Below are positions 1-64,000 of a stretch of 64,000 nt of DNA, piece after piece. Numbering within the stretch: the stretch's first letter is position 1; each line of letters opens with the position of its first letter. Source of the DNA: Oceanococcus sp. HetDA_MAG_MS8 (lineage in GTDB: Bacteria > Pseudomonadota > Gammaproteobacteria > Nevskiales > Oceanococcaceae); contig JAHCMK010000001.1 of the NCBI GenBank assembly GCA_019192445.1, positions 1-64,000 of the forward strand, read 5' to 3'. The position numbers and the translations under genes are program-made. The notes under the pieces were generated by a model. That model had not been told where the DNA came from and searched no databases. It saw only the letters and a list, made by a program, of their open reading frames with translations.

Positions 1-127
1 GAACGATTTGAGGGGCTCTGATATGCAACGAACTTCGGAGACAGGACACTAGGGCGAGCTCAATCATTACTCGCAGTGTGGTCCGGTTTGCATCCTTGCC
101 CCATGTTTTGAGGGATAGGTCTGCACC

Positions 128-156
128 AAAAAAAACGGCGGCCCTGGGGCCGCCGT
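128..156 (-). terminator. Rho-independent terminator of the 178-1560 lipoprotein gene
   Basis: A perfect 10-bp inverted repeat (135-144 with 147-156, a GC-rich GGCGGCC type stem) lies about 22 bp past the stop codon of the minus-strand gene. In the minus-strand direction it is followed by a run of eight T, the classical intrinsic terminator layout. The first 125 bases of the window hold no gene I can support. Confidence 0.85.
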
Positions 157-177
157 ACTTAAAGAGCAGGTGCGGTC

Positions 178-1560
178 TTAGCCCTGGCTGCCGCCGAGCA
201 GGCTAGCCAATACATCGAGCAAAGAGCCAACGATTCCTCCCACGATGGGAATGCCTGAGGTGGCATCGGCTAATTGCGTCAAGAGGCTATCCAAAGCACC
301 CAGGAGCGGCAGCTCGCTCACCTGGGCAAGAGGGCTTGCATTACTGCGGCCACCAGCGGCTTCACTGAGTTCACCCAGGGTGGCTCCTTCGCTACCGAAG
401 GTCAAAAGGGCGGTGAGAGCATCCAGGTTCGTGTTCTGACCATCACCAATCACCGGCGAGAGCAAGCCGAGTAGTGGGTTACCGCTTGCGACCCCGGTCG
501 GAACAGTGACGATCCCCAGGAGTTGATCCAGTAAAGATTCGACCGGATCCAACAGGGGGGAGGCCACGCCATTAAGCACCTCATTGAAGAGGGGCGTAAT
601 GATGGGGCCGGTGACGTTGCCTAAGGTATCGGTGAGTGTGGTGATGCCCTGTTCGATTCGGGGAGCGAAGTTCTGACCGGTGCGTTCGTCAATGGCCCTC
701 ACGGGGATCACTTCCAGCAGAACATTACTCAGCAGATTGTTCAGCAGCGCCTCGACGCCAATGTTGGTTTGAATCGGGTCATACTCGCCTACGGCGGGTA
801 ATGTCGTGGCCAGGTCGGCAGTGGCAGTCTCCAAGGTCAAGAACAAACCACCAAGGATAGGTGCCTCTTCAACCTGCTCTGGAAGATTGCCGAGTACTAC
901 AGAGAGCTCGCTGAGTACCGGCGCGACAAGATTGGTCAGACTGGTGAGGTTCGGGTCGCCGTTTGGCCCTTGTGCTGCCCCAAGGGCGGCAACGAGCTGC
1001 TCGATGAGCACTCCCGCAGGTGCGAGGGGGGTGTCCGCTAGCGGGTTGCCTGGCAGAACTTCACCATCTCCATCGCCGCCTGCAACCGTGCTGCATGAAG
1101 CCCCGCCTGTCAGAGCCAGCAAAGTGCTTTGCAGCTCCGCTGCAAAACGCTCCAGGGAACCCGCAACCTGCGCGGATGCGCTTTGGAATGCGACGGCCGG
1201 ATCGGCGCCAGTTGGTAGCGAGGCTAGAGCGGCGAGCAGCGCGTCCGGTGCATCTACCAGTGAGTTCACTGCATCTGCTGCGCATTGCACTGTGGGCCCT
1301 AGAGGCTGGGGAAGGGTGCCGCCGATTTGATCACCGAGAACGCTCGTGACCACTTGGTCTTGCAGCGTGTCGAGTGGCCCTTCGACTTCATTAGCTTTGC
1401 CAGGGAGTTCAATCTGGTCGCCGACATTAGACGTCGATGCGTCGCTGGCATTGGCTGAGGCATCTGAGCCTGAACCGCCGCCACAAGCGCTAAGTAGGCT
1501 CACGCTGGTGAGCAACCCAAGCGCAGCGAATGAATGAATCCAAGGGTGTGTCGTTGTCAT
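178..1560 (-). CDS. Low-complexity surface lipoprotein, function unknown
   Basis: 460 residues. The N-terminus is a lipoprotein signal peptide with lipobox LSAC followed by a Gly/Ser/Asp-rich linker (GGGSGSDASA). The start has a good GGAGG ribosome binding site 8 bases upstream. The mature part is rich in Leu, Gly, Ala and Pro, with recurring short units of the type LLDPVxxLLxxL and PIVGGIVGSLL. I have seen such repeats in proteobacterial proteins loosely labelled collagen-like or adhesin-like, but no catalytic motif is visible. Two Cys in the first third could form a disulfide. It faces the giant Ig-like lipoprotein gene across a 330-bp divergent spacer, so the two may share surface roles or regulation (inference). 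It is monocistronic, with its own terminator. Confidence 0.8.
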   Translation of the reverse strand: MTTTHPWIHSFAALGLLTSVSLLSACGGGSGSDASANASDASTSNVGDQIELPGKANEVEGPLDTLQDQVVTSVLGDQIGGTLPQPLGPTVQCAADAVNSLVDAPDALLAALASLPTGADPAVAFQSASAQVAGSLERFAAELQSTLLALTGGASCSTVAGGDGDGEVLPGNPLADTPLAPAGVLIEQLVAALGAAQGPNGDPNLTSLTNLVAPVLSELSVVLGNLPEQVEEAPILGGLFLTLETATADLATTLPAVGEYDPIQTNIGVEALLNNLLSNVLLEVIPVRAIDERTGQNFAPRIEQGITTLTDTLGNVTGPIITPLFNEVLNGVASPLLDPVESLLDQLLGIVTVPTGVASGNPLLGLLSPVIGDGQNTNLDALTALLTFGSEGATLGELSEAAGGRSNASPLAQVSELPLLGALDSLLTQLADATSGIPIVGGIVGSLLDVLASLLGGSQG

Positions 1561-1890
1561 TGTGTCTGCCTCCAGAGCATCGAATATCGCGAAGTTGCGA
1601 CGTGATGACAGTCTCCGCTGGTGGCCGCTTGGTATCTGTACCGCAGGGCTGCGTCATATCGTGCGGAGGCCGACACATTGCATGTGGGCTTAGGCTGACA
1701 GCTGTCGGCGCCGGTTCGCAGACGTGTCAGCCTGTGGCCGTCGACCTTCTCCGAGGGTGATTCGGCGACCAGACCTGGCACCTACGGGTTGGGGGCTAGC
1801 ATGAATTCTTGGCAGAGTTTTGCCCATTCACATAGTCTTGCGGTTTGGGGGAAGACTATCCCTAGACCGTCAGACGGAGAACGAGAGTCA
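1561..1890. promoter_or_regulatory. Divergent intergenic region with inverted repeats
   Basis: This 330-bp spacer between two divergent lipoprotein genes must hold both promoters. It contains a 10-bp palindrome GACAGCTGTC (1697-1706) nested beside a perfect 9-bp inverted repeat, AGGCTGACA (1692-1700) with TGTCAGCCT (1725-1733). These could be an operator or a hairpin in the leader of the rightward gene. I could not pick out convincing -35/-10 boxes by eye. Confidence 0.35.
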
Positions 1891-4800
1891 ATGCCGATGA
1901 TTAAGGGAGTGTGCATACAGTTTGGCTTGGTTGTGCTGAGCCTATTACTGAGTGCCTGTGGAAGTGGGGACAACAATCTTTTTGCTGGTAACAGTGGAGA
2001 TTTCTCTATAGGTATCACGGTGGATGCCACGAGTTTCGTCATCGTCAATGGAGGAGCGGCACCGATAACCGTTGAGGTCTTCGTGCGCAACTCTGACGGT
2101 AGCCCAGTTCAGGAACAACCCGTTGAGCTTTCGGTTGATGGGCCTGGTGTTTTGGATTTTCCTGAGAACGGCACTAACGTGACAGATGAAAGCGGGAAGA
2201 TTGAGCTCCGTGTACTAACTCAGCCTTCAGCGGCAATCGGCGACGAAATCATCTTTACGGCGAGCTTTGGTGATGCGGAAGTATCGAACACTTTTCTTGT
2301 AGTCGATGGAGATGTGACCACTGACGGAGAGGTTCCTGACGGTGTTGTTCCAAACGTCGATATAGTGCCTGGCGCGCTGAACTTTAATTTGCTGTCGGGG
2401 ATCACCCTAATACAGGTACAGGTTATCGTCACGGACCAAAATGGGTCTCCTCTAGATGACGTCGCTGTCGCTCTATCTATTGCTTCTGGACCGGGGCTCA
2501 TCATCCCGCAAAGCGCAGGAAATAGAACGGACGAACTTGGTCGATTTTCTACCTTGATTCAGCTGGACCCGGAAGCTGCCGCCGGAGACGTGGTCAACCT
2601 CACTGCGCGAGTGGGGGATGTGTCCCAGATGCAAAGTTTCACCGTCCTAGGCGGGCGCCAAGGTGGCACGCTCCCGAATGGAGTAGAGGCGCAACTGAGT
2701 GTCCTCTTGCCACAGTCAACTTTGGGAATATCAGATATTGGAAACGGAGTCCCGTACTCGGTTTTGTTAACCGATACCGACGGTTTCCCACTTGAGGGCG
2801 TAGACATTTCCGTGCTGGCGACGGGGCCGGCCACGGCATTGCCCGGAGATGCTGGTAATCGAACTCAGGCATCGGGTGTAATTTCTGGATTGCTCTCTAT
2901 AAGCCCAGAAGCTGCGGTTGGCGATGTTGTTGGAGTCTCTGCCCAGGTTGGCACCTTGAATCTGAGCTCGACACTCAGAATTGTGAGCGATGTTGCTTTG
3001 CTAGAGCCCTTCAACTTGGCACTGGCCCGGAGTAACAGTACGCTTGCGGAAAACTCCGACGGGGTGGTTTTGGTCGAAGGCGATCTCGTCGACGGGCGTG
3101 GACGAGGAGCTCCAGATCAGGATTATGTGATCTCCATCGAGGGCCCAGGTGCGGTAACGGCTTTTGATCTCGATGGCCAAACAGGGGCCTTTGGCGACTT
3201 TAGTTTCGGAGTTAGGTTGCTACCGGATGCGGTTGCCGGTGATGTCATTCGGGTATCTGTGACAGCGAATGGGGCAACAGCAGATACCTCCATTACCGTC
3301 GTAGAGGATCAGAGCAATACCTTCTCGGACCTGCCCGACGGCGTCACCCCCCAAGTTGCTTTAGTCGACCTTTCTCAAGATTTACAAATCGGCACAGTCG
3401 AACTTGGACTTGGCACTGTGGAGGTTACCGACCAAGCCGGTAGGCCTATCGAAGACGCCCCGGTAGCGCTCCGAGTGACTGGGCCTGCCGCTCTTGCACA
3501 AATTTCTCTTAGCGGCACAACAGACGCATTTGGCGAATTGGGTTTTGCTTATCGCTTACTGCCTGAGGCTGCGGCTGGAGATGACCTCACTATCATTGCG
3601 GAGGTTGCCGAGGTCACAACTCAGGCGTCCGTGCGTGTTTTACCTACGGGTGATGAGCGTTCGGCAGCACGAATTCAAACAGAACAATCCTCACTCGTTG
3701 TGAATGAGGGTAGTTTCGGTGGTGGGGCGCTTATCACCCTTTTCGCCTTAGATGCTACGGGCGCTCCAATTGCCGACTTTCCAGTGACTCTGGACGTGGT
3801 CGGGCCTGGTGTGATCGATGTTCTTTCCGCTGACTTGCGTACAGACCTACTAGGACAGCTGCTCGTTCGAATATCACCTTCGGCTGAGGCTCAACGCGGT
3901 GATGTGATTCAGCTCACAGCAACGGGCATGGGCGCCAGCTCTCTGATCACCATCGATGTGGTAGAGCCCAACCAAACGTCAACGGGCAATCCGCCAGCGG
4001 GGGTGACTCCACGCATTGCGTATCAAACAGACACACAGCAATATCGCGCCGGAAGTGATAACCGGATATTTGACGTTAGTGCGATCGTCACCGATAGCAG
4101 TTCCGGCCAGGCGCTGAATGATGTTCGCGTGGAGACAAGTATTTCGGGGCCTGCGATTCTGGTGCCGGTCCGTCCCAGCAACCGCACGAATAACCTGGGG
4201 GAACTGGGTATTCAAGTGGTCTTTCGCGATACAGCCGAGGCCGGAGACGAAGTCATCCTGTCTGCGTCGGTTGGCGCTGTCACGCAAATACTCCGATTCA
4301 GTGTGATCGGTCCGCAGTCTGCTCTGGAGCCGGGGGCCTCGCTAGTCGTGAGCGCGAGTCGGAATACTTTCGCCCTTGACGAGCTAAACCCGATTACTTA
4401 TTCCGTTGTCCTTACGGATCAAACAGGTGCGCCTGTAGCAGACCAGCCCGTGGGAGTCACAGTGACCTCTCCAGGCTTTCTACGTCCCACTCAAGCTTTG
4501 AACGATACGGATGAGCTGGGGCGTTTCTCCTTTGAGGTGGGTTTATCAGACTCCGCCATTGTCGGAGAAGACATATCAGTTGTCGTCGAAGCGGCAGGTG
4601 AAAGGGCTGAATCGGTGGTCACCGTGGTGTCTGCGGTTGCGGGTGGCCAGCCGGTGCCCGAAAAAATTTCCTTAATTGCAGATGCGACAGAGCTTTTGTC
4701 AGGCTCAGTTTTGACAACTGAAGGAGTCACGATCACAGCCTTGGTCACGGATGCGAATAACCGATTATTGGAGAATCAAACCGTCAACTTCAGCTCCCGG

Positions 4801-6954
4801 CTAATCGACGGAGAAGTCACCAACGTGAGTGATGCTGGAACGTTGAACGTGACCAGGCCCACCACGAACGCGACAGGTACCGCTGAAGCCGTACTGAGCA
4901 CCGGCGGTAATCCAAGGGCGAGAGTGATTGAGGTCAGTGCTACTGTAGACGGCTTTGAAGAAGCCAGCAGTGTGAATAATTTGCTGATCAATGTCGTCGG
5001 CACCACGCTGGAGTTAAACGGCCCAACTACCTTAGGAGCCAATCAAGCTAATGTTGAGTATGTTGCAAGCTTGACCGACTCCTTAGGGCGTGGAATCAGG
5101 GGCGAGGCGATAGAGCTGCAGGTTGCTGAGGCTGGTGCGGAGCCCGTGCCCTTTGACACGCCCCGCACATCTGAAACTGATGCGTCTGGGGTAGCACGGT
5201 TCTTGATCTCCGCCTCGGAACTACCCAATCTCAATTCAGTGCTCGTGGCAAGTGTTTTCGCCGACTCCTCGGCGCTAGAGAGCCGGCAGCTGATCCAGGT
5301 AACGCCTGTTCAGATTGGGTTTGTCGTCGCGGGTGGAGGCTTCGAGATCGACCCCGCAGCACCGCCACTTCCTGCGACTTTGACAGACCCTGATGAGTAC
5401 GACCAAGACTCCGACGTGCAAGTCCCGCTCGAAGTGTGTTTGAAAGCTACTGTTGAACTGGCCTTATCGGAAGTGGCGGGCGGCGATAGCACCAATCTAG
5501 AGGTTGGCGATTCGGTGCAGTTCGCAACCACTCGTGGTGCACTCTACGAGTCGCTGGCGGACTGTCGCCAACAGCAACAGCCCAACCCAGATTTCAGTCT
5601 TCAGAATCCACGTGACGGCACCCCTGGAAATGAGTGTGCTCTCGGGGTTACGCCTTGCTTCCAGGTGGAGTTTTTCATTCGTTCTGAGGGGATTGGTGGC
5701 GCCGGCCCTACCTTGGTGTCGGCTGTTCATGCTCCCACCGGCGCTACGGTGGCATCGCGAGACCCTGGTATTGATACGGAAGGCCCCAGCATAGAGTTCG
5801 TGTCTATCACTCCAGAGAGGGTTGTGGTCCAAGCGCGACCGGCGTCCATACCAGTGTCTGGTCAGTCTGAAATCCGCGCGACGGTGCGTGATGCATCGAA
5901 CAACATCGTCAAAGGACAGTTCGTTGACTTTTCATTGAATGACCCCTCTGGTGGGCGACTTTCCGCCACATCCGCGATCACCGGTAATAGTGGCTCGGCG
6001 TCGGTGACTTACTTCGCCAATACAGAAGCAAGCGCACTCAATGGGGTTAGCGTCACAGCTCGCGTTCGCGGTTCTGACGTGGAGAACACGACCTCGCTCA
6101 CTGTGGGTAGTGCGGCCTTACGCATTACGCTCGGAACAGGGAATGAGCTGAGTGAGGAAAGCGCTCTTGATGATGACGGCAATCCCACGGGCAACCCGAC
6201 GATCTTTGCGAAGTCATACTCCGTGATTGTTACGGATGCCGCTGGTAATCCTGCACCTAGCGATACCGAGTTCCGAATTCGTGCCGATATTACGGAGTAC
6301 CAAAAGGGCTGCTACGAACTTATTAATGATGAGTTTTGGGTGCCTCGATATCGTGTTCCTGGTGAAGCGCTGCGGGCGATTGAAGTGGGAGATCCACCGC
6401 AAGTCGAGGTTGCACCCTTTGCCTGCGAAGATTCTCCAAAGCCTGTATTCACACAGTTCGGCACCTTGGAGGGCGAGCGCGGCTGCATCAACGAGGATCG
6501 CGATCTCGACGGCATTCTTGACCAGTCCAATGACCTCAATGGGAATGGTGTGATTGATCCCGGCGAGGACTTAGATAACGACGGCAATTTAGATCCCGGT
6601 GAGGATCGCAACGGCAATGGGATTCTAGATGTCGCAGAAGCCGATGTTCCGGCGAGTGGCGAGGATATTGATGGTGACGGCCGACTAGATCCCGGCAATG
6701 TGGTCGTAGTGCCGTCAACAACCTCACTGAATGAAAATGGGGTTGGGTTCTTCCAACTTCGTTACCCTCAAGACGTTGCAAACTGGGCCAGAGTACGTCT
6801 GGTTGTGACGGCGGCAGTGCAGGGGACAGAGGCCAGGGAGCAGAGGGTCTTCGTGCTTCCGGCTAGTGCTGACGACATCAATGAACCGGATGCCGCTCCG
6901 CCGGGTGTCATAAGTCCCTTTGGTGTGGCAACAAGCTGCGACGTCGATGGGTAG
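1891..6954 (+). CDS. Giant lipoprotein with about eleven bacterial Ig-like (Big-type) repeats and a C-terminal calcium-binding repeat stretch
   Basis: 1687 residues from the ATG at 1891. An upstream in-frame ATG at 1789 would add 34 residues without a signal peptide, so I prefer 1891: it gives a clean lipoprotein signal ending in LSAC (Cys23) and has GGAG upstream. About eleven repeats of roughly 105 residues follow. Each has the pattern VTDxxGxP, then a GPG/GPA motif, then TDxxGxxxF and a GDxVxxxAxVG edge, typical of invasin/intimin-type Ig-like domains (Big_1-like). Later parts contain a Cys-bearing insert (about 5420-5680). Asp/Asn/Gly repeats resembling thrombospondin type-3 or dockerin calcium loops (DLDNDGNLDPGED type) lie at about 6490-6700. 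A long, calcium-stiffened outer-surface adhesin or stalk is the likely role; the ligand is unknown. A terminator follows the stop. Confidence 0.88.
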   Translation: MPMIKGVCIQFGLVVLSLLLSACGSGDNNLFAGNSGDFSIGITVDATSFVIVNGGAAPITVEVFVRNSDGSPVQEQPVELSVDGPGVLDFPENGTNVTDESGKIELRVLTQPSAAIGDEIIFTASFGDAEVSNTFLVVDGDVTTDGEVPDGVVPNVDIVPGALNFNLLSGITLIQVQVIVTDQNGSPLDDVAVALSIASGPGLIIPQSAGNRTDELGRFSTLIQLDPEAAAGDVVNLTARVGDVSQMQSFTVLGGRQGGTLPNGVEAQLSVLLPQSTLGISDIGNGVPYSVLLTDTDGFPLEGVDISVLATGPATALPGDAGNRTQASGVISGLLSISPEAAVGDVVGVSAQVGTLNLSSTLRIVSDVALLEPFNLALARSNSTLAENSDGVVLVEGDLVDGRGRGAPDQDYVISIEGPGAVTAFDLDGQTGAFGDFSFGVRLLPDAVAGDVIRVSVTANGATADTSITVVEDQSNTFSDLPDGVTPQVALVDLSQDLQIGTVELGLGTVEVTDQAGRPIEDAPVALRVTGPAALAQISLSGTTDAFGELGFAYRLLPEAAAGDDLTIIAEVAEVTTQASVRVLPTGDERSAARIQTEQSSLVVNEGSFGGGALITLFALDATGAPIADFPVTLDVVGPGVIDVLSADLRTDLLGQLLVRISPSAEAQRGDVIQLTATGMGASSLITIDVVEPNQTSTGNPPAGVTPRIAYQTDTQQYRAGSDNRIFDVSAIVTDSSSGQALNDVRVETSISGPAILVPVRPSNRTNNLGELGIQVVFRDTAEAGDEVILSASVGAVTQILRFSVIGPQSALEPGASLVVSASRNTFALDELNPITYSVVLTDQTGAPVADQPVGVTVTSPGFLRPTQALNDTDELGRFSFEVGLSDSAIVGEDISVVVEAAGERAESVVTVVSAVAGGQPVPEKISLIADATELLSGSVLTTEGVTITALVTDANNRLLENQTVNFSSRLIDGEVTNVSDAGTLNVTRPTTNATGTAEAVLSTGGNPRARVIEVSATVDGFEEASSVNNLLINVVGTTLELNGPTTLGANQANVEYVASLTDSLGRGIRGEAIELQVAEAGAEPVPFDTPRTSETDASGVARFLISASELPNLNSVLVASVFADSSALESRQLIQVTPVQIGFVVAGGGFEIDPAAPPLPATLTDPDEYDQDSDVQVPLEVCLKATVELALSEVAGGDSTNLEVGDSVQFATTRGALYESLADCRQQQQPNPDFSLQNPRDGTPGNECALGVTPCFQVEFFIRSEGIGGAGPTLVSAVHAPTGATVASRDPGIDTEGPSIEFVSITPERVVVQARPASIPVSGQSEIRATVRDASNNIVKGQFVDFSLNDPSGGRLSATSAITGNSGSASVTYFANTEASALNGVSVTARVRGSDVENTTSLTVGSAALRITLGTGNELSEESALDDDGNPTGNPTIFAKSYSVIVTDAAGNPAPSDTEFRIRADITEYQKGCYELINDEFWVPRYRVPGEALRAIEVGDPPQVEVAPFACEDSPKPVFTQFGTLEGERGCINEDRDLDGILDQSNDLNGNGVIDPGEDLDNDGNLDPGEDRNGNGILDVAEADVPASGEDIDGDGRLDPGNVVVVPSTTSLNENGVGFFQLRYPQDVANWARVRLVVTAAVQGTEAREQRVFVLPASADDINEPDAAPPGVISPFGVATSCDVDG

Positions 6955-7027
6955 CCTGATCGGCAGGAAGGTCATGAAGCTGCACTAATCGGGTTCGGTA
7001 AGAACCTTTAGACGATCGGCAAGACAA

Positions 7028-7063
7028 AACGGCCGAGGCAGTGATGCCGGGGCCGTTGTTTTT
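7028..7063 (+). terminator. Intrinsic terminator after the Ig-like lipoprotein, probably bidirectional
   Basis: AACGGCC (7028-7034) pairs with GGCCGTT (7051-7057) and is followed by a T-rich run on the plus strand. The A-rich flank on the other side provides a short T tract for minus-strand clpB transcripts, so it may serve both converging genes. A perfect DnaA-box sequence TGTGGATAA (7064-7072) abuts it. Confidence 0.75.
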
Positions 7064-7100
7064 TGTGGATAAGCGCAGTACGCGGGGCTTGCTCCTGCTA

Positions 7101-9671
7101 TCAACTTTGAATGACGAAGTCCTCGCCACTGAGGTCGACGCGAATCGTCGAACTTGCAAGTTCGCCGCCAAGTAGCTTTTGCGCCAGGGGGTTCTCTAGG
7201 CGCGACTGCAAAGCACGCTTGAGCGGGCGGGCGCCATAGACGGGGTCGAAGCCCGCTTGGGCCAGCCTGTCGAGTGCGGCATCGCTAATTTCTAGCGCAA
7301 AGCCCTGCTGTTCCAAGCGTGTGCGTAAGGACTGCAGTTGAATCTTCGCAATGGCTCGGATTTGTTCCTGATCCAGGCCATGGAAAACCACGGCGTCATC
7401 GATGCGGTTCACGAATTCAGGCCGGAAGTGCTGAGCAACCACGCCCATGACGGCTTCTTTCATCTCCGGGTAGTTCGCGTCGCCACTCATGTCCTGAATG
7501 ATCTGAGAGCCTAGGTTCGAGGTCATGATGATGACTGTATTGCGGAAATCAACGGTCCGGCCTTGACCGTCCGTCAGGCGGCCATCATCCAGAACCTGTA
7601 GCAGAATATTGAACACATCGCTATGCGCCTTCTCCACTTCGTCTAACAACAAAACAGAGTAGGGACGTCGGCGAACGGCCTCGGTGAGATAACCGCCTTG
7701 CTCGTAGCCTACATAGCCCGGTGGTGCACCGATGAGACGGGCAACGGAATGTTTCTCCATGAACTCGCTCATGTCGATACGCACCATGGCGTCCTCGGTA
7801 TCGAAGAGGAACTGGGCTAGGGCTTTGCTCAGTTCTGTCTTGCCTACGCCTGTGGGGCCCAGGAACAAGAAGCTGCCGATGGGGCGAGCCGGGTCGGCAA
7901 GGCCGGCCCTAGAGCGCCGTATCGCATTGGCCACGCTACTCACGGCCTCGTCCTGGCCGATTACGCGGTGGTGTAGGGCATCTTCCATTCTTAAGAGCTT
8001 GTCGCGTTCAGTTTCCATGAGTTTGGAGACTGGGATGCCCGTCCACTTACTCACCACTTCTGAGATTTCTTCGTCGGTTACGCGAGAGCGCAGCAGCTGG
8101 TTATCCGCAGGTTGTTGGTTTTGCGCTTCACTCAGACGCTTCTCCAAGGCCGGGATGGTGCCGTACTGCAGCTCGCTCATACGATTGAGGTCACCCGCAC
8201 GCTGGGCTTTTTCCAGGTCTAACTTGGCAGACTCCAGCTCTTCCTTCACGCTCTGCGCGCCTTGCACGCCTGCCTTCTCGCTATTCCACACTTCTTCTAG
8301 GTCCGCAGCTTCCCGGCTCAGGGCGTCGATGTCTTCGTCCAGCTGTTGCAGGCGCGCTTTGGCTGTTGCGTCCGTTTCCTTCTTCAGCGCTTCCTTCTCG
8401 ATCTTTAATTGGATCAAGCGGCGGTCCAACCGGTCTAAAGCTTCCGGTTTGGAGTCCATTTCAATGCGAATGCGTGATGCCGCCTCGTCGACCAGATCAA
8501 TGGCTTTATCCGGAAGTTGACGATCTGTAATGTACCGATGCGAAAGTCTCGCAGCAGCAATGATGGCGTCGTCACTGATATCTACGCCGTGGTGTAACTC
8601 ATAGCGCTCTTTTAAGCCCCGAAGAATGGCAACGGTATCTTCCACACTGGGCTCGTCCACCAACACCTTCTGGAAACGGCGCTCTAGAGCTGCGTCTTTT
8701 TCGATGTACTGGCGATACTCATCGAGAGTCGTGGCGCCCACGCAGTGCAGCTCTCCTCGGGCCAGAGCAGGCTTCAGCATGTTGCCGGCATCCATGGCAC
8801 CTTCGGCTTTGCCAGCACCGACCATGGTATGGATTTCATCGATAAACAAGATGATTCGGCCTTCCTGCTTGGCCAGCTCCTGGAGGACGGCTTTGAGTCT
8901 TTCCTCAAACTCGCCCCGGTACTTCGCACCGGCAATCAGGGCGCCGAGATCTAAAGACAGCAGACGTTTATCGCGCAGCCCTTCGGGTACTTCGCCATTG
9001 ACGATTCTTTGTGCTAAGCCTTCGGCAATGGCCGTTTTACCCACGCCAGGTTCGCCGATGAGCGCCGGGTTGTTCTTGGTGCGCCGGGACAGTACTTGTA
9101 TCACCCGGCGAATTTCCTCATCGCGTCCGATGACCGGGTCGAGTTTGCCGGACTCGGCACGCGCAGTCAGGTCGATGGTGTATTTCTGGAGGGCCTGCTG
9201 CTGATCCTCAGCATTGGGGTCGTTGACACTGTCACCACCGCGAATCTGCTCAATGGCGGTACCAATGGCCTCTGGCGTTGCGCCATGCTTACGGAGTAAC
9301 TCGCCGGACTGGGTTTGGCTTTGGCTGGCGGCAAGAATGACGAGCTCACTGGCGATGAACTGGTCTTGTCGCTGCTGAGCCAATTTGTCGGAAATATTCA
9401 GTACTTTGCTCAGCTCCTGTCCCACCGAGATTTCGCCGGTCGTTTGGGCGAGTTTGGGAAGGCGAGCGAGGGCTTGGTCTACATCTTTGCTCAGAGCGCC
9501 GGCAGAGCTGCCAACCTTGGCTAGCAGCGGCTTTGCGCCCCCGCCATCTTGCTGTAGCAGGGCCTTGAGCAAATGTAGATCTTCAATAGCTGGATGGTCC
9601 GCACCTAGGGCTAAACTCTGGGCCTCGGCTAGCGCCATCTGTAGCTTGGCAGTCAATTTGTCCATACGCAT
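7101..9671 (-). CDS. clpB: ATP-dependent disaggregase chaperone ClpB
   Basis: 856 residues. The start at 9671 ([11 protein letters not shown]) matches the family N-terminus and has a GGAG ribosome binding site; the longer reading frame to 9716 adds 15 residues not typical of ClpB. Order: N-terminal Clp repeat domain, first AAA+ module with Walker A GEPGVGKT and [11 protein letters not shown], the long coiled-coil middle domain (about residues 405-525, Glu/Lys/Gln-rich) that distinguishes ClpB from ClpA, second AAA+ module with [12 protein letters not shown] and the YVGYEQGG pore loop, then the C-terminal oligomerisation domain. ClpB works in the cytosol with DnaK to pull apart heat-aggregated proteins. 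A sigma-32-like promoter lies upstream at 9734-9761. Length is normal and no motif is missing. Confidence 0.98.
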
Positions 9672-9733
9672 GGCATTTCTCCTTTCGCGGCTAAGAGCAA
9701 GAAGATGCTCAGCCAATCACTATCTGCACATCT

Positions 9734-9761
9734 CAATGTGGGCGTATTGACATGAGTCAAG
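9734..9761 (-). promoter_or_regulatory. Candidate sigma-32 heat-shock promoter for clpB
   Basis: Read on the minus strand, CTTGAC (9756-9761) is followed after 13 bases by CCCACATT. This is close to the sigma-32 consensus CTTGAA-(13-15)-CCCCATNT, about 60 bp upstream of the clpB start. clpB is a classical sigma-32 target, which supports the call. The -35 also overlaps an inverted repeat TTGAC-ATGA-GTCAA (9747-9760). Confidence 0.6.
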
Positions 9762-9798
9762 CTGGGGCTGCGGGAGGGGTAGGGGCAAGTGTAGGAAG

Positions 9799-10285
9799 TT
9801 ACCCACAAGGGCTGTGGATAAGTCTGTGAATCGGGTTGGAATATCCGCTGCCAAGCGTTGATTTACCTAGCTTTGCTAGATGCTGGCTAATTTGTGACCA
9901 CTTTGTTACCAGCTTTATAAAACAAGGACTTACAAAACATGTGACAAAACTTTGACGGCTTGACAGCAATGCCGCCTGCTGTTCTCAGGGCTCTGGGCCA
10001 TGTGTGAATAAATGCCAAACCGAACTTCAACAAAGAAGGTCTTTGTCAAGCCCTGGCGCGCTGCAATGAATTGCGCAGAATCTACCCAACGCCTCAGATT
10101 TTCAGGGCCGGCTATAAGTGTTCGGAAGTCCTTTTAGGGCTGGTTTCCGAGTTGCTCACAGAGCTTGTGGATAAGTCTGTGAAAGTGCTTCGGGTAGTAG
10201 CTCTAAGTCGTTGCTGGAAAACGAGTCCCGCCGAGCCGGTTAATAATTAGCCAAGCTCGAAATAAAACGAAAAAACAAAGGCTTA
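9799..10285. other. Gene-free region with paired DnaA-box repeats and an AT-rich tract (candidate replication-origin-like or DnaA-binding locus)
   Basis: The stretch between clpB and the next gene (about 9700-10377) has no supportable ORF. It holds two perfect copies of an 18-mer, TGTGGATAAGTCTGTGAA, at 9813-9830 and 10166-10183. Each starts with the consensus DnaA box (reverse of TTATCCACA). Each copy is preceded by an inverted, weaker box (TTACCCACA at 9799-9807; TTGCTCACA at 10152-10160), so a 33-base unit is repeated with 6 mismatches about 353 bp apart. Just right of the second unit is an AT-rich tract (10240-10280: taataattag, aataaaacgaaaaaacaaag). A 7-bp hairpin, ACAAAGA/TCTTTGT, sits at 10030-10046. 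This resembles gammaproteobacterial oriC architecture. No dnaA, dnaN, mnmG or parAB is in the window, and strand bias of the neighbouring genes does not support bidirectional origin polarity. Confidence 0.45.
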
Positions 10286-10377
10286 GTAAGGCGCTTGGGC
10301 GGGATTCTCAGCGCTAACACGCGTACGATACAGCGCAGAACAGGGGAGGTGTCTTGTGCATAGCCTGGCGAAAGATG

Positions 10378-11079
10378 CTAGCGCCGGCCCAGTGACTGTC
10401 GGCCGCGAGCCTGGTTTGGAATTCGGCGGGCCAGGCCGGCTGCCAGCAGAGCGAGGACCAAAAAACCTGCGCTACCCGCGGAGGATCCACGCTCAGTGGG
10501 TGATTGCATGCGCGAGCTTGGTGGTGGGTTGTTCGCCCAGAAGGTTTCTGTGTCGACGCCTTCAGCGCTGGGCCCCAAATCAAGCACGACCTCTCCCGAG
10601 TAACTCGCAGCTACGCTGAGGAAATAATAGATTTCGAGCACAAGCGTATTGGGAATTTGACTCAGCGCAAATACGAGCTCTTCGCCAATGCCGTCAGTCA
10701 ATGTGGTGCGATCGGCACGGCCGAGCAAGTTGCCGTCCTCGTCGTAGAGGTACATATCGAAATCATCGATTGGCAGCGCCGTTGCCGAGCTCCAAGTCAA
10801 ACTCAGCCTGAGCTGAGCAAGAGGAAAGAACTGGGAAGTCTCTGCTGGCAACTCCAAATGAATAGCCAAGCGATCACAGTCGATTCCTGGGTTGCACAGG
10901 ATTAGCCCTGTTTCGTCGGACTCCAAAGGACTGGGGTTAAGGCCGATAACGGGGCCCGAGCTTCGGAATTCCTGTTCTTGGGCATACAGGCTGACTTCGA
11001 CCGTTGAGGGTTCAATAGCTTGTGTGAGCTGGCTGCTGAAGAGCAAGAAGCTGGCAACGGCTATCTTCAGGGCTGACAT
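10378..11079 (-). CDS. Secreted protein with pre-peptidase-like beta domain and a GlyGly-CTERM-like tail
   Basis: 233 residues with an excellent GGAGGAG ribosome binding site. There is an N-terminal Sec signal peptide (cleavage near TQA-IEP). The middle part (LRLSLTWSSATALPIDDFDMYLYDEDGNLLGRAD) resembles the beta-sandwich of bacterial pre-peptidase C-terminal type domains. The C-terminus (GSAGFLVLALLAAGLARR and a basic tail) is a Gly-Ser/hydrophobic/Arg tripartite sorting signal resembling GlyGly-CTERM, which rhombosortase processes in known systems. Two Cys flank GID and may form a disulfide. Function is unknown; an exported envelope protein is likely. A Lys-C-like protease at 55.4-57.1 kb carries a similar tail. 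Confidence 0.72.
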   Translation of the reverse strand: MSALKIAVASFLLFSSQLTQAIEPSTVEVSLYAQEQEFRSSGPVIGLNPSPLESDETGLILCNPGIDCDRLAIHLELPAETSQFFPLAQLRLSLTWSSATALPIDDFDMYLYDEDGNLLGRADRTTLTDGIGEELVFALSQIPNTLVLEIYYFLSVAASYSGEVVLDLGPSAEGVDTETFWANNPPPSSRMQSPTERGSSAGSAGFLVLALLAAGLARRIPNQARGRQSLGRR

Positions 11080-11316
11080 GGTTTTGGTCTCCTCCCAGGG
11101 CCAAAGGGGTTGTGGCCTTCATCTCTTAACGACTCAAGCTTAGAAACTCGTTGGCTGAGTGTGCACGTCGAACAACCGAAGAGAATATTCGGCCTGAGCT
11201 TCACTCAGCACAGTGAGGCGGCTCTTGAAAAATGTTTGCGCAGCCGCTACGAATAAGGGTTGGCCTAGGCCTGTAAAGTTCAATAAAAACAAGGGGTTGA
11301 AAAATACCAAATCGAC

Positions 11317-11380
11317 GGCACCTTGGAGTGAAGAAGTCACCATGCTTCGCTTTTTACACATCTCAAGGAGGTGCCTCATG
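11317..11380 (+). promoter_or_regulatory. Candidate RNA thermometer in the hsp20 leader
   Basis: In the leader RNA, GGCACC (11317-11322) is perfectly complementary to GGTGCC (11370-11375). The next bases, TTGGAG (11323-11328), pair with CTCAA (11362-11366) with one bulged G. This traps the Shine-Dalgarno AAGGAGG, with GGA left as a bulge, just before the ATG at 11378. An inner stem GTGAAG (11328-11333)/CTTCGC (11345-11350) closes the loop. Small heat-shock genes of proteobacteria commonly carry such ROSE-type thermometers; the fold here was made by hand. Confidence 0.5.
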
Positions 11381-11815
11381 GCCTTAGTTCATCAACGCCC
11401 ATGGTCCTTGCTGCAAAGCTTAACTGATGAGTGGGATCAGGTCTTCCCTCAGGCTGCAGCTGCGCCATCGGCTCAGAGTTGGCTACCGCAAGCCGATGTG
11501 AGTCAGTTCAGGGATCGGTTTGAGTTCACTTTAGATCTTCCTGGTGTACCCGCTGATCAGGTCGATATCAGCCTGGATGGCCAGATGCTGACCATTCGCG
11601 GTGAGCGTCACGTCGCCGAAGAGCGTGTCAACGAAGACGCGGCTCCGGTCGCGCAGCGCAGAGAACGTCGCAGCGGCGTTTTTGAACGCCGTTTTCGGCT
11701 GCCGCAGGGCATTGACTCCAGCGCCATATCTGCTCAGTCCAGGCATGGCGTGCTGCATATCGTGGTACCCAAGCTGCCCAAGGAACAGCCCTTAAAAATC
11801 CCAGTGGCAGCCTAA
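11378..11815 (+). CDS. Small heat-shock protein of the Hsp20/alpha-crystallin family
   Basis: 145 residues from the ATG at 11378, chosen for its strong AAGGAGG site. The open frame to 11213 extends through the structured leader and is probably untranslated. The alpha-crystallin domain covers about residues 40-135, with DVSQFRDRFEFTLDLPGV, an insert between strands, a VFERRFRLPQGID strand and a GVLHIVVPK strand. The conserved C-terminal IxI/V-type motif is LKIPVAA. It acts as an ATP-independent holdase whose clients pass to DnaK/ClpB, and clpB is its near neighbour. CTTGAAA at 11224-11230 could be a sigma-32 -35 box, but the matching -10 is poor. Confidence 0.93.
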   Translation: MALVHQRPWSLLQSLTDEWDQVFPQAAAAPSAQSWLPQADVSQFRDRFEFTLDLPGVPADQVDISLDGQMLTIRGERHVAEERVNEDAAPVAQRRERRSGVFERRFRLPQGIDSSAISAQSRHGVLHIVVPKLPKEQPLKIPVAA

Positions 11816-11900
11816 TGATTCACCGTTTCGGCTGACGGAAGGGCCCTGGCGCTCGGCTATGCATTGCGCTGCCGCAGCGCCACGGGCACACTGCCGCACC

Positions 11901-12500
11901 ATGAAACGAATTTGGTTGTTAATGCTGGCGTTGGCATCTGCCGCTCCGGCCTGGGGTGCGGGCTGCACGCGTGCGGATGTTGATCACTTCTTGAGTCGTG
12001 GCTTTAGTACGGACCAAGTGGTGTTGCTCTGTGGCGGAGACATAGACGTTGCACAGTCTCCCCAGCCGGACGCCAGTATGGAAGCCGAGCAGGCTCTGCG
12101 CGAACTTCTGCTGCGCAGCGTTGATGCAAATAATCTCGAAGTTAATGCCGAGCTATTGCGCTGGGAGCAAAAGGTGTGCGTGGAGTACGCGCCCGCCAAT
12201 CTCGCCGGACGACCTCGCGAGATTTGCGGCCCTGTGACCCGAGAACTGCGGCGCGGGGAGTTCGTGACCGGTGAACAACACCGCCAAGTGCTCATCTTTG
12301 GTGACCATGGCGTAGAGCTTGTGGGCCCCATTCGGCAGCATTGGGGGATTGACGGATCCGATCTCATCCCGGCCGATCAGAAGCGCCTGCAACAACGCAT
12401 GCAGGTGGAGGCCCGCTCCGTGATTTTGCCGTTGTACCCGCGGGCGGATCCGGCGGAAGTCGCCGCCGCACTGGATCGGTGGAATACCGAACTACCGTAA
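11901..12500 (+). CDS. Exported protein of unknown function with paired cysteines
   Basis: 199 residues if started at the ATG at 11901, which directly precedes a signal peptide (KRIWLLMLALASAAPAWG); the frame is open to 11859. The mature N-terminus CTRADVDHFLSRGFSTDQVVLLC contains two Cys around a short helix resembling the SHOCT/short amphipathic motif seen at chain ends. A second Cys pair (VCVEY and EICGPVTREL) occurs near residues 91 and 111. No enzyme motif is recognised. It lies between hsp20 and the convergent hrpA gene with only 45 bp to the latter and no visible terminator. Probably periplasmic. Confidence 0.7.
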   Translation: MKRIWLLMLALASAAPAWGAGCTRADVDHFLSRGFSTDQVVLLCGGDIDVAQSPQPDASMEAEQALRELLLRSVDANNLEVNAELLRWEQKVCVEYAPANLAGRPREICGPVTRELRRGEFVTGEQHRQVLIFGDHGVELVGPIRQHWGIDGSDLIPADQKRLQQRMQVEARSVILPLYPRADPAEVAAALDRWNTELP

Positions 12501-12545
12501 ATTCTGATCTTGCATCACTTACTGCCCACCGTACGCTGCATGCGT

Positions 12546-15500
12546 TTATAGCGACTTGAGTTCAACAATCGATTTTTCTAAGCGCGCACTCGATACTGGG
12601 TGGGGGACGCCCAGCTCCTGAGCAAACAAGGCGACTCTATAGTCCTGCAGACTCCAGTACACACTGCGTACTTGCGCGCGAGCCTGGGGTGTTTGTGGCA
12701 GATGCGCCAAGCAGTTCAAGAAGCGCGACTCTAAGCCGGTGAGTTGTTGCTCTCGGTCATGATCTAACCCAGGTTTGAGGCTGCGCTTATCGCAGCGTAG
12801 ACGCAGGGCTTGAACATACTTACCCCAAGCTCTCCAGTCGTCCACAACGTAGGCGAAGCCAGGAGCGAGTAGCAGGCTAGCGCCGCGGAGCAGCGGCGAG
12901 TTGGCTTCATGGGTTGCCAGTTGTAAACGCAGCTCTCCCCAGAGCGAATCAACGGCTTGCAGGTGATGAACGGCAAGCTGCAATTGCTGGTCCAGGCGTT
13001 TCCAGCCATCGCTGAGGTGACTTTCAAAGCGGGCGCGATCCGTCGCCATCGTCTCCAAGTCATAGTGATCCTCGATCAGGCGCAGGCAGATGTTTTGTTG
13101 TAATTGGTCTGGGTGGCTGGCATCGCAGCACAGCCAATTCCACATGTCCCGCCAGGGCGACTCGGGCTGCTGTGCCGGGCGCTTCAAATGCTGCAGCTGT
13201 TTCAAAGGCTTGAGCCGCAGCTGCAGCCGGGACTTGAGGTATAGATAGGCCAGCTGCCGTAAAGCCAGCCCGTGCTCCTTGGCCGTTTGCCTGGGATCGG
13301 TACCCACCACCACGTCTACACCATGCTCGCGTCTGTGCAGCCCCAGGTGCAGTCGCGTGCCACGCGCCGTGCGCGGCTGCCAGTCTGGCGTAGGTTCGGG
13401 AAAGTGGGTCAGCCCTTTGGGTAGCTCGGGCATCGGCAGCGCTTGTTCTACAGCCTCTTTGGCCTCTAGGCGCAATTGCTCACGGAGGCGCTCAAACTGT
13501 CGTCCTGCGGCCAGTTCTTGTCCTTGTTCATCTCGGACGCAGAAGCGCAGACGTAGACGATCTGGCAGTGCCGCGAGATCCAACTCACGATAGTGCACCT
13601 CGCGCCGGAGTATGCTGCTGAGCCTGGCTTGCAAGGCGCGCAAGAAGTCCGCCCCACTTTCCAGCTCGTTCTGCAGTTCGCGCACCGTTGTGTTGATGGG
13701 GATGAGCCGCTTGCGATCTGGCTTGGGCAGTGCGCGCAATAAGGCATCTAGCTGCTGCTCGGCCAAGCCCGGAACAACGCCCACAAAATCATCTTCGCTG
13801 AGCGGAGTGAGTGCGTCTAAGGGCAGTAGCACTGTAATCCCGTCGGCTTTGTCTCCTGGCGCGAAGCGATAGCGTAATGAGAACTCCTGGCCGGCGACTG
13901 TAATCCGTGTTGGCCATGCGGCATCCACACCCAGCTCTTGGCTTTGCAGTTGTTCTCTGGTCCAGCGCAGGCTTGCATCATCGTTCTTCTTCAGCCAACT
14001 GAGTAGCCGGTCACGGTTGTTCAGCTCTGCGGGCAGGGCTTGGTCGTAAAGCGCACACTGTGATTCAACGTCAATGAGCAGATCCCGGCGACGCAGGCGG
14101 TCTTCATCGGCCCGAATGGCAGCGACTAAGCCGCGATTGGCTGCTAGAAAAGCGGGTGCTTGCTGTCGTCCCCAGCGTCCTTCAACCAAGGCCTCGCGAA
14201 TGAATATTTCGCGGGTGAGCCCTGCATCATGGCGTTCCAGGGAAGCATTCTTTTTGAGGCTGAGGGCGAGGCCGAAGAGGCGAATATCCTCATCACAAAC
14301 CACTTGGCCACGCCCGGGGTTCCAGCGAGGGTTTAAGGGGCTGCGCCGCAATAGTGGGCCAGCGGCACGAATGATCGCCGCGGCATCGGTGGTGGCAACT
14401 TGGCGGGCATAGGTGCGTGAGGTGGTCACCAAACTCGCGGCGAAGACCCAGGTGGATTGGCTGCGGCGCAGGGCCGACTCTGGATGAATTCTCCAGCGAG
14501 CCCCGCGTGGGCCTAAGTACTCGCCTTTGTCTTGATGCTGGCCCAGATGATCCAGCAGGCCTACCAGTAGCGCTGCATGCAGGTTGCCAGCTTGCTGAGT
14601 GCGGCGCTCGAAACCAGCGGCGCGCAGCTCACGCTGGAGCTGATGGATTAAGTCCTCCCATTCACGCACACGACGTACATGCAGATAATGCTCACGGCAC
14701 CACCGTTCAAACTCACTGCGGGAGGACTGGCTACGCGCTTCACGAATGGCTCGGTGTAGCAGGATGAGGCTAGCAAAATCGCTGCTTTTATCGGTCCACA
14801 CAGCCTGAGCTTCGCGCGCAGCGGCACGGTTATCGGCATGGATGTCGCGTACATCCGGCATAGACAGAGCCGCGACCACAATGACGGTGTCGTCCAGACA
14901 ACCCAATCTGGAGGCTTCGACCAACATGCGGGAGTAGCGTGGCTCTACCGGCAGGCGTGCCATTTGCCGACCTGTAGGCGTCGTGCGCCCATCGTCGCGC
15001 AAGGCCTGAAGCTGTAGTAGTAATCGGCGGGCATCTTTCAGTAGCCGACGCTCAGGTGGGTCTACAAAGGGAAATTTCTCGGCGGCGCCTAAGCGTCGGT
15101 CCGCCATCTGCAATACGACATCCGCCAAGTTGCTGCGCAGGATTTCCGGGGCCGTCTCCGCAGGGCGATTCAAAAAATCGGTTTCGCTATAGAGACGAAT
15201 ACAAATGCCTGGGGCGGTACGACCACAGCGCCCGCTGCGCTGATTGCAGGCATCCTGCGCAATAGGCTCGATGGCCAGGCTTTGGAGTTGATTGCGGGGT
15301 GAAAAACGGGAAATTCGGGCGAGACCCGAGTCGATAACGTAGCGGATGCCGGGAACGGTGAGAGATGTTTCGGCGATATTCGTCGCCAGGATAATTCGCC
15401 GCCCCGTTCGCGCCGGGTTGAAGATGCGTTGTTGCTGAGCGCTAGGTAGCCGTGCATAAAGAGGCAGGATTTCTAGCTCCGGCCAGCTTTGCTTCAATGG

Positions 15501-16253
15501 CCCGCGGCTGAGGGTGTCTCGGAGTTCACGAATCTCGCGTTCTCCAGGAAGGAACACCAAAATATCGCCTGGGCCCTCTTTCCAGAGGCTGCGTGTAGCC
15601 AGGATCACCTCTTCATCTAACCCAGTATCCGTGGATTCCTGGTAGCGGATTTCTACCGGATAGCTGCGACCCTCGACCTGAAAAACCGGGGCCTTCCCAA
15701 AGTGTTTAGAGAACTTTTCTGTGTCCAGCGTGGCCGAGGTAATCACTAAGCGCAGATCAGGACGACTCCGCTGCAGGCGATGAAGGCAGCCCAGCAAAAA
15801 GTCGATGTTGAGGCTGCGCTCATGAGCTTCGTCGATGATGATGGTGTCGTATTTCTTCAGCGAACGATCATGGCGCAACTCGCTGAGCAAGATGCCATCC
15901 GTCATCAGTTTGATGCAGGTATCTGCAGAAAGCGCCTGCGCGAAGCGCACCTGCCAGCCCACGGCGCCGCCAAGTTCGCACTGCATTTCGCTGGCCAAGC
16001 GTTGGGCTAATGTACGCGCCGCTAAGCGTCGTGGCTGGGTGTGGGCAATACTGCGGCGGCCGGCCCGCAGTGCCAATTTTGGTAACTGCGTGGATTTTCC
16101 GGAGCCTGTTGCGCCGCACACGATAGTGACCGGATTCTCCCTTACACTGCGTATTAACTCGTCTGCGTGTTGAGCAACCGGCAACTCATCAGGCAGGGCC
16201 AGTTGTTGTTCTTGCAGCTTTGCCGGGTATTCAGGAGGGGCGTTTGTTGCCAA
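12546..16253 (-). CDS. hrpA: DEAH-box ATP-dependent RNA helicase HrpA
   Basis: 1235 residues, slightly shorter than E. coli HrpA (about 1300). Walker A is GATGSGKST (residues 47-55) and motif II is DEAH (141-144). The SAT-type motif III (ITSATLDTEKF) and motif VI QRSGRCGRTAPG are intact. A helicase-associated domain and the long C-terminal DUF3418 region typical of HrpA follow. HrpA unwinds RNA and has been linked to fimbrial mRNA processing and rescue of stalled or collided ribosomes. It is transcribed divergently from the PP2C phosphatase gene. Start at 16253 is an ATG closely followed by family-like sequence. Confidence 0.96.
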   Translation of the reverse strand: MATNAPPEYPAKLQEQQLALPDELPVAQHADELIRSVRENPVTIVCGATGSGKSTQLPKLALRAGRRSIAHTQPRRLAARTLAQRLASEMQCELGGAVGWQVRFAQALSADTCIKLMTDGILLSELRHDRSLKKYDTIIIDEAHERSLNIDFLLGCLHRLQRSRPDLRLVITSATLDTEKFSKHFGKAPVFQVEGRSYPVEIRYQESTDTGLDEEVILATRSLWKEGPGDILVFLPGEREIRELRDTLSRGPLKQSWPELEILPLYARLPSAQQQRIFNPARTGRRIILATNIAETSLTVPGIRYVIDSGLARISRFSPRNQLQSLAIEPIAQDACNQRSGRCGRTAPGICIRLYSETDFLNRPAETAPEILRSNLADVVLQMADRRLGAAEKFPFVDPPERRLLKDARRLLLQLQALRDDGRTTPTGRQMARLPVEPRYSRMLVEASRLGCLDDTVIVVAALSMPDVRDIHADNRAAAREAQAVWTDKSSDFASLILLHRAIREARSQSSRSEFERWCREHYLHVRRVREWEDLIHQLQRELRAAGFERRTQQAGNLHAALLVGLLDHLGQHQDKGEYLGPRGARWRIHPESALRRSQSTWVFAASLVTTSRTYARQVATTDAAAIIRAAGPLLRRSPLNPRWNPGRGQVVCDEDIRLFGLALSLKKNASLERHDAGLTREIFIREALVEGRWGRQQAPAFLAANRGLVAAIRADEDRLRRRDLLIDVESQCALYDQALPAELNNRDRLLSWLKKNDDASLRWTREQLQSQELGVDAAWPTRITVAGQEFSLRYRFAPGDKADGITVLLPLDALTPLSEDDFVGVVPGLAEQQLDALLRALPKPDRKRLIPINTTVRELQNELESGADFLRALQARLSSILRREVHYRELDLAALPDRLRLRFCVRDEQGQELAAGRQFERLREQLRLEAKEAVEQALPMPELPKGLTHFPEPTPDWQPRTARGTRLHLGLHRREHGVDVVVGTDPRQTAKEHGLALRQLAYLYLKSRLQLRLKPLKQLQHLKRPAQQPESPWRDMWNWLCCDASHPDQLQQNICLRLIEDHYDLETMATDRARFESHLSDGWKRLDQQLQLAVHHLQAVDSLWGELRLQLATHEANSPLLRGASLLLAPGFAYVVDDWRAWGKYVQALRLRCDKRSLKPGLDHDREQQLTGLESRFLNCLAHLPQTPQARAQVRSVYWSLQDYRVALFAQELGVPHPVSSARLEKSIVELKSL

Positions 16254-16359
16254 GTCCAGTCCTCATAAGAACGGTGCAGGTCAGATTGTGGTCAGATATT
16301 GCACTTGCTGCGTCGACCCCTAGGCAGCAACAGTCTGGGGACGCGATGGGGGCTCTTTG

Positions 16360-17088
16360 GTGAAGGCTCCTCAGTGGCAAGCCTGGGGTCACACCGAGTG
16401 CGGCCCGGTGCGCAAGCATAACGAGGATGCCCTCGCGGTGCTGGGCCCGCAGGGCCCCTGGGTGGTGGCTGATGGTATGGGTGGGCATGCCCATGGTGAG
16501 GTGGCCAGTCAGGCCGTCGTTGACGCCCTCAAGGCCCCTGCGCAGGGCGACGATACTCATCCCGTCGATCAACTGCGCGCAAAGCTCCAGGGGGTCAATG
16601 CGCAACTTTTCGCGCTGACGCAGGAACAAGGCCTTAAGCGCATGGGAACTACAGTGGTTGCGGCTGTTGCCCACGGCTGGACGCTGAGTGTGCTTTGGGC
16701 GGGCGACTCGCGGCTATATCGCCTGCGCCAGGATCAGCTGCAGTTAGTCACCCACGATCACAGTATGGTGGCTGAGCTGCTGCGACGCGGGCAGATCACA
16801 GCGGAGCAAGCCCAGGCACATCCCTACGGGCACGTGATCACCCGCGCTGTTGGCAGTGAGCCCCAGGTGCAACTGGATGAGCTAGAACTGGAGGTCCAGC
16901 CTGGAGATCGTTACTTGTTGTGCTCAGATGGCCTGAGCAACGCCCTCACGGCGCAGGAGCTGGGCCGGTTATGGCAGCCCGCCGACGATGCCCAGAGCGC
17001 GGTCACGGCCTTGATGCAGGCCGCCCTGCCAGTCGCCAAAGACAACCTGAGTGCCTTGGTAATGCAGCCTATTGCGGCCTCAGGCTGA
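16360..17088 (+). CDS. PP2C-family protein serine/threonine phosphatase (PrpC/Stp1-like)
   Basis: 242 residues from a GTG at 16360; an adjacent in-frame TTG at 16357 is the alternative. GGGGG about 7 bases upstream could act as ribosome binding site. Signature metal-binding motifs of bacterial PP2C enzymes are present: RKHNEDAL near the N-terminus, VVADGMGGHAHGEVAS, WAGDSRLYRLR, LVTHDHSMV and LLCSDGLSN. It would dephosphorylate Ser/Thr-phosphoproteins in the cytosol with Mn/Mg. No partner Hanks-type kinase or type VI secretion gene is in the window. Its 3' end overlaps the convergent birA gene by 20 bp. Confidence 0.93.
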   Translation: MKAPQWQAWGHTECGPVRKHNEDALAVLGPQGPWVVADGMGGHAHGEVASQAVVDALKAPAQGDDTHPVDQLRAKLQGVNAQLFALTQEQGLKRMGTTVVAAVAHGWTLSVLWAGDSRLYRLRQDQLQLVTHDHSMVAELLRRGQITAEQAQAHPYGHVITRAVGSEPQVQLDELELEVQPGDRYLLCSDGLSNALTAQELGRLWQPADDAQSAVTALMQAALPVAKDNLSALVMQPIAASG

Positions 17089-18028
17089 GATCGCCCACGG
17101 CAAACAGGGTTTCCTGCCCACTGGCATTGGCCAACCGCAGGGCGCCCTGCGCGCTGATGCCGCGATTCTGACCGCTATAAACCTTTTCGCCATCTCTTAA
17201 TTGCACCTGCTGACCGCGCAGGGCATCCCATTCATCGTAGTCCTGCAGCAGCCTGGACAATGGGGTGTGTTCAAAGCTGAGCAGAGCATGTTTGAGGCAA
17301 GCCAAAGCATCACGCAGTAGTTCGGCTCGTTTGACTGAGAATCCGGCCTGATCCAGGCTGGTCCAGGGCTGGTCTACTTGAGCCAGAGCCTGCGTATGGA
17401 CGTTCAGTCCTAGTCCCACGATGATTTCACACCCGCTGAGAGCCTCACCGCGGCTTTCAATCAACATGCCTGCGAGCTTTTTCCCCTCCAGCCAGAGGTC
17501 ATTGGGCCATTTCAGCCGCACGGGTATGCCCTGCTGATTGAGCCAGCGGCATAAGGCTAGGCCGAGTACCAAACTCAGAGCCGAAAGATGATGAGGCCAC
17601 CGTGGGTAGTGATGGCGATGCGACAGCAGCAGGCTGCTAGCGTAGGGCGCTATCCACGCACGTCCCAGGCGGCCACGACCTTGGTCCTGAAATTCCGCGC
17701 ACAGAGATTGAATGTGGCTGCGCTCGGCCAAGATGGCGTTGGTGGAGCTGCAGCTTGGAACTATGCTTAGGCCAGGAATGTCGACGAGCTCGGGTTGGGC
17801 TTGCCCGGGCGCTGATGTCAGAAGGTCAAGGCCGCCCTCCAAGGCGTAACCCGCACCATGTCTAGACACAATGGCCAAGCCCCAGGGGCCGCTGCGTAGG
17901 CGTTCTATCCGTTTACTTAAGGCGGCCCGGCTGATACGGAGCTCTTCAGCCAGCAATGCGCCCGATACCCAGCTGCCGGATGCCAAGCGGTGCAAAATGA
18001 GTTGGTCACGGGCATCCAGCGCTGTCAC
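17069..18028 (-). CDS. birA: Bifunctional biotin-protein ligase / biotin operon repressor BirA
   Basis: 319 residues. The N-terminal winged helix-turn-helix (residues 1-65, SGALLAEELRISRAALSKRI) would bind the biotin operator. The central catalytic domain holds GRGRLGR (117-123) and KWPND (173-177), which bind biotin and biotinyl-AMP. A C-terminal SH3-like cap ends the chain. It attaches biotin to acetyl-CoA carboxylase carrier protein and can repress biotin genes. Its start overlaps the plsY stop by 4 bp (ATGA), so the two are translationally coupled and both serve lipid synthesis indirectly. Confidence 0.96.
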   Translation of the reverse strand: MTALDARDQLILHRLASGSWVSGALLAEELRISRAALSKRIERLRSGPWGLAIVSRHGAGYALEGGLDLLTSAPGQAQPELVDIPGLSIVPSCSSTNAILAERSHIQSLCAEFQDQGRGRLGRAWIAPYASSLLLSHRHHYPRWPHHLSALSLVLGLALCRWLNQQGIPVRLKWPNDLWLEGKKLAGMLIESRGEALSGCEIIVGLGLNVHTQALAQVDQPWTSLDQAGFSVKRAELLRDALACLKHALLSFEHTPLSRLLQDYDEWDALRGQQVQLRDGEKVYSGQNRGISAQGALRLANASGQETLFAVGDLSLRPQ

Positions 18029-18648
18029 GGTGGCGGCCTAAGCATCACGCGGGTGAAACGATTTTCGGTTCCGGCGATAAGTCGCTGCAGATTATCCCGA
18101 TGAGTCCAGCATAGTAAGACCCAGGTCATAAAGGCCCACCAGCTCGCCAGTGCCGCGTGTACAGGGAACAGCAAGAGGCTGAGCCACAGCGCTGCAAATG
18201 CGGCCAACATGGAGGCACTGACATACCCGCTGAGTACTAAGCCCAGCAAGAATACGACTAATGTTGCTGCTGTATGCGCGGGAACTAAAGCCAAGGCGAC
18301 TCCCAGGGCGGTCGCTGCACCCTTACCTCCAGACCAGCCTGCCCAGGGGCTCCAAATATGACCGGCCACGACGGCCACTCCGCTCAGCCACACCCACGCT
18401 TCGGTCGCTAGGGGAAGGGCCTGGGTGACAGCGACAGCCAGGGCCCCTTTGCCCGCATCAAAACCGAGCACCAGCAGACCAAATTTGCGGCCGCCGGCGC
18501 GTAGCGCGTTGGTAGCACCGATATTGCCGCTCCCACTCTGCCGCAAGTTTAGGCCGCGCAATCGCCCCAGCCACTGACCGCCCAAGATGCTACCGACGCC
18601 AAAGGCCAGCAGCAGGGTGAGTAACAGGGCCGCGGCATGCTCAGGCAT
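18025..18648 (-). CDS. plsY: Acyl-phosphate:glycerol-3-phosphate acyltransferase PlsY
   Basis: 207 residues with five or more hydrophobic segments. Conserved loops are GSIPxG-like GSILGGQWLGRLRGLNLRQ, then SGNIGATNALRAGG, and WAGWSGGKGAATALG, which form the PlsY acyl-phosphate and glycerol-phosphate sites. It performs the first acylation step of phospholipid synthesis in the inner membrane, using acyl-phosphate made by PlsX. It precedes birA with a 4-bp overlap. ATG start at 18648; the spacer to the upstream M61 peptidase gene is 58 bp. Confidence 0.95.
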   Translation of the reverse strand: MPEHAAALLLTLLLAFGVGSILGGQWLGRLRGLNLRQSGSGNIGATNALRAGGRKFGLLVLGFDAGKGALAVAVTQALPLATEAWVWLSGVAVVAGHIWSPWAGWSGGKGAATALGVALALVPAHTAATLVVFLLGLVLSGYVSASMLAAFAALWLSLLLFPVHAALASWWAFMTWVLLCWTHRDNLQRLIAGTENRFTRVMLRPPP

Positions 18649-18706
18649 GGCAATGTCCTCTTAATAAATGGGGATGCTGGCTGCGCCTGTGGGTCATCGG
18701 TCCAAG

Positions 18707-20560
18707 TCAGGGTTTAACGACGGTGTCAGAGGCTAAGGGCATGGCAAGCCAGTCCGCCCTGAGCGCCTTTTGCTTTTCGTTAGCATCGGGTTGCAAGCGT
18801 ATCTCCCAGCGGTCTGCAATTGGCGGGCTTAACACCAAGGAGTCAGAACGAACCCTGCCGTCGTGGAGCCAAGTGAGCTGAGTCACCGTGCCAGCCGGTG
18901 TGCAACGTAGCCAGTGATTCAGCCGGTCCAGAGGCATTTGCTCACCGGCGACAGCCAAGATGAGATCCCCAGCAACAACGCCGACATGCCGTGCTGGCGA
19001 CTCTGCTTCAACGAGATTGACTTGGAGGCCTTGTGGCCGTTGCTCTAGTCGCAGGCCCATTTGCGACTGCAGCAAAGGCGCATAAGCCGCGCCACCAGGA
19101 TCGTCTAGTGAGCACGCGATACGTCGCTGTGCTTGTAGCCCAGCCAGGGCCAAGATGGATTCGAAATCCGGGTCGTCGCAGCCATAAACATAACGCGAAA
19201 AAAACTCATCGACGTTCCAGTGTTGCCCGACTACCTGGCGCAGATTCTGCTCTAGAGCGTGCGGGGATAATGGTCGTGGGTCTTTTTGCCAATGTTGATA
19301 TTGCTGACTGAGCAGGCCAATCAGGCCGCCGCATTCCGGGTTGTGATGCCTGAGCAAAATATCTAAGCACATAGCCACCATGGCACCCTTGAGGTAGTAA
19401 CTGACGGTGCTATGGGGCAGGTGCGGTGCGGGTTGGTAGAGTCGAATCCAGGCATCCAAACTGGCTTGTACCAAGCTCTGGCGCAGGCGTCCAGGGGTTC
19501 TTTGTAAGCGGGTCAAACTGTGCCCGATGACCCGCAGGTAATCTTCAGGCCGCCGGGTTTGGGACTGGCGTAAAAACCAATCGTCGACATAGGCGGTGAC
19601 CCCTTCATACGCCCATAGATCCGGGAACGGGGCCGGCTGCTCTAAGGAAGAGCAGGCTACCGCCTGGGGGCGAATTCGCTTGACGTTCCAGAGATGGAAA
19701 TACTCATGGCTAATCAGTCCCAGCAAGCGTTCATAGTGACTGCTACGGTCTGCATCAGCCTGAGGTAAGGACGCTGCTGCGGTCCCCAGTAGTGTGCTGC
19801 TGCAATGCTCCAGCCCGCCGTCCCCCGCAGCGCCAACCCGCAGCAAGAAGAGATAGTCCTTATTCGGGGTGCCGCCCATGGCTGCAATTTGGGTTTGGCA
19901 GATGGCTTGGCAGTCGCGTTTTAAGCGTTCGCTATCGAAGCTGATCTCTTCCGCTCCGGCAATGGCAAAGCGGTGCTGGCAGTCACCCGCCTCGAACTCT
20001 ATGGTTTTGAGCTGACCCATGAGCAAGGGGTGATCGATCAATTCTTGCCAACTGGAAGCGCGATACCACCCCCATCCAGCGTCGTCTTGGTGGGCGCTGG
20101 GCAGAGAGGTGGCGAGGCTCCAATGAGTTTTATCCGCAGGCGGGCGGATCTCCACGGCCATTTCCGCCTCCTCATAGCCCTCCACACAGGGCCATAAGGC
20201 CGCGCCCTCCATATGGCCTCGCCAGGAGTCCAACCAATTGCCGCGTACGGAATCATCATCTGTGGCCAACCTGAAGCTAAAACACACCTGTGCTCCAGCG
20301 CTAAGCTCAATGGCGTAGCGGTCCAAAGCGGGCTTGTATAGTGCACAGGGCTTTTCATCTAACCAAGCCTGCGCCTGCATGACGTGGCGGGCGTAATCGC
20401 GGATCTTGTAGCTGCCCGGTGTCCAGTTGGCGAAACGTACGGTCATCGTTTGCGCATGCTCGGCGCGCAGGCGAACTTCAACTAATACAGACTGGCCTTG
20501 GGGGTCGTCGGCGCACAGGAGATACTCTAGGCGGGCTCTGGTCACGGCAAACACATTCAA
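18707..20560 (-). CDS. M61-family glycyl aminopeptidase-like metallopeptidase with PDZ domain
   Basis: 617 residues. The zinc motif HEYFHLWNVKRIRP (HExxH at about 285-289) and the downstream glutamate in WAYEGVTAYVDDW identify peptidase family M61. An N-terminal beta domain (residues 1-170, with FANWTPGSYKIRDYARHV) and a C-terminal PDZ domain (about 500-580, VNLVEAESPARHVGVVAGDLILAVAGE) complete the usual order. No signal peptide is evident, so a cytosolic role is likely. The start is a TTG at 20560 or GTG at 20554, and neither has a strong ribosome binding site, so the exact N-terminus is uncertain. Divergent from the histidine kinase gene. Confidence 0.92.
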   Translation of the reverse strand: MNVFAVTRARLEYLLCADDPQGQSVLVEVRLRAEHAQTMTVRFANWTPGSYKIRDYARHVMQAQAWLDEKPCALYKPALDRYAIELSAGAQVCFSFRLATDDDSVRGNWLDSWRGHMEGAALWPCVEGYEEAEMAVEIRPPADKTHWSLATSLPSAHQDDAGWGWYRASSWQELIDHPLLMGQLKTIEFEAGDCQHRFAIAGAEEISFDSERLKRDCQAICQTQIAAMGGTPNKDYLFLLRVGAAGDGGLEHCSSTLLGTAAASLPQADADRSSHYERLLGLISHEYFHLWNVKRIRPQAVACSSLEQPAPFPDLWAYEGVTAYVDDWFLRQSQTRRPEDYLRVIGHSLTRLQRTPGRLRQSLVQASLDAWIRLYQPAPHLPHSTVSYYLKGAMVAMCLDILLRHHNPECGGLIGLLSQQYQHWQKDPRPLSPHALEQNLRQVVGQHWNVDEFFSRYVYGCDDPDFESILALAGLQAQRRIACSLDDPGGAAYAPLLQSQMGLRLEQRPQGLQVNLVEAESPARHVGVVAGDLILAVAGEQMPLDRLNHWLRCTPAGTVTQLTWLHDGRVRSDSLVLSPPIADRWEIRLQPDANEKQKALRADWLAMPLASDTVVKP

Positions 20561-20657
20561 AAATTGAGGTCACATGGTAAGTGATCTGCTATCTCCAGCC
20601 GGTTTCAGCCCAAGGCCGAGTGTGAACCTCCGACAGGTTTCAGGCTACGATTGAGCT

Positions 20658-21344
20658 ATGACTGCACCCAAAGCTGAGGAGTCCGCCGACCAACTTCTGG
20701 CCATGGCGGCTCACGATCTCCGTGCTCCATTACGCCAGCTGGCGCTGCGCTTAGCTATGCTTGAGCGCCGCTGCGCTGCAGACTTGTCAGCGGCTGCGCA
20801 GGAGGAGCTGGCCGCCACCCGGGAGGATGCGCGGCGTCTTCAGAATATGCTGGAGGGATTATTGGCCTGGGCGCGTGGCGAGGCGGCTGAAGAGCCCCAG
20901 CAGATGCTGCTGGCACCTGTAGTTCACGAGGTATTAGCGGAGCTTCACGCGCGCTTACAAGAGCGCGGGGTTGATGTGGCAGTGGATATTTCGCCGGATT
21001 TGCAGGTCGTGGCGCGTCCTTTGTCGCTACAGCGCATCCTATCTAACCTCATCCGCAACGCTGCAGAGCATGCAGGGCCCGCGCCGCAGGTGCGCTTGCA
21101 GACCGAGGTAGGACCAGGCCAATTGGAGATTTGCGTCGCCGACAACGGACCTGGGATTCCTCAGGCCTTGCGTGAGCGGGTTTTTGCTCCGTTTGAGCGT
21201 GGAGATGCGCCGCGCAAGCGCCCAGGATCTGGGCTGGGCTTGGCGATCTGTGCCCGCTTAGTGGCGGCAGAGGGCGGTAGCATCAAGATCGAGGAGGGTG
21301 CGTCCGGAGGCGCCCTATTTCGGGTGCGTTTACCGCAACCGTAA
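20658..21344 (+). CDS. Soluble orphan sensor histidine kinase (HisKA + HATPase)
   Basis: 228 residues. The phosphoacceptor helix MAAHDLRAPLRQLALRL has His19. The ATPase domain has N box NLIRNAAEHA, G1 DNGPGIP, F-type VFAPFERG and G2 GSGLGLAI. There is no transmembrane segment, PAS, GAF or HAMP domain ahead of the H-box: only 18 residues precede the phosphorylatable His. Sensing must therefore come from a partner protein or the dimer itself. No response regulator gene is adjacent. It stands alone between two minus-strand operons. Confidence 0.92.
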   Translation: MTAPKAEESADQLLAMAAHDLRAPLRQLALRLAMLERRCAADLSAAAQEELAATREDARRLQNMLEGLLAWARGEAAEEPQQMLLAPVVHEVLAELHARLQERGVDVAVDISPDLQVVARPLSLQRILSNLIRNAAEHAGPAPQVRLQTEVGPGQLEICVADNGPGIPQALRERVFAPFERGDAPRKRPGSGLGLAICARLVAAEGGSIKIEEGASGGALFRVRLPQP

Positions 21345-21399
21345 AGAGCAGGGTCTAGGCTTTAGGTAGAGCGCCAAACGACGCATGCGCCAGAAATCG

Positions 21400-22125
21400 T
21401 CAGAGTGAATCCTCAAAGTCTTCATCCAGCAAGTCATCAAAGTCGTCCATAGGCGCAGGTGCGCCGTCCCGAACAGCCGATTGACGCTGCTGTAAGTAGG
21501 CACTACGTAGAAAGGCGTAGCGGTCATCCTGCTCGTTCAGAATGCCATCGGCACCGAGTAGGCCGGCACGAATTTGCACGATGTTGAGCGCAGTAAGCGC
21601 GAGTATGGGATCACGCTCGTCGACGTAGTACACTGGCGAAAAGGGAGCGTCGACGAGCATGCCGACGAGGTCGCGGTTTGTGCTTGGCCCCAGGAAGGGG
21701 ATCACCAGGAACCAGCCTTCGCCTACGCCCCAGCTTCCCAATGTTTGCCCGAAGTCTTCTCGGTGCGCCGGTAGACCCCAATGTTTGGCGACATCGACAA
21801 ACCCGGCCAATCCCACGGTGGAGTTCACGACAAAGCGGCCGAGGTCCGAGGTGCCATCCAGCCACTTGCCCTGGGCATATTGGTTGACGACGGTGACTGG
21901 GTAGAACAAATTCGCAAAGAAGTTGCTCACCCCCATCTGGACGATCTCAGGCGTCACTGTGTCATAGCCCACGGCGAGGGGGCGCAAAACATAGCGGTCG
22001 GCGGTGTCATTGAATTTGAAGATCGCTCGGTTCACGGGTTCCAAAGGATCCCGTGGCTCGAACTGAGTCTGGTGAGCACAGGCCGATAGCAGTGCGACGA
22101 CCAGCAGACCAAAGATTTTGGTCAA
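21400..22125 (-). CDS. mlaA: Outer-membrane phospholipid transport lipoprotein MlaA (VacJ)
   Basis: 241 residues. Lipobox LLSAC (Cys16), then the MlaA signature DPLEPVNRAIFKFNDTADRYVLRPLAVGYD, SNFFANLFYPVTVVNQYAQG and GVGEGWFLVIPFLGPSTNRD. MlaA sits in the outer membrane with porins and removes mislocalised phospholipids from the outer leaflet, passing them to periplasmic MlaC. Its start overlaps the mlaC stop by 4 bp, so the donor and its carrier are coupled here. The C-terminal tail is acidic (DDFDDLLDEDFEDSL). Confidence 0.96.
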   Translation of the reverse strand: MTKIFGLLVVALLSACAHQTQFEPRDPLEPVNRAIFKFNDTADRYVLRPLAVGYDTVTPEIVQMGVSNFFANLFYPVTVVNQYAQGKWLDGTSDLGRFVVNSTVGLAGFVDVAKHWGLPAHREDFGQTLGSWGVGEGWFLVIPFLGPSTNRDLVGMLVDAPFSPVYYVDERDPILALTALNIVQIRAGLLGADGILNEQDDRYAFLRSAYLQQRQSAVRDGAPAPMDDFDDLLDEDFEDSL

Positions 22126-22787
22126 GCGCTAACCCCGTTGGCATCCGGGTTTTGCTGTTCCATTTTCTCGATCAGCGCGTCCAGGCCGCTCTTGCGAATC
22201 TCGGCGCTGTAACTACCACGATAATTGGTCACCAAACTAATGCCGTCGACGACAACGTCGAACACGCGCCAGCCTTCGCTGAGCTTGCGCAAGCGCCAGG
22301 CAATTTTGACCGGGCCAGAGCTGGTGGGTACGGCGGCGCGCACCATCGTTCTTTTCTCACCAGGCTCGAGTTCCAGCGGCTCCCACTCAATGGCCGCATC
22401 ACCCGCTTGCAGCAAGGCTTTGGAATAGGTGCGGATAAGCAGGTTTTTGAAAGCGAGCATAAAGCGTTCACGCTGCTCTTCACTGGCGCTTTTCCAGTTC
22501 GGCCCTAAGACCAGTAAAGACATGGTGCGAAAGTCGAAAACTGAGTCGACTAAATCATCAACCATGGCATACAGGGCCGCAGAGTCCTGCTCGTACAGGC
22601 TGCGGTTGGCGCGAATCTTCTGCGTCACCTTCTCAGCCGCTTGCTGAGTCAGCTCTAGTGGCCCCAGTCCGGGGTCCAGTGCGATCTCCTGCGTCGCCGT
22701 AGGGTCTGCGCTTTGGTTAGTCTCGGCTACCGCCATTGGCGCGGCCAAGGCCATGCATAAAGAGAGCACCCATCCGCCAGTTCGCAT
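22122..22787 (-). CDS. mlaC: Periplasmic phospholipid carrier MlaC (Ttg2D family)
   Basis: 221 residues with an N-terminal Sec signal peptide (cleavage near AVAETNQ). The family core is VDSVFDFRTMSLLVLGPNWKSASEEQRERFMLAFKNLLIRTYSKALL and WRVFDVVVDGISLVTNYRGSY, as in MlaC/Ttg2D. It shuttles phospholipid between MlaA and the inner-membrane MlaFEDB ABC complex. The mlaFEDB genes are not in this window. First gene of the two-gene mlaC-mlaA unit; about 100 bp separates it from lipB. Confidence 0.95.
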   Translation of the reverse strand: MRTGGWVLSLCMALAAPMAVAETNQSADPTATQEIALDPGLGPLELTQQAAEKVTQKIRANRSLYEQDSAALYAMVDDLVDSVFDFRTMSLLVLGPNWKSASEEQRERFMLAFKNLLIRTYSKALLQAGDAAIEWEPLELEPGEKRTMVRAAVPTSSGPVKIAWRLRKLSEGWRVFDVVVDGISLVTNYRGSYSAEIRKSGLDALIEKMEQQNPDANGVSA

Positions 22788-22890
22788 AAGAAAATCCTTG
22801 AGTCTTTTCGGAATTTTAACGTGTATTGCCGGCCAATGACCGCGCAGCGATATGGACGGTTCCCTGGGTGGGGCCGAAGGCTGTCTCAGC

Positions 22891-23520
22891 TTATGGCTGC
22901 GCGGAGGGCGAGTACAGGACGGAGTCCAGGCGGCGGGCTAGGTCCAGACCCACCGTCTCCATGCTGGGCGTTGGCTGCAACCAATTCGCGACTTGGCACA
23001 TGCGCAGCCCGCTATACCCGCATGGGTTGATTCTGGAAAATGGCTCCAAGTCCATGTCCATGTTTAAGGCAAGGCCGTGGTAACAGCCAGGTTTGCGCAC
23101 GCGCAAACCGATGGATGCTATTTTTTCGCCGTCAACATAAACGCCTGGGGCGCCGTCTTTGCGCTGAGCCTCGATACCGTGTTCGTCCAGCCAGTCAATC
23201 AGCACCTGCTCTATGCCACTGACCAGCCTGCGGGGACCGATTTGCCGCCGGCCCAGGTCCAGCAGTGGATAAATCACCAATTGGCCCGGGCCATGGTAAG
23301 TGACTTCACCACCGCGATCCGTAGTCACTACTGGGATAGCCCCAGGCGCAAGGAGGTGTTCCGGCTTCGCGGCCTGACCCAAAGTAAAAACCGGATCATG
23401 CTCCACTATCCAAATTTCGTCCGCGGTGTTCGCATCGCGCCGCTGCGTGAACTGCTGCATATCCGCGTAGACCTTGGCGTAATCACGTCTGCCAAGTTGA
23501 CGGATAAGAGCATTGTTCAC
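22891..23520 (-). CDS. lipB: Octanoyl-[acyl-carrier-protein]:protein octanoyltransferase LipB
   Basis: 209 residues. It shows the family motifs [21 protein letters not shown], the catalytic lysine region [12 protein letters not shown], and the catalytic cysteine in [15 protein letters not shown]. LipB transfers octanoate from ACP to lipoyl domains as the first step of protein lipoylation. Its start overlaps ybeD by 4 bp. The usual downstream partner lipA is not next to it; mlaC follows instead. Confidence 0.96.
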
Positions 23521-23789
23521 AGCTGTACCAACACTCCGGGCAGGCTGGAGAGGTGATGGTGTAGCTGCTCGACTTCATCGGCGGAACAGACCTGCAGGCT
23601 GACCGTCAGCGAGACATACTTGCCGGTGCGGCTGGGCTGCAGGTTCAAGTTCCACTTCCGGTCGGTGCCAAGCACTTGATGCAGTTGGGCTTCCACTTCG
23701 GCCGCCAAGGAGGAACGGGCCTGAAACACCAGCTTAAATGGATATTCGCAGGGGTATTCCAGATCATCCAAACGTTCACGCAGAGACAT
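23517..23789 (-). CDS. ybeD: DUF493/YbeD family protein
   Basis: 90 residues. The small alpha/beta YbeD fold is recognisable from [15 protein letters not shown] at the start and [38 protein letters not shown] at the end, the latter giving the family's final strand. An ACT-like regulatory role has been suggested for the fold, but the function is not established. Its conserved place between dacA and lipB is kept here, 11 bp after dacA and overlapping lipB by 4 bp. Confidence 0.93.
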
Positions 23790-23800
23790 GGCCAGTTCGC

Positions 23801-24946
23801 CTAGCTGCCGAGCAGTAATAAGGCTTCGTCGCGTAGACGTTGCCAGAAACTCCCCAAGGGAACGTCGCTTAAGCTGTGTAGTGGAAAGCGACGCAGAGGC
23901 TGGTTGTGATGCTCTATCAGAAGTTCACCGACGACATCGCCAGAGGCCAGCGGAGCTTTGAGGTTATGTGGCACCTCTGCGATGAGCTCCAAGCCCTGTG
24001 CCTGGCCTCGTGGGATCACCACCCAGGTTGGTTCTAGGCGGCCCACGGCCATCGTCTCCACGGCGCCCTTATAGACCCGCAATTCTTCAATGGTGTCTTG
24101 TGCAGCGGCAACTTGCACGCTCTCGAAAAAGCGAAAGCCCCAGTTCAGTAAGGATTCGCTCGCAGCGACACGGTCGTTGCCACTATCGGTGCCGAGCACG
24201 ACGGCAATGAGGCGCATGCCGTTACGCTGCGCCGAACTGGCTAGGCAGTAACCAGCGGCCTTGGTGTAGCCGGTTTTGATGCCATCCACACTGCTATCAC
24301 GCCACAAGAGTCGGTTGCGATTACGCTGAGTAATGCCGTTGTAGGTGAACTCGCGCTCCTGGTACAAGCTGTAGCGTTCCGGGAAGTCACGAATCAGAGC
24401 ATGCGCCAACTTGGCGATATCCATGGCGGTCGTGTAGTGCTCGGGATGGGTAAGACCCGACGCGTTGGTGTAGCGCGTGTCCAGCAGTCCCAGCTGCTCC
24501 GCATACTGATTCATGCGGTCCGCAAAGCTTTCTTCACTCCCTGCAGTATGTTCTGCAAGCGCAATGGCGGCATCGTTCCCGGACTGGATGATCATGCCGT
24601 GGAGCAGTTCATCCACAGACACCTGCGTGTTCACTTCGGCGAACATCCGTGAGCCTTCGGCTTTCCAGGCTTTGCGCGAGATGGTGACCAAATCGTCGTC
24701 TTTGAGCAGGCCCTGCTCCAGGGCATCGAAGACCACATAAGCGGTCATCAGTTTGGTGATGCTAGCCGGATCTGCACGATCACTCGCGCCTTTTTCAGCG
24801 ATGACCTGACCGCTGCGGTAGTCCAGCAATACAAATTGCCGAGCATCGACAGCCGGTGGCCTTGGTGGCGGCAATGGCGCAGCGTGCAGCACCTGTGTGA
24901 GCGCCGAAAGAACAACAATACAAGCAGCAATGAGCTGGTGAGACAT
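23801..24946 (-). CDS. dacA: D-alanyl-D-alanine carboxypeptidase (PBP5/6 type, DacA/DacC)
   Basis: 381 residues. Signal peptide, then penicillin-binding motifs in order: SITK (catalytic Ser and Lys), SGN in IIQSGNDAAIALAEH, and KTG in DGIKTGYTKAAGYC. A C-terminal beta domain is followed by an amphipathic helix (LGSFWQRLRDEALLLLG) that anchors the protein to the outer face of the inner membrane. It trims the terminal D-Ala of peptidoglycan pentapeptides. Located 5 bp after rlpA in the elongation operon. Confidence 0.96.
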   Translation of the reverse strand: MSHQLIAACIVVLSALTQVLHAAPLPPPRPPAVDARQFVLLDYRSGQVIAEKGASDRADPASITKLMTAYVVFDALEQGLLKDDDLVTISRKAWKAEGSRMFAEVNTQVSVDELLHGMIIQSGNDAAIALAEHTAGSEESFADRMNQYAEQLGLLDTRYTNASGLTHPEHYTTAMDIAKLAHALIRDFPERYSLYQEREFTYNGITQRNRNRLLWRDSSVDGIKTGYTKAAGYCLASSAQRNGMRLIAVVLGTDSGNDRVAASESLLNWGFRFFESVQVAAAQDTIEELRVYKGAVETMAVGRLEPTWVVIPRGQAQGLELIAEVPHNLKAPLASGDVVGELLIEHHNQPLRRFPLHSLSDVPLGSFWQRLRDEALLLLGS

Positions 24947-24951
24947 GGCAA

Positions 24952-25809
24952 CTACTGAGCAATAAGTAGGCTGGGAATCCGCTGCCGGTTCAGGTTGGCG
25001 GCTGCTTGTTCAGCAGCCAGGGCGTCCGGCCAGGGGCCGAGCCATACCCGATGCCAGCCATCAGTCGGGGCGGGTTGAGCTGCCACAGGATAGCCCAAGG
25101 CGCGCATGCGCTGTTGTCGTTGGCGTGCCCCGTCTTCAGTGCGAAAGGCACCAACCTGCAGGTAATACGCAGCCGGGTGATGCATGGACTCTTGTGGATT
25201 GGCGCGCGGAGATGTGAAGGGATCCCAGCCCGCGGTGGGTTGCGCTGAAGTGTGGAGTGGTGGCGCTGCTGGGGGGGCGGCGCTCCTGGTCTCTTCTACC
25301 ACTTCGAGCCGAATGGGCGCCGTGCCGTAGGCGATGACATCCAGGCGAACAGCAGCCGCCCAGGACAGGTCGAGGATGCGCTGCGCATGGAAGGGCCCTC
25401 GGTCATTGATTCGGACCAACAGGGAGCGTCCGTTGCGCAGATTTGTGACCTTGGCGATGCACGGGATGGGGAGCTCTTTATGCGCCGCGGTCAGCGCATA
25501 CATGTTGAAGGGCTCTCCGGAAGAGGTGCGCCGGCCATGAAACTTCTGGCCGTACCAGGAGGCCAGGCCCTCTTGAACAAAACCAGTGGACTGCTCGCGG
25601 ACGAAATAGCGTCGACCAAACACCTCGTATTGATCGGGGTTGCCGTAGCGGCTGCGGGGCAACGCCGCAGGCGTAGGCTCTGGGGCTGCCCAAGGGTCTT
25701 GTTGTGGCGTGCTTGGTGGCCCATCCAAATGGCCGGAACGACTGGCGCAGGCGCTCAGGCAGAGGATGGCCAGAAGAGTCAGTGCCTGCTTGCATGCGCG
25801 AGTCATCAT
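24952..25809 (-). CDS. rlpA: Septal-ring lytic transglycosylase RlpA lipoprotein
   Basis: 285 residues. Lipobox CLSAC (Cys21). The double-psi beta-barrel domain spans about residues 78-175 (EGLASWYGQKFHGRRTSSGE, then AHKELPIPCIAKVTNLRNGR, then VRINDRGPF), with the catalytic Asp of the INDRGP motif present. A C-terminal SPOR domain (about 215-285, YYLQVGAFRTEDGARQRQQRM) binds denuded glycan at division sites. RlpA cleaves glycan strands lacking stem peptides. It overlaps mltB by 4 bp and precedes dacA by 5 bp. Confidence 0.96.
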   Translation of the reverse strand: MMTRACKQALTLLAILCLSACASRSGHLDGPPSTPQQDPWAAPEPTPAALPRSRYGNPDQYEVFGRRYFVREQSTGFVQEGLASWYGQKFHGRRTSSGEPFNMYALTAAHKELPIPCIAKVTNLRNGRSLLVRINDRGPFHAQRILDLSWAAAVRLDVIAYGTAPIRLEVVEETRSAAPPAAPPLHTSAQPTAGWDPFTSPRANPQESMHHPAAYYLQVGAFRTEDGARQRQQRMRALGYPVAAQPAPTDGWHRVWLGPWPDALAAEQAAANLNRQRIPSLLIAQ

Positions 25810-26813
25810 TGCTGCGGCTGACGATACCGATCTGCAATCGCTCGGCTAAGCCTATAAACCGCTGTGGCGTAATAAATCCGAGGGTTATAAGACATCAGCG
25901 CATAAAAATTGTCTGTAGCGAGCCATAGTTCGGTGTGCTGCTCAGCCTCGAGCTGCAGTAGTCCGACCCGCGCAGACGCCGGAAGGCCCGGAATAGCGGT
26001 GACATGCTGGCTGATCTGGGCATACTCGCCCGTAGGCTGTTTGGTGTTGCGGGGCCAGTCTTCGGGCACGCTGCCCATCGCGCTGACCAGTACAGGGAGG
26101 TGTGGCTGCCAACCGCGTCCAGTACCGCGAAAGTCGCGCAGGTAGCGGGCAATGCTGCCGATGGCGTCGACCGGGCTCCATAGGTCGGTCAGCCCGTCCT
26201 GGTCGAAGTCTAAGGCCAGGCGGCGATAATTAGAGGGCATGAATTGCGCCCAACCCAAAGCGCCCGCGTAGGAGCCTTTGGGCTCCAAAGGTGACCAATT
26301 TTGTTCCCGGCAGAGCAAGAAAAACTCTTTGAGCTCACGGTAGAAAAACGCCTGACGAGTAGGGTGCTCAAAGCCTTGGGTCGTGAGCGAGTCCAGCACT
26401 CTATGAGGACCGGTATATCCACCGTAACGGGTTTCAACGCCCAATATGGCAACAATGATTTCGGCTGGGACCTCATAGGTGCTGCTGGCTTGCTCTAAGG
26501 AGCGCGCATGCTTGGCCCAAAATTGCACGCCAGCGGAAATCCGCCGGGGGTCTAAAAAGATGCTGAGGTAATCAGGCCAAGTGCGAGTTTTCTCGGCCGA
26601 ATGCTGTTCGGCTTGAATGAGTTTGGGATTGCGCTGCGCGGCCCGCAGTATGGCGCGCACCTGATCGGTCTCGAAGCCGTGCTCGGAGTGCAGCTCAGCC
26701 ATCAACCGAATCCCTTGCGGGTGTTGGCTGTAGTCAGCCCAGACCGCGCCGCCCGCGAGGCAAAGCCCCAAATTCAAGCCCAGATGCAATGCTGTAAATC
26801 GCAAAGGTTTCAC
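25806..26813 (-). CDS. mltB: Membrane-bound lytic murein transglycosylase B
   Basis: 335 residues. An N-terminal hydrophobic signal segment is present without a clear lipobox (ending in GGAVWADYS), so a soluble Slt35-like form is possible. The catalytic glutamate is in AEIIVAILGVETRYGGYTG, followed by GSYAGALGWAQFMPSNYRRLALDFDQDGLTDLW, which holds the family's calcium-loop-like DFDQDG. It cleaves the MurNAc-GlcNAc bond to give anhydro ends. Both of its ends are overlapped by neighbours (ATGA to rodA and to rlpA), so it is translationally coupled within the operon. Confidence 0.95.
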   Translation of the reverse strand: MKPLRFTALHLGLNLGLCLAGGAVWADYSQHPQGIRLMAELHSEHGFETDQVRAILRAAQRNPKLIQAEQHSAEKTRTWPDYLSIFLDPRRISAGVQFWAKHARSLEQASSTYEVPAEIIVAILGVETRYGGYTGPHRVLDSLTTQGFEHPTRQAFFYRELKEFFLLCREQNWSPLEPKGSYAGALGWAQFMPSNYRRLALDFDQDGLTDLWSPVDAIGSIARYLRDFRGTGRGWQPHLPVLVSAMGSVPEDWPRNTKQPTGEYAQISQHVTAIPGLPASARVGLLQLEAEQHTELWLATDNFYALMSYNPRIYYATAVYRLSRAIADRYRQPQQ

Positions 26814-27922
26814 AGTAATCCTGTGCGCTGGCGGTGGCTGTAAACCGACATGATGAGGCCAAAGGCAACGCTTAGCGCCAGGATGGAGCTGCCGCCGTAA
26901 CTCACTAAGGGCAATGGCACACCGACGACCGGGAGAATGCCGCTCACCATCCCAATGTTGACGAAGACATACACAAAGACGGTGAGGCTGAGCGTGCTGA
27001 TGAGCACGCGGCCAAAACGGTCATCTGTATGTGCTGCCAGCCATAGTCCGCGACCGCATATTGCCAGGTAAAGCAGCAGTAGCCCCACGGCGCCAATCAG
27101 GCCATGTTCTTCTGCGAAAACCGCAAATATGAAGTCCGTATGCGCTTCGGGGAGAAAATCTAGGCGGGCTTGCGTGCCATCGGTCCAACCTTTGCCGGAC
27201 CAGCCACCAGAGCCAATGGCGATTTTCGATTGAATAATGTGATACCCAGCGCCCTGTGGATCGGATTCTGGGTTGAGCAAGGTGAGCACCCGGCGACGTT
27301 GATAATCGTGCAAACCAAACCAGCTCAAGGGGAGGCCAGCCAAACCCACCGCGCTGAGCAAGCCAATCAGACGCCAGCGCATTCCGGCCAGAAAGAGCGC
27401 GAAAATCCCTGGAGCGACCACCAAGAGGGCTGTTCCCAAATCGGGTTGCGTGATGATCAAACTGACCGGTAACACAATGAGTAGGCTGCTACTCAAAAGG
27501 GCGCCCCAACCCAAGGGCCAGCGCGCTGGTGCCAGTACGGCGGCCAAGGCTAGTGGAAGCACAATTTTCATCAATTCCGAGGGTTGCAATCGCAATCCGC
27601 CTAGGCTCAGCCAGCGTTGAGAACCATTGACTTCAATTCCGAAGAAATGCACTGCAAGCAGTAAACACAAGCACAGTACGTAACCGGGAAGGGCGATACC
27701 GTGAAACCATTGTGGAGGGCAACGCGCCACAATCAACAATGCGGCCAACCCAATCCCAAGGCGCTGCGCCTGAGAGCTCAATGCCCCCATATCAGAGCCA
27801 GTCGCCGAATACACCGTGGCCAAGCCGATTAAGCCCAAAACCACCAACATGCCAAACAGCCAAGGATCAATATGCAGCCATTGGCCCAGACTGCGTGGCT
27901 GCTGAGGGTCACGCCATTGCAT
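26810..27922 (-). CDS. rodA: Peptidoglycan glycosyltransferase RodA (SEDS family)
   Basis: 370 residues from the ATG at 27922, which forms a TAATG junction with the mrdA stop and has GGAGG upstream; an earlier in-frame start at 27946 adds 8 residues inside mrdA. About ten membrane segments are visible. SEDS motifs include LQPSELMKIVLPLALA, the catalytic-Asp region KIAIGSGGWSGKGWTDGTQARLDFLPEAHTDFIFAVFAEEHG, and GVPLPLVSYGGSS. RodA polymerises glycan strands with PBP2 in the elongasome. Overlaps mltB by 4 bp. Confidence 0.97.
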   Translation of the reverse strand: MQWRDPQQPRSLGQWLHIDPWLFGMLVVLGLIGLATVYSATGSDMGALSSQAQRLGIGLAALLIVARCPPQWFHGIALPGYVLCLCLLLAVHFFGIEVNGSQRWLSLGGLRLQPSELMKIVLPLALAAVLAPARWPLGWGALLSSSLLIVLPVSLIITQPDLGTALLVVAPGIFALFLAGMRWRLIGLLSAVGLAGLPLSWFGLHDYQRRRVLTLLNPESDPQGAGYHIIQSKIAIGSGGWSGKGWTDGTQARLDFLPEAHTDFIFAVFAEEHGLIGAVGLLLLYLAICGRGLWLAAHTDDRFGRVLISTLSLTVFVYVFVNIGMVSGILPVVGVPLPLVSYGGSSILALSVAFGLIMSVYSHRQRTGLL

Positions 27923-29799
27923 TAGATATCCGCCTCCAGGCACCAAGGGTGCCAGCGTAAGCCATCACAGCGCATGAGCCAGTCTTGCAAGATCGACTTG
28001 GCAATGGGGGCAGCTACGGCACTTCCACTGCCGCTGTTCTCGACCACCACCGCCACCGCAATTTCGGGGTTGTCGGCAGGAGCAAAGGCGATAAACAAAG
28101 CATGGTCGCGTAACTTGTAAGGGACATCTTCGAGTTGGGGGGCTTCATCATCTTCTTGGGACAGGCCCGCAACCTGTGCCGTCCCTGTTTTACCGGCCAC
28201 TGCAAAGGGCAACCCACGGCCAACGGATTGTGCAGTCCCATTGCTAGAGTGGACCACAGCCAGCATGGCGTCGTGCGTTTGCTGCCAGTGCCGAGAGTCC
28301 GCAAGGGTGATCGGCGGTAGCGGCCGCGGAGGGTTCTCAATCACCTCTTGGCCGCGGCTCCGGCTCTGTACCAGCCGTGGCACGAAGCCTTGACCGCGCG
28401 TCGCAATCCGCGAGGTGAGCACCGCTAATTGCAGGGGGGTCATCAACAAATAGCCTTGGCCGATACCGACATTGAGGGTTTCGCCGGGATACCAAATTTC
28501 CCCATTGTGACCCCGTTTCCAGTCGCGGCTGGGCAGTAAACCCGCTTCTTCGGCAGGTAGTCGAATCCCTGTCTGCTGGCCTAATCCAAAGCGCGCTGAG
28601 AAATCATGCAGACGATCAATGCCCAGGTTGTAGGCCAGCTCGTAATAGTAAATGTCGCAGGACTGGGCGATAGCTTGGCGGAAATTGACTCGGCCATGGC
28701 CTTCACGCTTCCAATCACGATAGCGCCGAGGCTTGTTCGGAAGCTGGTACCAGCCTTTGCAGTAAACGCCGTCGTGGCTGTGGACCACCCCATACTCTAG
28801 CCCGGCTAGGCCAAAGAGTGGTTTGACCGTCGATCCTGGGGGGTAACGGCCCTGAATCGCTCGGTTAAATAGCGGGTTGCCAGGGTCCTCAATCAGCCCG
28901 GCGTAATCCGCATGACTAATGCCGTTGACGAAGAGGTGCGGGTCAAAGGAGGGTGTCGACACCAGGGCCAGCACATCCCCTTGACTTAGATCTAAGGCGA
29001 TGGCGGCGCCCCGGTTGCCTTGCATTTGCGCCTGAGCGTTGCGCTGTAGCTGCTCATCCAGGCTGAGGCGCAAATCCCAACCGGGCGTAGGAGCTTGATA
29101 GTCCAGCTCGTTGAGCAGCCGGCCCCGAGCATCTGTTTCCATGCGGCGCTGCCCTGCGCGCGGGCGCAAATCCGCCTCGAAGGAGCGCTCCAAGCCAGTT
29201 TTGCCGATATAGCTGGCGCCTCGGTAGGCCTCGGCGTCAGCGTTGGCGAGGTCACGTGCGCTGATGCCGCCGACATAGCCCACCACATGTGCCGTGGTTG
29301 GCCCTTGAGGGTAGCGTCGGGTCAGCGCTGCCTGAACCTGGACGCCGGGCCAGCGGCGGCGATTGACTTCAAGCTTGGCCAGCTCTTCTGGGCTAAGGCC
29401 TAGTTTTAAAGGGATGCTGTGGAACTCTTTGCGACTCTGGCGGCGTTCATGGAAGCGCTGTAGTTCATGTGTTTCCAGCGGCACAACCTCACCGATCTCG
29501 GTCAGGGTGCGTTCCAAGTCATCGACATTCTCCGGTACCACCAGCAGCTGCCAGCTAGGCACGTTGTCGGCCAGGATGGTTCCGTTGCGATCGTAGATCA
29601 GCCCGCGAACTCCGGGCACGGGGACGGCAACCGTTCGATTCTGATCGGCGCGCTGGGCCAGCTGTTGGTGATCGCGCGTTTGCAGTAGCCACAAGCGACC
29701 ACCCAACACAGTGGCCAGAGTCATGACGATGGCGCTGGCAATGAGCAGACGCTGACGAAAATCCAGCCATTGCTCCCGGCTTTCTCCAAATGCAGTCAT
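27922..29799 (-). CDS. mrdA: Penicillin-binding protein 2, transpeptidase of the elongasome
   Basis: 625 residues. One N-terminal transmembrane helix (RLLIASAIVMTLATVLGGRLW), a dimerisation/pedestal domain (VPVPGVRGLIYDRNGTILADN), then the transpeptidase domain. Its active-site motifs are STVK in PPGSTVKPLFG, SCD in AQSCDIYYYELA and KTGTAQ. It cross-links peptidoglycan during lateral growth with RodA. The gene sits 17 bp after mreD and is coupled to rodA by the shared TAATG. Confidence 0.97.
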   Translation of the reverse strand: MTAFGESREQWLDFRQRLLIASAIVMTLATVLGGRLWLLQTRDHQQLAQRADQNRTVAVPVPGVRGLIYDRNGTILADNVPSWQLLVVPENVDDLERTLTEIGEVVPLETHELQRFHERRQSRKEFHSIPLKLGLSPEELAKLEVNRRRWPGVQVQAALTRRYPQGPTTAHVVGYVGGISARDLANADAEAYRGASYIGKTGLERSFEADLRPRAGQRRMETDARGRLLNELDYQAPTPGWDLRLSLDEQLQRNAQAQMQGNRGAAIALDLSQGDVLALVSTPSFDPHLFVNGISHADYAGLIEDPGNPLFNRAIQGRYPPGSTVKPLFGLAGLEYGVVHSHDGVYCKGWYQLPNKPRRYRDWKREGHGRVNFRQAIAQSCDIYYYELAYNLGIDRLHDFSARFGLGQQTGIRLPAEEAGLLPSRDWKRGHNGEIWYPGETLNVGIGQGYLLMTPLQLAVLTSRIATRGQGFVPRLVQSRSRGQEVIENPPRPLPPITLADSRHWQQTHDAMLAVVHSSNGTAQSVGRGLPFAVAGKTGTAQVAGLSQEDDEAPQLEDVPYKLRDHALFIAFAPADNPEIAVAVVVENSGSGSAVAAPIAKSILQDWLMRCDGLRWHPWCLEADI

Positions 29800-29816
29800 C
29801 GGTTGCTGGCCATCTG

Positions 29817-30281
29817 CTAGAAATTAGCTTCGGGGCGCTGGGTGAACAAGGCCAAGGGCGCCCACAGCGTAGTCGCGACCACGACCGGCGCCCAGTGGTA
29901 GCCCATGGGCGGGTTATGTAGCCAATCCAGCCAATAAAAAATGAAGAAGTTGCTCGCCAGCAACACACTCCCCACCACCATGACCTGCACCCATAAGGGC
30001 TGGCTGAGGCTGCGGTTCTGGCTGAGTCGAAGTAGCAGTGTCGGTGCTCCCAGGCCCAAAGCCCATACGCCTAAAAATCCGTGCAGGAGCGTGTCAATGA
30101 GTAGACCAAAGGCAAAGGCGCCTACCACACTCATTCCGCCCCCTAGCAACAACCCAAAAAGGGGCACGCACAACCACATGGGCACTAAAGCCCAGCTCGC
30201 TAAGGCGGCATTTGCAGGCCAACTCAGCCCAATGAGAGCAAGCGGAGGAAGCAACAGACTAAGCAGGCGAATCAGGAGCAC
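29817..30281 (-). CDS. mreD: Rod-shape determining membrane protein MreD
   Basis: 154 residues, nearly all hydrophobic, with about five membrane segments. Recognised mainly by position between mreC and mrdA, by size, and by the MreD-like stretch GAFAFGLLIDTLLHGFLGVWALG. It bridges MreC and the elongation enzymes. The start is a GTG at 30281 without a strong ribosome binding site, 70 bp after mreC, so the N-terminus is moderately certain. Confidence 0.9.
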   Translation of the reverse strand: MLLIRLLSLLLPPLALIGLSWPANAALASWALVPMWLCVPLFGLLLGGGMSVVGAFAFGLLIDTLLHGFLGVWALGLGAPTLLLRLSQNRSLSQPLWVQVMVVGSVLLASNFFIFYWLDWLHNPPMGYHWAPVVVATTLWAPLALFTQRPEANF

Positions 30282-30351
30282 GCGGCAGGTGATTGGTGGG
30301 GTGGTTACAGTGTGCCCTAAGGCTAGGGCAGCCTGCCGTCATTATGCGCAA

Positions 30352-31206
30352 TTATTCCCCGGTGGAGGCCTTAGAGTTGCGCACCAACAGGACTTCAGGC
30401 TGGTCGGTGACATCTGCCGTTGGCCTGGCGAACACTTTCAGGAAGCGCTCCCCGGGCTGGGCCTCAACCGAGGCCACCACGGCAATAGGGAATCCAGCTG
30501 GAAAGCGCCCGCCGAGGCCGCTGGTTACGAGTAGGTCACCCTCGCGAATATCCGTGTTCTGAGGCAACCAAGACACCCGGTAGAGCCCGCGTTGACCGAG
30601 TCCGTGGACAATGGTTTGGCCGGCGTTGCGAACCACCATGGCAGGGATGGCTTGTTCAGCTTCGGTCGCCAAAACCACTACGGACTCATTGGCGCTCACT
30701 TTTTGAACCTGACCCAGCACGCCGGAGGCGGAAAGCACGGGTGTGCCTTCGCTGATGCCCTGTTTACGGCCCTGCTCTAGGACGAGGCGATGGTCGAAGG
30801 GGAACAGCTGCATCCGGCTAATGTCGACCACCTGCACCTCGACCGGAAGCTCTGCCGTTGCTTGTAATAGCCGCCGTAAACGGTTGTTTTCTGCGCGTAG
30901 GGCGTTGAGCTGAGCCAATGAGGTCTCGAGCTCCATCAGCCGCTCACGCAAGGCCAAATAGTCGCTCTCTAGCTGCGCTTGGTTATCGGCAAGCAATGCC
31001 GCTTGGCGTCGCCGCTGAGGCCAGCTTGCTACCCAACGCAGAGGCGAGGTTAAGGCCAAGCCGAATTCGCGCAGCGGGGTCACTAGGGCGTCATGCGTAC
31101 TGCGGTCTAAGGTGTAAATTCCGGCGCTCAATGCCACCAAAACTAGACCTAGGGTGATAAGCCTGCGTCGTGATCGGCGCTGGCCGGGGAGGGCGCTGCC
31201 ATCCAT
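30352..31206 (-). CDS. mreC: Rod-shape determining protein MreC
   Basis: 284 residues. A basic N-terminus (GQRRSRRRL), one transmembrane helix (residues 15-30), a coiled-coil stretch (about 70-110, LESDYLALRERLMELETSLAQLNALRAENNRLRRLLQA) and two beta-barrel lobes with the family motifs HRLVLEQGRKQGISEGTPVL and REGDLLVTSGLGGRFPAGFPIAVV. MreC links cytoplasmic MreB to PBP2 in the periplasm. 9 bp downstream of mreB. Confidence 0.96.
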   Translation of the reverse strand: MDGSALPGQRRSRRRLITLGLVLVALSAGIYTLDRSTHDALVTPLREFGLALTSPLRWVASWPQRRRQAALLADNQAQLESDYLALRERLMELETSLAQLNALRAENNRLRRLLQATAELPVEVQVVDISRMQLFPFDHRLVLEQGRKQGISEGTPVLSASGVLGQVQKVSANESVVVLATEAEQAIPAMVVRNAGQTIVHGLGQRGLYRVSWLPQNTDIREGDLLVTSGLGGRFPAGFPIAVVASVEAQPGERFLKVFARPTADVTDQPEVLLVRNSKASTGE

Positions 31207-31215
31207 GCTGCGGGC

Positions 31216-32259
<1,044 letters not shown>

Positions 32260-32336
32260 TCAGGTTTGGTATGGCCCCGGACCAGCCGGAGCGGCAGCAA
32301 GGGCCGCGGGTTTCACATCCCCGGGTAATTCGCGGG

Positions 32337-32366
32337 ACAATACCAACGGCCGAAAGTTTTTGGCAA
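32337..32366 (-). promoter_or_regulatory. Candidate sigma-70 promoter of the mre operon
   Basis: On the minus strand TTGCCA (32361-32366) is followed, 18 bases later, by TATTGT (32337-32342), a reasonable -35/-10 pair about 80 bp upstream of the mreB start. The 175-bp spacer must also hold the rightward gatC promoter, which I could not define by eye. Confidence 0.5.
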
Positions 32367-32425
32367 GACATTCCTATGGTAGCGTTCGCGCCCTTTGTGC
32401 GTATTTTTTAGCGGCAGAATCCCTC

Positions 32426-32713
32426 ATGAGCCTGGCAGAACAAGATCTTCGACGGCTGGCCCGCTTGGCCCGCTTGGAATTTACCGAGGCCGATGTGCCG
32501 AAGTATCAGTCCGAACTCAATAGCATCCTGGAGATGGTTGACACCCTGCAGACTGCGCAAACCGAGGGCGTAGCCCCGATGGCGCACCCTCTGGATATGA
32601 CGCAACCACTACGGCCGGATGCTGTCACTGAGGACAATCAGCGCGAGACGCTGATGGCTGCGGCTCCGGAAGCGCAAGCAGGTCACTTTGCTGTTCCACG
32701 GGTGATCGAATGA
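32426..32713 (+). CDS. gatC: Aspartyl/glutamyl-tRNA amidotransferase subunit C
   Basis: 95 residues from the ATG at 32426, the standard GatC length; the frame stays open back to 32198 but that part overlaps mreB and the promoter region. Family features: [33 protein letters not shown] and the C-terminal [34 protein letters not shown]. GatC stabilises GatA and wraps the GatAB interface. The stop overlaps the gatA ATG by 4 bp. Confidence 0.96.
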
Positions 32714-34170
32714 GCGCCTGGCATGAGTGCAGCCTGGCACAGTTGCGCCAAGCGCTGGATGAAAGACGGGTCGATAGCGTCGAACTGACCCAGTACTTTT
32801 TAGATCATATCCGCGCCCACAACGGCACACTCAATGCCGTCATCGCACAGGATGATGAGCGTGCATTGCGTCAGGCCCAGGCTTCGACGCAGGCGCAAGG
32901 CCCTTTGGCCGGTCTTCCGATCCTGCACAAAGACATCTTCTGTACCCAAGGGCTGCGCACCTCGTGTGGCTCGAAGATGTTGGCGGACTGGGTTCCACCT
33001 TACGACGCCACCATCGTTGAGCAGTTAAATCAGGCCGGAATGGTGACCCTGGGCAAGGCCAACATGGATGAGTTTGCTATGGGCTCTTCCAACGAGACGA
33101 GTTACTTCGGTCCTGTGCGCAACCCCTGGAATACTGACTGTGTCCCCGGCGGCTCCAGTGGTGGCTCAGCGGCAGCGGTTGCTGCAGGGCTGGTCCCGGT
33201 GGCTACCGGGTCGGATACCGGCGGTTCCATTCGCCAGCCCGCGGCGCTGACAGGAATCACCGGTATTAAACCCACCTACGGACGCTGCAGTCGTTACGGC
33301 ATGATTGCCTTTGCCTCCAGCTTGGACCAAGCCGGAGTGTTCGCGCGAACTGCGCAGGACTGCGCTTGGGTTTTGCAGGCGATGTCTGGTGTCGACCGGC
33401 GTGACTCCACCAGTGCTGATCATCCTGTAGACGATCTCTGCGCCTTGTTGGACCAGCCACTTAAAGGCCTGCGGGTGGGTAAGCCCGTGGAGTTTTTTGG
33501 GGAAGGCCTGGACGCGGAGACCGGAGCGCGGGTGGAAGAAGGCTTGGTGGCATTGCAAAAGCTAGGTGCGGAGATTGTCGATATCCATCTGCCGCGGCTG
33601 GATCTGTGTGTGCCGGTGTATTACGTGATCGCGCCAGCCGAGGCCGCCTCGAACCTGTCCCGGTACGACGGAGTTCGCTTCGGTCTGCGTTGTGACAACC
33701 CCAAAGACCTGGATGATTTATACACGCGGACGCGCTCGGAGGGTTTTGGGCGCGAGGTACAGCGGCGGATCACCATTGGGACCTATGTGCTCTCGCATGG
33801 GTATTACGATGCTTACTACGTCAAAGCGCAGCAGGTACGGCGTCTCGTGAGCGAAGACTTCAGCCGCGCCTTCGAGTCGGTCGATGTGATTGCCAGTCCG
33901 ACCACACAAGGGCCCGCTTTCGAGATTGGAGCCAAATCTGCTGACCCCGTTGCGATGTATTTGAACGACATTTACACCATCGCCGCCAACTTGGCCGGAC
34001 TGCCGGGTATTTCCATTCCCGCTGGTTTGGCCAGTGGACTGCCGGTGGGGCTGCAGCTGGTTGGCCCACCCTTCACGGAGGCGCGTCTGCTTCAGGTTGC
34101 GCATCAGCTCCAAACGCATACCGATCATCATTTGCAGAGGCCAACGGCCTTCATGGAGGCTGCGCAATGA
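32710..34170 (+). CDS. gatA: Aspartyl/glutamyl-tRNA amidotransferase subunit A
   Basis: 486 residues. Amidase-signature catalytic triad: Lys in LPILHKDIF, cis-Ser in the [14 protein letters not shown] stretch and nucleophilic Ser in [12 protein letters not shown]. It hydrolyses glutamine and channels ammonia to GatB. The complex converts misacylated Glu-tRNA(Gln) and/or Asp-tRNA(Asn) to the amide forms, which implies that at least one of the direct glutaminyl or asparaginyl synthetase routes is absent or supplemented. Overlaps gatC and gatB by 4 bp each. Confidence 0.98.
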
Positions 34171-35603
34171 GCTGGGAAGTTGTCATCGGCCTCGAAGTGC
34201 ATGTGCAGTTGGCCACGCAATCCAAAATTTTCTCCGGCGCTTCCACGGCTTATGGAGCCGAACCCAATACCCAGGCTTGCGCCGTCGACCTGGGGCTGCC
34301 GGGTGTGCTCCCGGTCGTTAACGCCAAGGCCATTGAGATGGCGGTTCGCTTTGGTTTAGCGGTGGATGCCCAGATAACGCCGCGTAGCGTGTTTGCGCGC
34401 AAACATTATTTCTACCCGGATCTGCCCAAGGGATACCAAATTTCCCAGTACGAGTTGCCTATCGTTGCGCACGGCCATCTGGATATTCCGGTTGGTGACT
34501 CTGGCGAGTCCAAGTGCATTCGTATTCTGCGCGCCCATTTGGAAGAGGATGCGGGTAAGTCTGTTCACGATGCTCTTCCTGGCGCCACCGGAATCGACCT
34601 CAACCGGGCGGGTACGCCTCTGATTGAAGTGGTGACGGAGCCCGATATGCGCAGTGCGGCTGAGGCCGTCGCCTACCTAAAAGCACTCCACGAGTTGGTG
34701 CGGTGTCTGGGCGTGAGTGATGGCAACATGCAGGAAGGGTCATTCCGTTGCGATGCCAATGTATCGGTGCGGCGCTTGGGTTCAGAGAAACTCGGTACGC
34801 GTACCGAAACCAAGAACCTCAACTCCTTCCGCTTCGTTGAAAAAGCCATCAACTACGAAGTCGAGCGTCAGATCGATGTGTTGGAAAGCGGCGGCAGCAT
34901 CGATCAGGAGACCCGCCTCTTCGATCCCGACAAAGGAGAAACGCGGACCATGCGCGGCAAGGAAGATGCGATGGATTATCGCTACTTTCCCGACCCGGAC
35001 CTGCTGCCCGTGGAATGCACGCCAGAGTTCATTGAGGCCCAGCGGCAAAGCTTGCCAGAGCTGCCGGCGCAGCGGCGCAGCCGCTACGAGGATCAATGGG
35101 GCCTCAACACCGAAGAGGCTCGGCAGTTAGCGGGCGATCCTGATGTCACCGCGTATTACGAAAGCCTCGTTGCGGAAGTTGGCAGCGAACATGCCGCATT
35201 GGCGGCGCGCTGGCAGCTTGGAGAACTCGCGGGCGCATTGAATGCAGCAGGGCAGAGCTTTGCGCAAAGCCCCATAACGCCGGCCCAGCTTGCTGGGCTG
35301 ATTCGCCGGCTGGCTGATAACACGCTGTCCGGAAAAATGGCCAAGGAGGTATTCGCTGCGATCCTGGCCGGTGAAGGCGATGCCGATGCCATTATTGAAG
35401 CCCGCGGCTTAAAGCAAATCTCTGACACCGGCGCACTTGAAGCCATTGTTGACGATGTTATTGCCGCACACCCTGAGCAGGTGGCGCAGATCAAAGCTGG
35501 TAAGACCAAGGTGATAGGTTTCTTGGTCGGCAAGGTCATGCAGCAAACCAAGGGGCAGGCTAACCCCGGTGCTGTGAACCAACTGCTGAAGGATCGCCTG
35601 TGA
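34167..35603 (+). CDS. gatB: Aspartyl/glutamyl-tRNA amidotransferase subunit B
   Basis: 478 residues. Opens with the GatB signature [24 protein letters not shown], then [21 protein letters not shown] and [13 protein letters not shown]-terminal YqeY-like tRNA-binding tail is present (residues about 400-478, ending in [16 protein letters not shown]). It phosphorylates the misacylated tRNA using ATP and transfers the ammonia from GatA. The stop overlaps the hslO start by 4 bp, extending the operon into redox chaperone hslO. Confidence 0.98.
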
Positions 35604-36448
35604 GCGATAGTGGTTTATGGCGCTTCCAGTATGCGGATTTGCCCCTGCGGGGCGCGTTATTGCAATTGGGTCCTGAATGGGCGGAGCTGGTTGCCGAGCA
35701 GGGGTATGACGCCACCGCGAGCTCTTGGTTAGGTCAGTCATTATTGGCAGTAGGCCTGTTGTCGGGCTTGGCAAAAGTCGCGCCCAAACTGACATTGCAA
35801 GTGGCCGATGTCGACGCCATGGATCTGCTGGTGGCGCAGACTCTGCGACCGGGCGCATTGCGCGGAATGCTCAAGCCGCGAAGCTTAGGTGAGCAGCCCT
35901 TGGTGGGGCAGGGGCGCATGGTGATGACCTGGGAGCTGGCGGACCAGCCGCAGCGGCCTCGCCAAAGTATCGTGCCTTTGGTCCAGGCCAATCTGGCGGC
36001 TGCCATGGAAGACTATTTCCGCGATTCTGAACAGCTGCAAACCCGGTTTTATCTGCATGCGGATCGGCACCAAGCTTTTGGCGTGGTGGTACAGCGCATC
36101 GCCGGTGATGATGCGGACGTCGATGATGCCCTGAGCGTATTTGATCGTTGGGACCTGCGGACTTTACCCGCGCAGCCGGAACAGTTCTTGGCGGTATTGC
36201 TCGAGCGCGACATCCAAATTCTGGACGGGCCACAGCAGTGGATGGTGCGCTGTCACTGTGATGAGGCCAGCTTGAGCCGTATTGTTCTAAGCTTGGGCGC
36301 GGACGACGCACGCGCTTTGCTCGCCGAACAAGGTCATATCCAAGCCGAGTGTGGATATTGCGGCAAGGTCTACACATTTACCCCAGACTACGTGGAATCT
36401 CTGTTTGCCGCCCAGGCAGCTGAGCCGCAACCGCCGAATACTCACTAG
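35600..36448 (+). CDS. hslO: Redox-regulated chaperone Hsp33
   Basis: 282 residues. The C-terminal zinc redox switch is intact: CHC in [19 protein letters not shown] and CGYC in [13 protein letters not shown]. The N-terminal substrate-binding domain has [11 protein letters not shown] and [24 protein letters not shown], the latter resembling the Hsp33 hinge region. Hsp33 is activated by oxidation with zinc release and holds unfolding proteins during oxidative heat stress. Coupled to gatB by a 4-bp overlap and followed 9 bp later by the degV-like gene. Confidence 0.96.
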
Positions 36449-36457
36449 AGAACACAT

Positions 36458-37399
36458 ATGCGTATCGGCCTAGTCGTGGATTCAAGTTGCGACCTGCCAC
36501 AGGATTTTCGTGAGCAGCATGATGTGCGGGTTTTGCCCGTCACCATTCGCATTGGCCAAGACCGCTTGCTGGATCAGCAAGATCCACAAGCCGCATTGGA
36601 GTTTTACCGCAGCGAGTTGGGTGCCCGAGGCGCGGATGCGGAGTCTTTGCCCTTTGCCGCCGACCAGATTGCCGAGCTTTTTTTGGATGAATTAATCGGC
36701 GACTTTGACTACGTGTTCTGTCAGACGGTTTCGCGGACGCGCTCGTCGATATTCGAAAACGCCACCAAAGCCTCCTTCACCATACTTTCGGAATATCGCG
36801 ACTACCTCTCTGGGGCTGCCCGGTCTACGCCCTTTGCTATGCGCGTGCTGAACACCGGCACGTTTTTTAGCGGCCAGGGTGTGATTGCGGCAGAGACGGT
36901 GCGGATGATTGAGGCTGGATATAGCCCAGCGGAAATCCGTGAGCGTTTGGATCATTTGGTCGGCGCCGTTCGTGCCTATGCGATTCCCCAGGACGTGTAC
37001 TACCTGCGCGCCCGTGCCCGTGCCAAAGGTGACCGCAGCATGGGCTTGTTCACAGCGGCTTTGGCTTCGACGCTAGACATCAAACCCATCATTCGCGGCC
37101 AACAAGACCATACTGAGGTGGTGGCTCGCGTTCGCGGCTTCGACAATGCGGTGGAGCGGGTGCTGAATCAATTGCGTAAGCAGGTCGAACGCGGCTTAGA
37201 TGCACCCTTTGTGGGCTTAAGCTACGCCGGAGAACTCGAGTGTATGCGGCTGCTTCCTGGCTATGCAGAATTGGCGCAAGTGTGCGCCGAGCAGGAAGTC
37301 ACGCTACTCGAGTCCGTGATGAACGTGACCGGGGGCGTCAATCTAGGGCCGGGAACGCTCAGTGCTGCGATACTGGCCAAATCACACGAATTCCAATAA
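36458..37399 (+). CDS. DegV family fatty-acid-binding protein
   Basis: 313 residues. N-terminal motif RIGLVVDSSCDLPQDF and the LPVTIRIG strand, then FCQTVSRTRSSIFENA, are those of the two-domain DegV fold, which binds a fatty acid. In Gram-positives the FakB relatives present fatty acids to a kinase; here no fakA is adjacent, so the role is unknown. ATG at 36458 closely follows hslO; the terminator at 37505-37533 ends the gatCAB-hslO-degV transcript. Confidence 0.92.
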   Translation: MRIGLVVDSSCDLPQDFREQHDVRVLPVTIRIGQDRLLDQQDPQAALEFYRSELGARGADAESLPFAADQIAELFLDELIGDFDYVFCQTVSRTRSSIFENATKASFTILSEYRDYLSGAARSTPFAMRVLNTGTFFSGQGVIAAETVRMIEAGYSPAEIRERLDHLVGAVRAYAIPQDVYYLRARARAKGDRSMGLFTAALASTLDIKPIIRGQQDHTEVVARVRGFDNAVERVLNQLRKQVERGLDAPFVGLSYAGELECMRLLPGYAELAQVCAEQEVTLLESVMNVTGGVNLGPGTLSAAILAKSHEFQ

Positions 37400-37504
37400 A
37401 GTGCTGCTATCGACGTCAATAATGAAATTTATCGGCGCAGGAATGGGGTCGGGGTGTAAGAGCCACTGGGGGAGAGATGGTGCACCCGCACCAAGAAGGC
37501 AAGG

Positions 37505-37533
37505 GGCCGCCGTTGGCGGCCTTTTGTTTTTTT
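37505..37533 (+). terminator. Intrinsic terminator after gatCAB-hslO-degV
   Basis: GGCCGCC (37505-37511) and GGCGGCC (37515-37521) form a 7-bp GC stem with a GTT loop, followed by TTTTGTTTTTTT. The spacer to the next gene (37400-37622) otherwise shows only a small GGTGC-type hairpin near 37479-37491. Confidence 0.9.
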
Positions 37534-37622
37534 GTGGTGCTAATCCTTGCCAAGGGTCGATCTCAGTCTGACTTGTCTTTCCTCGGGATACTGAACCCCC
37601 AATTTGGAGAACTACACAACCC

Positions 37623-39173
37623 ATGTTGAATATATTCGCGCAGCACCCGCGCGGTTTAATGGTGCTGTTTGGAACGGAGATGTGGGAGCGTGCGAGCTAT
37701 TACGGCATGCGCGCCATCTTGGTACTTGCGCTCACAGCGGCGGCCACCGAAGGTGGCGGTTTGGACCTCAGCGACACAACGGCCACTGCCATCTATGGCA
37801 TGTACACCGGCGCGGTGTATTTGGCGTGTTTGCCCGGTGGGTGGATTGCAGACCGTCTGTTGGGGCAGCGCAACGCGGTGTGGTACGGCGGGCTGATTAT
37901 TGCGGGCGGCCACTTCACCATGGCCCTGCCATTTGAGGCCACCTTTTATGTAGGGCTGATTCTCATTGCCTTGGGCACGGGGCTGCTGAAGCCTAATGTG
38001 TCGACCATGGTTGGTGACTTATACCCCCAGGGCAGCGCCAGCCGCGACGCGGCGTTCTCCATTTTCTACATGGGGATTAATGTCGGCGCCTTTTTTGGTC
38101 AGCTCGTCGTGGGTTACCTGGGTGAGAAGGTTGGCTGGCACTGGGGCTTTGGGGCCGCCGGCGTGGGCATGCTTTTTGGTCTATGGCAATACCGGGTTGG
38201 CGCCAAGCATTTAGGCCAAGCCGGACTGCTGCCGGCGAGTACCGGAGACCCAGCAAAAGACGCACGGGTTCAGCAGATTGGATGGCGCGCAATCCGCGCA
38301 TTCTTAGTGTTACTGAGCATCGCCACCGCTACCGCCATTGTGGGTTGGTGGACGCCGGACGCCGGCCAAATGGCGCTGTGGTTTGCCCAGTTTGTGATCG
38401 CCTTGGCAATTGGCTTTTTTGCCTGGGTGTTGATTTTCGGTGGTCTCAGCGCTCAAGAGCGCAAACACGTGGGCGTGATTGCCATTTTCTTCGTGGCCTC
38501 CGCCGTCTTTTGGAGCGGATTCGACCAGGCCGGCTCCTCGCTGAATATCTTTGCTGACCGCTACACCGACCGCATGATCCTAGGCTGGGAGATGCCGGCA
38601 TCATGGCTGCAGTCCATCAACCCCATGCTCATCATTTTGCTGGCACCATTTTTTGCCTGGCTGTGGGTGCACCTGGCGCAGCGCAACATGGATCCGTCGT
38701 CGCCGATCAAGTTCGCCATTGGTTTGCTGCAGCTGGGGCTGGGTTTCTGGGTGATGGTGTTCGCGGCCCGGATTGCGGCGGGCGGCGAATTGGCGGCTCC
38801 GACTTGGCTGCTGCTGACCTATCTCTTCCACACCACCGGCGAGCTCTGCCTGTCTCCGGTGGGTCTGTCAGCCGTCACCAAACTGGCGCCGCGACGCTAC
38901 CTGGGCCAAATGATGGGGACCTGGTTTATGGCCTCCTCCCTTGGCAACGTCATTGCGGGTTTGATGGCAGGTCACATCACCGTTGCCGGTGCTGAAGCCA
39001 TGCCTGAGCAGTTTATGCGTGTGGTTTACATGAGTTTGGCTGCGGCCTTGCTGATGTTCATCGCCACCCCTTTGATTAAGTCGTGGATGAAGGGTTCGGC
39101 TGAGTTTCCAGAGTCTGCGGCCCCCCACGGCAAACCGGCCGGTAGTCGCGCGACTGAGGTGGAGCCTTCATGA
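37623..39173 (+). CDS. Proton-dependent oligopeptide transporter (POT/PTR2 family)
   Basis: 516 residues with about 12-14 membrane helices. The POT signature ExxER occurs as EMWERASYYGMRAIL in helix 1, and the second motif LGTGLLKPNVSTMVGDLY is characteristic. A TTGELCLSPVGLSAVTKLAPRRYLGQMMG segment matches helix 10-11 of the family. It imports di- and tripeptides with protons through the inner membrane. It overlaps the following ACE-like peptidase gene by 4 bp, which suggests coupled peptide breakdown and uptake (inference). GGAGA lies about 12 bases before the start. Confidence 0.96.
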   Translation: MLNIFAQHPRGLMVLFGTEMWERASYYGMRAILVLALTAAATEGGGLDLSDTTATAIYGMYTGAVYLACLPGGWIADRLLGQRNAVWYGGLIIAGGHFTMALPFEATFYVGLILIALGTGLLKPNVSTMVGDLYPQGSASRDAAFSIFYMGINVGAFFGQLVVGYLGEKVGWHWGFGAAGVGMLFGLWQYRVGAKHLGQAGLLPASTGDPAKDARVQQIGWRAIRAFLVLLSIATATAIVGWWTPDAGQMALWFAQFVIALAIGFFAWVLIFGGLSAQERKHVGVIAIFFVASAVFWSGFDQAGSSLNIFADRYTDRMILGWEMPASWLQSINPMLIILLAPFFAWLWVHLAQRNMDPSSPIKFAIGLLQLGLGFWVMVFAARIAAGGELAAPTWLLLTYLFHTTGELCLSPVGLSAVTKLAPRRYLGQMMGTWFMASSLGNVIAGLMAGHITVAGAEAMPEQFMRVVYMSLAAALLMFIATPLIKSWMKGSAEFPESAAPHGKPAGSRATEVEPS

Positions 39174-41017
39174 ATAAGCGTTTAGTGATCAGCGCGTTCC
39201 TGGGTCTGGTTGCGGGACTGGCGGGATGTAGCGTGATGCAGAACTCCTGGCATGCGGTGAATCCTGTACAGCCCGACAGTAGCTACCCGACTACGGCTGC
39301 CGGGGCGCGGGCTTTTTTGGCTGACTATGATCGGGATATCCGAGAGATTGCGACCGAGGCTTACAAGGCGGCTTGGCTACAAGCGACCTATATCACCCCG
39401 GACAGCCAGCTCATCGCCGCCAAGGCTTATGAGCGTCTGCTGGCCTGGAATGCGGAGCGGGCGATTGCGGCGCGACAGTTCGATGGTCTCAAGCTAGACG
39501 CTAACCTGCGCCGCCAGTTAGAGCTCTTGCGTCTTTCCAATGGAGTACCCACGGACCCGGAGGCATTAGCTGAGCTCACCACCTTGGGGAGCGACTTGGA
39601 AGCGACGTACGGATCTGGGCGCTACTGTCCTGAAGGCCCAGAGAGTTGCCAGCAGCTTGGGGCGCTGGAGAAGGTGCTGGCCAGTTCACGCAATGCGGAC
39701 GACTTGCTGGAGGCCTGGACTGGCTGGCGCACCATCTCACCGCCAATGCGCCAGAACTATGCGCGCTTTGTGGAGCTGCAAAATAGCGGCGCTCAAGAAC
39801 TTGGCTTTAGCGATGCTGGGGAGTACTGGCGCGCCCAGTACGATATGGCTCCAGAAGCTTTCTCCGCTGAAGTAGAGCGCTTGTGGGAGCAGGTATCACC
39901 ACTCTACGAGGCGCTACATTGTGAAGTGCGGGCGCAGCTCAATAATGGGTATGGCGATGAGGTGGTGCCTAAGGATGGGCCGATCCCTGCTCATTTATTG
40001 GGAAATATGTGGTCCCAGCAATGGGGCAACATCTACCCCTTGCTGGTCCCGTATCCCGATGCCCCTGCTGCCGATATCACGGCGGCCCTGGAAGCGCAGA
40101 AATACACCGCTGAGCGGATGGTGCGCCAGGCAGAAGGGTTTTATACCGACTTGGGGCTGCCCTCATTGCCTGCGAGCTTTTACGAACGCTCGATGCTCAC
40201 CAAACCCCGGGATCGGGATGTGGTGTGTCATGCCTCGGCTTGGGATTTGGATTTTTCCGGGGATGTGCGCATCAAAATGTGCATACAGCCCGACAGCGAA
40301 AACCTCACCACCATCTATCATGAGTTGGGCCACATCTATTACGACTTGGCGTACAACCCATTGCCGGTGATTTTTCAAAATGGGGCCCATGACGGTTTTC
40401 ATGAAGCCATCGGTGACACCATGGTGCTGGCGATGACGCCGGACTACTTAGCGAGCGTGGGCTTGGCTGAAACGGCGGATAACTCGTCCGTGCAGGCAAC
40501 GATCAATGCGCAAATGCAAATGGCCTTAGACAAAATCGCTTTTCTGCCGTTTGGGCTATTGGTGGACCAGTGGCGCTGGAAGGTTTTCAGTGGCGAGGTC
40601 ACACCCGACAACTACAACGCTGCATGGTGGGATCTGCGCGAGAGCTATCAGGGCATTGCTGCCCCACTGCCGCGCAGCGAAGACGATTTCGACCCCGGAG
40701 CCAAGTATCACATCCCCGGCAATACGCCTTATATGCGGTACTTCCTTGCACACATTCTGCAGTTCCAGTTCTACCAGGCCATGTGTGATGCCGCTGGCCA
40801 TGAGGGGCCGCTGCATAGCTGCAGTTTTGCTGGTTCCGAAGAGGCCGGTGCAAAGATGTGGGCTTTGCTTTCGGCCGGGCAGTCCAAGCCATGGCCGGAG
40901 ACTTTAGAACTGCTGACCGGAAGCCCCTCCATGGATGCTGCCGCCGTCATTGATTACTTTCAGCCCTTGATGGGATGGCTGGAGAAGCGCAATCAGGGGC
41001 GCAGCTGCGGCTGGTAA
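39170..41017 (+). CDS. M2-family peptidyl-dipeptidase (ACE-like) lipoprotein
   Basis: 615 residues. Lipoprotein signal peptide with LAGC (Cys20). The zinc motif HELGH lies at about residue 384 and continues as HIYYDLAYNPLP, with the third ligand in HDGFHEAIGDTMVL; this is the full M2 angiotensin-converting-enzyme signature. Such enzymes remove C-terminal dipeptides. Lipid anchoring puts it in the periplasm or on the outer membrane, so released dipeptides could be taken up by the POT transporter encoded just upstream with a 4-bp overlap. A terminator follows 23 bp after the stop. Confidence 0.95.
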   Translation: MNKRLVISAFLGLVAGLAGCSVMQNSWHAVNPVQPDSSYPTTAAGARAFLADYDRDIREIATEAYKAAWLQATYITPDSQLIAAKAYERLLAWNAERAIAARQFDGLKLDANLRRQLELLRLSNGVPTDPEALAELTTLGSDLEATYGSGRYCPEGPESCQQLGALEKVLASSRNADDLLEAWTGWRTISPPMRQNYARFVELQNSGAQELGFSDAGEYWRAQYDMAPEAFSAEVERLWEQVSPLYEALHCEVRAQLNNGYGDEVVPKDGPIPAHLLGNMWSQQWGNIYPLLVPYPDAPAADITAALEAQKYTAERMVRQAEGFYTDLGLPSLPASFYERSMLTKPRDRDVVCHASAWDLDFSGDVRIKMCIQPDSENLTTIYHELGHIYYDLAYNPLPVIFQNGAHDGFHEAIGDTMVLAMTPDYLASVGLAETADNSSVQATINAQMQMALDKIAFLPFGLLVDQWRWKVFSGEVTPDNYNAAWWDLRESYQGIAAPLPRSEDDFDPGAKYHIPGNTPYMRYFLAHILQFQFYQAMCDAAGHEGPLHSCSFAGSEEAGAKMWALLSAGQSKPWPETLELLTGSPSMDAAAVIDYFQPLMGWLEKRNQGRSCGW

Positions 41018-41040
41018 CGGTCCTCTTGGGCACAAACAAC

Positions 41041-41067
41041 AAAGGCGCCGCAGTGGCGCCTTTGTTT
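41041..41067 (+). terminator. Intrinsic terminator after the POT-M2 peptidase operon
   Basis: AAAGGCGCC (41041-41049) and GGCGCCTTT (41055-41063) form a perfect 9-bp stem with a 5-base loop, followed by GTTTT. The flanking A's may let it work weakly in the other direction for the converging small gene at 41109. Confidence 0.85.
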
Positions 41068-41108
41068 TATGTGGGATAGGACCGGGCTTAGCTTCTGGCC
41101 ATCAGGGT

Positions 41109-41378
41109 CTAACTGCGCGGGTTGTCCGGTTCGGGCAGCCCTTCAAGCTCGCTGAGCCAGTCGTCGCTGGGGTTAAGTAGGCGACGCATTTCGCGCTCTT
41201 CGCGGGCGCGCTCCACATCGCGCCAGTTGCGGCGGGCGCGACTGCTACTAGGGCTCATGACCAGCTTGGCGGAAAAGTCCGCCTCCGCATTATGCTCGGC
41301 AATGTCGTCGGATGCCTCTTCGAAGTCCAGCGGCTCGTCGTCGAACTGATCTTTGGCGGTTTTGCTGCGGCTCATCAC
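41109..41378 (-). CDS. Small charged cytosolic protein, function unknown
   Basis: 89 residues, acidic in the first half (KDQFDDEPLDFEEASDD) and with an Arg-rich helix in the second (SRARRNWRDVERAREEREMRRLL). The pattern of an acidic head and a short basic helix recalls the small PA3496/DUF3545-type proteins of gammaproteobacteria, but the likeness is weak and I cannot assign a role. Two ATGs in a row mark the start. It sits between the M2 peptidase terminator and the RND permease gene, with 63 bp to the latter. Confidence 0.7.
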   Translation of the reverse strand: MMSRSKTAKDQFDDEPLDFEEASDDIAEHNAEADFSAKLVMSPSSSRARRNWRDVERAREEREMRRLLNPSDDWLSELEGLPEPDNPRS

Positions 41379-41441
41379 ACACTCCTAGTGAAACCTGCAA
41401 TGGCAATCTTTTCGCGAAGTATTGCTCAGCTTTCCGAAAAA

Positions 41442-44400
41442 TCAAGCATTTTGTAACTCGACTTCAGTCGCAGGCCTGAGGGTGGTTTGCCGATCCTGGC
41501 GGCGCCCTTGCCAAGCCAACAGAACTGGGGTCAAGAACAGTGTGATCGGCGTTGCAAATGCCAGGCCACCGGCGACTGCAGCGGCCAGTTGTACCCACCA
41601 CTGAGAAGCCGGTGCGCCGTAAGTCACCTCACGGCTAAATAGATCAATGTTGAGCTGCAGCACCATGGGTAGCAGGCCCAGGATCGTCGTAGCCGAAGTC
41701 ATTAATACCGGTCTTAAGCGCTGGGCACCGGTACGCAGTACCGCTTCGACGGCCTCCATACCCTGGCGGCGCAGCACGTTGTACGTATCGATGAGCACAA
41801 TGTTGTTATTCACCACGATTCCGGCGAGGGAAATTACGCCCACGCCGCTCATCACAATCCCGAAGGGCTTGTTCATGAGTAACAGGCCTAGCAAGACCGC
41901 GGCCGTGCTGAACAGCACGGCGGATAGCACCAGGCCGGCTTGATAAAAGCTATTGAATTGGGTGACCAAGATCACCAGCATCACAAATAGGGCGGCGAGG
42001 AAAGCCTGGCTGAGGAAGGCCTGAGATTCGCGCTGGTCTTCATCTTCACCACGGAAAACAACGGCCAGTCCATCGACGCTCAGGGGTTGGTCCTGCAGGC
42101 TTTGGCGCAGCTTACGGATCTGATCATCGACTAGCAGGCCGGTTTCTACGTCCGCGCCAACGATGGAGGTTCGCTGCATACCGCTGCGATAAATGGAGCC
42201 AACCTTTGGAACAGGCCGCCGCTCGACGAAATGGGCCAGTGGTACCGGCCCAGCAGGTGTGGCAATGGTCAGGCGGTCCAGCTCGCCCAGGTGGCGGTCT
42301 CGCGGTAGGTAACGTATGCGAATATCCAGCTCATCATCGGCGTCTTCTGGCCTGTAGGTACCCAGCTTTACCCCATTGGTAATGAGCTGCACAGCATTCC
42401 CGATGCTAGATACGTCCACGCCATAGCGCGAGGCTTCCAGGCGGTCCACTTCCAACTGCCATTCGATACCGGGTAGGGGCAGGTTGTCATCCATATCAAC
42501 AAAGCCACCCAAATCACGCATCCGTTGGTGGATTTCCTCCACGCCGCGACGCAGTCTGGACGTGGACTTTGCTAGCGATTCCTCGCGCGTGACCTGTAGC
42601 TCAAGCGTGACGGGCTTGCCGGAATTGGGGCCGTTTTCTTCGGCGCGAATCTCCAGTTCTATACCGGCGATGTCGGCGGTGTCCTCACGAATTTGGTCAA
42701 GGATGGTTTCGGCCGGAGCGCGCTGGTCCCAGTCCAGAAACTCTAAGGAAATGGTGCCGATGACATCGGCTGCGCCCTCGCGGGAATTACTGCTGCCCAC
42801 CCGTGTCGTAATATGCCGAATGCCTTCTCGGCCAAAGATGCGCTCTTCGACTTGCGCCACAATGGCATTGCGTTGTTGCAATGACATATCGCCGCGGGCC
42901 CGAACCTTCACCTGCGCGTTTTGTGGCTCCACATCAGGAAAGAACTCGACGCCGGGTCCAAAGCTGATATAGCTCACAAAAATCATGACCACCGCAGCAA
43001 AAGCGCCCATCAATGTGCGTCCAGGGTGCTCTACCAGCCACTCCAAGGTTTTGACATAGCGGGCGTTGAGGCCACGGAGCTTGTCTAAATCGCCACTTTC
43101 GGCGGCCGCGAGTTCAGCCTGCAGCGCTGGGGACACGGCGCCGGGTCGGCCGATGACACCGCCCAGGGCAGGCACGAAGATCAGTGCCATGAACAGCGAT
43201 GCCGTGAGCGTGGCAATCAAAGTGATTGGCAGGTACTTCATGAACTCGCCCATGATCCCCGGCCAGAACAGCAAGGGAAGAAAAGCCGCCAAAGTCGTCG
43301 CTGTACTCGCGGTGATGGGCCAAGCCATGCGCTGTGCCGCGATGCGGTAGGCCTCCTTGCGGGTGTATCCCTCACACATCTTCCGATCCGCGAGTTCGAC
43401 CACCACAATGGCGCCGTCCACCAGCAGGCCTACGGCCATGATCAAAGAGAACAACACCATGATATTTATGGTGAGGCCCATCATGGCAATCACCAATATT
43501 CCGATCAGGAAAGCCCCCGGAATCGCAACGGCGACCAAACCAGCCGAGCGCACGCCCAGGATGCCAACGACCACGATGACAACAAGCAAAACCGCCGTGA
43601 GCACATTGTTCTGTAGGTCCCCCAACATCATTTTGATGTCTTCTGAGGAGTCTTGGGAAAAGCTCGCTTGAACACCAGCGGGCCAGCGCTGTTCGGCCTG
43701 AGCCACCACAGCCCGGACCTGCGCGATCGTGTCGATGACGTTCTCGCCAATACGTTTTTTGACTTCTAAGGTGATGGCTGTTTCACCATCGCTTCGGGCA
43801 ATGGAACTGGCGTCGCGAAAACTGCGGCGTACCAATGCCACATCGGCCATGCGTACAACGCGCTCACCATCCACCAGGATAGGCAGGTTGAATAGGTCTT
43901 CTGCTGACTCGATCAGTCCTGGTACCTTGACCGGAAACTGTCCGTCCTGAGTTTCCAGGTTTCCTGCAGCCACCAATTGGTTATTGCGCGCGATTAAGTT
44001 GAATAAGCTGGCCTGCTCAATGCCGTAAGTTTCGAGTAGCAATGGATCAATCAAGATCTCGAGCTGCTCTTCGCGGGCACCAGATATTTCTACCTCCAGT
44101 ACGCCGGATAAGCCCTCTAACTCGTCGCGCAGGTTCTGCGCCGCATGTACCAGCACGCGCTCGTCCACGAGACCGGATAAGGTGACGAGGATGACCGGGA
44201 ACAAGGCCACGTTAATCTCGTGGACGGTGGGCTCCTCGGATTCTGCGGGTAAATCTTGGCGGGCTTGGTCCACCTCTTCACGCACATCTAATAAGGCCTG
44301 ATCGGCATCGAAACCGGCGTCGAATTCCAAGGTCACCGAGGCGGAGCCTTGACGCGCCGAGGAGGTCATTTCCTTCACCCCCTCAATGGCGCGCAGCTTC

Positions 44401-44609
44401 TGCTCCATGGGTCGTACTAACAGGCGCTCGGCATCTTCGGGACTAATGCCGTCATGCACCATGGATACGTAGATATAGGGAATAGGAACGTCGGGATCAG
44501 ATTCCTTAGGGATTCCGGTGTAGGTCACCGCACCCACCACCAATACCAGCAGCAATATGAGCAACACAGAGCGCTGGTACTCCACGGCGGCGGCAATGAG
44601 CTGTTGCAT
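41442..44609 (-). CDS. RND efflux permease (HAE-1/AcrB-like inner membrane pump)
   Basis: 1055 residues with twelve membrane helices in the RND order: helix 1 (SVLLILLLVLVVGAVTYTGIPKESDPD), a large porter loop, helices 2-6 with VGLLVDGAIVVVELADRKMCEG (the proton-relay GxxVDxAIVV motif), a second loop, and helices 8-12 with GIVVNNNIVLIDTYN. Typical AcrB acidic pairs are only partly kept: one Asp (DGAIVVVE), with Asn in the second half. It uses the proton gradient to export hydrophobic compounds, with the adaptor encoded 4 bp upstream. No outer-membrane channel or TetR regulator gene is nearby. Confidence 0.95.
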   Translation of the reverse strand: MQQLIAAAVEYQRSVLLILLLVLVVGAVTYTGIPKESDPDVPIPYIYVSMVHDGISPEDAERLLVRPMEQKLRAIEGVKEMTSSARQGSASVTLEFDAGFDADQALLDVREEVDQARQDLPAESEEPTVHEINVALFPVILVTLSGLVDERVLVHAAQNLRDELEGLSGVLEVEISGAREEQLEILIDPLLLETYGIEQASLFNLIARNNQLVAAGNLETQDGQFPVKVPGLIESAEDLFNLPILVDGERVVRMADVALVRRSFRDASSIARSDGETAITLEVKKRIGENVIDTIAQVRAVVAQAEQRWPAGVQASFSQDSSEDIKMMLGDLQNNVLTAVLLVVIVVVGILGVRSAGLVAVAIPGAFLIGILVIAMMGLTINIMVLFSLIMAVGLLVDGAIVVVELADRKMCEGYTRKEAYRIAAQRMAWPITASTATTLAAFLPLLFWPGIMGEFMKYLPITLIATLTASLFMALIFVPALGGVIGRPGAVSPALQAELAAAESGDLDKLRGLNARYVKTLEWLVEHPGRTLMGAFAAVVMIFVSYISFGPGVEFFPDVEPQNAQVKVRARGDMSLQQRNAIVAQVEERIFGREGIRHITTRVGSSNSREGAADVIGTISLEFLDWDQRAPAETILDQIREDTADIAGIELEIRAEENGPNSGKPVTLELQVTREESLAKSTSRLRRGVEEIHQRMRDLGGFVDMDDNLPLPGIEWQLEVDRLEASRYGVDVSSIGNAVQLITNGVKLGTYRPEDADDELDIRIRYLPRDRHLGELDRLTIATPAGPVPLAHFVERRPVPKVGSIYRSGMQRTSIVGADVETGLLVDDQIRKLRQSLQDQPLSVDGLAVVFRGEDEDQRESQAFLSQAFLAALFVMLVILVTQFNSFYQAGLVLSAVLFSTAAVLLGLLLMNKPFGIVMSGVGVISLAGIVVNNNIVLIDTYNVLRRQGMEAVEAVLRTGAQRLRPVLMTSATTILGLLPMVLQLNIDLFSREVTYGAPASQWWVQLAAAVAGGLAFATPITLFLTPVLLAWQGRRQDRQTTLRPATEVELQNA

Positions 44610-44613
44610 GCGC

Positions 44614-45738
44614 TTAGCCCTCCTCGCGGCTCACACGGACTTGGTCGCCAGCACTGACAAAGCCCTGCCCGCGTCGGATGACCTCCACTTGGTCAGGCAT
44701 GCCCGTTAGCCATGCGGTTTGGCTATCCGTGCGGATCAAGCTCACGGCATAGCGGCGCACTTCACTGCTGTTGGGTTCCACGGCAAAAATGCCCAAGGTT
44801 CCCGAACTATCCAAATCCAACAAGCTAATAGGTAGGGAGTGAGCCATGGCCGAGCCCGTACCGATCACGCCTCTGAGGGATGCGCCGGCAGGGTGTTGAT
44901 CCGGGTTGTCCAAGCGCACGTCCACTCGGTAGGTTCGTGTTTGTGGATCCGCTGTATGCGCGACGAAGTGCACCTGGCCGCGAAGGTCCTGATCCTCACC
45001 CTCGCTGCCGTAAAGCCGTACGGACTGGCCACGCTGTAAAGAGCTGACATCGCGTTCGCTCACGTAGGCGACTAACCGAAGGGGATTCAGCTGTGCGATC
45101 TCGGCAAGAGGGTTACCGGTTTTGAGGTAGTCGCCCACATCGACCAACCGTGCCTCCAGCCGCCCAGCAATGGGGCTGCGAACGGTACTCGCATCCAAGT
45201 CCAATTGTGCCTGCTGGACTTGAGCCTGACTGGCTCTCAGGCTGGCTTCGCGTTCAGCGAGTTGATTGGCGCTCAGGTGTCCTTGTTTACGCAGACGCTG
45301 CGCTGCAGTGTATTCGGCCTGAGCTTGTTTCAATGCCGCCTGTGCTTGTGCGAGCACCGCTTGGCGCGCGCGCGGATCAATCCGCAGTAACACCTCTCCA
45401 GCCTGGACCTCGGCGCCCGGCTCGTGCAGCACTTCAATGACGCGCCCTTCGGTTTCCGCCGCAAGAGTGGCACTGGCCCAAGGTTGGGTAAATCCGCGGA
45501 TCTGGCGACTCAGCTCTACGGGTTGAGCCACGCTGGTTTCAACTTGCACACTCACCTGGCGCTGTGCCGGAAGCTGTGTTTGCTGCGCAGCGGATTCCTC
45601 GGCGGCCGCAGGTGAGCTGCCCAGCTGGCCACTGAGAATCCATCCCGCAAGCACTATCGCTAGGGCTGCGGCGATGAGCCAAGGGCGACTTTGCCCGCCC
45701 TGCGCCCGGAAGCTAACGGAGGCGATGGATGCATTCAT
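44614..45738 (-). CDS. RND efflux periplasmic adaptor (HlyD/AcrA family)
   Basis: 374 residues from the ATG at 45738, just ahead of a single membrane anchor (LIAAALAIVLAGWILSG); the frame is open to 45855 but that extension is unlikely. Family features: ATLAAETEGRVIEVLHEPGAEVQAGEVLLRID (lipoyl half), a coiled-coil hairpin (QAVLAQAQAALKQAQAEYTAAQRLRKQGHLSANQL), then STVRSPIAGRLEARLVDVGDYL. It bridges the permease to an outer-membrane channel. The C-terminus ends 4 bp before the permease start. The 276-bp region upstream (45739-46014) should hold the promoter, but no box pair was convincing. Confidence 0.94.
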   Translation of the reverse strand: MNASIASVSFRAQGGQSRPWLIAAALAIVLAGWILSGQLGSSPAAAEESAAQQTQLPAQRQVSVQVETSVAQPVELSRQIRGFTQPWASATLAAETEGRVIEVLHEPGAEVQAGEVLLRIDPRARQAVLAQAQAALKQAQAEYTAAQRLRKQGHLSANQLAEREASLRASQAQVQQAQLDLDASTVRSPIAGRLEARLVDVGDYLKTGNPLAEIAQLNPLRLVAYVSERDVSSLQRGQSVRLYGSEGEDQDLRGQVHFVAHTADPQTRTYRVDVRLDNPDQHPAGASLRGVIGTGSAMAHSLPISLLDLDSSGTLGIFAVEPNSSEVRRYAVSLIRTDSQTAWLTGMPDQVEVIRRGQGFVSAGDQVRVSREEG

Positions 45739-46014
45739 CAGATCAACGGTCCTTGTTTGACGCGGCGGGGATGGTCGCCAGCGACTCGCAGTACCTAGGC
45801 AATAGGTCCTGGCAAGGTCTGAGATCGCGGCATTCGCGATCATTGTCCATCCCACAAATCAATATCACTAGAGCCCATTATGGCTTAGTCACTAGCGGGT
45901 CGCGGCGGAACTCAGACCCAAAGGCCTTTGTTGGCGTATTGCTGTGCGCTGGTATCGTCGGCGGTGGGGCTGCGCTCTTGGTACTTCAGCGCCTGCAGGT
46001 CGTCGCGCTCGGAG

Positions 46015-46626
46015 TTATGTGCTGCGTTGCCAGAGCGCCTGAGCGGGGATAAGCCCCATGCGACGTTGCGCAAGGAAATCGCGGGGTTGGTCCAGGTCGG
46101 GTAGGGCGGGGCGTAGCAGTCGGCCGCCACCACAGCGGCGAAAGTTTCGCTGAGTTTGTCGCAGGACTTTGGCGCTGCCCCAACTCATGGCAGCCAAAGC
46201 ACGTGGTTGACTGGCTGGCATGTAGAGGGCCACATAGCCTCCATCTTCAGCAGGGATCACAGTGGGTTGGAGACCGTACCGGAGGCGCTGCAGTTGCTGC
46301 GAAGTGAGGGCAGGACAATCGGTGCCAACGACAATGACGGGTTCACGCCTGCCTCCATAAGCAATCGCCTGTTGCATTTTCTGCCCCAGGTCACCACGAC
46401 GTTGCCGGCGCACCTGAAGGCCTTGGCGGCGGAGCCGCAGGAACCGTCCATGGTTGGTTCGCGGTGTCGCCCAGATGGTGAGAGGCTTCCCGGTTGCACG
46501 CATTCGGCGCACGGTGTCAGCGATTAGCCAAGCCTGCAGCCGGGCAGCGCCAGCAGCGCCCAACTTGGGTATGAGACGGGTTTTGCAGCGACCTTTGGCC
46601 GGGCAACGAGCGAGAATGGCGATCAC
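46015..46626 (-). CDS. DUF2064 / TIGR04282-type glycosyltransferase-like protein
   Basis: 203 residues. Opens with [21 protein letters not shown], the nucleotide-binding start of this GT-A-like family, and has [17 protein letters not shown] (Asp metal-binding motif) and [12 protein letters not shown]. Relatives have been named after arsenosugar biosynthesis clusters, where they pair with a radical SAM protein; no such partner is present, so the substrate is unknown here. The C-terminal third is unusually rich in Arg and Gln. It reads away from the tRNA-Ala gene. Confidence 0.85.
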
Positions 46627-46676
46627 AAGAGGCTAGGCTGTTCGGTAGGAATGAATGAAGCTAGAATGAGAAGCAC

Positions 46677-46752
<76 letters not shown>

Positions 46753-46771
46753 TATAACCGGGCGCCGCCCA

Positions 46772-46792
46772 GGGTGGTCTTGGCGGCCACCC
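46772..46792. other. Hairpin between tRNA-Ala and the glycine-zipper gene
   Basis: GGGTGG (46772-46777) pairs with CCACCC (46787-46792), extendable to 8 bp with a T-G pair. It lies immediately past the stop of the minus-strand gene and 20 bp past the tRNA, but neither direction has a T tract. It may act as a processing or weak termination element. Confidence 0.3.
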
Positions 46793-46796
46793 ACAA

Positions 46797-47210
46797 TTAG
46801 CGCCAGCCGATAACCTCATACCCTTGCTCGGCGAGGCAACGACGGACGAAGGCTTGTTCTACAGAGTCTGGGCGATTTGCCTCGCGCATGCCACCGAGCA
46901 GGCCGCGTACAGCCCCCGACGCAGCCCCAGCCTCCGCGCCTCTGCCAGCATCGCCGAAGACGCTGCCCGCAGCGGCCCCGATAGCTGCACCTGCTAAGGC
47001 CCCGCCGGCGGCTGAGCCTATGGGGTTTGCCTGGCGTCCTGCCGCCCCGTGGGCCTTGGCGCGACTACGGCACTCCACGGCCGCCTGCTCAGCAGCCGCA
47101 GGTCCCAGGGCTTGATAGGTACTGTTGGGGTAGAACACTGGGGTGGGTGCTCGGGCCGAGCAGCCCACGCTGAGCCAGCTGCAGACGATGATGAGGACAC
47201 AGGCTTTCAT
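46797..47210 (-). CDS. Glycine-zipper lipoprotein
   Basis: 137 residues from the ATG at 47210, which has AAGGAG 7 bases upstream; the frame is open to 47243. Lipoprotein signal peptide ending LSVGC. A glycine-zipper helix pair follows (GSAAGGALAGAAIGAAAGSVFGDAGRGAEAGAASGAVRGLLGG), of the kind in SlyB/Rcs-linked outer-membrane lipoproteins. The C-terminal part EQAFVRRCLAEQGYEVIGWR is a known ending of such lipoproteins. Probable role in outer-membrane integrity. Confidence 0.85.
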   Translation of the reverse strand: MKACVLIIVCSWLSVGCSARAPTPVFYPNSTYQALGPAAAEQAAVECRSRAKAHGAAGRQANPIGSAAGGALAGAAIGAAAGSVFGDAGRGAEAGAASGAVRGLLGGMREANRPDSVEQAFVRRCLAEQGYEVIGWR

Positions 47211-47433
47211 GGCTAAGCTCCTTGATGGTCCGTATGGCTGCATACCGCCAAGCGCAGGGTGGGTTTGGCTGTCTTGCGTGTGAGCATAGCTCTAATGCGT
47301 GGCTGAAGGCATCGGCAAGCGAAGCATGGTGGCCCGCCGCTGGAGCGCAACCGCTTAGGCCGCATCAGGCCGGTGCGGAGCCCCGCAGCGTTGAGTCAAC
47401 ACCGACGGCGGGTCAAATTGCGAGCTCAGCACT

Positions 47434-47931
47434 CTATTCTGCCCCCCCCCAATGCGCTGGGGGTGGGCCGCCGGGCCTTTGCTGCGAGAGTACACCGGGG
47501 CGACGCGGCGGGCCTTCCCACTGCTCCGCCCAGCGGTGGCGGTCAGCCGGCGGAAGGGCTTTGGCGACCTCCACGACACTGGCATGCAGCCGCTGCTGCG
47601 CGGCATCGGTGCTCTCGCGCATGTGTTCCAGCGCCACCCTCATTCGTTCCGGGTCGAATGGGTCCTGCCGCAGGGCTTGAGCGACGGCTTGGCGGGCGTT
47701 GCGATGGGCTGTGCGGATGTCCAACAGATCTTTGCGCTGGGCGAGCAATTGTCTGCGCATCAGCGGCCTGGCCGCTGTTGGCAAGCTGTCTTTCAGGTGC
47801 TGGGCGATCGGAGGCACAGGGCCAGGGCCACGCTTGTGCCCCAGCATCAGCCCGGACAAAAAGAAGTTTGCACCTAAGGACAGCCCTAAGATCAGAAAAA
47901 CGGCGATGAGCCAGGGTTTTGAGATCCACAT
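47434..47931 (-). CDS. Periplasmic CpxP/CnrX-like heavy-metal-sensor protein (Metal_resist type)
   Basis: 165 residues. N-terminal signal anchor (PWLIAVFLILGLSLGANFFLSGLMLG). The remainder is a helical LTXXQ/CpxP-like domain with MRRQLLAQRKDLLDIRTAHRNARQAVAQALRQDPFDPERM, and a Pro/Gly-rich tail. Such proteins sense metals or misfolding and feed anti-sigma systems. Last gene of a four-gene unit with EF-hand, sigma factor and small membrane protein. A run of nine G near the stop (plus-strand C9 at 47442-47450) could slip and change the last residues. Confidence 0.8.
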   Translation of the reverse strand: MWISKPWLIAVFLILGLSLGANFFLSGLMLGHKRGPGPVPPIAQHLKDSLPTAARPLMRRQLLAQRKDLLDIRTAHRNARQAVAQALRQDPFDPERMRVALEHMRESTDAAQQRLHASVVEVAKALPPADRHRWAEQWEGPPRRPGVLSQQRPGGPPPAHWGGAE

Positions 47932-47943
47932 AAGTTGCTCCGC

Positions 47944-48231
47944 TTAAACGCTGCCGTAGGCTAGGGCGACCCAGTCTAGGCTGTAGTCGGGGCTGGCTAA
48001 GCCCTGAGTGCCGGCGATAAAGCCCAACACTGCGCAGGCCGTTGCCAATCCGGAGCTGGCGGCAAGCCAGAGTGGCCAACGCCAGCCTTGCGACGATGTA
48101 GGAGGTATTTGCGCATGCTGGCTAGGGATTTGCAGCAATGTCTCCCGTAGGTCTTCGCGCAGCGGCGTGGTGGCGAAGGCTTCGCGTAGCAGCTGTTCTG
48201 GGATGTCGTTGTTTTTCTGAGTATCAGGCAT
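47944..48231 (-). CDS. Small single-pass membrane protein, putative anti-sigma factor
   Basis: 95 residues from the ATG at 48231, with GGAG 11 bases upstream; a GTG at 48240 is the alternative. A soluble N-terminal half (LREAFATTPLREDLRETLLQI) is followed by one transmembrane segment (WPLWLAASSGLATACAVLGFIAG). It lacks the zinc anti-sigma HxxxCxxC motif. Position, overlapping the sigma factor stop by 8 bp and lying before the CpxP-like protein, suggests it restrains the sigma factor (inference). Confidence 0.65.
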   Translation of the reverse strand: MPDTQKNNDIPEQLLREAFATTPLREDLRETLLQIPSQHAQIPPTSSQGWRWPLWLAASSGLATACAVLGFIAGTQGLASPDYSLDWVALAYGSV

Positions 48232-48814
48232 GAGTGACACGCTCCGATGGTGTGGGGGGTTGGGCCAAAATGGCTTGGCGCAAGTGACGCTTGGCTCGAA
48301 CCAACAGGGCTTCTAAAGCTTTGAGGCCCAGCTGCATCTGCTCCGCGGCTTGCCGGTTACTGAGGCCTTGGCCGTAGACCAAGCGCATAGCCTCCTGCTG
48401 ACGGGGTGGAAGACGGGCTATGGACTCAACGAACCAATCATTTTGCTGACTGCGCTGAATTTGGCTTTCCAGATCTGCACTGGGGTCGGCCAGGTGGTTG
48501 AGGTCAGTATCGTCAAGCTCTTGGCCGCGGCGACGCCTCAGTTGATTCAATGCCAGGTTGCGGGTGATGGTGCGCAGCCAGGTGGCCAAGCGGGCTTGGT
48601 CGGGATCAAAGCGGGCCGCGCTGCGCCAGAGGCGTATGTAGGCTTCCTGGCATATGTCGTCAGCATCAGCCTCATGCTGGGTGATTTGCCAGGCCCAGTG
48701 GCGCACGGCTGCAGCATAGCGGTCAACCAGTACAGCAAAAGCCCGGGAATCACCCCGGGCTACGCGCTGCATCAGTGTTTCATCATCCAGCGCGTGGATG
48801 TGGCGTCTAAACAC
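48224..48814 (-). CDS. ECF RNA polymerase sigma factor
   Basis: 196 residues. Region 2 (GDSRAFAVLVDRYAAAVRHWAWQITQHEADADDICQEAYIRLWRSAARFDP) and region 4 (LPPRQQEAMRLVYGQGLSNRQAAEQMQLGLKALEALLVRAKRHLR) are both complete. It would direct polymerase to an extracytoplasmic stress regulon. It is encoded 15 bp downstream of an EF-hand protein gene and upstream of a putative anti-sigma and a CpxP-like sensor, which suggests a metal or calcium signal at the envelope. Confidence 0.93.
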   Translation of the reverse strand: MFRRHIHALDDETLMQRVARGDSRAFAVLVDRYAAAVRHWAWQITQHEADADDICQEAYIRLWRSAARFDPDQARLATWLRTITRNLALNQLRRRRGQELDDTDLNHLADPSADLESQIQRSQQNDWFVESIARLPPRQQEAMRLVYGQGLSNRQAAEQMQLGLKALEALLVRAKRHLRQAILAQPPTPSERVTHA

Positions 48815-48829
48815 GGTTAGCGATCGCGT

Positions 48830-49261
48830 TTAGCGTCGGCCGTGCCTCTCGCGCATGCTTTGTTTGAAGGCCTCGCGCTCGTCTTGGGTGATCTGGCCAT
48901 CGGAGTTGGTGTCCAGCTGGGAGAACCGAGAGTGTCCCATGGCTGCAAATTCCTGCTGTGAGATGCGTTGATCTCCGTCGCTGTCGGCTTGCATCACGCG
49001 TTGCTGCTGATGTTGGCGCATGCGGTTCTGGATCTGTTCGCGGTGTGCCTGACGCTCCTCGGGCTCGATGAATCCATTGCCGTTGGTGTCTAGGCGTTGA
49101 AAAAGCTCATCGCGGCTTTGGTCCCACTCACTTTGGGAAATTATCTGATCTTGATTGCTATCCATCTGGGCCAGGCCAGCCATTCCTGGCGGCCGCGCAA
49201 TGCTGGAGGTGCTGGCCAACATAAGGCCGCTGATAAGCAGGGCAGGGGCGTATCGAGTCAT
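48830..49261 (-). CDS. Exported EF-hand calcium-binding protein
   Basis: 143 residues from the ATG at 49261, which has a GGATGG site 5 bases upstream and starts a signal peptide (RYAPALLISGLMLASTSSIA); the frame is open to 49390. Four EF-hand loops are visible: DSNQDQIISQSEW, DTNGNGFIEPEE, DSDGDQRISQQEF and DTNSDGQITQDE. It should bind calcium in the periplasm. First gene of the sigma-factor unit. Confidence 0.88.
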   Translation of the reverse strand: MTRYAPALLISGLMLASTSSIARPPGMAGLAQMDSNQDQIISQSEWDQSRDELFQRLDTNGNGFIEPEERQAHREQIQNRMRQHQQQRVMQADSDGDQRISQQEFAAMGHSRFSQLDTNSDGQITQDEREAFKQSMRERHGRR

Positions 49262-49390
49262 ATCGTCCATCCAATGAAGAGGTGATGGACCACGCTGCTT
49301 GTCTTCGCAGCAAACCGACTCAGCGTCGAAGAGTGTCTGCGCAGTCAGGGTCAACATAGGTCCGTAGAAGGTAGAGAAGCGACCGGTCAT

Positions 49391-49700
49391 CTCTACATAC
49401 CCCCCCGATGAATAAACCCTGCGCCCGCTGCAGCAAGTTTTTATTGCCTTATCTAGAGCCTGCTTTTGTAGCAGCGTCCGACCAACCGACCGACCATGAG
49501 TCGCGGCTCAATCGCGGAGGTTGGGCATTGGACCATGGCTGCAAAATTCACAGGCTCGATGTGGGGATTTGACTCACCACAAACAAAGAGTGGCTGGCGC
49601 TGCCCTGCGGACAATGCCAGCCACCTGAGCTTGTCGCTTTCATTGCTTAAACCATGACGACTTGGTCAGACATGCGCCATGGGCGTGAACCTTAGGGCAC
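49391..49700. other. 310-bp intergenic stretch with one strong hairpin
   Basis: The spacer between dps and the EF-hand gene holds no supportable ORF. Its one clear structure is a perfect 9-bp inverted repeat GTGGCTGGC (49590-49598)/GCCAGCCAC (49616-49624) with a 17-base loop; the rest must carry the promoter of the EF-hand/sigma unit. Confidence 0.5.
49584..49624 (-). terminator. Candidate terminator of dps
   Basis: The GTGGCTGGC/GCCAGCCAC hairpin lies 77 bp past the dps stop and is followed on the minus strand by TCTTTGTTTG, a weak T-rich tract. Stem is strong, but loop is long (17 bases), so it is only a candidate. Confidence 0.45.
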
Positions 49701-50168
49701 TTAGGCCAGAAGACTACGCAGCATCCATGCGGTTTTTTCATGCACCTGCATCCGCTGGGTTAACAAGTCTGCAGTGGGCTCATCACTGGCCTCATCGGCA
49801 TCCGGAAACACGCTGCGCGCAGTCTTGACCACGGTTTCGTGTCCGATCACGAGCTGGCGAATCATGTCTTCAGCTGCTGGTACGCTGGTTTCTTCCTCCA
49901 CGCTAGAGAGTTCGGCGAACTGCTTGTAGCTACCCGGTGCGATGCCACCGATGGCTCGGATGCGTTCCGCGATTTCGTCCACGGCCGTTGCAGCTTCCAA
50001 ATAATGTTCTTCGAACATTTGGTGCAAGGTATTGAACATGGGGCCGGTGACGTTCCAGTGGAAGTTGTGCGTCTTCAAGTACAAGGTGTACTCATCAGCC
50101 AGCAGGCGCGATAGGCCTTGTGCGATGACTTCACGCTTGGCTTGGTCAATTCCGATATCGATTTGCAT
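49701..50168 (-). CDS. dps: Dps-family DNA-protecting ferritin-like protein
   Basis: 155 residues. The ferroxidase motif is present: [44 protein letters not shown] (His, Asp and Glu ligands across the dimer interface). Length and the four-helix pattern match Dps dodecamers. It oxidises and stores iron and protects DNA during stress and stationary phase. It lacks the Lys-rich N-terminal tail used by E. coli Dps to bind DNA, so it may act mainly on iron and peroxide. Confidence 0.95.
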
Positions 50169-50302
50169 TCAGCGACTCCTTCAAAACTTTGTACGTGAAA
50201 TGAGGTTAACGCGTTATCCCATAGACTCCAATGAGGTCTTTCTCTTGCCGCAATAGCCAGAGGGTATCGAGCTTCCGGAAACCCAGGGAATGGATGGTGG
50301 GG

Positions 50303-50590
50303 TTATGGTGAGGGTTCTACCTGCACACCATTCCAAAAGGCCACATGCCCCTGAATATGCTGCGCTTGAGGCAGAGGATCGGGGTAGTACCAGGCGGCAT
50401 CCTCCAGCTGTTGTCCGGCAACCACAAGGTGATAGTAGTGAGCTGTGCCTTTCCAATTGCAATAGCTGGTGGTATCACTCGGGCGCAGCACTTCCGCATC
50501 GAGACTATGGTCGGGAAAGTAATGGTTGCCCTCCACCACAATCGTGTCGTCGCTGCGTGCAATGACTTGTCCCTTCCAAATGGCTTGCAT
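50303..50590 (-). CDS. DUF427 domain protein
   Basis: 95 residues, matching the family length. Conserved sequence: IWKGQVIARSDDTIVVEGNHYFP, SYCNWKGTAHYYHLV and DAAWYYPDP. The family has a small beta fold and no established function. Single gene between dps and the intergenic region at 50.6-51.0 kb. Confidence 0.92.
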   Translation of the reverse strand: MQAIWKGQVIARSDDTIVVEGNHYFPDHSLDAEVLRPSDTTSYCNWKGTAHYYHLVVAGQQLEDAAWYYPDPLPQAQHIQGHVAFWNGVQVEPSP

Positions 50591-51022
50591 GGTTCACACT
50601 CCTGATCAGTGATGGTGCTGCGGCGACCGCTGGCCTTTTCTCGACGCTATGGCGTGATGCGGCCGAGTACCAACAGCAGCGCCTTGAAGCCATTAATAGC
50701 ACGCAGGGTTATGTCATGGTTTGGTCACATTAGACAGGGGCCCTAAGAATTGCTTAGGGTGAAGGCGCGGGAGGCGGCGCGCCTTAGTAGCGTCCCTCAA
50801 CATTCAGGCGTTGGTGTCCGCCTCTCAGGCGGCCATTGGGCTCCACTTCAGTGTTGAGCCTCTCACGGCGGAAGCCCGAGTCAGCATTCGATATGGAGCG
50901 CGCCGAGTATTTGCTGTTGCTGCAGCTAGCCCTGCAGCTGCGCAATTCTGAGACTGCGTTCTTCCTGGCTGACGAGCCTGGGCGGAGCAATAGGGCGCTG
51001 GGCTTAGGTAATATCGCGTCCC
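50591..51022. other. 432-bp intergenic region with three hairpins upstream of the acyl-CoA gene
   Basis: Three perfect inverted repeats lie in series: CCCTAAG/CTTAGGG (50741-50747, 50753-50759), AAGGCGCG/CGCGCCTT (50762-50769, 50778-50785) and CCGCC/GGCGG (50818-50822, 50828-50832). None has a T tract. This could be a structured 5' leader or regulatory RNA for the gene starting at 51023. A short frame at 50893-51030 overlaps that gene's start but has no ribosome binding site. Confidence 0.35.
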
Positions 51023-53179
51023 ATGAGTAAACAACCCCAATATCATCGCCAAGCAGAGGCTTTGGTCGATGACATTATCAACACCTTAGGCCATGACATT
51101 CGCATCGGTTTGCCTCTGGGTTTGGGCAAGCCGGTGCAGTTGGTGAATGCGCTATACCAGCGCGCCAAGGCCGACCCCAAGGTCCAGCTAACCATTCTGA
51201 CTGCGCTGTCCTTGGATAAGCCCCAACCCAGTAATGCCCTGGAGGCCAGCTTCCTCAACCCCTTCTTAGACAGGGTGTTTGCTGACTGCCCGCGACTGGA
51301 CTACATGGTGGATCGGCTCGCCGGACGGGTGCCGCAGAATGTGCGGGTGCTGGAGTTCTTCTTCAAACCGGGCTCCGAACTCAAGAATCCGCGAGCACAG
51401 CAGGACTACATCAGCTCTAACTATACCCATGCAGCGCGTGATGTGTTCCAGCAGGGTTGTAATGTCGCGGCGCAGCTGGTGGCTAAGCGCGAAGACCAAA
51501 ACGGCGTTCGCTTCTCCTTGTCCTGCAACCCGGATACAGGCCCAGAACTGTTAGACCTGCTGCGCAGCAGCGGCCGTCGGCATCTGGTGATCGCCCAGGT
51601 CCACGCCGATCTTCCGTACATGGTGCATGACGCAGAGGTGCCGGAGAGCACCTTTGACCATGTGCTTGAGGCTCCGGAGCTAAACACCCGGCTGTTTTCT
51701 ACCCCGAAGCAGCCTGTGGCCCCAGCCGATCACGCCATTGGCCTGCACGTATCGTCGCTGATTAAAGATGGTGGCACCCTACAAATTGGTATTGGCGCCA
51801 TGGGCGATGCCATCGTGCACGCACTGTGTTTACGGCAACAGTCCAACGCTCTCTACCAGCAGCTCATTGAGGCGGCGCCGCATGCCGAATGCCAAGCCCC
51901 ATTGGTAGAGCAGTTTGGTGGCAAAAAACCCTTCCGTAAGGGTGTTTACGGCGCCACGGAAATGTTTGTGGATGGCTTCTTAGACCTGTATGACGCTGGC
52001 ATCCTCAGCCGCCGGGTCTATGACGATGAGCATTTACAGACCCTCATCAACCGCGGTGAGGTGGATCCCAACGACCTGCAGCCCGAAGTTCTGGATGAGC
52101 TCGAGGCTCTGGGTGAACGAGTGATTCGCGGGCATGAGTTTGAGGTTTTGCAGCGGCATGGGCTGTTTGTGGATGATTGCCGCTACGAGTTGGGTCACAT
52201 CATCGCCCCAGATGGGGAGCGGATCATGGCTAATTTGGCCATTCCAGAGTCACGCGCCGCGCTCAAGGCCAAATGTTTGGGCAAGCGCTTGCGCAATGGA
52301 GTGGTGTTACACGGCGGCTTTTTCCTCGGTCCGAACAACATGTACGCCCGTCTCAACGCCATGTCGGAGGAAGAGCGAGCTTTGTTCGCAATGCAGGGGG
52401 TCTACAAGATTAATCAGTTAGACCATGCGCCGGATTTGTACAAAGCACAGCGTATTGACGCGAGGTTCGTGAACTCCGGTCTCATGGCAACGCTGCAAGG
52501 CGCCGTGGTGAGTGATGGCTTAGCCGATGGGCGGGTGGTTTCTGGGGTTGGGGGACAGTACAACTTCGTGGCCATGGCGCATCACTTGCTCAGTGGCCGC
52601 AGCATCTTGATGGTACGCAGTCATCGAGGGGAAGGAGAGCAGGCCCAATCGAACATCCTGGCCGAATATGGGCATTGCACCATTCCCCGCCACCTGCGCG
52701 ATATTGTTGTAACCGAATACGGTATTGCTGACCTGCGCAGCCAAACGGATGCGGAGTGCGTCAAGCGTATGCTGAGAATTAGCGATGCGCGATTCCAAGA
52801 TGAGCTTCTCGCGAAGGCGCGCCAGGCCGGCAAAATTGAGGCCGAGTTCCAGATACCGGATCAGTGGCGACGCAATACCCCGGAGAATTTGGCAGCTTGG
52901 CTAAAGCCAGGACAGCAAGCGAACTACTTAGGTCGCTTCCCCTTGGGTACCGAGCTGAGCAAAGAAGAAATCGAACTTGGCGCTGCATTGAAAACGGTCA
53001 AGGCGCGCGCCGAAAGCATGCCGCGCTGGTCCCTGTTGCTGCGCGGTCTGCGCAGTACGCCCGCAAATACACCCTTGGCGCGATGGGCTATGGAACGCAT
53101 GCAGCTCGAGCGGCCCCAGGGTTTGCAGCAGCGCGTGGTGCGCAGCTTGCTGCTGGAAGCTTTAAGCCAGTCAGACTAA
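51023..53179 (+). CDS. Long acetyl-CoA hydrolase / CoA-transferase family protein
   Basis: 718 residues, longer than the usual 430-500 of this family. The C-terminal catalytic part has GVYGATEMFVDGFLDLYDAGI (candidate catalytic Glu), VSGVGGQYNFVAMAHHLLSGRSILMVRSHR and VTEYGIADLR, which are diagnostic of acetyl-CoA hydrolase/transferase enzymes. The N-terminal CoA-transferase half starts DIRIGLPLGLGKPVQLVNALYQRA. It would hydrolyse or exchange short-chain acyl-CoA thioesters. The extra length lies partly in the N-terminal and central linker regions and partly in a C-terminal extension (ARWAMERMQLERPQGLQQRV) of unknown role. No obvious operon partner. Confidence 0.9.
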   Translation: MSKQPQYHRQAEALVDDIINTLGHDIRIGLPLGLGKPVQLVNALYQRAKADPKVQLTILTALSLDKPQPSNALEASFLNPFLDRVFADCPRLDYMVDRLAGRVPQNVRVLEFFFKPGSELKNPRAQQDYISSNYTHAARDVFQQGCNVAAQLVAKREDQNGVRFSLSCNPDTGPELLDLLRSSGRRHLVIAQVHADLPYMVHDAEVPESTFDHVLEAPELNTRLFSTPKQPVAPADHAIGLHVSSLIKDGGTLQIGIGAMGDAIVHALCLRQQSNALYQQLIEAAPHAECQAPLVEQFGGKKPFRKGVYGATEMFVDGFLDLYDAGILSRRVYDDEHLQTLINRGEVDPNDLQPEVLDELEALGERVIRGHEFEVLQRHGLFVDDCRYELGHIIAPDGERIMANLAIPESRAALKAKCLGKRLRNGVVLHGGFFLGPNNMYARLNAMSEEERALFAMQGVYKINQLDHAPDLYKAQRIDARFVNSGLMATLQGAVVSDGLADGRVVSGVGGQYNFVAMAHHLLSGRSILMVRSHRGEGEQAQSNILAEYGHCTIPRHLRDIVVTEYGIADLRSQTDAECVKRMLRISDARFQDELLAKARQAGKIEAEFQIPDQWRRNTPENLAAWLKPGQQANYLGRFPLGTELSKEEIELGAALKTVKARAESMPRWSLLLRGLRSTPANTPLARWAMERMQLERPQGLQQRVVRSLLLEALSQSD

Positions 53180-53228
53180 GCCGGCCCTCTTCACTTCCCG
53201 ATCGCCAGTGCTTAACCCGCAGAGTGGC

Positions 53229-53960
53229 TTAAGACACCTTGCGACGAGGTTTGCTGGTTGTGCGCCGCATAGCTTTGGGGTGCGCCAAGAGGCGGGCGCA
53301 TTCTTGCCAAACCTGGGGGTTCGCCGGCAAGCCCATGTGCGAGCCGCTCACCACAACATTGCGCGTGTGAGGACGCTCGGGCTCCATAGCGGCCTTCCAG
53401 GGTACAACCCCGTCGCTGCGCGTGTAGATGGCAGAGCAGGGCACAGGAGGGGGCTCGCGGCGTTTGGCCATGGCGTCCGGGTCCACCGATTTGGGTGTGC
53501 CCGGGTTGCGTAGGCGGAAGAGGGCGTCGATGGTGGTGTGGTCGGCGTCTTGGATTGGGCTGCCCAAGGTGATGACTTGGCGAATCCATTCCGGTTGCCG
53601 GCGAGCAAACTCTCGCGCAAACACGCCGCCTAAACTCCAGCCAATCAGGCTGACGGTACTGCCACTGGATTCGAAGTCCTGTTGGATGCCGGCTGCGAGT
53701 TGCTGCCCGATGTCTTTGGACATGCCCATGTTCCGGCCTAGCTCCCAGCCACGGCATTGATAGCCGGCCTCAGTCAGAGCCTTACGTAAAGGCGCGGTAG
53801 CGCGGTCATTGGCGCCAAAGCCTGGGATCACCACCACATGATGGCCATCACCGCGCTCCAAGTCTGGGCTGCGTGTGAGCCAGGTTCCAATGACATACTC
53901 GGGTATGGCGCGCGCCTCCAGCGGCAACCAATGCCAAGGCGTCCGAACTTTGGTGGTCAT
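53229..53960 (-). CDS. Alpha/beta hydrolase, lipase/PGAP1-like
   Basis: 243 residues. Nucleophile elbow GWSLGG (in VSLIGWSLGGVFAREFARRQP) and oxyanion strand VVVIPGFGANDRATAPLRKAL identify an alpha/beta hydrolase. The acid (TRSDGVVPWKAAM) and the His (VVSGSHMGLPANPQVW) are placed as expected. Substrate unknown, likely an ester or lipid. No signal peptide. The C-terminal tail is basic (RRTTSKPRRKVS). Overlaps the upstream membrane-protein gene by 4 bp. Confidence 0.88.
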   Translation of the reverse strand: MTTKVRTPWHWLPLEARAIPEYVIGTWLTRSPDLERGDGHHVVVIPGFGANDRATAPLRKALTEAGYQCRGWELGRNMGMSKDIGQQLAAGIQQDFESSGSTVSLIGWSLGGVFAREFARRQPEWIRQVITLGSPIQDADHTTIDALFRLRNPGTPKSVDPDAMAKRREPPPVPCSAIYTRSDGVVPWKAAMEPERPHTRNVVVSGSHMGLPANPQVWQECARLLAHPKAMRRTTSKPRRKVS

Positions 53961-54319
53961 GAGATCACCCCGCGACGCTGCAGAACAAGGACTCCAATAT
54001 ACAGTGCCAGCCCCAGTAATCCAGCAATCAAACCCTGATTAATTTGGGTTTGCATTTGACTGCGTTCGCTGGCGTATTGGTGCAAAACCTCCTCACGAAT
54101 GGCGGCTTTGGCGTCGATTCGCTCTTGCTGGCTGGGAAGGTCTTCACCCGCTTGTTCGGCGCGCACCATATCCAAGGCATAGTTGAGTTCGACGGCCATG
54201 GCGAGTTCCTTGGGGTCGATCTCGGGAATTTGGCGCATTTCGTACCAACGGTACCCGGCCAAGGCAAAACCCACGCAAAGCAGTAGGGCGGGCAGGGTGC
54301 GGGGGTTGGCGAACAGCAT
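53957..54319 (-). CDS. Small two-TM protein of unknown function
   Basis: 120 residues. An N-terminal membrane segment (LPALLLCVGFALAGYRWY), a middle helical segment (PSQQERIDAKAAIREEVLHQYASERSQMQTQI) and a C-terminal membrane segment (GLIAGLLGLALYIGVLVLQRR). No family recognised. ATGA overlap with the alpha/beta hydrolase suggests joint function. Confidence 0.7.
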   Translation of the reverse strand: MLFANPRTLPALLLCVGFALAGYRWYEMRQIPEIDPKELAMAVELNYALDMVRAEQAGEDLPSQQERIDAKAAIREEVLHQYASERSQMQTQINQGLIAGLLGLALYIGVLVLQRRGVIS

Positions 54320-54492
54320 CGACGACTTATCTCCTCCAGAACAGCGTCAAAGTGTAACGCGGTGCTACACGAATTGCCGCCTCGCTGAGCAGGCTTTGTA
54401 TAGCCTCGGGCTCGGCATCATCAGTGCGCTTGTGCGGGTGCTGCGCACAGACCCAAACTGGGACGCTGTGGCGCGTTTTGCTTAGCGCTTTC

Positions 54493-54930
54493 TTAGGTGC
54501 GAGGCGGGGCCGGGATGTAGACCACTTCCGTGCGGCTGAGGCGGTCGTGCCAGCTGCGACGCCGAGAATCCAGCAAGATATTCCACATCCCTAAGCCCAG
54601 CAGTAACCAGCTCGGAATGGCGCAAATCAGGCGAAGAGCAGCAATAGCCGGAGTCACAGGACCGCCGTCCTCACGGCGAACTTGAAGTCGCCATGCGCGC
54701 ATCCCTAGTGTTTGCCCACCTTTGGACCAAAACCCGATGAAGAAACTAGCGGTGGCGGCGTAAATGACGACGCTAAAAAGGGGGTTACCTCTAGGGACGG
54801 CTTCGCCTCCGGTAACCAACAATGCAGCAAAGCCTAATACGAACCATAAGGCCACAATGAGCAGGGCGTCGTACAAGCTCGCAGCCAGCCTTTTGGGTAG
54901 GGACGCCGGAACAACCAGAATTTGGGTCAT
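54493..54930 (-). CDS. RDD-family membrane protein
   Basis: 145 residues with the RDD-domain start RLAASLYDALLIVALWF (Arg, Asp, Asp in the first helix), two further membrane helices and the typical TLGMRAWRLQVRREDGG loop, then RSWHDRLSRTEVVYI. RDD proteins are thought to be transporters or ion antiporters, but functions are diverse. Its start overlaps the GNAT gene stop by 4 bp. Confidence 0.88.
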   Translation of the reverse strand: MTQILVVPASLPKRLAASLYDALLIVALWFVLGFAALLVTGGEAVPRGNPLFSVVIYAATASFFIGFWSKGGQTLGMRAWRLQVRREDGGPVTPAIAALRLICAIPSWLLLGLGMWNILLDSRRRSWHDRLSRTEVVYIPAPPRT

Positions 54931-55436
54931 TGAGCCTGAGCGAATTCGGTCAGTGGTAGCCCCAACTCATCCAGCACACTGGCTAGAGTTCTTTGCGGCG
55001 GCTCTAAGGAACGCTCCATGGGCGTGTGTAGGATGCCCGCCTCGATGAAGTCATCGCCGCAGACGCTAAACCCCGCGGCGGTATAAAAAGCAACGGCATC
55101 TTTTTGTGCGTGCAAACTCACCCGGCGTAAGCCACGGTCGGCTGCGCAGGCTAGTAGGCCGCGTAATACGCGTTGCCCCAAACCCCGTCGCCGGTGCTCG
55201 GTGCGCACGGCCATCCGTCCTATACGACCCTCGGGCAGCATGCGGCCGGTTGCCAACAGGCACTGGGTGTCTTTCTCCCTCAGGCTTAAATGGAAGCAGT
55301 CGCCATCACGCTCATCCATCTCCACCGATTCTGGTACGCCTTGTTCTTGAACGAAGACTGTTCTCCGCAGGTCGCGTACCGCGTCCAGGTCACCACCGGC
55401 ACCCGGACGAATGAGTTCTACTTGCACATTAATCAT
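54927..55436 (-). CDS. GNAT N-acetyltransferase
   Basis: 169 residues from the ATG at 55436; the frame is open to 55469, but this start overlaps the protease stop in an ATGATTAA junction. Acetyl-CoA-binding motif A is GRIGRMAVRTEHRRRGLGQRVLRGLLACAADRG, and the ElaA-like start DLRRTVFVQEQGVPESVEMDERD supports a small-molecule or peptide acetyltransferase. Between the protease and the RDD protein, overlapping both. Confidence 0.9.
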   Translation of the reverse strand: MINVQVELIRPGAGGDLDAVRDLRRTVFVQEQGVPESVEMDERDGDCFHLSLREKDTQCLLATGRMLPEGRIGRMAVRTEHRRRGLGQRVLRGLLACAADRGLRRVSLHAQKDAVAFYTAAGFSVCGDDFIEAGILHTPMERSLEPPQRTLASVLDELGLPLTEFAQAQ

Positions 55437-57138
55437 GACGAATCCCGCGGCCATGCCGGCCTCTGCCATACAGTCCTACTAAACCCAACAACACGAATAT
55501 CGGCCAGCCTGCAGCCCCACCGCGCAGAGAATCTAGGCTGCGGGAGTCAACCTGGCTGGGCTCAGCTCGTGTCACCGTGGCGCTGGCCTGACTCACGTTT
55601 CCGAAACGGTCCATGATTTGATATTCGATGTCGTCCACCGCGGCATTCCCAGCGGAGTAGAACAGCATGCCTTCGCGGACCTCGACCTGTCCCGATGAGG
55701 CTTGAGCAGACAAAATACGCAGCGGGCGGAGGCCGCTGTCGTTGATCAGTACAGCTAAGGGTACGGCGCGGGATGGTGCTGCCGAGAGGACATAGTTGTC
55801 GGAGCGGGCATCGGCGCGTACCTCGGTGCTATCCAGGCCATCAATGGCGCGTTCACCGGATCCGATGGGGTCCAACCACGCGCGCAGCTGCTCGGCAGGA
55901 TCAGTGCTGGGAGTCCAGCCAAAGTCGAGTCGACCGTAGAAATCGGTGCCACTGGCGTTATCGCAGCTGGAGGTGCCTCCAGAGAGTTGACCGACCACGC
56001 GCCCCAGATCATCAAACAGTCCAGAACCGCTAGATCCGGGCTCGGTCACCCCCTGTTCCCAATTCACAGCCCAACTCTGTACGGGCTCTCCATCGACCAG
56101 AGGGCGATCTTTGCGGGGGCGACGGTTAAAGGAGCTAATCCGCTTCTCATCACCATTGGGGTGATGCACGCTCACGCCAGAGTTAAAGGTATCGCCGGTA
56201 CTGTCCCAGCCGGCGTAGTACACATCGAAGCTTGTTGGTGGGTTCTGGCGCAGGCGTAAGAGCGCGAAGTCTGGGTCGGAGCGGCGTGCTAACAAGGTTC
56301 CGCCAGACTGGTTTTGGCGGAGGCTGCCATCAGGATTCCCGCCACAACTTGAGGTTTCAAAGTTCCAATACACCACCGTGTTGTCGGCATTGCTCGCAGT
56401 GAGGCCGCAGTGATCGGCTGTGAGCAGCAAGGGGGTGCCGTCGCGCGCGGTATTGTTAAGCAAAACTGCGCTGCAGCGTGCGGTTCCGTTGACGGTAATG
56501 CGCGCTGTGGCCCGAATGGCTTCCGGCCACGAATCACCCAATGGGCAAGCAGTATCGATATTGCAGCTGCCCGATTTGGTTTGCGCCGTATCGTTGGCGC
56601 GGCTACGCCAAGGGCGATAGCCATGTTGCACGCCGCGAATGTGCAGATCTGCTCGGTTCGCGGCGGCTTGATTGGCAAACTCCATTTCCAACACCATCGA
56701 TGCGCCGGGAACGATGGGAGACTGGTAACTCTGCCGCTGGTGAAGGTCGGTGATCTCGTGCCAAACCACGCCCTGCGAATCGGCAATGCGGAGAATGCTT
56801 CCGGCGGGAATTTGCAGATTCATTAAGCGCGCGCTGAGCGATAGTGCGCCAGTGGACTGATACTGCAAGCGCCATACGGGCTTATCGTCGCGCGTCATCC
56901 ATTGCCCATGTTCACGCAGGCTATGACGCAGGGGGACGTTGAGAGCGTAGTCCAAGGCGCGCCCTTTCACCACCGGGCGCTGGAGAGCATCGGCTACGGC
57001 GCTCTGTAAGGCTGGCAAGCGAATGCCGGCGAGCATATCCAACCCTTCCAATATGGGGCGGGTCAGAGCACTAGCGGGAAGGCTCAAGCACAGCAGGGCG
57101 AGTGCTACGATTTTTTGACGCATGTGTAATGCAGGCAT
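55429..57138 (-). CDS. Secreted Lys-C-like serine protease with GlyGly-CTERM-type tail
   Basis: 569 residues from an ATG at 57138 or 564 from 57123; both precede a signal peptide (RQKIVALALLCLSLPASA), and the frame is open to 57225. An N-terminal propeptide-like region (about 200 residues) leads to a trypsin-like lysyl endopeptidase domain: His in LLTADHCG (His codon at 56410-56412), Asp in DPDFALLRLRQ, Ser in TEPGSSGSGLFDDLGRVVGQL. Then come a cadherin-like/Ig region and a C-terminal GGAAGWPIFVLLGLVGLYGRGR tail of the Gly-Gly/hydrophobic/basic type used by rhombosortase. It would be a secreted, surface-sorted protease. Confidence 0.9.
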   Translation of the reverse strand: MPALHMRQKIVALALLCLSLPASALTRPILEGLDMLAGIRLPALQSAVADALQRPVVKGRALDYALNVPLRHSLREHGQWMTRDDKPVWRLQYQSTGALSLSARLMNLQIPAGSILRIADSQGVVWHEITDLHQRQSYQSPIVPGASMVLEMEFANQAAANRADLHIRGVQHGYRPWRSRANDTAQTKSGSCNIDTACPLGDSWPEAIRATARITVNGTARCSAVLLNNTARDGTPLLLTADHCGLTASNADNTVVYWNFETSSCGGNPDGSLRQNQSGGTLLARRSDPDFALLRLRQNPPTSFDVYYAGWDSTGDTFNSGVSVHHPNGDEKRISSFNRRPRKDRPLVDGEPVQSWAVNWEQGVTEPGSSGSGLFDDLGRVVGQLSGGTSSCDNASGTDFYGRLDFGWTPSTDPAEQLRAWLDPIGSGERAIDGLDSTEVRADARSDNYVLSAAPSRAVPLAVLINDSGLRPLRILSAQASSGQVEVREGMLFYSAGNAAVDDIEYQIMDRFGNVSQASATVTRAEPSQVDSRSLDSLRGGAAGWPIFVLLGLVGLYGRGRHGRGIRHD

Positions 57139-57225
57139 GGCAGAGTCCATCATTGTGCCAAGCATAGGGCCTGGGCTCCAGTCGTGAATACGGCTCAGCT
57201 TGGAGTCTGAGATGCGTTTGGTCAC

Positions 57226-57975
57226 TCAGGCGCCGGGTGATAGCCCTGGCCAAGAGCGCAGAATTAAGGTGAGTCCTGCCATGACCAAGACCAAGTACAA
57301 GCCCCGTCGGAACAAATTGTCGGAGACCTTATAGTGCAGCCAATCGCCCGCGCGCAGGCCCAGCCAGAGCACTGGCATCGCCCACAGGATGTGCGTCCAA
57401 GACTGCTCATCTACACGGCCACGCCAGATGAAGCTGGCAAACAACACGCTGTTGGTGAGCAACCAGATACACAACAAACTGGCGCGAAAGCTCTGCCTAG
57501 AGAGCTGCATACGGTCCATAGCGTAGGCGATGAAAGGGCCGCCACTGGCATACAGGCCTTGGGCCAACCCGCCAATACCCAAGCTAAGCCAACGCTGCAA
57601 AGGAGCAATGGGTTGAGGAGCTTGATGCACTCGCAGGCTTTCCCAGCTGGCAATGCTGGTGACTAACACTCCATAGCCCACCGCCAGCCACTGGGAGCGT
57701 AGCCATATGCTGGTTACCGCGCCGATCAGGAACCCGATTCCAGCCAAAGGCAACACCTGCTGCAGAAGCAGGTTGAGAGCGATGTGCTCCCGCGAACGCC
57801 AGGCCAACCAGCCAGACAGCGGAATATTGAGCGCTACTACCACAGGCAATAGTTGCTCCAGCGGCCACAGATGGGCGCCTAGGCTCAGAGCGATAATGTT
57901 GGCTCCAAAGCCAATCATGGCCTGCGTGGTGTAGGCCATGAAAATGATCAGTCCCAACAGTACAACCGTGATCAT
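57226..57975 (-). CDS. TSUP (TauE/SafE) family sulfur/anion transporter
   Basis: 249 residues from the ATG at 57975; the frame is open to 58173 through the preceding gene. Around eight membrane segments, opening with VVLLGLIIFMAYTTQAMIGFGANIIAL and continuing with the repeat-like LSLGIGGLAQGLYASGGPFIAYAM (the two GxG-rich TSUP hairpins). Members export sulfite, organosulfonates or other anions. It is 5 bp after the ATP-grasp gene, so its substrate may relate to that gene's product. Confidence 0.88.
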   Translation of the reverse strand: MITVVLLGLIIFMAYTTQAMIGFGANIIALSLGAHLWPLEQLLPVVVALNIPLSGWLAWRSREHIALNLLLQQVLPLAGIGFLIGAVTSIWLRSQWLAVGYGVLVTSIASWESLRVHQAPQPIAPLQRWLSLGIGGLAQGLYASGGPFIAYAMDRMQLSRQSFRASLLCIWLLTNSVLFASFIWRGRVDEQSWTHILWAMPVLWLGLRAGDWLHYKVSDNLFRRGLYLVLVMAGLTLILRSWPGLSPGA

Positions 57976-57980
57976 GTCGC

Positions 57981-59105
57981 CTAGTGCAGATGTTGGGTCG
58001 GTTGTGCAGCGGCTGCCGCAGCCTCGCAGTCTGTAAAACGCTTGAGATCGGTTCGAAATAGCTGCAAAAGCCGCCAGGGTGATAGCGCCTGATGTGAGCC
58101 TGCGGTTAAACGCATGTGCCCCAGGCGAAATGCCTGCGACCAATGTTGGGCAAATGTACGCAAACCATGCCAATAAGCTGTGCCGGGGTGATACACATGG
58201 GCGGGCTCAGAGGTCACACCATTCACCTCTAGTACCTGAAGATCGCGTCCTTGCTGGAGTGCCTGAGCACTTGGGCAGCGTAGATCGATACGGCCGAAAT
58301 CGAAGCCGGGAATGGCATCACACACTTGCTGCATGCTTTGGGTCAAGGCGGGGCTGCGAAGATGCTGCGCACTACGAAACTCTGCGCCGCGGCAATGTGC
58401 ACCGATTTGCGCCAGCGGAATCACCTCTAGCGCGGCGGGGGTGCGTTGAAGTTGCTGGGCCCATTGGCGCCAGAGTATGGGAGCCATCAGACGTCCCCGC
58501 GGGTCCGCGAGGATGAGCTCGGCCAGCGTGCGGACCCCATCCCCAGTCAGCGACGGCAGGTGTTTATGGGTGAGAGAACTCACTCGAATGCAGCCGCCGG
58601 GCTGGTCGCGCTGGACAAATACGCCATATTCATCACCGCCAACATAGGCCTGGGCTAATACGGCGAAGTTCGCTCGGTTTAAATAGCGTTTGGCAGCTGC
58701 AGCGTCATGAATGATGGCAACGCCGCGCCCGCGCTGTCCGATGTCAGGCTTTAGCACCACAGGCCAGCCGTGAGTCTTCACCAAAGCCTCAATTTGGCGG
58801 GCGGCCGCATCCACATCAGGACTCAGGAGCACCGTGGCTGGCAGGCTATGAGGTAGACGCTCCTGTAGTGCTAGCAAGGTGCGTGACTTGCGCTCGCCAA
58901 CCACGCTGCCGTTATCCATGCCAGGGTTGCAGGCAGTAAAAGCTGTCCAATGTCGGTGGCGTAGTCCCAAGGCCAAGATCCACAGTACCACTGGAAAGTA
59001 AAACAACCAGCCCGGCCAAAACTCCCATCGACGCCAACGCTCCAAGCGCAGTAGCAAATGCTGCCACCCACCCAGATGCGCAGCTGGCTTAGCTGCTGAT
59101 GGCAC
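57981..59105 (-). CDS. Membrane-anchored ATP-grasp ligase of unknown substrate
   Basis: 374 residues from a GTG at 59105; a TTG at 59159 gives 392 residues but overlaps the DinB-like gene by 71 bp. Start is uncertain. An N-terminal WEFWPGWLFYFPVVLWILALG segment is probably a membrane anchor. The ATP-grasp core includes VVLKPDIGQRGRGVAII (the glycine-rich/Lys ATP loop), AQAYVGGDEYGVFV and FDFGRIDLRC, then LEVNGVTSEPAHVYHPG, which provides the metal-binding Glu/Asn. Members ligate carboxylates to amines (D-Ala-D-Ala ligase and glutathione-synthetase relatives). This anchored subfamily is common in Proteobacteria and Bacteroidetes but, to my knowledge, uncharacterised. Confidence 0.82.
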   Translation of the reverse strand: MPSAAKPAAHLGGWQHLLLRLERWRRWEFWPGWLFYFPVVLWILALGLRHRHWTAFTACNPGMDNGSVVGERKSRTLLALQERLPHSLPATVLLSPDVDAAARQIEALVKTHGWPVVLKPDIGQRGRGVAIIHDAAAAKRYLNRANFAVLAQAYVGGDEYGVFVQRDQPGGCIRVSSLTHKHLPSLTGDGVRTLAELILADPRGRLMAPILWRQWAQQLQRTPAALEVIPLAQIGAHCRGAEFRSAQHLRSPALTQSMQQVCDAIPGFDFGRIDLRCPSAQALQQGRDLQVLEVNGVTSEPAHVYHPGTAYWHGLRTFAQHWSQAFRLGHMRLTAGSHQALSPWRLLQLFRTDLKRFTDCEAAAAAAQPTQHLH

Positions 59106-59598
59106 GCTGCTCAAAGGCAATGGTAGCTGGTGCTTTACCGAAGCTTGCGGATAGCTCAACGCCAGCGTCTTGCGCCCGTGCGCGAATCACTGCCTGGTGG
59201 TGTATGGCGTGGCTTTGCAAAAACAGTAATTCCCGTCCAAGAGTGCTCTGTGTGACCACCGGGTCCTCATTGGGATCGGAAGCTAAGGCGATGCGAAGTT
59301 GCAGACTGAGGTCTGCTTGCTGCAGTTGCTCCAAACCGAGCAGCAGCCGGCGTAAGCGATGTGCAGCGAAGCTGCGATCCTGCTCGCTGCGGGTATCTCT
59401 GGAACGCTGGTCATAGTCCACCAGCTGCCCTTCTGACCAAGCGCCGAGAAGCATGTCGTAATGGTCGAGTACATGCCGTAGGTGGGGCCCGATCACCTCC
59501 TGAAACACACTGCAGGGCAAGGCCGCATCAGTACATAAGGGGAGAAAAGCGCCCAAGGTGCTGCGGCTGTGTTCGATTAGGCGGTAGGCCGCTGTCAC
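59089..59598 (-). CDS. DinB-like four-helix protein
   Basis: 169 residues from a GTG at 59598 in a GTGA overlap with the upstream gene and GAGGAC ribosome binding site; the frame is open to 59802. The DinB/YfiT metal ligands fit: a His in LRHVLDHYDMLL and the pair in LFLQSHAIHHQAVIRA, and the ending FGKAPATIAFEQ resembles GFGVAPSTL. DinB-like proteins include thiol-dependent transferases (bacillithiol, mycothiol) and EgtB-like enzymes. Role here unknown. Confidence 0.78.
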   Translation of the reverse strand: MTAAYRLIEHSRSTLGAFLPLCTDAALPCSVFQEVIGPHLRHVLDHYDMLLGAWSEGQLVDYDQRSRDTRSEQDRSFAAHRLRRLLLGLEQLQQADLSLQLRIALASDPNEDPVVTQSTLGRELLFLQSHAIHHQAVIRARAQDAGVELSASFGKAPATIAFEQRAISS

Positions 59599-60026
59599 GG
59601 ATTTGTCCTCAAAGTTGGGGTGGGCTGCGCGACACCATATTGACTTAAACCCCAAGAAAAACTGACACAAAACACCACGGTGATCGGAATGCCGGGCGCC
59701 AGTGTGAGCAGAATTTCGGGCGTGCCATTGAGCCAATGCGCGGCAACGATGAGAGTGTACAGGCTGATTAAGGTTCCCAGTACGCAGCGCAAGAAACGCC
59801 ACCAGCGTGGCCCCGGCAGAGCGTACAGGGCCCGCATGAGCCGAGTTCCGCTGTAGGTGACGACAAAACTTATGCTGCCATGCAAAACCGCGGCGCGAGC
59901 TGCGACCGAGAAACCATGCTCATGGTTTGCCCACAGAGTCCATAGGCCATAAAAAGCAAAGCCTATACATGCTCCGCTGAAGCCGTCGGCCAAGTTCCAT
60001 ATTCGTTCACCCCATGTACTAAGCAT
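59595..60026 (-). CDS. Four-TM membrane protein of unknown function
   Basis: 143 residues with four hydrophobic segments: FSGACIGFAFYGLWTLW, AVLHGSISFVVTYSG, VLGTLISLYTLIVAAHWL and PGIPITVVFCVSFSWGL. No family recognised; small repeated membrane protein. It overlaps the ArsR-methyltransferase gene by 8 bp and the DinB-like gene by 4 bp, so it is part of the same translationally coupled run. Confidence 0.75.
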   Translation of the reverse strand: MLSTWGERIWNLADGFSGACIGFAFYGLWTLWANHEHGFSVAARAAVLHGSISFVVTYSGTRLMRALYALPGPRWWRFLRCVLGTLISLYTLIVAAHWLNGTPEILLTLAPGIPITVVFCVSFSWGLSQYGVAQPTPTLRTNP

Positions 60027-60966
60027 CGTTTAAGCAGGCGTGCAGCACATGGACTTGGTGAAACGGAGGGCGGCTTTCACTACTCAGAGATACGGTGTCG
60101 TCCACCATGCTCAGTCCTGCTTGGGCCAGTAAGTTGTCCAGTTGGCTCTGAGCAAAGCCGAGGTTTTGGTGGTCATAGGTGGCGACACTGGCTTCATGCT
60201 GATGCGCGTCTAGCGTTGCCAACCAGACACGGCCCTGAGGCTTCAAAACGCGAGCCGCCTCACGCAGCACTTGTGCGGCGTTGGCTGAGTATTGCAGGGC
60301 ATTGAGCAACACCACAGAACTAAAGCTCGCATCGCGAAAGGGGAGAGCATGCATATCCCCCTGCAGATAAGGGACTTGGTCTAAACCGGCTTGCTGCAGC
60401 CGACGCCGACCAGCGGCCGCAACGGTGTTGTCGATGTCAAGACAGACATAACGTCTCGCTCTGGGCGCGAGAAGCTCGGCAATAACGCCATCTCCAGCAG
60501 CGATGTCCAATACTTCTCCCAGCTTGAGTTCAGGAATCAATGCCCGACTCACGACTTCCCAGCCACGTCCTGGGGAGTAATGTTTTTCCATCTCCCCGGC
60601 AACCCGTGCTGCCCATCCAGGACGGCCTTGCCGACGAGCCTGCAGGGCACGCGCCGCCTCAAGGTCTTGTTCCAGCTCCACACCTTGGGACTGCTCACGC
60701 AGAACAGGCAGCATGCCAGCAATGGTTTTGGGAATTGGGTCGCGGAGCTGTTGCAGGCTGAAGTTGCCTTGGCGCTGCTCATCCAATAGGCCCAGCCGGC
60801 GTAAGCGCCCCAAGTGGGATGACACCCGTGATTGCGCCAGGCCTGTGAGCTCGGTGAGCTCAGCTACGCTCAGTGGGACCTGACCCAAGATGAGCAGGAT
60901 GCGCAGGCGCGTGGGCTCGGCAAGAACCCGCAGGGTTTCGGCAGTATTTGAAATGGAACTTTGCAT
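60019..60966 (-). CDS. ArsR-family regulator fused to a SAM-dependent methyltransferase
   Basis: 315 residues. Residues 1-85 form an ArsR/SmtB winged helix (LAEPTRLRILLILGQVPLSVAELTELTGLAQSRVSSHLGRLRRLGLL). Residues 140-315 form a class I methyltransferase with motif I GEVLDIAAGDGVIAELLAP and the DMHALPFRDASFSSVVLLNAL catalytic region. Fusion of a metal-type repressor with a methyltransferase is a known but little-studied architecture; it may link SAM or product levels to expression. First gene of the operon. Its GGAGG ribosome binding site is inside the terminator stem at 60970-60994. Confidence 0.92.
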   Translation of the reverse strand: MQSSISNTAETLRVLAEPTRLRILLILGQVPLSVAELTELTGLAQSRVSSHLGRLRRLGLLDEQRQGNFSLQQLRDPIPKTIAGMLPVLREQSQGVELEQDLEAARALQARRQGRPGWAARVAGEMEKHYSPGRGWEVVSRALIPELKLGEVLDIAAGDGVIAELLAPRARRYVCLDIDNTVAAAGRRRLQQAGLDQVPYLQGDMHALPFRDASFSSVVLLNALQYSANAAQVLREAARVLKPQGRVWLATLDAHQHEASVATYDHQNLGFAQSQLDNLLAQAGLSMVDDTVSLSSESRPPFHQVHVLHACLNDA

Positions 60967-60969
60967 AGT

Positions 60970-60994
60970 AAAACGCCTCCGCGAGGGAGGCGTT
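60970..60994 (-). terminator. Terminator of the H1-like gene that also covers the ArsR-methyltransferase ribosome binding site
   Basis: AACGCCTCC (60972-60980) and GGAGGCGTT (60986-60994) form a 9-bp stem with a 5-base loop; the minus-strand transcript then runs into TTTTACT. The last arm supplies GGAGG, exactly 9 bases before the ATG at 60966. Confidence 0.8.
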
Positions 60995-61019
60995 CCAAAG
61001 CGTCGCTAGGGCGGAGAGT

Positions 61020-61784
61020 TTAGCTGCTGGTTTTCTTCGCGGCAGAGGTTGCACGTTTCGCCCGTGATGTCACCGTCTTGGCGGTTCCGCTAGCGCTGCC
61101 AGCAGCCTTGGTCGTGCTGCGCTTGGCGGCTGCAGTCGTCTTCTTTGCGGTGGTGCTGGCCTTAGTGGCTGCTTTCCGCGCTGTGGTCTTGGCGTCACTC
61201 GCGGCGGACTTGGCTGTAGTTTTGGCAGTGGATGCCGCAGACTTCGCCGTGGATTTCGCTCTGCTCGCCGTAGTCTTTGCCTTCGATGCGGCTGTCTTTG
61301 CCGTACTGCTCGCGGTTTTCTTAGCGGTGCTCGTTGACTTGCGTGCTGTGCTGGCCGCCTTCGAAGCAGTGCTCTTGGCTTTGGACTTGGCAGCCCCAGC
61401 CGCGTTCGACGCTGCAGATTTGGCCTTGCTGGCGGCCTGTTTGGCTTGCGTGCCGGCTTTGCGCGTTTGAGCAGCGGCCGACTTTTGATCCGCCAGCGCC
61501 AGGGACACTTCACTCCGCGTATCGTCCAAAATTTGCGCGGTCTCTTTGAGGTTCGCCAGGATGCGGTCAAGAGTTTCTTGTACCGTTTCCAGCTGCAACT
61601 GAGCAGCGTCCTTGATGGAGCCCGCTTTACGTGTTGCCTCTAGGCTCTTACGTAGTTCATCGTAATGCGACTTCAAACCATCCAGCTCGTGCTGGACCAA
61701 GCGTTCAAAACCACTGCTGAGTGCGGTGCGCAGCTCTTCTAGCCGCTCTTTAATACGTGCCGCACGATTTGTCGTTGCCGCCAT
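61020..61784 (-). CDS. Phasin-like / histone H1-like Ala-Lys-rich protein
   Basis: 254 residues. The N-terminal 110 residues are a helical, phasin-like coiled coil (RIKERLEELRTALSSGFERLVQHELDGLKSHYDEL and LQLETVQETLDRILANLKETAQILDD). The C-terminal 140 residues are a low-complexity Ala/Lys/Ser/Thr array of AAKKTA/SKAKSTA units like histone H1 tails and PhaF/AlgP. Pseudomonas PhaF uses the same design to tie polyhydroxyalkanoate granules to DNA. Its own terminator follows, and the divergent gene is fadB, which fits a lipid-storage link. Confidence 0.83.
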   Translation of the reverse strand: MAATTNRAARIKERLEELRTALSSGFERLVQHELDGLKSHYDELRKSLEATRKAGSIKDAAQLQLETVQETLDRILANLKETAQILDDTRSEVSLALADQKSAAAQTRKAGTQAKQAASKAKSAASNAAGAAKSKAKSTASKAASTARKSTSTAKKTASSTAKTAASKAKTTASRAKSTAKSAASTAKTTAKSAASDAKTTARKAATKASTTAKKTTAAAKRSTTKAAGSASGTAKTVTSRAKRATSAAKKTSS

Positions 61785-61972
61785 TCGCGATATCCCCTAA
61801 GTCCATGGAATAAAAGACTGTTCGGCAGTGTAGAAGGGGTGAAAAGCCGCTGTCAAAGATTCGTGCGGTACAAGGTGCTACCATCGCGAACGTTTTTTCG
61901 CATGGCCCAGCGTCCGACCTTGGTCGATCTAAGCCATGCATTCCCCTTCTAACGACCGGAGAGACACCACCC

Positions 61973-64000
61973 ATGGCAGAGATTGGTCAGGCGCTGAGCC
62001 TGAAACGCCACGCCGACGGTATCGTCGAGCTGTGCTTCGACCTGCAAGGCGAGTCCGTCAATAAGTTTAATCGGCTCACCATGCAGGAGCTTCAAGCCGC
62101 CGCGAATGAACTTGCAGCGGACACTAACCTTAAGGGACTGCTTGTAACGTCTGCCAAGGACGTATTCATTGTGGGGGCCGATATCACCGAGTTTGGTGAG
62201 TCCTTTGCGCTGCCCGATGAAGAGCTGCTGGAATGGTGCGCTCAGTCCAACGCGGTCTTCTCCATGATTGAAGACCTGCCCGTACCCAGCGTGACGGCGA
62301 TCAATGGCATCGCACTGGGCGGCGGTCTGGAAATGGCCCTGTCCACCGATTATCGCGTGATGGCCGACAAGGCTCAGGTGGGCTTGCCCGAAGTCAAGCT
62401 GGGCATCATTCCCGGCTTTGGTGGCACCGTGCGCCTGCCGCGTTTGATCGGTGCCGACAATGCCATCGAGTGGATTGCTCAAGGCAGCCAGAACAAGGCC
62501 GACGCGGCGTTGAAAGCTGGGGCCGTGGATGCTGTGGTCAAAGGCGACAAGCTGCGTGACGCAGCGCTGAACATGCTCAAGGCCGCCATCGCTGGCGACT
62601 ATGACTGGCAGGCGCGGCGTAAGCAAAAGACCGGTCCGCTGGAGCTGAATATGGTGGAGTCCATGATGGTCTTCGAGACCGCCAAGGCCTTCATCGCCGG
62701 CAAGGCTGGCAAGCACTACCCGGCCCCGGTTGCTGCCGTCAAAGGCATGCAAAAAGCGGCTGGCATGAGTCGTGACGAGGCCATCAAGGTTGAATCCAAG
62801 GCCTTTGTGTCGGTGGCCAAGACGCCCGTGGCTGACAGCCTCGTGGGCTTGTTCCTCAACGATCAGCTGCTGAAGAAAAAGGCTAAGACTGCGGGCAAGA
62901 TTGCTCATCCGGTCAAGCAGGCAGCCGTATTGGGTGCGGGCATCATGGGTGGCGGAATCGCCTACCAATCGGCGTCGAAGGGCACGCCGATTATCATGAA
63001 GGACATCAAGGCCGAACAAATCGATCTGGGCCTGTCTGAAGCCAATAAATTGCTGGCGAAGCTTGTTCAGCGCGGCAAAATTGACACCGCAAAAATGGGC
63101 AAGGCTCTATCCAACATTCGCCCAACGCTGAGCTACGCGGATTTCGGTGGCGTCGATATCGTTGTCGAAGCCGTGGTGGAGAACCCCAAGGTCAAGCAAG
63201 CTGTTTTGGCCGAGGTCGAGGCGCAAGTTGGTGAGAACACCATCTTGGCCTCAAACACCTCCACCATCTCGATCACCCACCTGGCCGAAGCCTTGAAGAA
63301 GCCTGAAAACTTCTGTGGCATGCACTTCTTCAACCCGGTGCACCGTATGCCTTTGGTGGAAGTCATCCGCGGTGAAAAAACCTCGGATGAAGCCGTTGCC
63401 ACGACGGTGGCCTACGCAGCGGCCATGGGCAAAACCCCCATCGTTGTTAACGACTGCCCGGGCTTTTTGGTCAACCGCGTGCTCTTCCCGTACTTCGCCG
63501 GCTTCCAGGGCCTGGTCAACGATGGGGTGGATTTCCGCCGCATTGACAAGGTGATGGAAAAATTCGGCTGGCCCATGGGCCCGGCCTACTTGCTGGACGT
63601 GGTCGGCATCGACACGGCACACCATGCCCAGGCGGTGATGGCCGAAGGCTTCCCGGACCGCATGGCCAACGATGCACGCACTTCCCTGGATGTGATGTTC
63701 CAGGAAGACCGCTACGGCCAGAAGAACGGTCGCGGCTATTACGTGTACGAGCTGGATAAGAAGGGCAAGCCCAAGAAAATCGTTGACGAGTCGGTATTCG
63801 AGCTCATCAGCGGCGTGCAGGGCGAGGCCAAAGAGGTTAGCGATGAGGAAATCATCGAGCGCATGATGCTGCCGATGATTTTCGAGACCGCGCGCTGCCT
63901 GGAAGAAAACATCGTGGCAACGCCGAACGAGGCCGACATGGGCTTGATTCTGGGGATTGGCTTCCCGCCCTTCCGCGGCGGCGCGCTTAAGTATGCCGAC
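61973..64000 (+). CDS. fadB: Fatty acid oxidation complex subunit alpha FadB (3' truncated by window end)
   Basis: 676 residues are visible and the frame runs off the window; full FadB is about 715, so only the C-terminal end is missing. Enoyl-CoA hydratase domain: [25 protein letters not shown] and the catalytic region [24 protein letters not shown]-binding hydroxyacyl-CoA dehydrogenase domain: [32 protein letters not shown] and [16 protein letters not shown]. It catalyses two steps of beta-oxidation with FadA. GGAGAG precedes the ATG at 61973. The gene is divergent from the phasin-like gene across 188 bp. Confidence 0.97.

Follow-up and report, generated by a model that had tools for sequence, protein, structure and literature searches.

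The window analysed here, a stretch of 64,000 nt from contig JAHCMK010000001.1, carries, with what we regard as an even chance of being right, the core of a conserved, undescribed aminolipid system that pairs a headgroup ligase with a lipid transporter. The core is formed by three genes, encoding a small membrane protein (TM4), a DinB-like protein and a membrane-anchored ATP-grasp ligase. Because it recurs in at least three phyla, often in operon with ornithine-type lipid synthases, it most likely modifies and moves such a lipid.

The ORF check of the window placed all six reading frames flagged by the original prediction on the minus strand, at the positions it had given:

60019..60966, minus strand: fusion of an ArsR-type HTH and a class I methyltransferase (Pfam/NCBIfam; HTH_5 and methyltransferase above the Pfam cut-off)
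59595..60026, minus strand: TM4, a membrane protein of 143 aa that has four hydrophobic segments; core gene
59089..59598, minus strand: DinB/YfiT-fold protein, 169 aa, with a putative metal site and a GTG start; core gene
57981..59105, minus strand: ATP-grasp ligase with a membrane anchor, about 374 aa, inferred to start with the GTG at 59105; core gene
57226..57975, minus strand: TSUP/TauE-SafE transporter (PF01925, E 1e-21; 78 bits against a cut-off of 32.6)
55429..57225, minus strand: secreted trypsin-like protease (PF13365, E 4e-7)

The ATP-grasp frame is open up to 59159, beyond the inferred start, and the neighbouring GNAT and RDD proteins score above the Pfam cut-off. The genes had been described as coupled by overlaps or a 5-bp gap, and this is what is found: overlaps of 8 bp (ArsR-methyltransferase/TM4), 4 bp (TM4/DinB-like, GTGA) and 17 bp (DinB-like/ATP-grasp), and a gap of 5 bp from ATP-grasp to TSUP, with the protease frame abutting TSUP. 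The promoter/terminator scan, which gave no useful separation, returned no sigma-70-type promoter in 54000-61800. Since bacterial genes on one strand are often tightly packed, the spacing carries no significance by itself, and the significance of this locus rests on the conservation of the TM4-DinB-ATP-grasp subset.

How far does this conservation extend? After the loci were re-called with seeded gene models and verified by six-frame HMM search, 12 of the 13 ATP-grasp-positive relatives proved to have TM4, DinB and ATP-grasp in this order. The ArsR-methyltransferase, TSUP, protease, GNAT and RDD genes accompany the core only in the same-genus genome G001, and synteny of TSUP with the core is seen only in L024 and L021, which are one and the same contig. 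The original prediction had treated the five- or six-gene run as the unit; the full set does not extend beyond the genus, while the three-gene core recurs far outside close relatives, in at least three phyla. The functional unit is therefore TM4, the DinB-like protein and ATP-grasp, smaller and older than had been supposed. The ArsR-methyltransferase is an upstream neighbour and a candidate regulator outside the conserved module, and TSUP is a downstream neighbour. Among viral contigs, no relatives were found.

The genus-only genes invite another explanation, in which the stretch from the ArsR-methyltransferase to TSUP is one genus-specific pathway, with the ArsR-type protein as regulator and TSUP importing a putative sulfonate (e.g., taurine) as the amine for a lipid. 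Both same-genus genomes keep the order ArsR-methyltransferase, TM4, DinB, ATP-grasp, TSUP; there is a precedent in cerilipin, an ornithine-taurine lipid from Gluconobacter cerinus (as cited in PMC4484230 and PMC12493201); and the ATP-grasp family occurs in acetic acid bacteria such as Komagataeibacter. Yet the Komagataeibacter copy is plasmid-borne, with neither DinB nor VTT, the arrangement is known from two genomes only, and in the second of these the ArsR-methyltransferase lies about 225 bp from TM4. Such a pathway is very improbable.

Outside the window's relatives, the ATP-grasp family is present in 14 of 398 other Pseudomonadota genomes, 25 of 240 Verrucomicrobiota and 23 of 246 Planctomycetota. 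Its partners there are DinB, a TANGO2/NRDE protein, a VTT/DedA domain (separate or fused) and a YHS protein, with DoxX-like proteins also recurring. The DinB profile adjoins ATP-grasp or lies within a few kb of it in three phyla, upstream in the window's taxonomic order and in PVC phyla, downstream in Vibrio-type loci; the order has thus changed, but the linkage has held. Across the 398 Pseudomonadota genomes, the two occur together in 10 and singly in 4 and 6 (Fisher p 3e-13, uncorrected for phylogeny). YHS, even when unlinked, is found in 13/13 ATP-grasp-positive relatives versus 1/28 others (p 8e-10), concordantly within genera g10 and g11, and a YHS-DoxX pair is present elsewhere in the window's genome.

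Could these partners point to haem instead? The module might handle haem or metal for envelope enzymes. In that case NRDE/TANGO2 would be the haem chaperone, DinB and YHS would bind metal or haem, VTT and DoxX would be the partners in the membrane, and the lipid genes would be co-regulated stress genes. In Shewanella, the TANGO2 homologue HtpA is a haem-binding protein that promotes the formation of cytochrome c (PMC10470608), and DinB has six invariant histidines. Against this, the window's genome lacks module-type NRDE, as do most same-order carriers at E 1e-6, so that NRDE was rejected as an essential core part; a ligase with intact catalytic residues would have no obvious role; and OlsB-OlsA share the operon in PVC phyla. 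We consider a haem or metal function quite unlikely.

An ornithine-lipid-type acyltransferase (OlsF or OlsB) lies within 8 kb of ATP-grasp in 26 of 48 loci: 7/13 in the same order, 10/13 in other Pseudomonadota and 9/22 in PVC phyla. Roughly half of the loci, those of the window and the same-genus relative among them, have no lipid gene within this distance. Several planctomycete and verrucomicrobial loci read OlsB-OlsA-(DinB-NRDE)-[hydrolase-]VTT-ATP-grasp, as in L170 and L180 (OlsB-OlsA-DinB-NRDE-(hydrolase-)VTT-ATP-grasp, as identified with NCBIfam and Pfam), and OlsF is nearby in three of the six genomes that carry DinB without ATP-grasp. In Vibrio cholerae, homologues of OlsF have been proven to synthesise ornithine lipids, and the four-gene operon VCA0649-VCA0646 ends in one of them (PMC12186959). 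The window's genome has instead an OlsB-OlsA pair unlinked to the module (NCBIfam E 1e-49 and 5e-35), and an OlsF-only dependence was rejected on this account. With OlsB present in 36 of 41 relatives, its occurrence here discriminates little. The sequences show, across three phyla, a module of conserved content that repeatedly shares an operon with OlsBA or OlsF, the two principal types of ornithine-lipid synthase known, and its association with aminolipids is fairly strong. It is established for OlsBA and OlsF that ornithine lipids can be made without TM4, DinB or ATP-grasp genes, so the module must add or change something further.

That further step might concern a different envelope or lipid-carrier substrate, such as a phospholipid or a precursor linked to undecaprenyl or peptidoglycan, with the nearness of OlsB/OlsF reflecting general membrane remodelling. 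The relatives of ATP-grasp include D-Ala-D-Ala ligases, DedA/VTT proteins include undecaprenyl-phosphate transporters, and some loci have no ornithine-lipid gene nearby. The lipid genes that recur in three phyla are nevertheless of Ols type, both OlsF and OlsBA, which makes this substrate class unlikely.

An aminolipid role agrees with the chemistry of the ligase. The Pfam ATP-grasp (RimK) match of the window copy is below cut-off (E 0.006), and the family profile matches cyanophycin synthetase at E 5e-11, aligned through its ATP-grasp domain. The ATP-binding lysine and the Mg-binding D, E and N are kept in 54 or more of the 55 family members, so the family has the fold and residues that mark a carboxylate-amine ligase. 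Its one strong N-terminal hydrophobic segment lies inside the E-F-W-P...N-P...G-E-x-K region. The predicted structure, built from four sequences, is poor, with a pLDDT of 64, and only its fold-level match was used for this reason; the nearest solved structures are cyanophycin synthetase, GshAB and Ddl. Cyanophycin synthetase and GshAB form peptide bonds. With such relatives and intact catalytic residues, the enzyme is of the amide-bond-forming type, as the original prediction had it. No substrate-specific residue was found in it. Identity as a cyanophycin synthetase was rejected (NCBIfam cya_phycin_syn 28.7 and 32.6 bits in two comparisons, against a cut-off of 850), and the name "D-alanine--D-alanine ligase" annotated for family members is unsupported, with scores far below curated cut-offs.

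The DinB-like assignment is putative. The window copy matches DinB_2 below cut-off (E 0.0011), homologues in other phyla pass it, and the model (pLDDT 92) gives weak matches to structures of YfiT/DinB and of mycothiol S-transferase, with a TM of about 0.6 and a Foldseek E of 0.04 or worse; a search of solved structures with the profile gave no match. The family's invariant histidines are H40, H43, H47, H131, H134 and H135. TM4, the expected membrane component of the coupled unit, lies directly upstream of DinB in 12/13 ATP-grasp-positive relatives and also occurs in L059, within an otherwise VTT-type cassette. It matches no known family or, by profile, any solved structure, shows no detectable similarity to any transporter, and none of 12 members matches VTT (PF09335). 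In other lineages VTT is fused to ATP-grasp or stands beside it, and in PVC bacteria the ligase is a hydrolase-VTT-fused form. As TM4 and VTT are mutually exclusive across loci, TM4 probably substitutes for VTT, a family that includes lipid scramblases.

The original prediction proposed that the five genes together produce a soluble thiol or a small peptide, transfer it and export it. In favour are the gene overlaps, a putative DinB fold common to mycothiol S-transferase, and ATP-grasp relatives such as GshAB. Neither the ArsR-methyltransferase nor TSUP is conserved alongside the core, and in about 50 loci no recurring thiol-synthesis gene was seen; acyltransferases and VTT recur instead. The wider neighbourhoods do not point to a low-molecular-weight thiol, and such a product is very improbable: with OlsF/OlsBA, VTT, TANGO2/NRDE, YHS and DoxX-like proteins as recurring partners, a membrane aminolipid is more likely.

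For this aminolipid system we infer a reaction, a second substrate and a flippase as follows. OlsB-OlsA, encoded elsewhere in the genome, would make an acyloxyacyl amino acid, e.g., ornithine lipid; in the head of such a lipid, an N-acylated amino acid, the carboxylate is free. The ATP-grasp enzyme would activate this carboxylate with ATP, as cyanophycin synthetase and GshAB do on peptide carboxylates, and couple it with an amine, which could be an amino acid, taurine or a polyamine, so that the headgroup of the lipid is extended. TM4, in the place of VTT/DedA, would carry the product across the inner membrane; DinB may be a metal-site accessory or a transferase, and YHS/DoxX may act at the periplasmic side. 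More tentatively, the ligase may represent a new enzyme class, a membrane-anchored ATP-grasp that forms an amide at the carboxylate in the headgroup of ornithine-type lipids and works alongside a dedicated flippase, which would be VTT or TM4, the unrelated protein in its place.

If this is true, a candidate route opens to two-residue aminolipid headgroups (ornithine-taurine, glycine-serine). The module links known lipid synthases, in three phyla, with a ligase of peptide type and a membrane domain of transporter type, and it gives a context to proteins now named "D-alanine--D-alanine ligase", "DinB family", "NRDE family" or hypothetical. It had not been recognised as a known pathway, and indeed none is annotated for it; a full-text literature search for the gene combination (ATP-grasp with DinB, TANGO2, DedA or VTT) returned nothing relevant, and its lipid step is apparently undescribed.

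Which known systems come closest? Cyanophycin synthetase 1 and GshAB share with the window's ATP-grasp the K, D, E and N and a G-D-G-x-x-x-L-x-E-L-I stretch, but the window protein has a different N-terminal membrane region, lacks a second ligase domain, and shows only remote identity, far below NCBIfam cut-offs. With the DinB/YfiT family, mycothiol S-transferase included, the DinB-like protein has in common a probable fold and invariant histidines with an H-x-x-x-H pair, whereas its sequence is weakly similar, its motifs are its own (GPHLRH, SHAIHH, FGKAPAT) and it has no thiol context. TM4 holds the position that VTT/DedA proteins take in other lineages, although it has four short hydrophobic segments and no sequence similarity to them. 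The planctomycete ornithine-lipid pathway OlsH/OlsI resembles the module in that an alpha/beta-hydrolase-superfamily protein is tied to aminolipids in the same phylum, but it depends on OlsH, a GH3 enzyme, and not on an ATP-grasp (PMC12493201). Finally, the synthase genes of the OlsBA/OlsF systems, with their OlsC/D/E hydroxylases and OlsG methyltransferase, are the same that recur in module operons; their modifying steps in the cited literature involve no ATP-grasp, DinB, NRDE, VTT or TM4, and the module proteins would add a new step to them.

The original prediction joined six genes of the window, lying ahead of GNAT and RDD genes, into one candidate system for making and exporting a thiol or peptide product. 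The six genes are:

60019-60966, minus strand, ArsR-type methyltransferase
59595-60026, minus strand, TM4 (143-aa membrane protein, four hydrophobic segments)
59089-59598, minus strand, DinB-like protein
57981-59105, minus strand, ATP-grasp protein
57226-57975, minus strand, TSUP
55429-57225, minus strand, secreted protease

Their close coupling is real: read on the minus strand, the genes from methyltransferase to TSUP overlap by 8, 4 and 17 bp and are then separated by a 5-bp gap, and the protease frame abuts TSUP. A promoter scan found no consensus promoter in the stretch, an absence that carries no evidential weight. The outer genes have confident Pfam names, and the DinB_2 and RimK matches to the DinB-like and ATP-grasp proteins fall below cut-off. 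The protease is trypsin-like, and its C-terminus (a short hydrophobic stretch, then basic residues) resembles a GlyGly-CTERM-type sorting tail. Upstream of the run, at 61020-61784, lies an alanine/lysine-rich histone H1-like protein with long repeat-like K/A/S tracts.

As for the genes that belong together, 13 of 41 related genomes carry the ATP-grasp gene at E 1e-30 or better, besides the window's own. Neighbourhood comparison shows the order TM4-DinB-ATP-grasp in 12 of these 13; the remaining one (L036) is a distant ATP-grasp copy without DinB or TM4. The methyltransferase, TSUP, protease, GNAT and RDD genes flank this core only in G001, the sole other genome of the genus. The functional unit is therefore three genes; the regulator, transporter and protease are its local neighbours, and the gene set first proposed was wrong. 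Co-occurrence across genomes did bear out a subset, the core being conserved beyond close relatives, in Pseudomonadota and in Verrucomicrobiota and Planctomycetota (PVC). This conserved module is undescribed in the open-access full text found; a subscription-only description is possible.

The ATP-grasp profile matched 14 of 398 Pseudomonadota genomes, 25 of 240 in the phylum of a Verrucomicrobia MAG (L022) and 23 of 246 in that of a Phycisphaeraceae MAG (L023). The DinB profile matched 16 of the same 398, 10 of them common to both sets (Fisher p 3e-13, kinship not corrected for). Genomes were sampled one per species and are partly MAGs, and all co-occurrence counts ignore phylogeny. Carriers of the ATP-grasp include Vibrio, Photobacterium, Salinivibrio, Azospirillum, Komagataeibacter, Paracoccus and Variovorax. 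In PVC bacteria, as in the window's order, DinB is upstream of ATP-grasp; loci of the Vibrio type have it downstream: gene order changed and linkage was retained. The conjugative plasmid pGX5 of Komagataeibacter xylinus holds a lone ATP-grasp copy (L066), annotated D-alanine--D-alanine ligase, with arsenic-resistance genes a few genes away; its host belongs to the acetic acid bacteria, the family of the first reported ornithine-taurine lipid.

The neighbours suggest that the module most likely acts on ornithine-type aminolipids. In loci of the Vibrio type the genes follow one another as VTT, ATP-grasp, DinB, TANGO2/NRDE, YHS (whose N-terminal stretch is hydrophobic and resembles a signal), DoxX/MauE-like and an acyltransferase with two domains, PF19576 + PF13444, the architecture of the ornithine-lipid synthase OlsF; in Salinivibrio the annotated cassette lacks OlsF. 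Experiments have established the V. cholerae OlsF homologues as ornithine-lipid synthases, and one of them ends a putative operon of four genes (PMC12186959). In Verrucomicrobia and planctomycetes VTT is fused to ATP-grasp, often with an alpha/beta-hydrolase ahead of it (fusions of 825-1006 aa in L162-L179); this hydrolase could act as a lipase, or else as an acyltransferase like the OlsI described in planctomycetes. Two loci (L170, L180) form a tight run OlsB-OlsA-DinB-NRDE-(hydrolase-)VTT-ATP-grasp, and L171, L172, L174 and L175 resemble it with some parts missing or undetected. The PVC Ols proteins match the NCBIfam L-ornithine N-acyltransferase and lyso-ornithine-lipid O-acyltransferase at about E 1e-40, below strict equivalog cut-offs. 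An OlsF/OlsB-type protein lies within 8 kb of ATP-grasp in 7/13 same-order, 10/13 other Pseudomonadota and 9/22 PVC loci; we estimate that, if each 3-4 Mb genome has a single gene of this type, far fewer than 1% of loci would show this by chance. Where DinB occurs without ATP-grasp, OlsF or NRDE is nearby in 4 of 6 genomes. The same DinB subfamily adjoins an OlsF-like synthase without ATP-grasp in G047, G256 and G307 (L105, L108, L109), which shows that there is also a smaller cassette, DinB-OlsF(-NRDE). In G202 and in G256 the DinB frame contains one in-frame stop.

The membrane component alternates. Among the loci compared, 14 have TM4 without VTT, 17 VTT without TM4, none both and three neither; one more locus, L067, has a VTT gene on the opposite strand. 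In another 20 PVC loci there is either VTT or neither protein. Most informative is L059, where a cassette otherwise like that of Vibrio has TM4 present and VTT absent. Most simply, TM4 replaces the VTT membrane function. Family and profile searches gave TM4 no VTT match and no other convincing family match. Because VTT/DedA proteins include lipid transporters, TM4 may have a lipid-transport role. The earlier idea of a product made and moved by a ligase and a membrane step survives partly, in spirit, its gene set and product class being wrong; substrate and transport direction are what we infer.

In the window's own genome, OlsF and a module-type NRDE were not found; an adjacent OlsB-OlsA pair (contig C3) and a YHS-DoxX pair (contig C4) are present. 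Among the 41 relatives, YHS occurs, linked or not, in 13/13 strong-ATP-grasp genomes (own genome included, distant G037 left out) versus 1/28 others, and within genera g10 and g11 species without YHS are also without ATP-grasp, and vice versa. OlsB is near-universal in the order (36/41 genomes); its presence here is therefore no evidence of linkage, and it supplies a possible substrate. Beside the OlsB-OlsA region on C3, L117:10352-14737 contains a gene resembling argininosuccinate synthase, a DoxX-like gene related to the membrane protein of the cassette and, next to each other, a GNAT-DUF3335 (C39-like) gene and an RLAN/RimK ATP-grasp gene.

How might the parts work? DinB, whose model reaches pLDDT 92 and which has invariant histidines, would serve as an accessory or transfer enzyme carrying a putative metal site; NRDE, YHS and DoxX would be partners, which a genome may encode at another site or lack. 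The haem binding of Shewanella TANGO2 homologues (PMC10470608) keeps open a reading of the module in terms of haem or metal. Among aminolipids, two-part heads are known (ornithine-taurine, glycine-serine; PMC12493201), and the open-access full text found names no enzyme for them, a subscription-only description being possible. The ATP-grasp protein has a single clear hydrophobic segment close to its N-terminus, and its catalytic set is intact across 55 family members. The alignment of the family profile with cyanophycin synthetase runs through the latter's ATP-grasp domain, and a fold search with the model, itself weak, returns GshAB, Ddl and cyanophycin synthetase. In the head of ornithine lipid the amino acid is N-acylated and its carboxylate free, so that chemically it resembles a peptide end. 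Because of this likeness to the peptide end used by its relatives, the most economical proposal is that the ATP-grasp would amidate the headgroup carboxylate of ornithine lipid: cyanophycin synthetase, GshAB and Ddl all activate a carboxylate and then join it to an amine, and in the first two that carboxylate belongs to a peptide.
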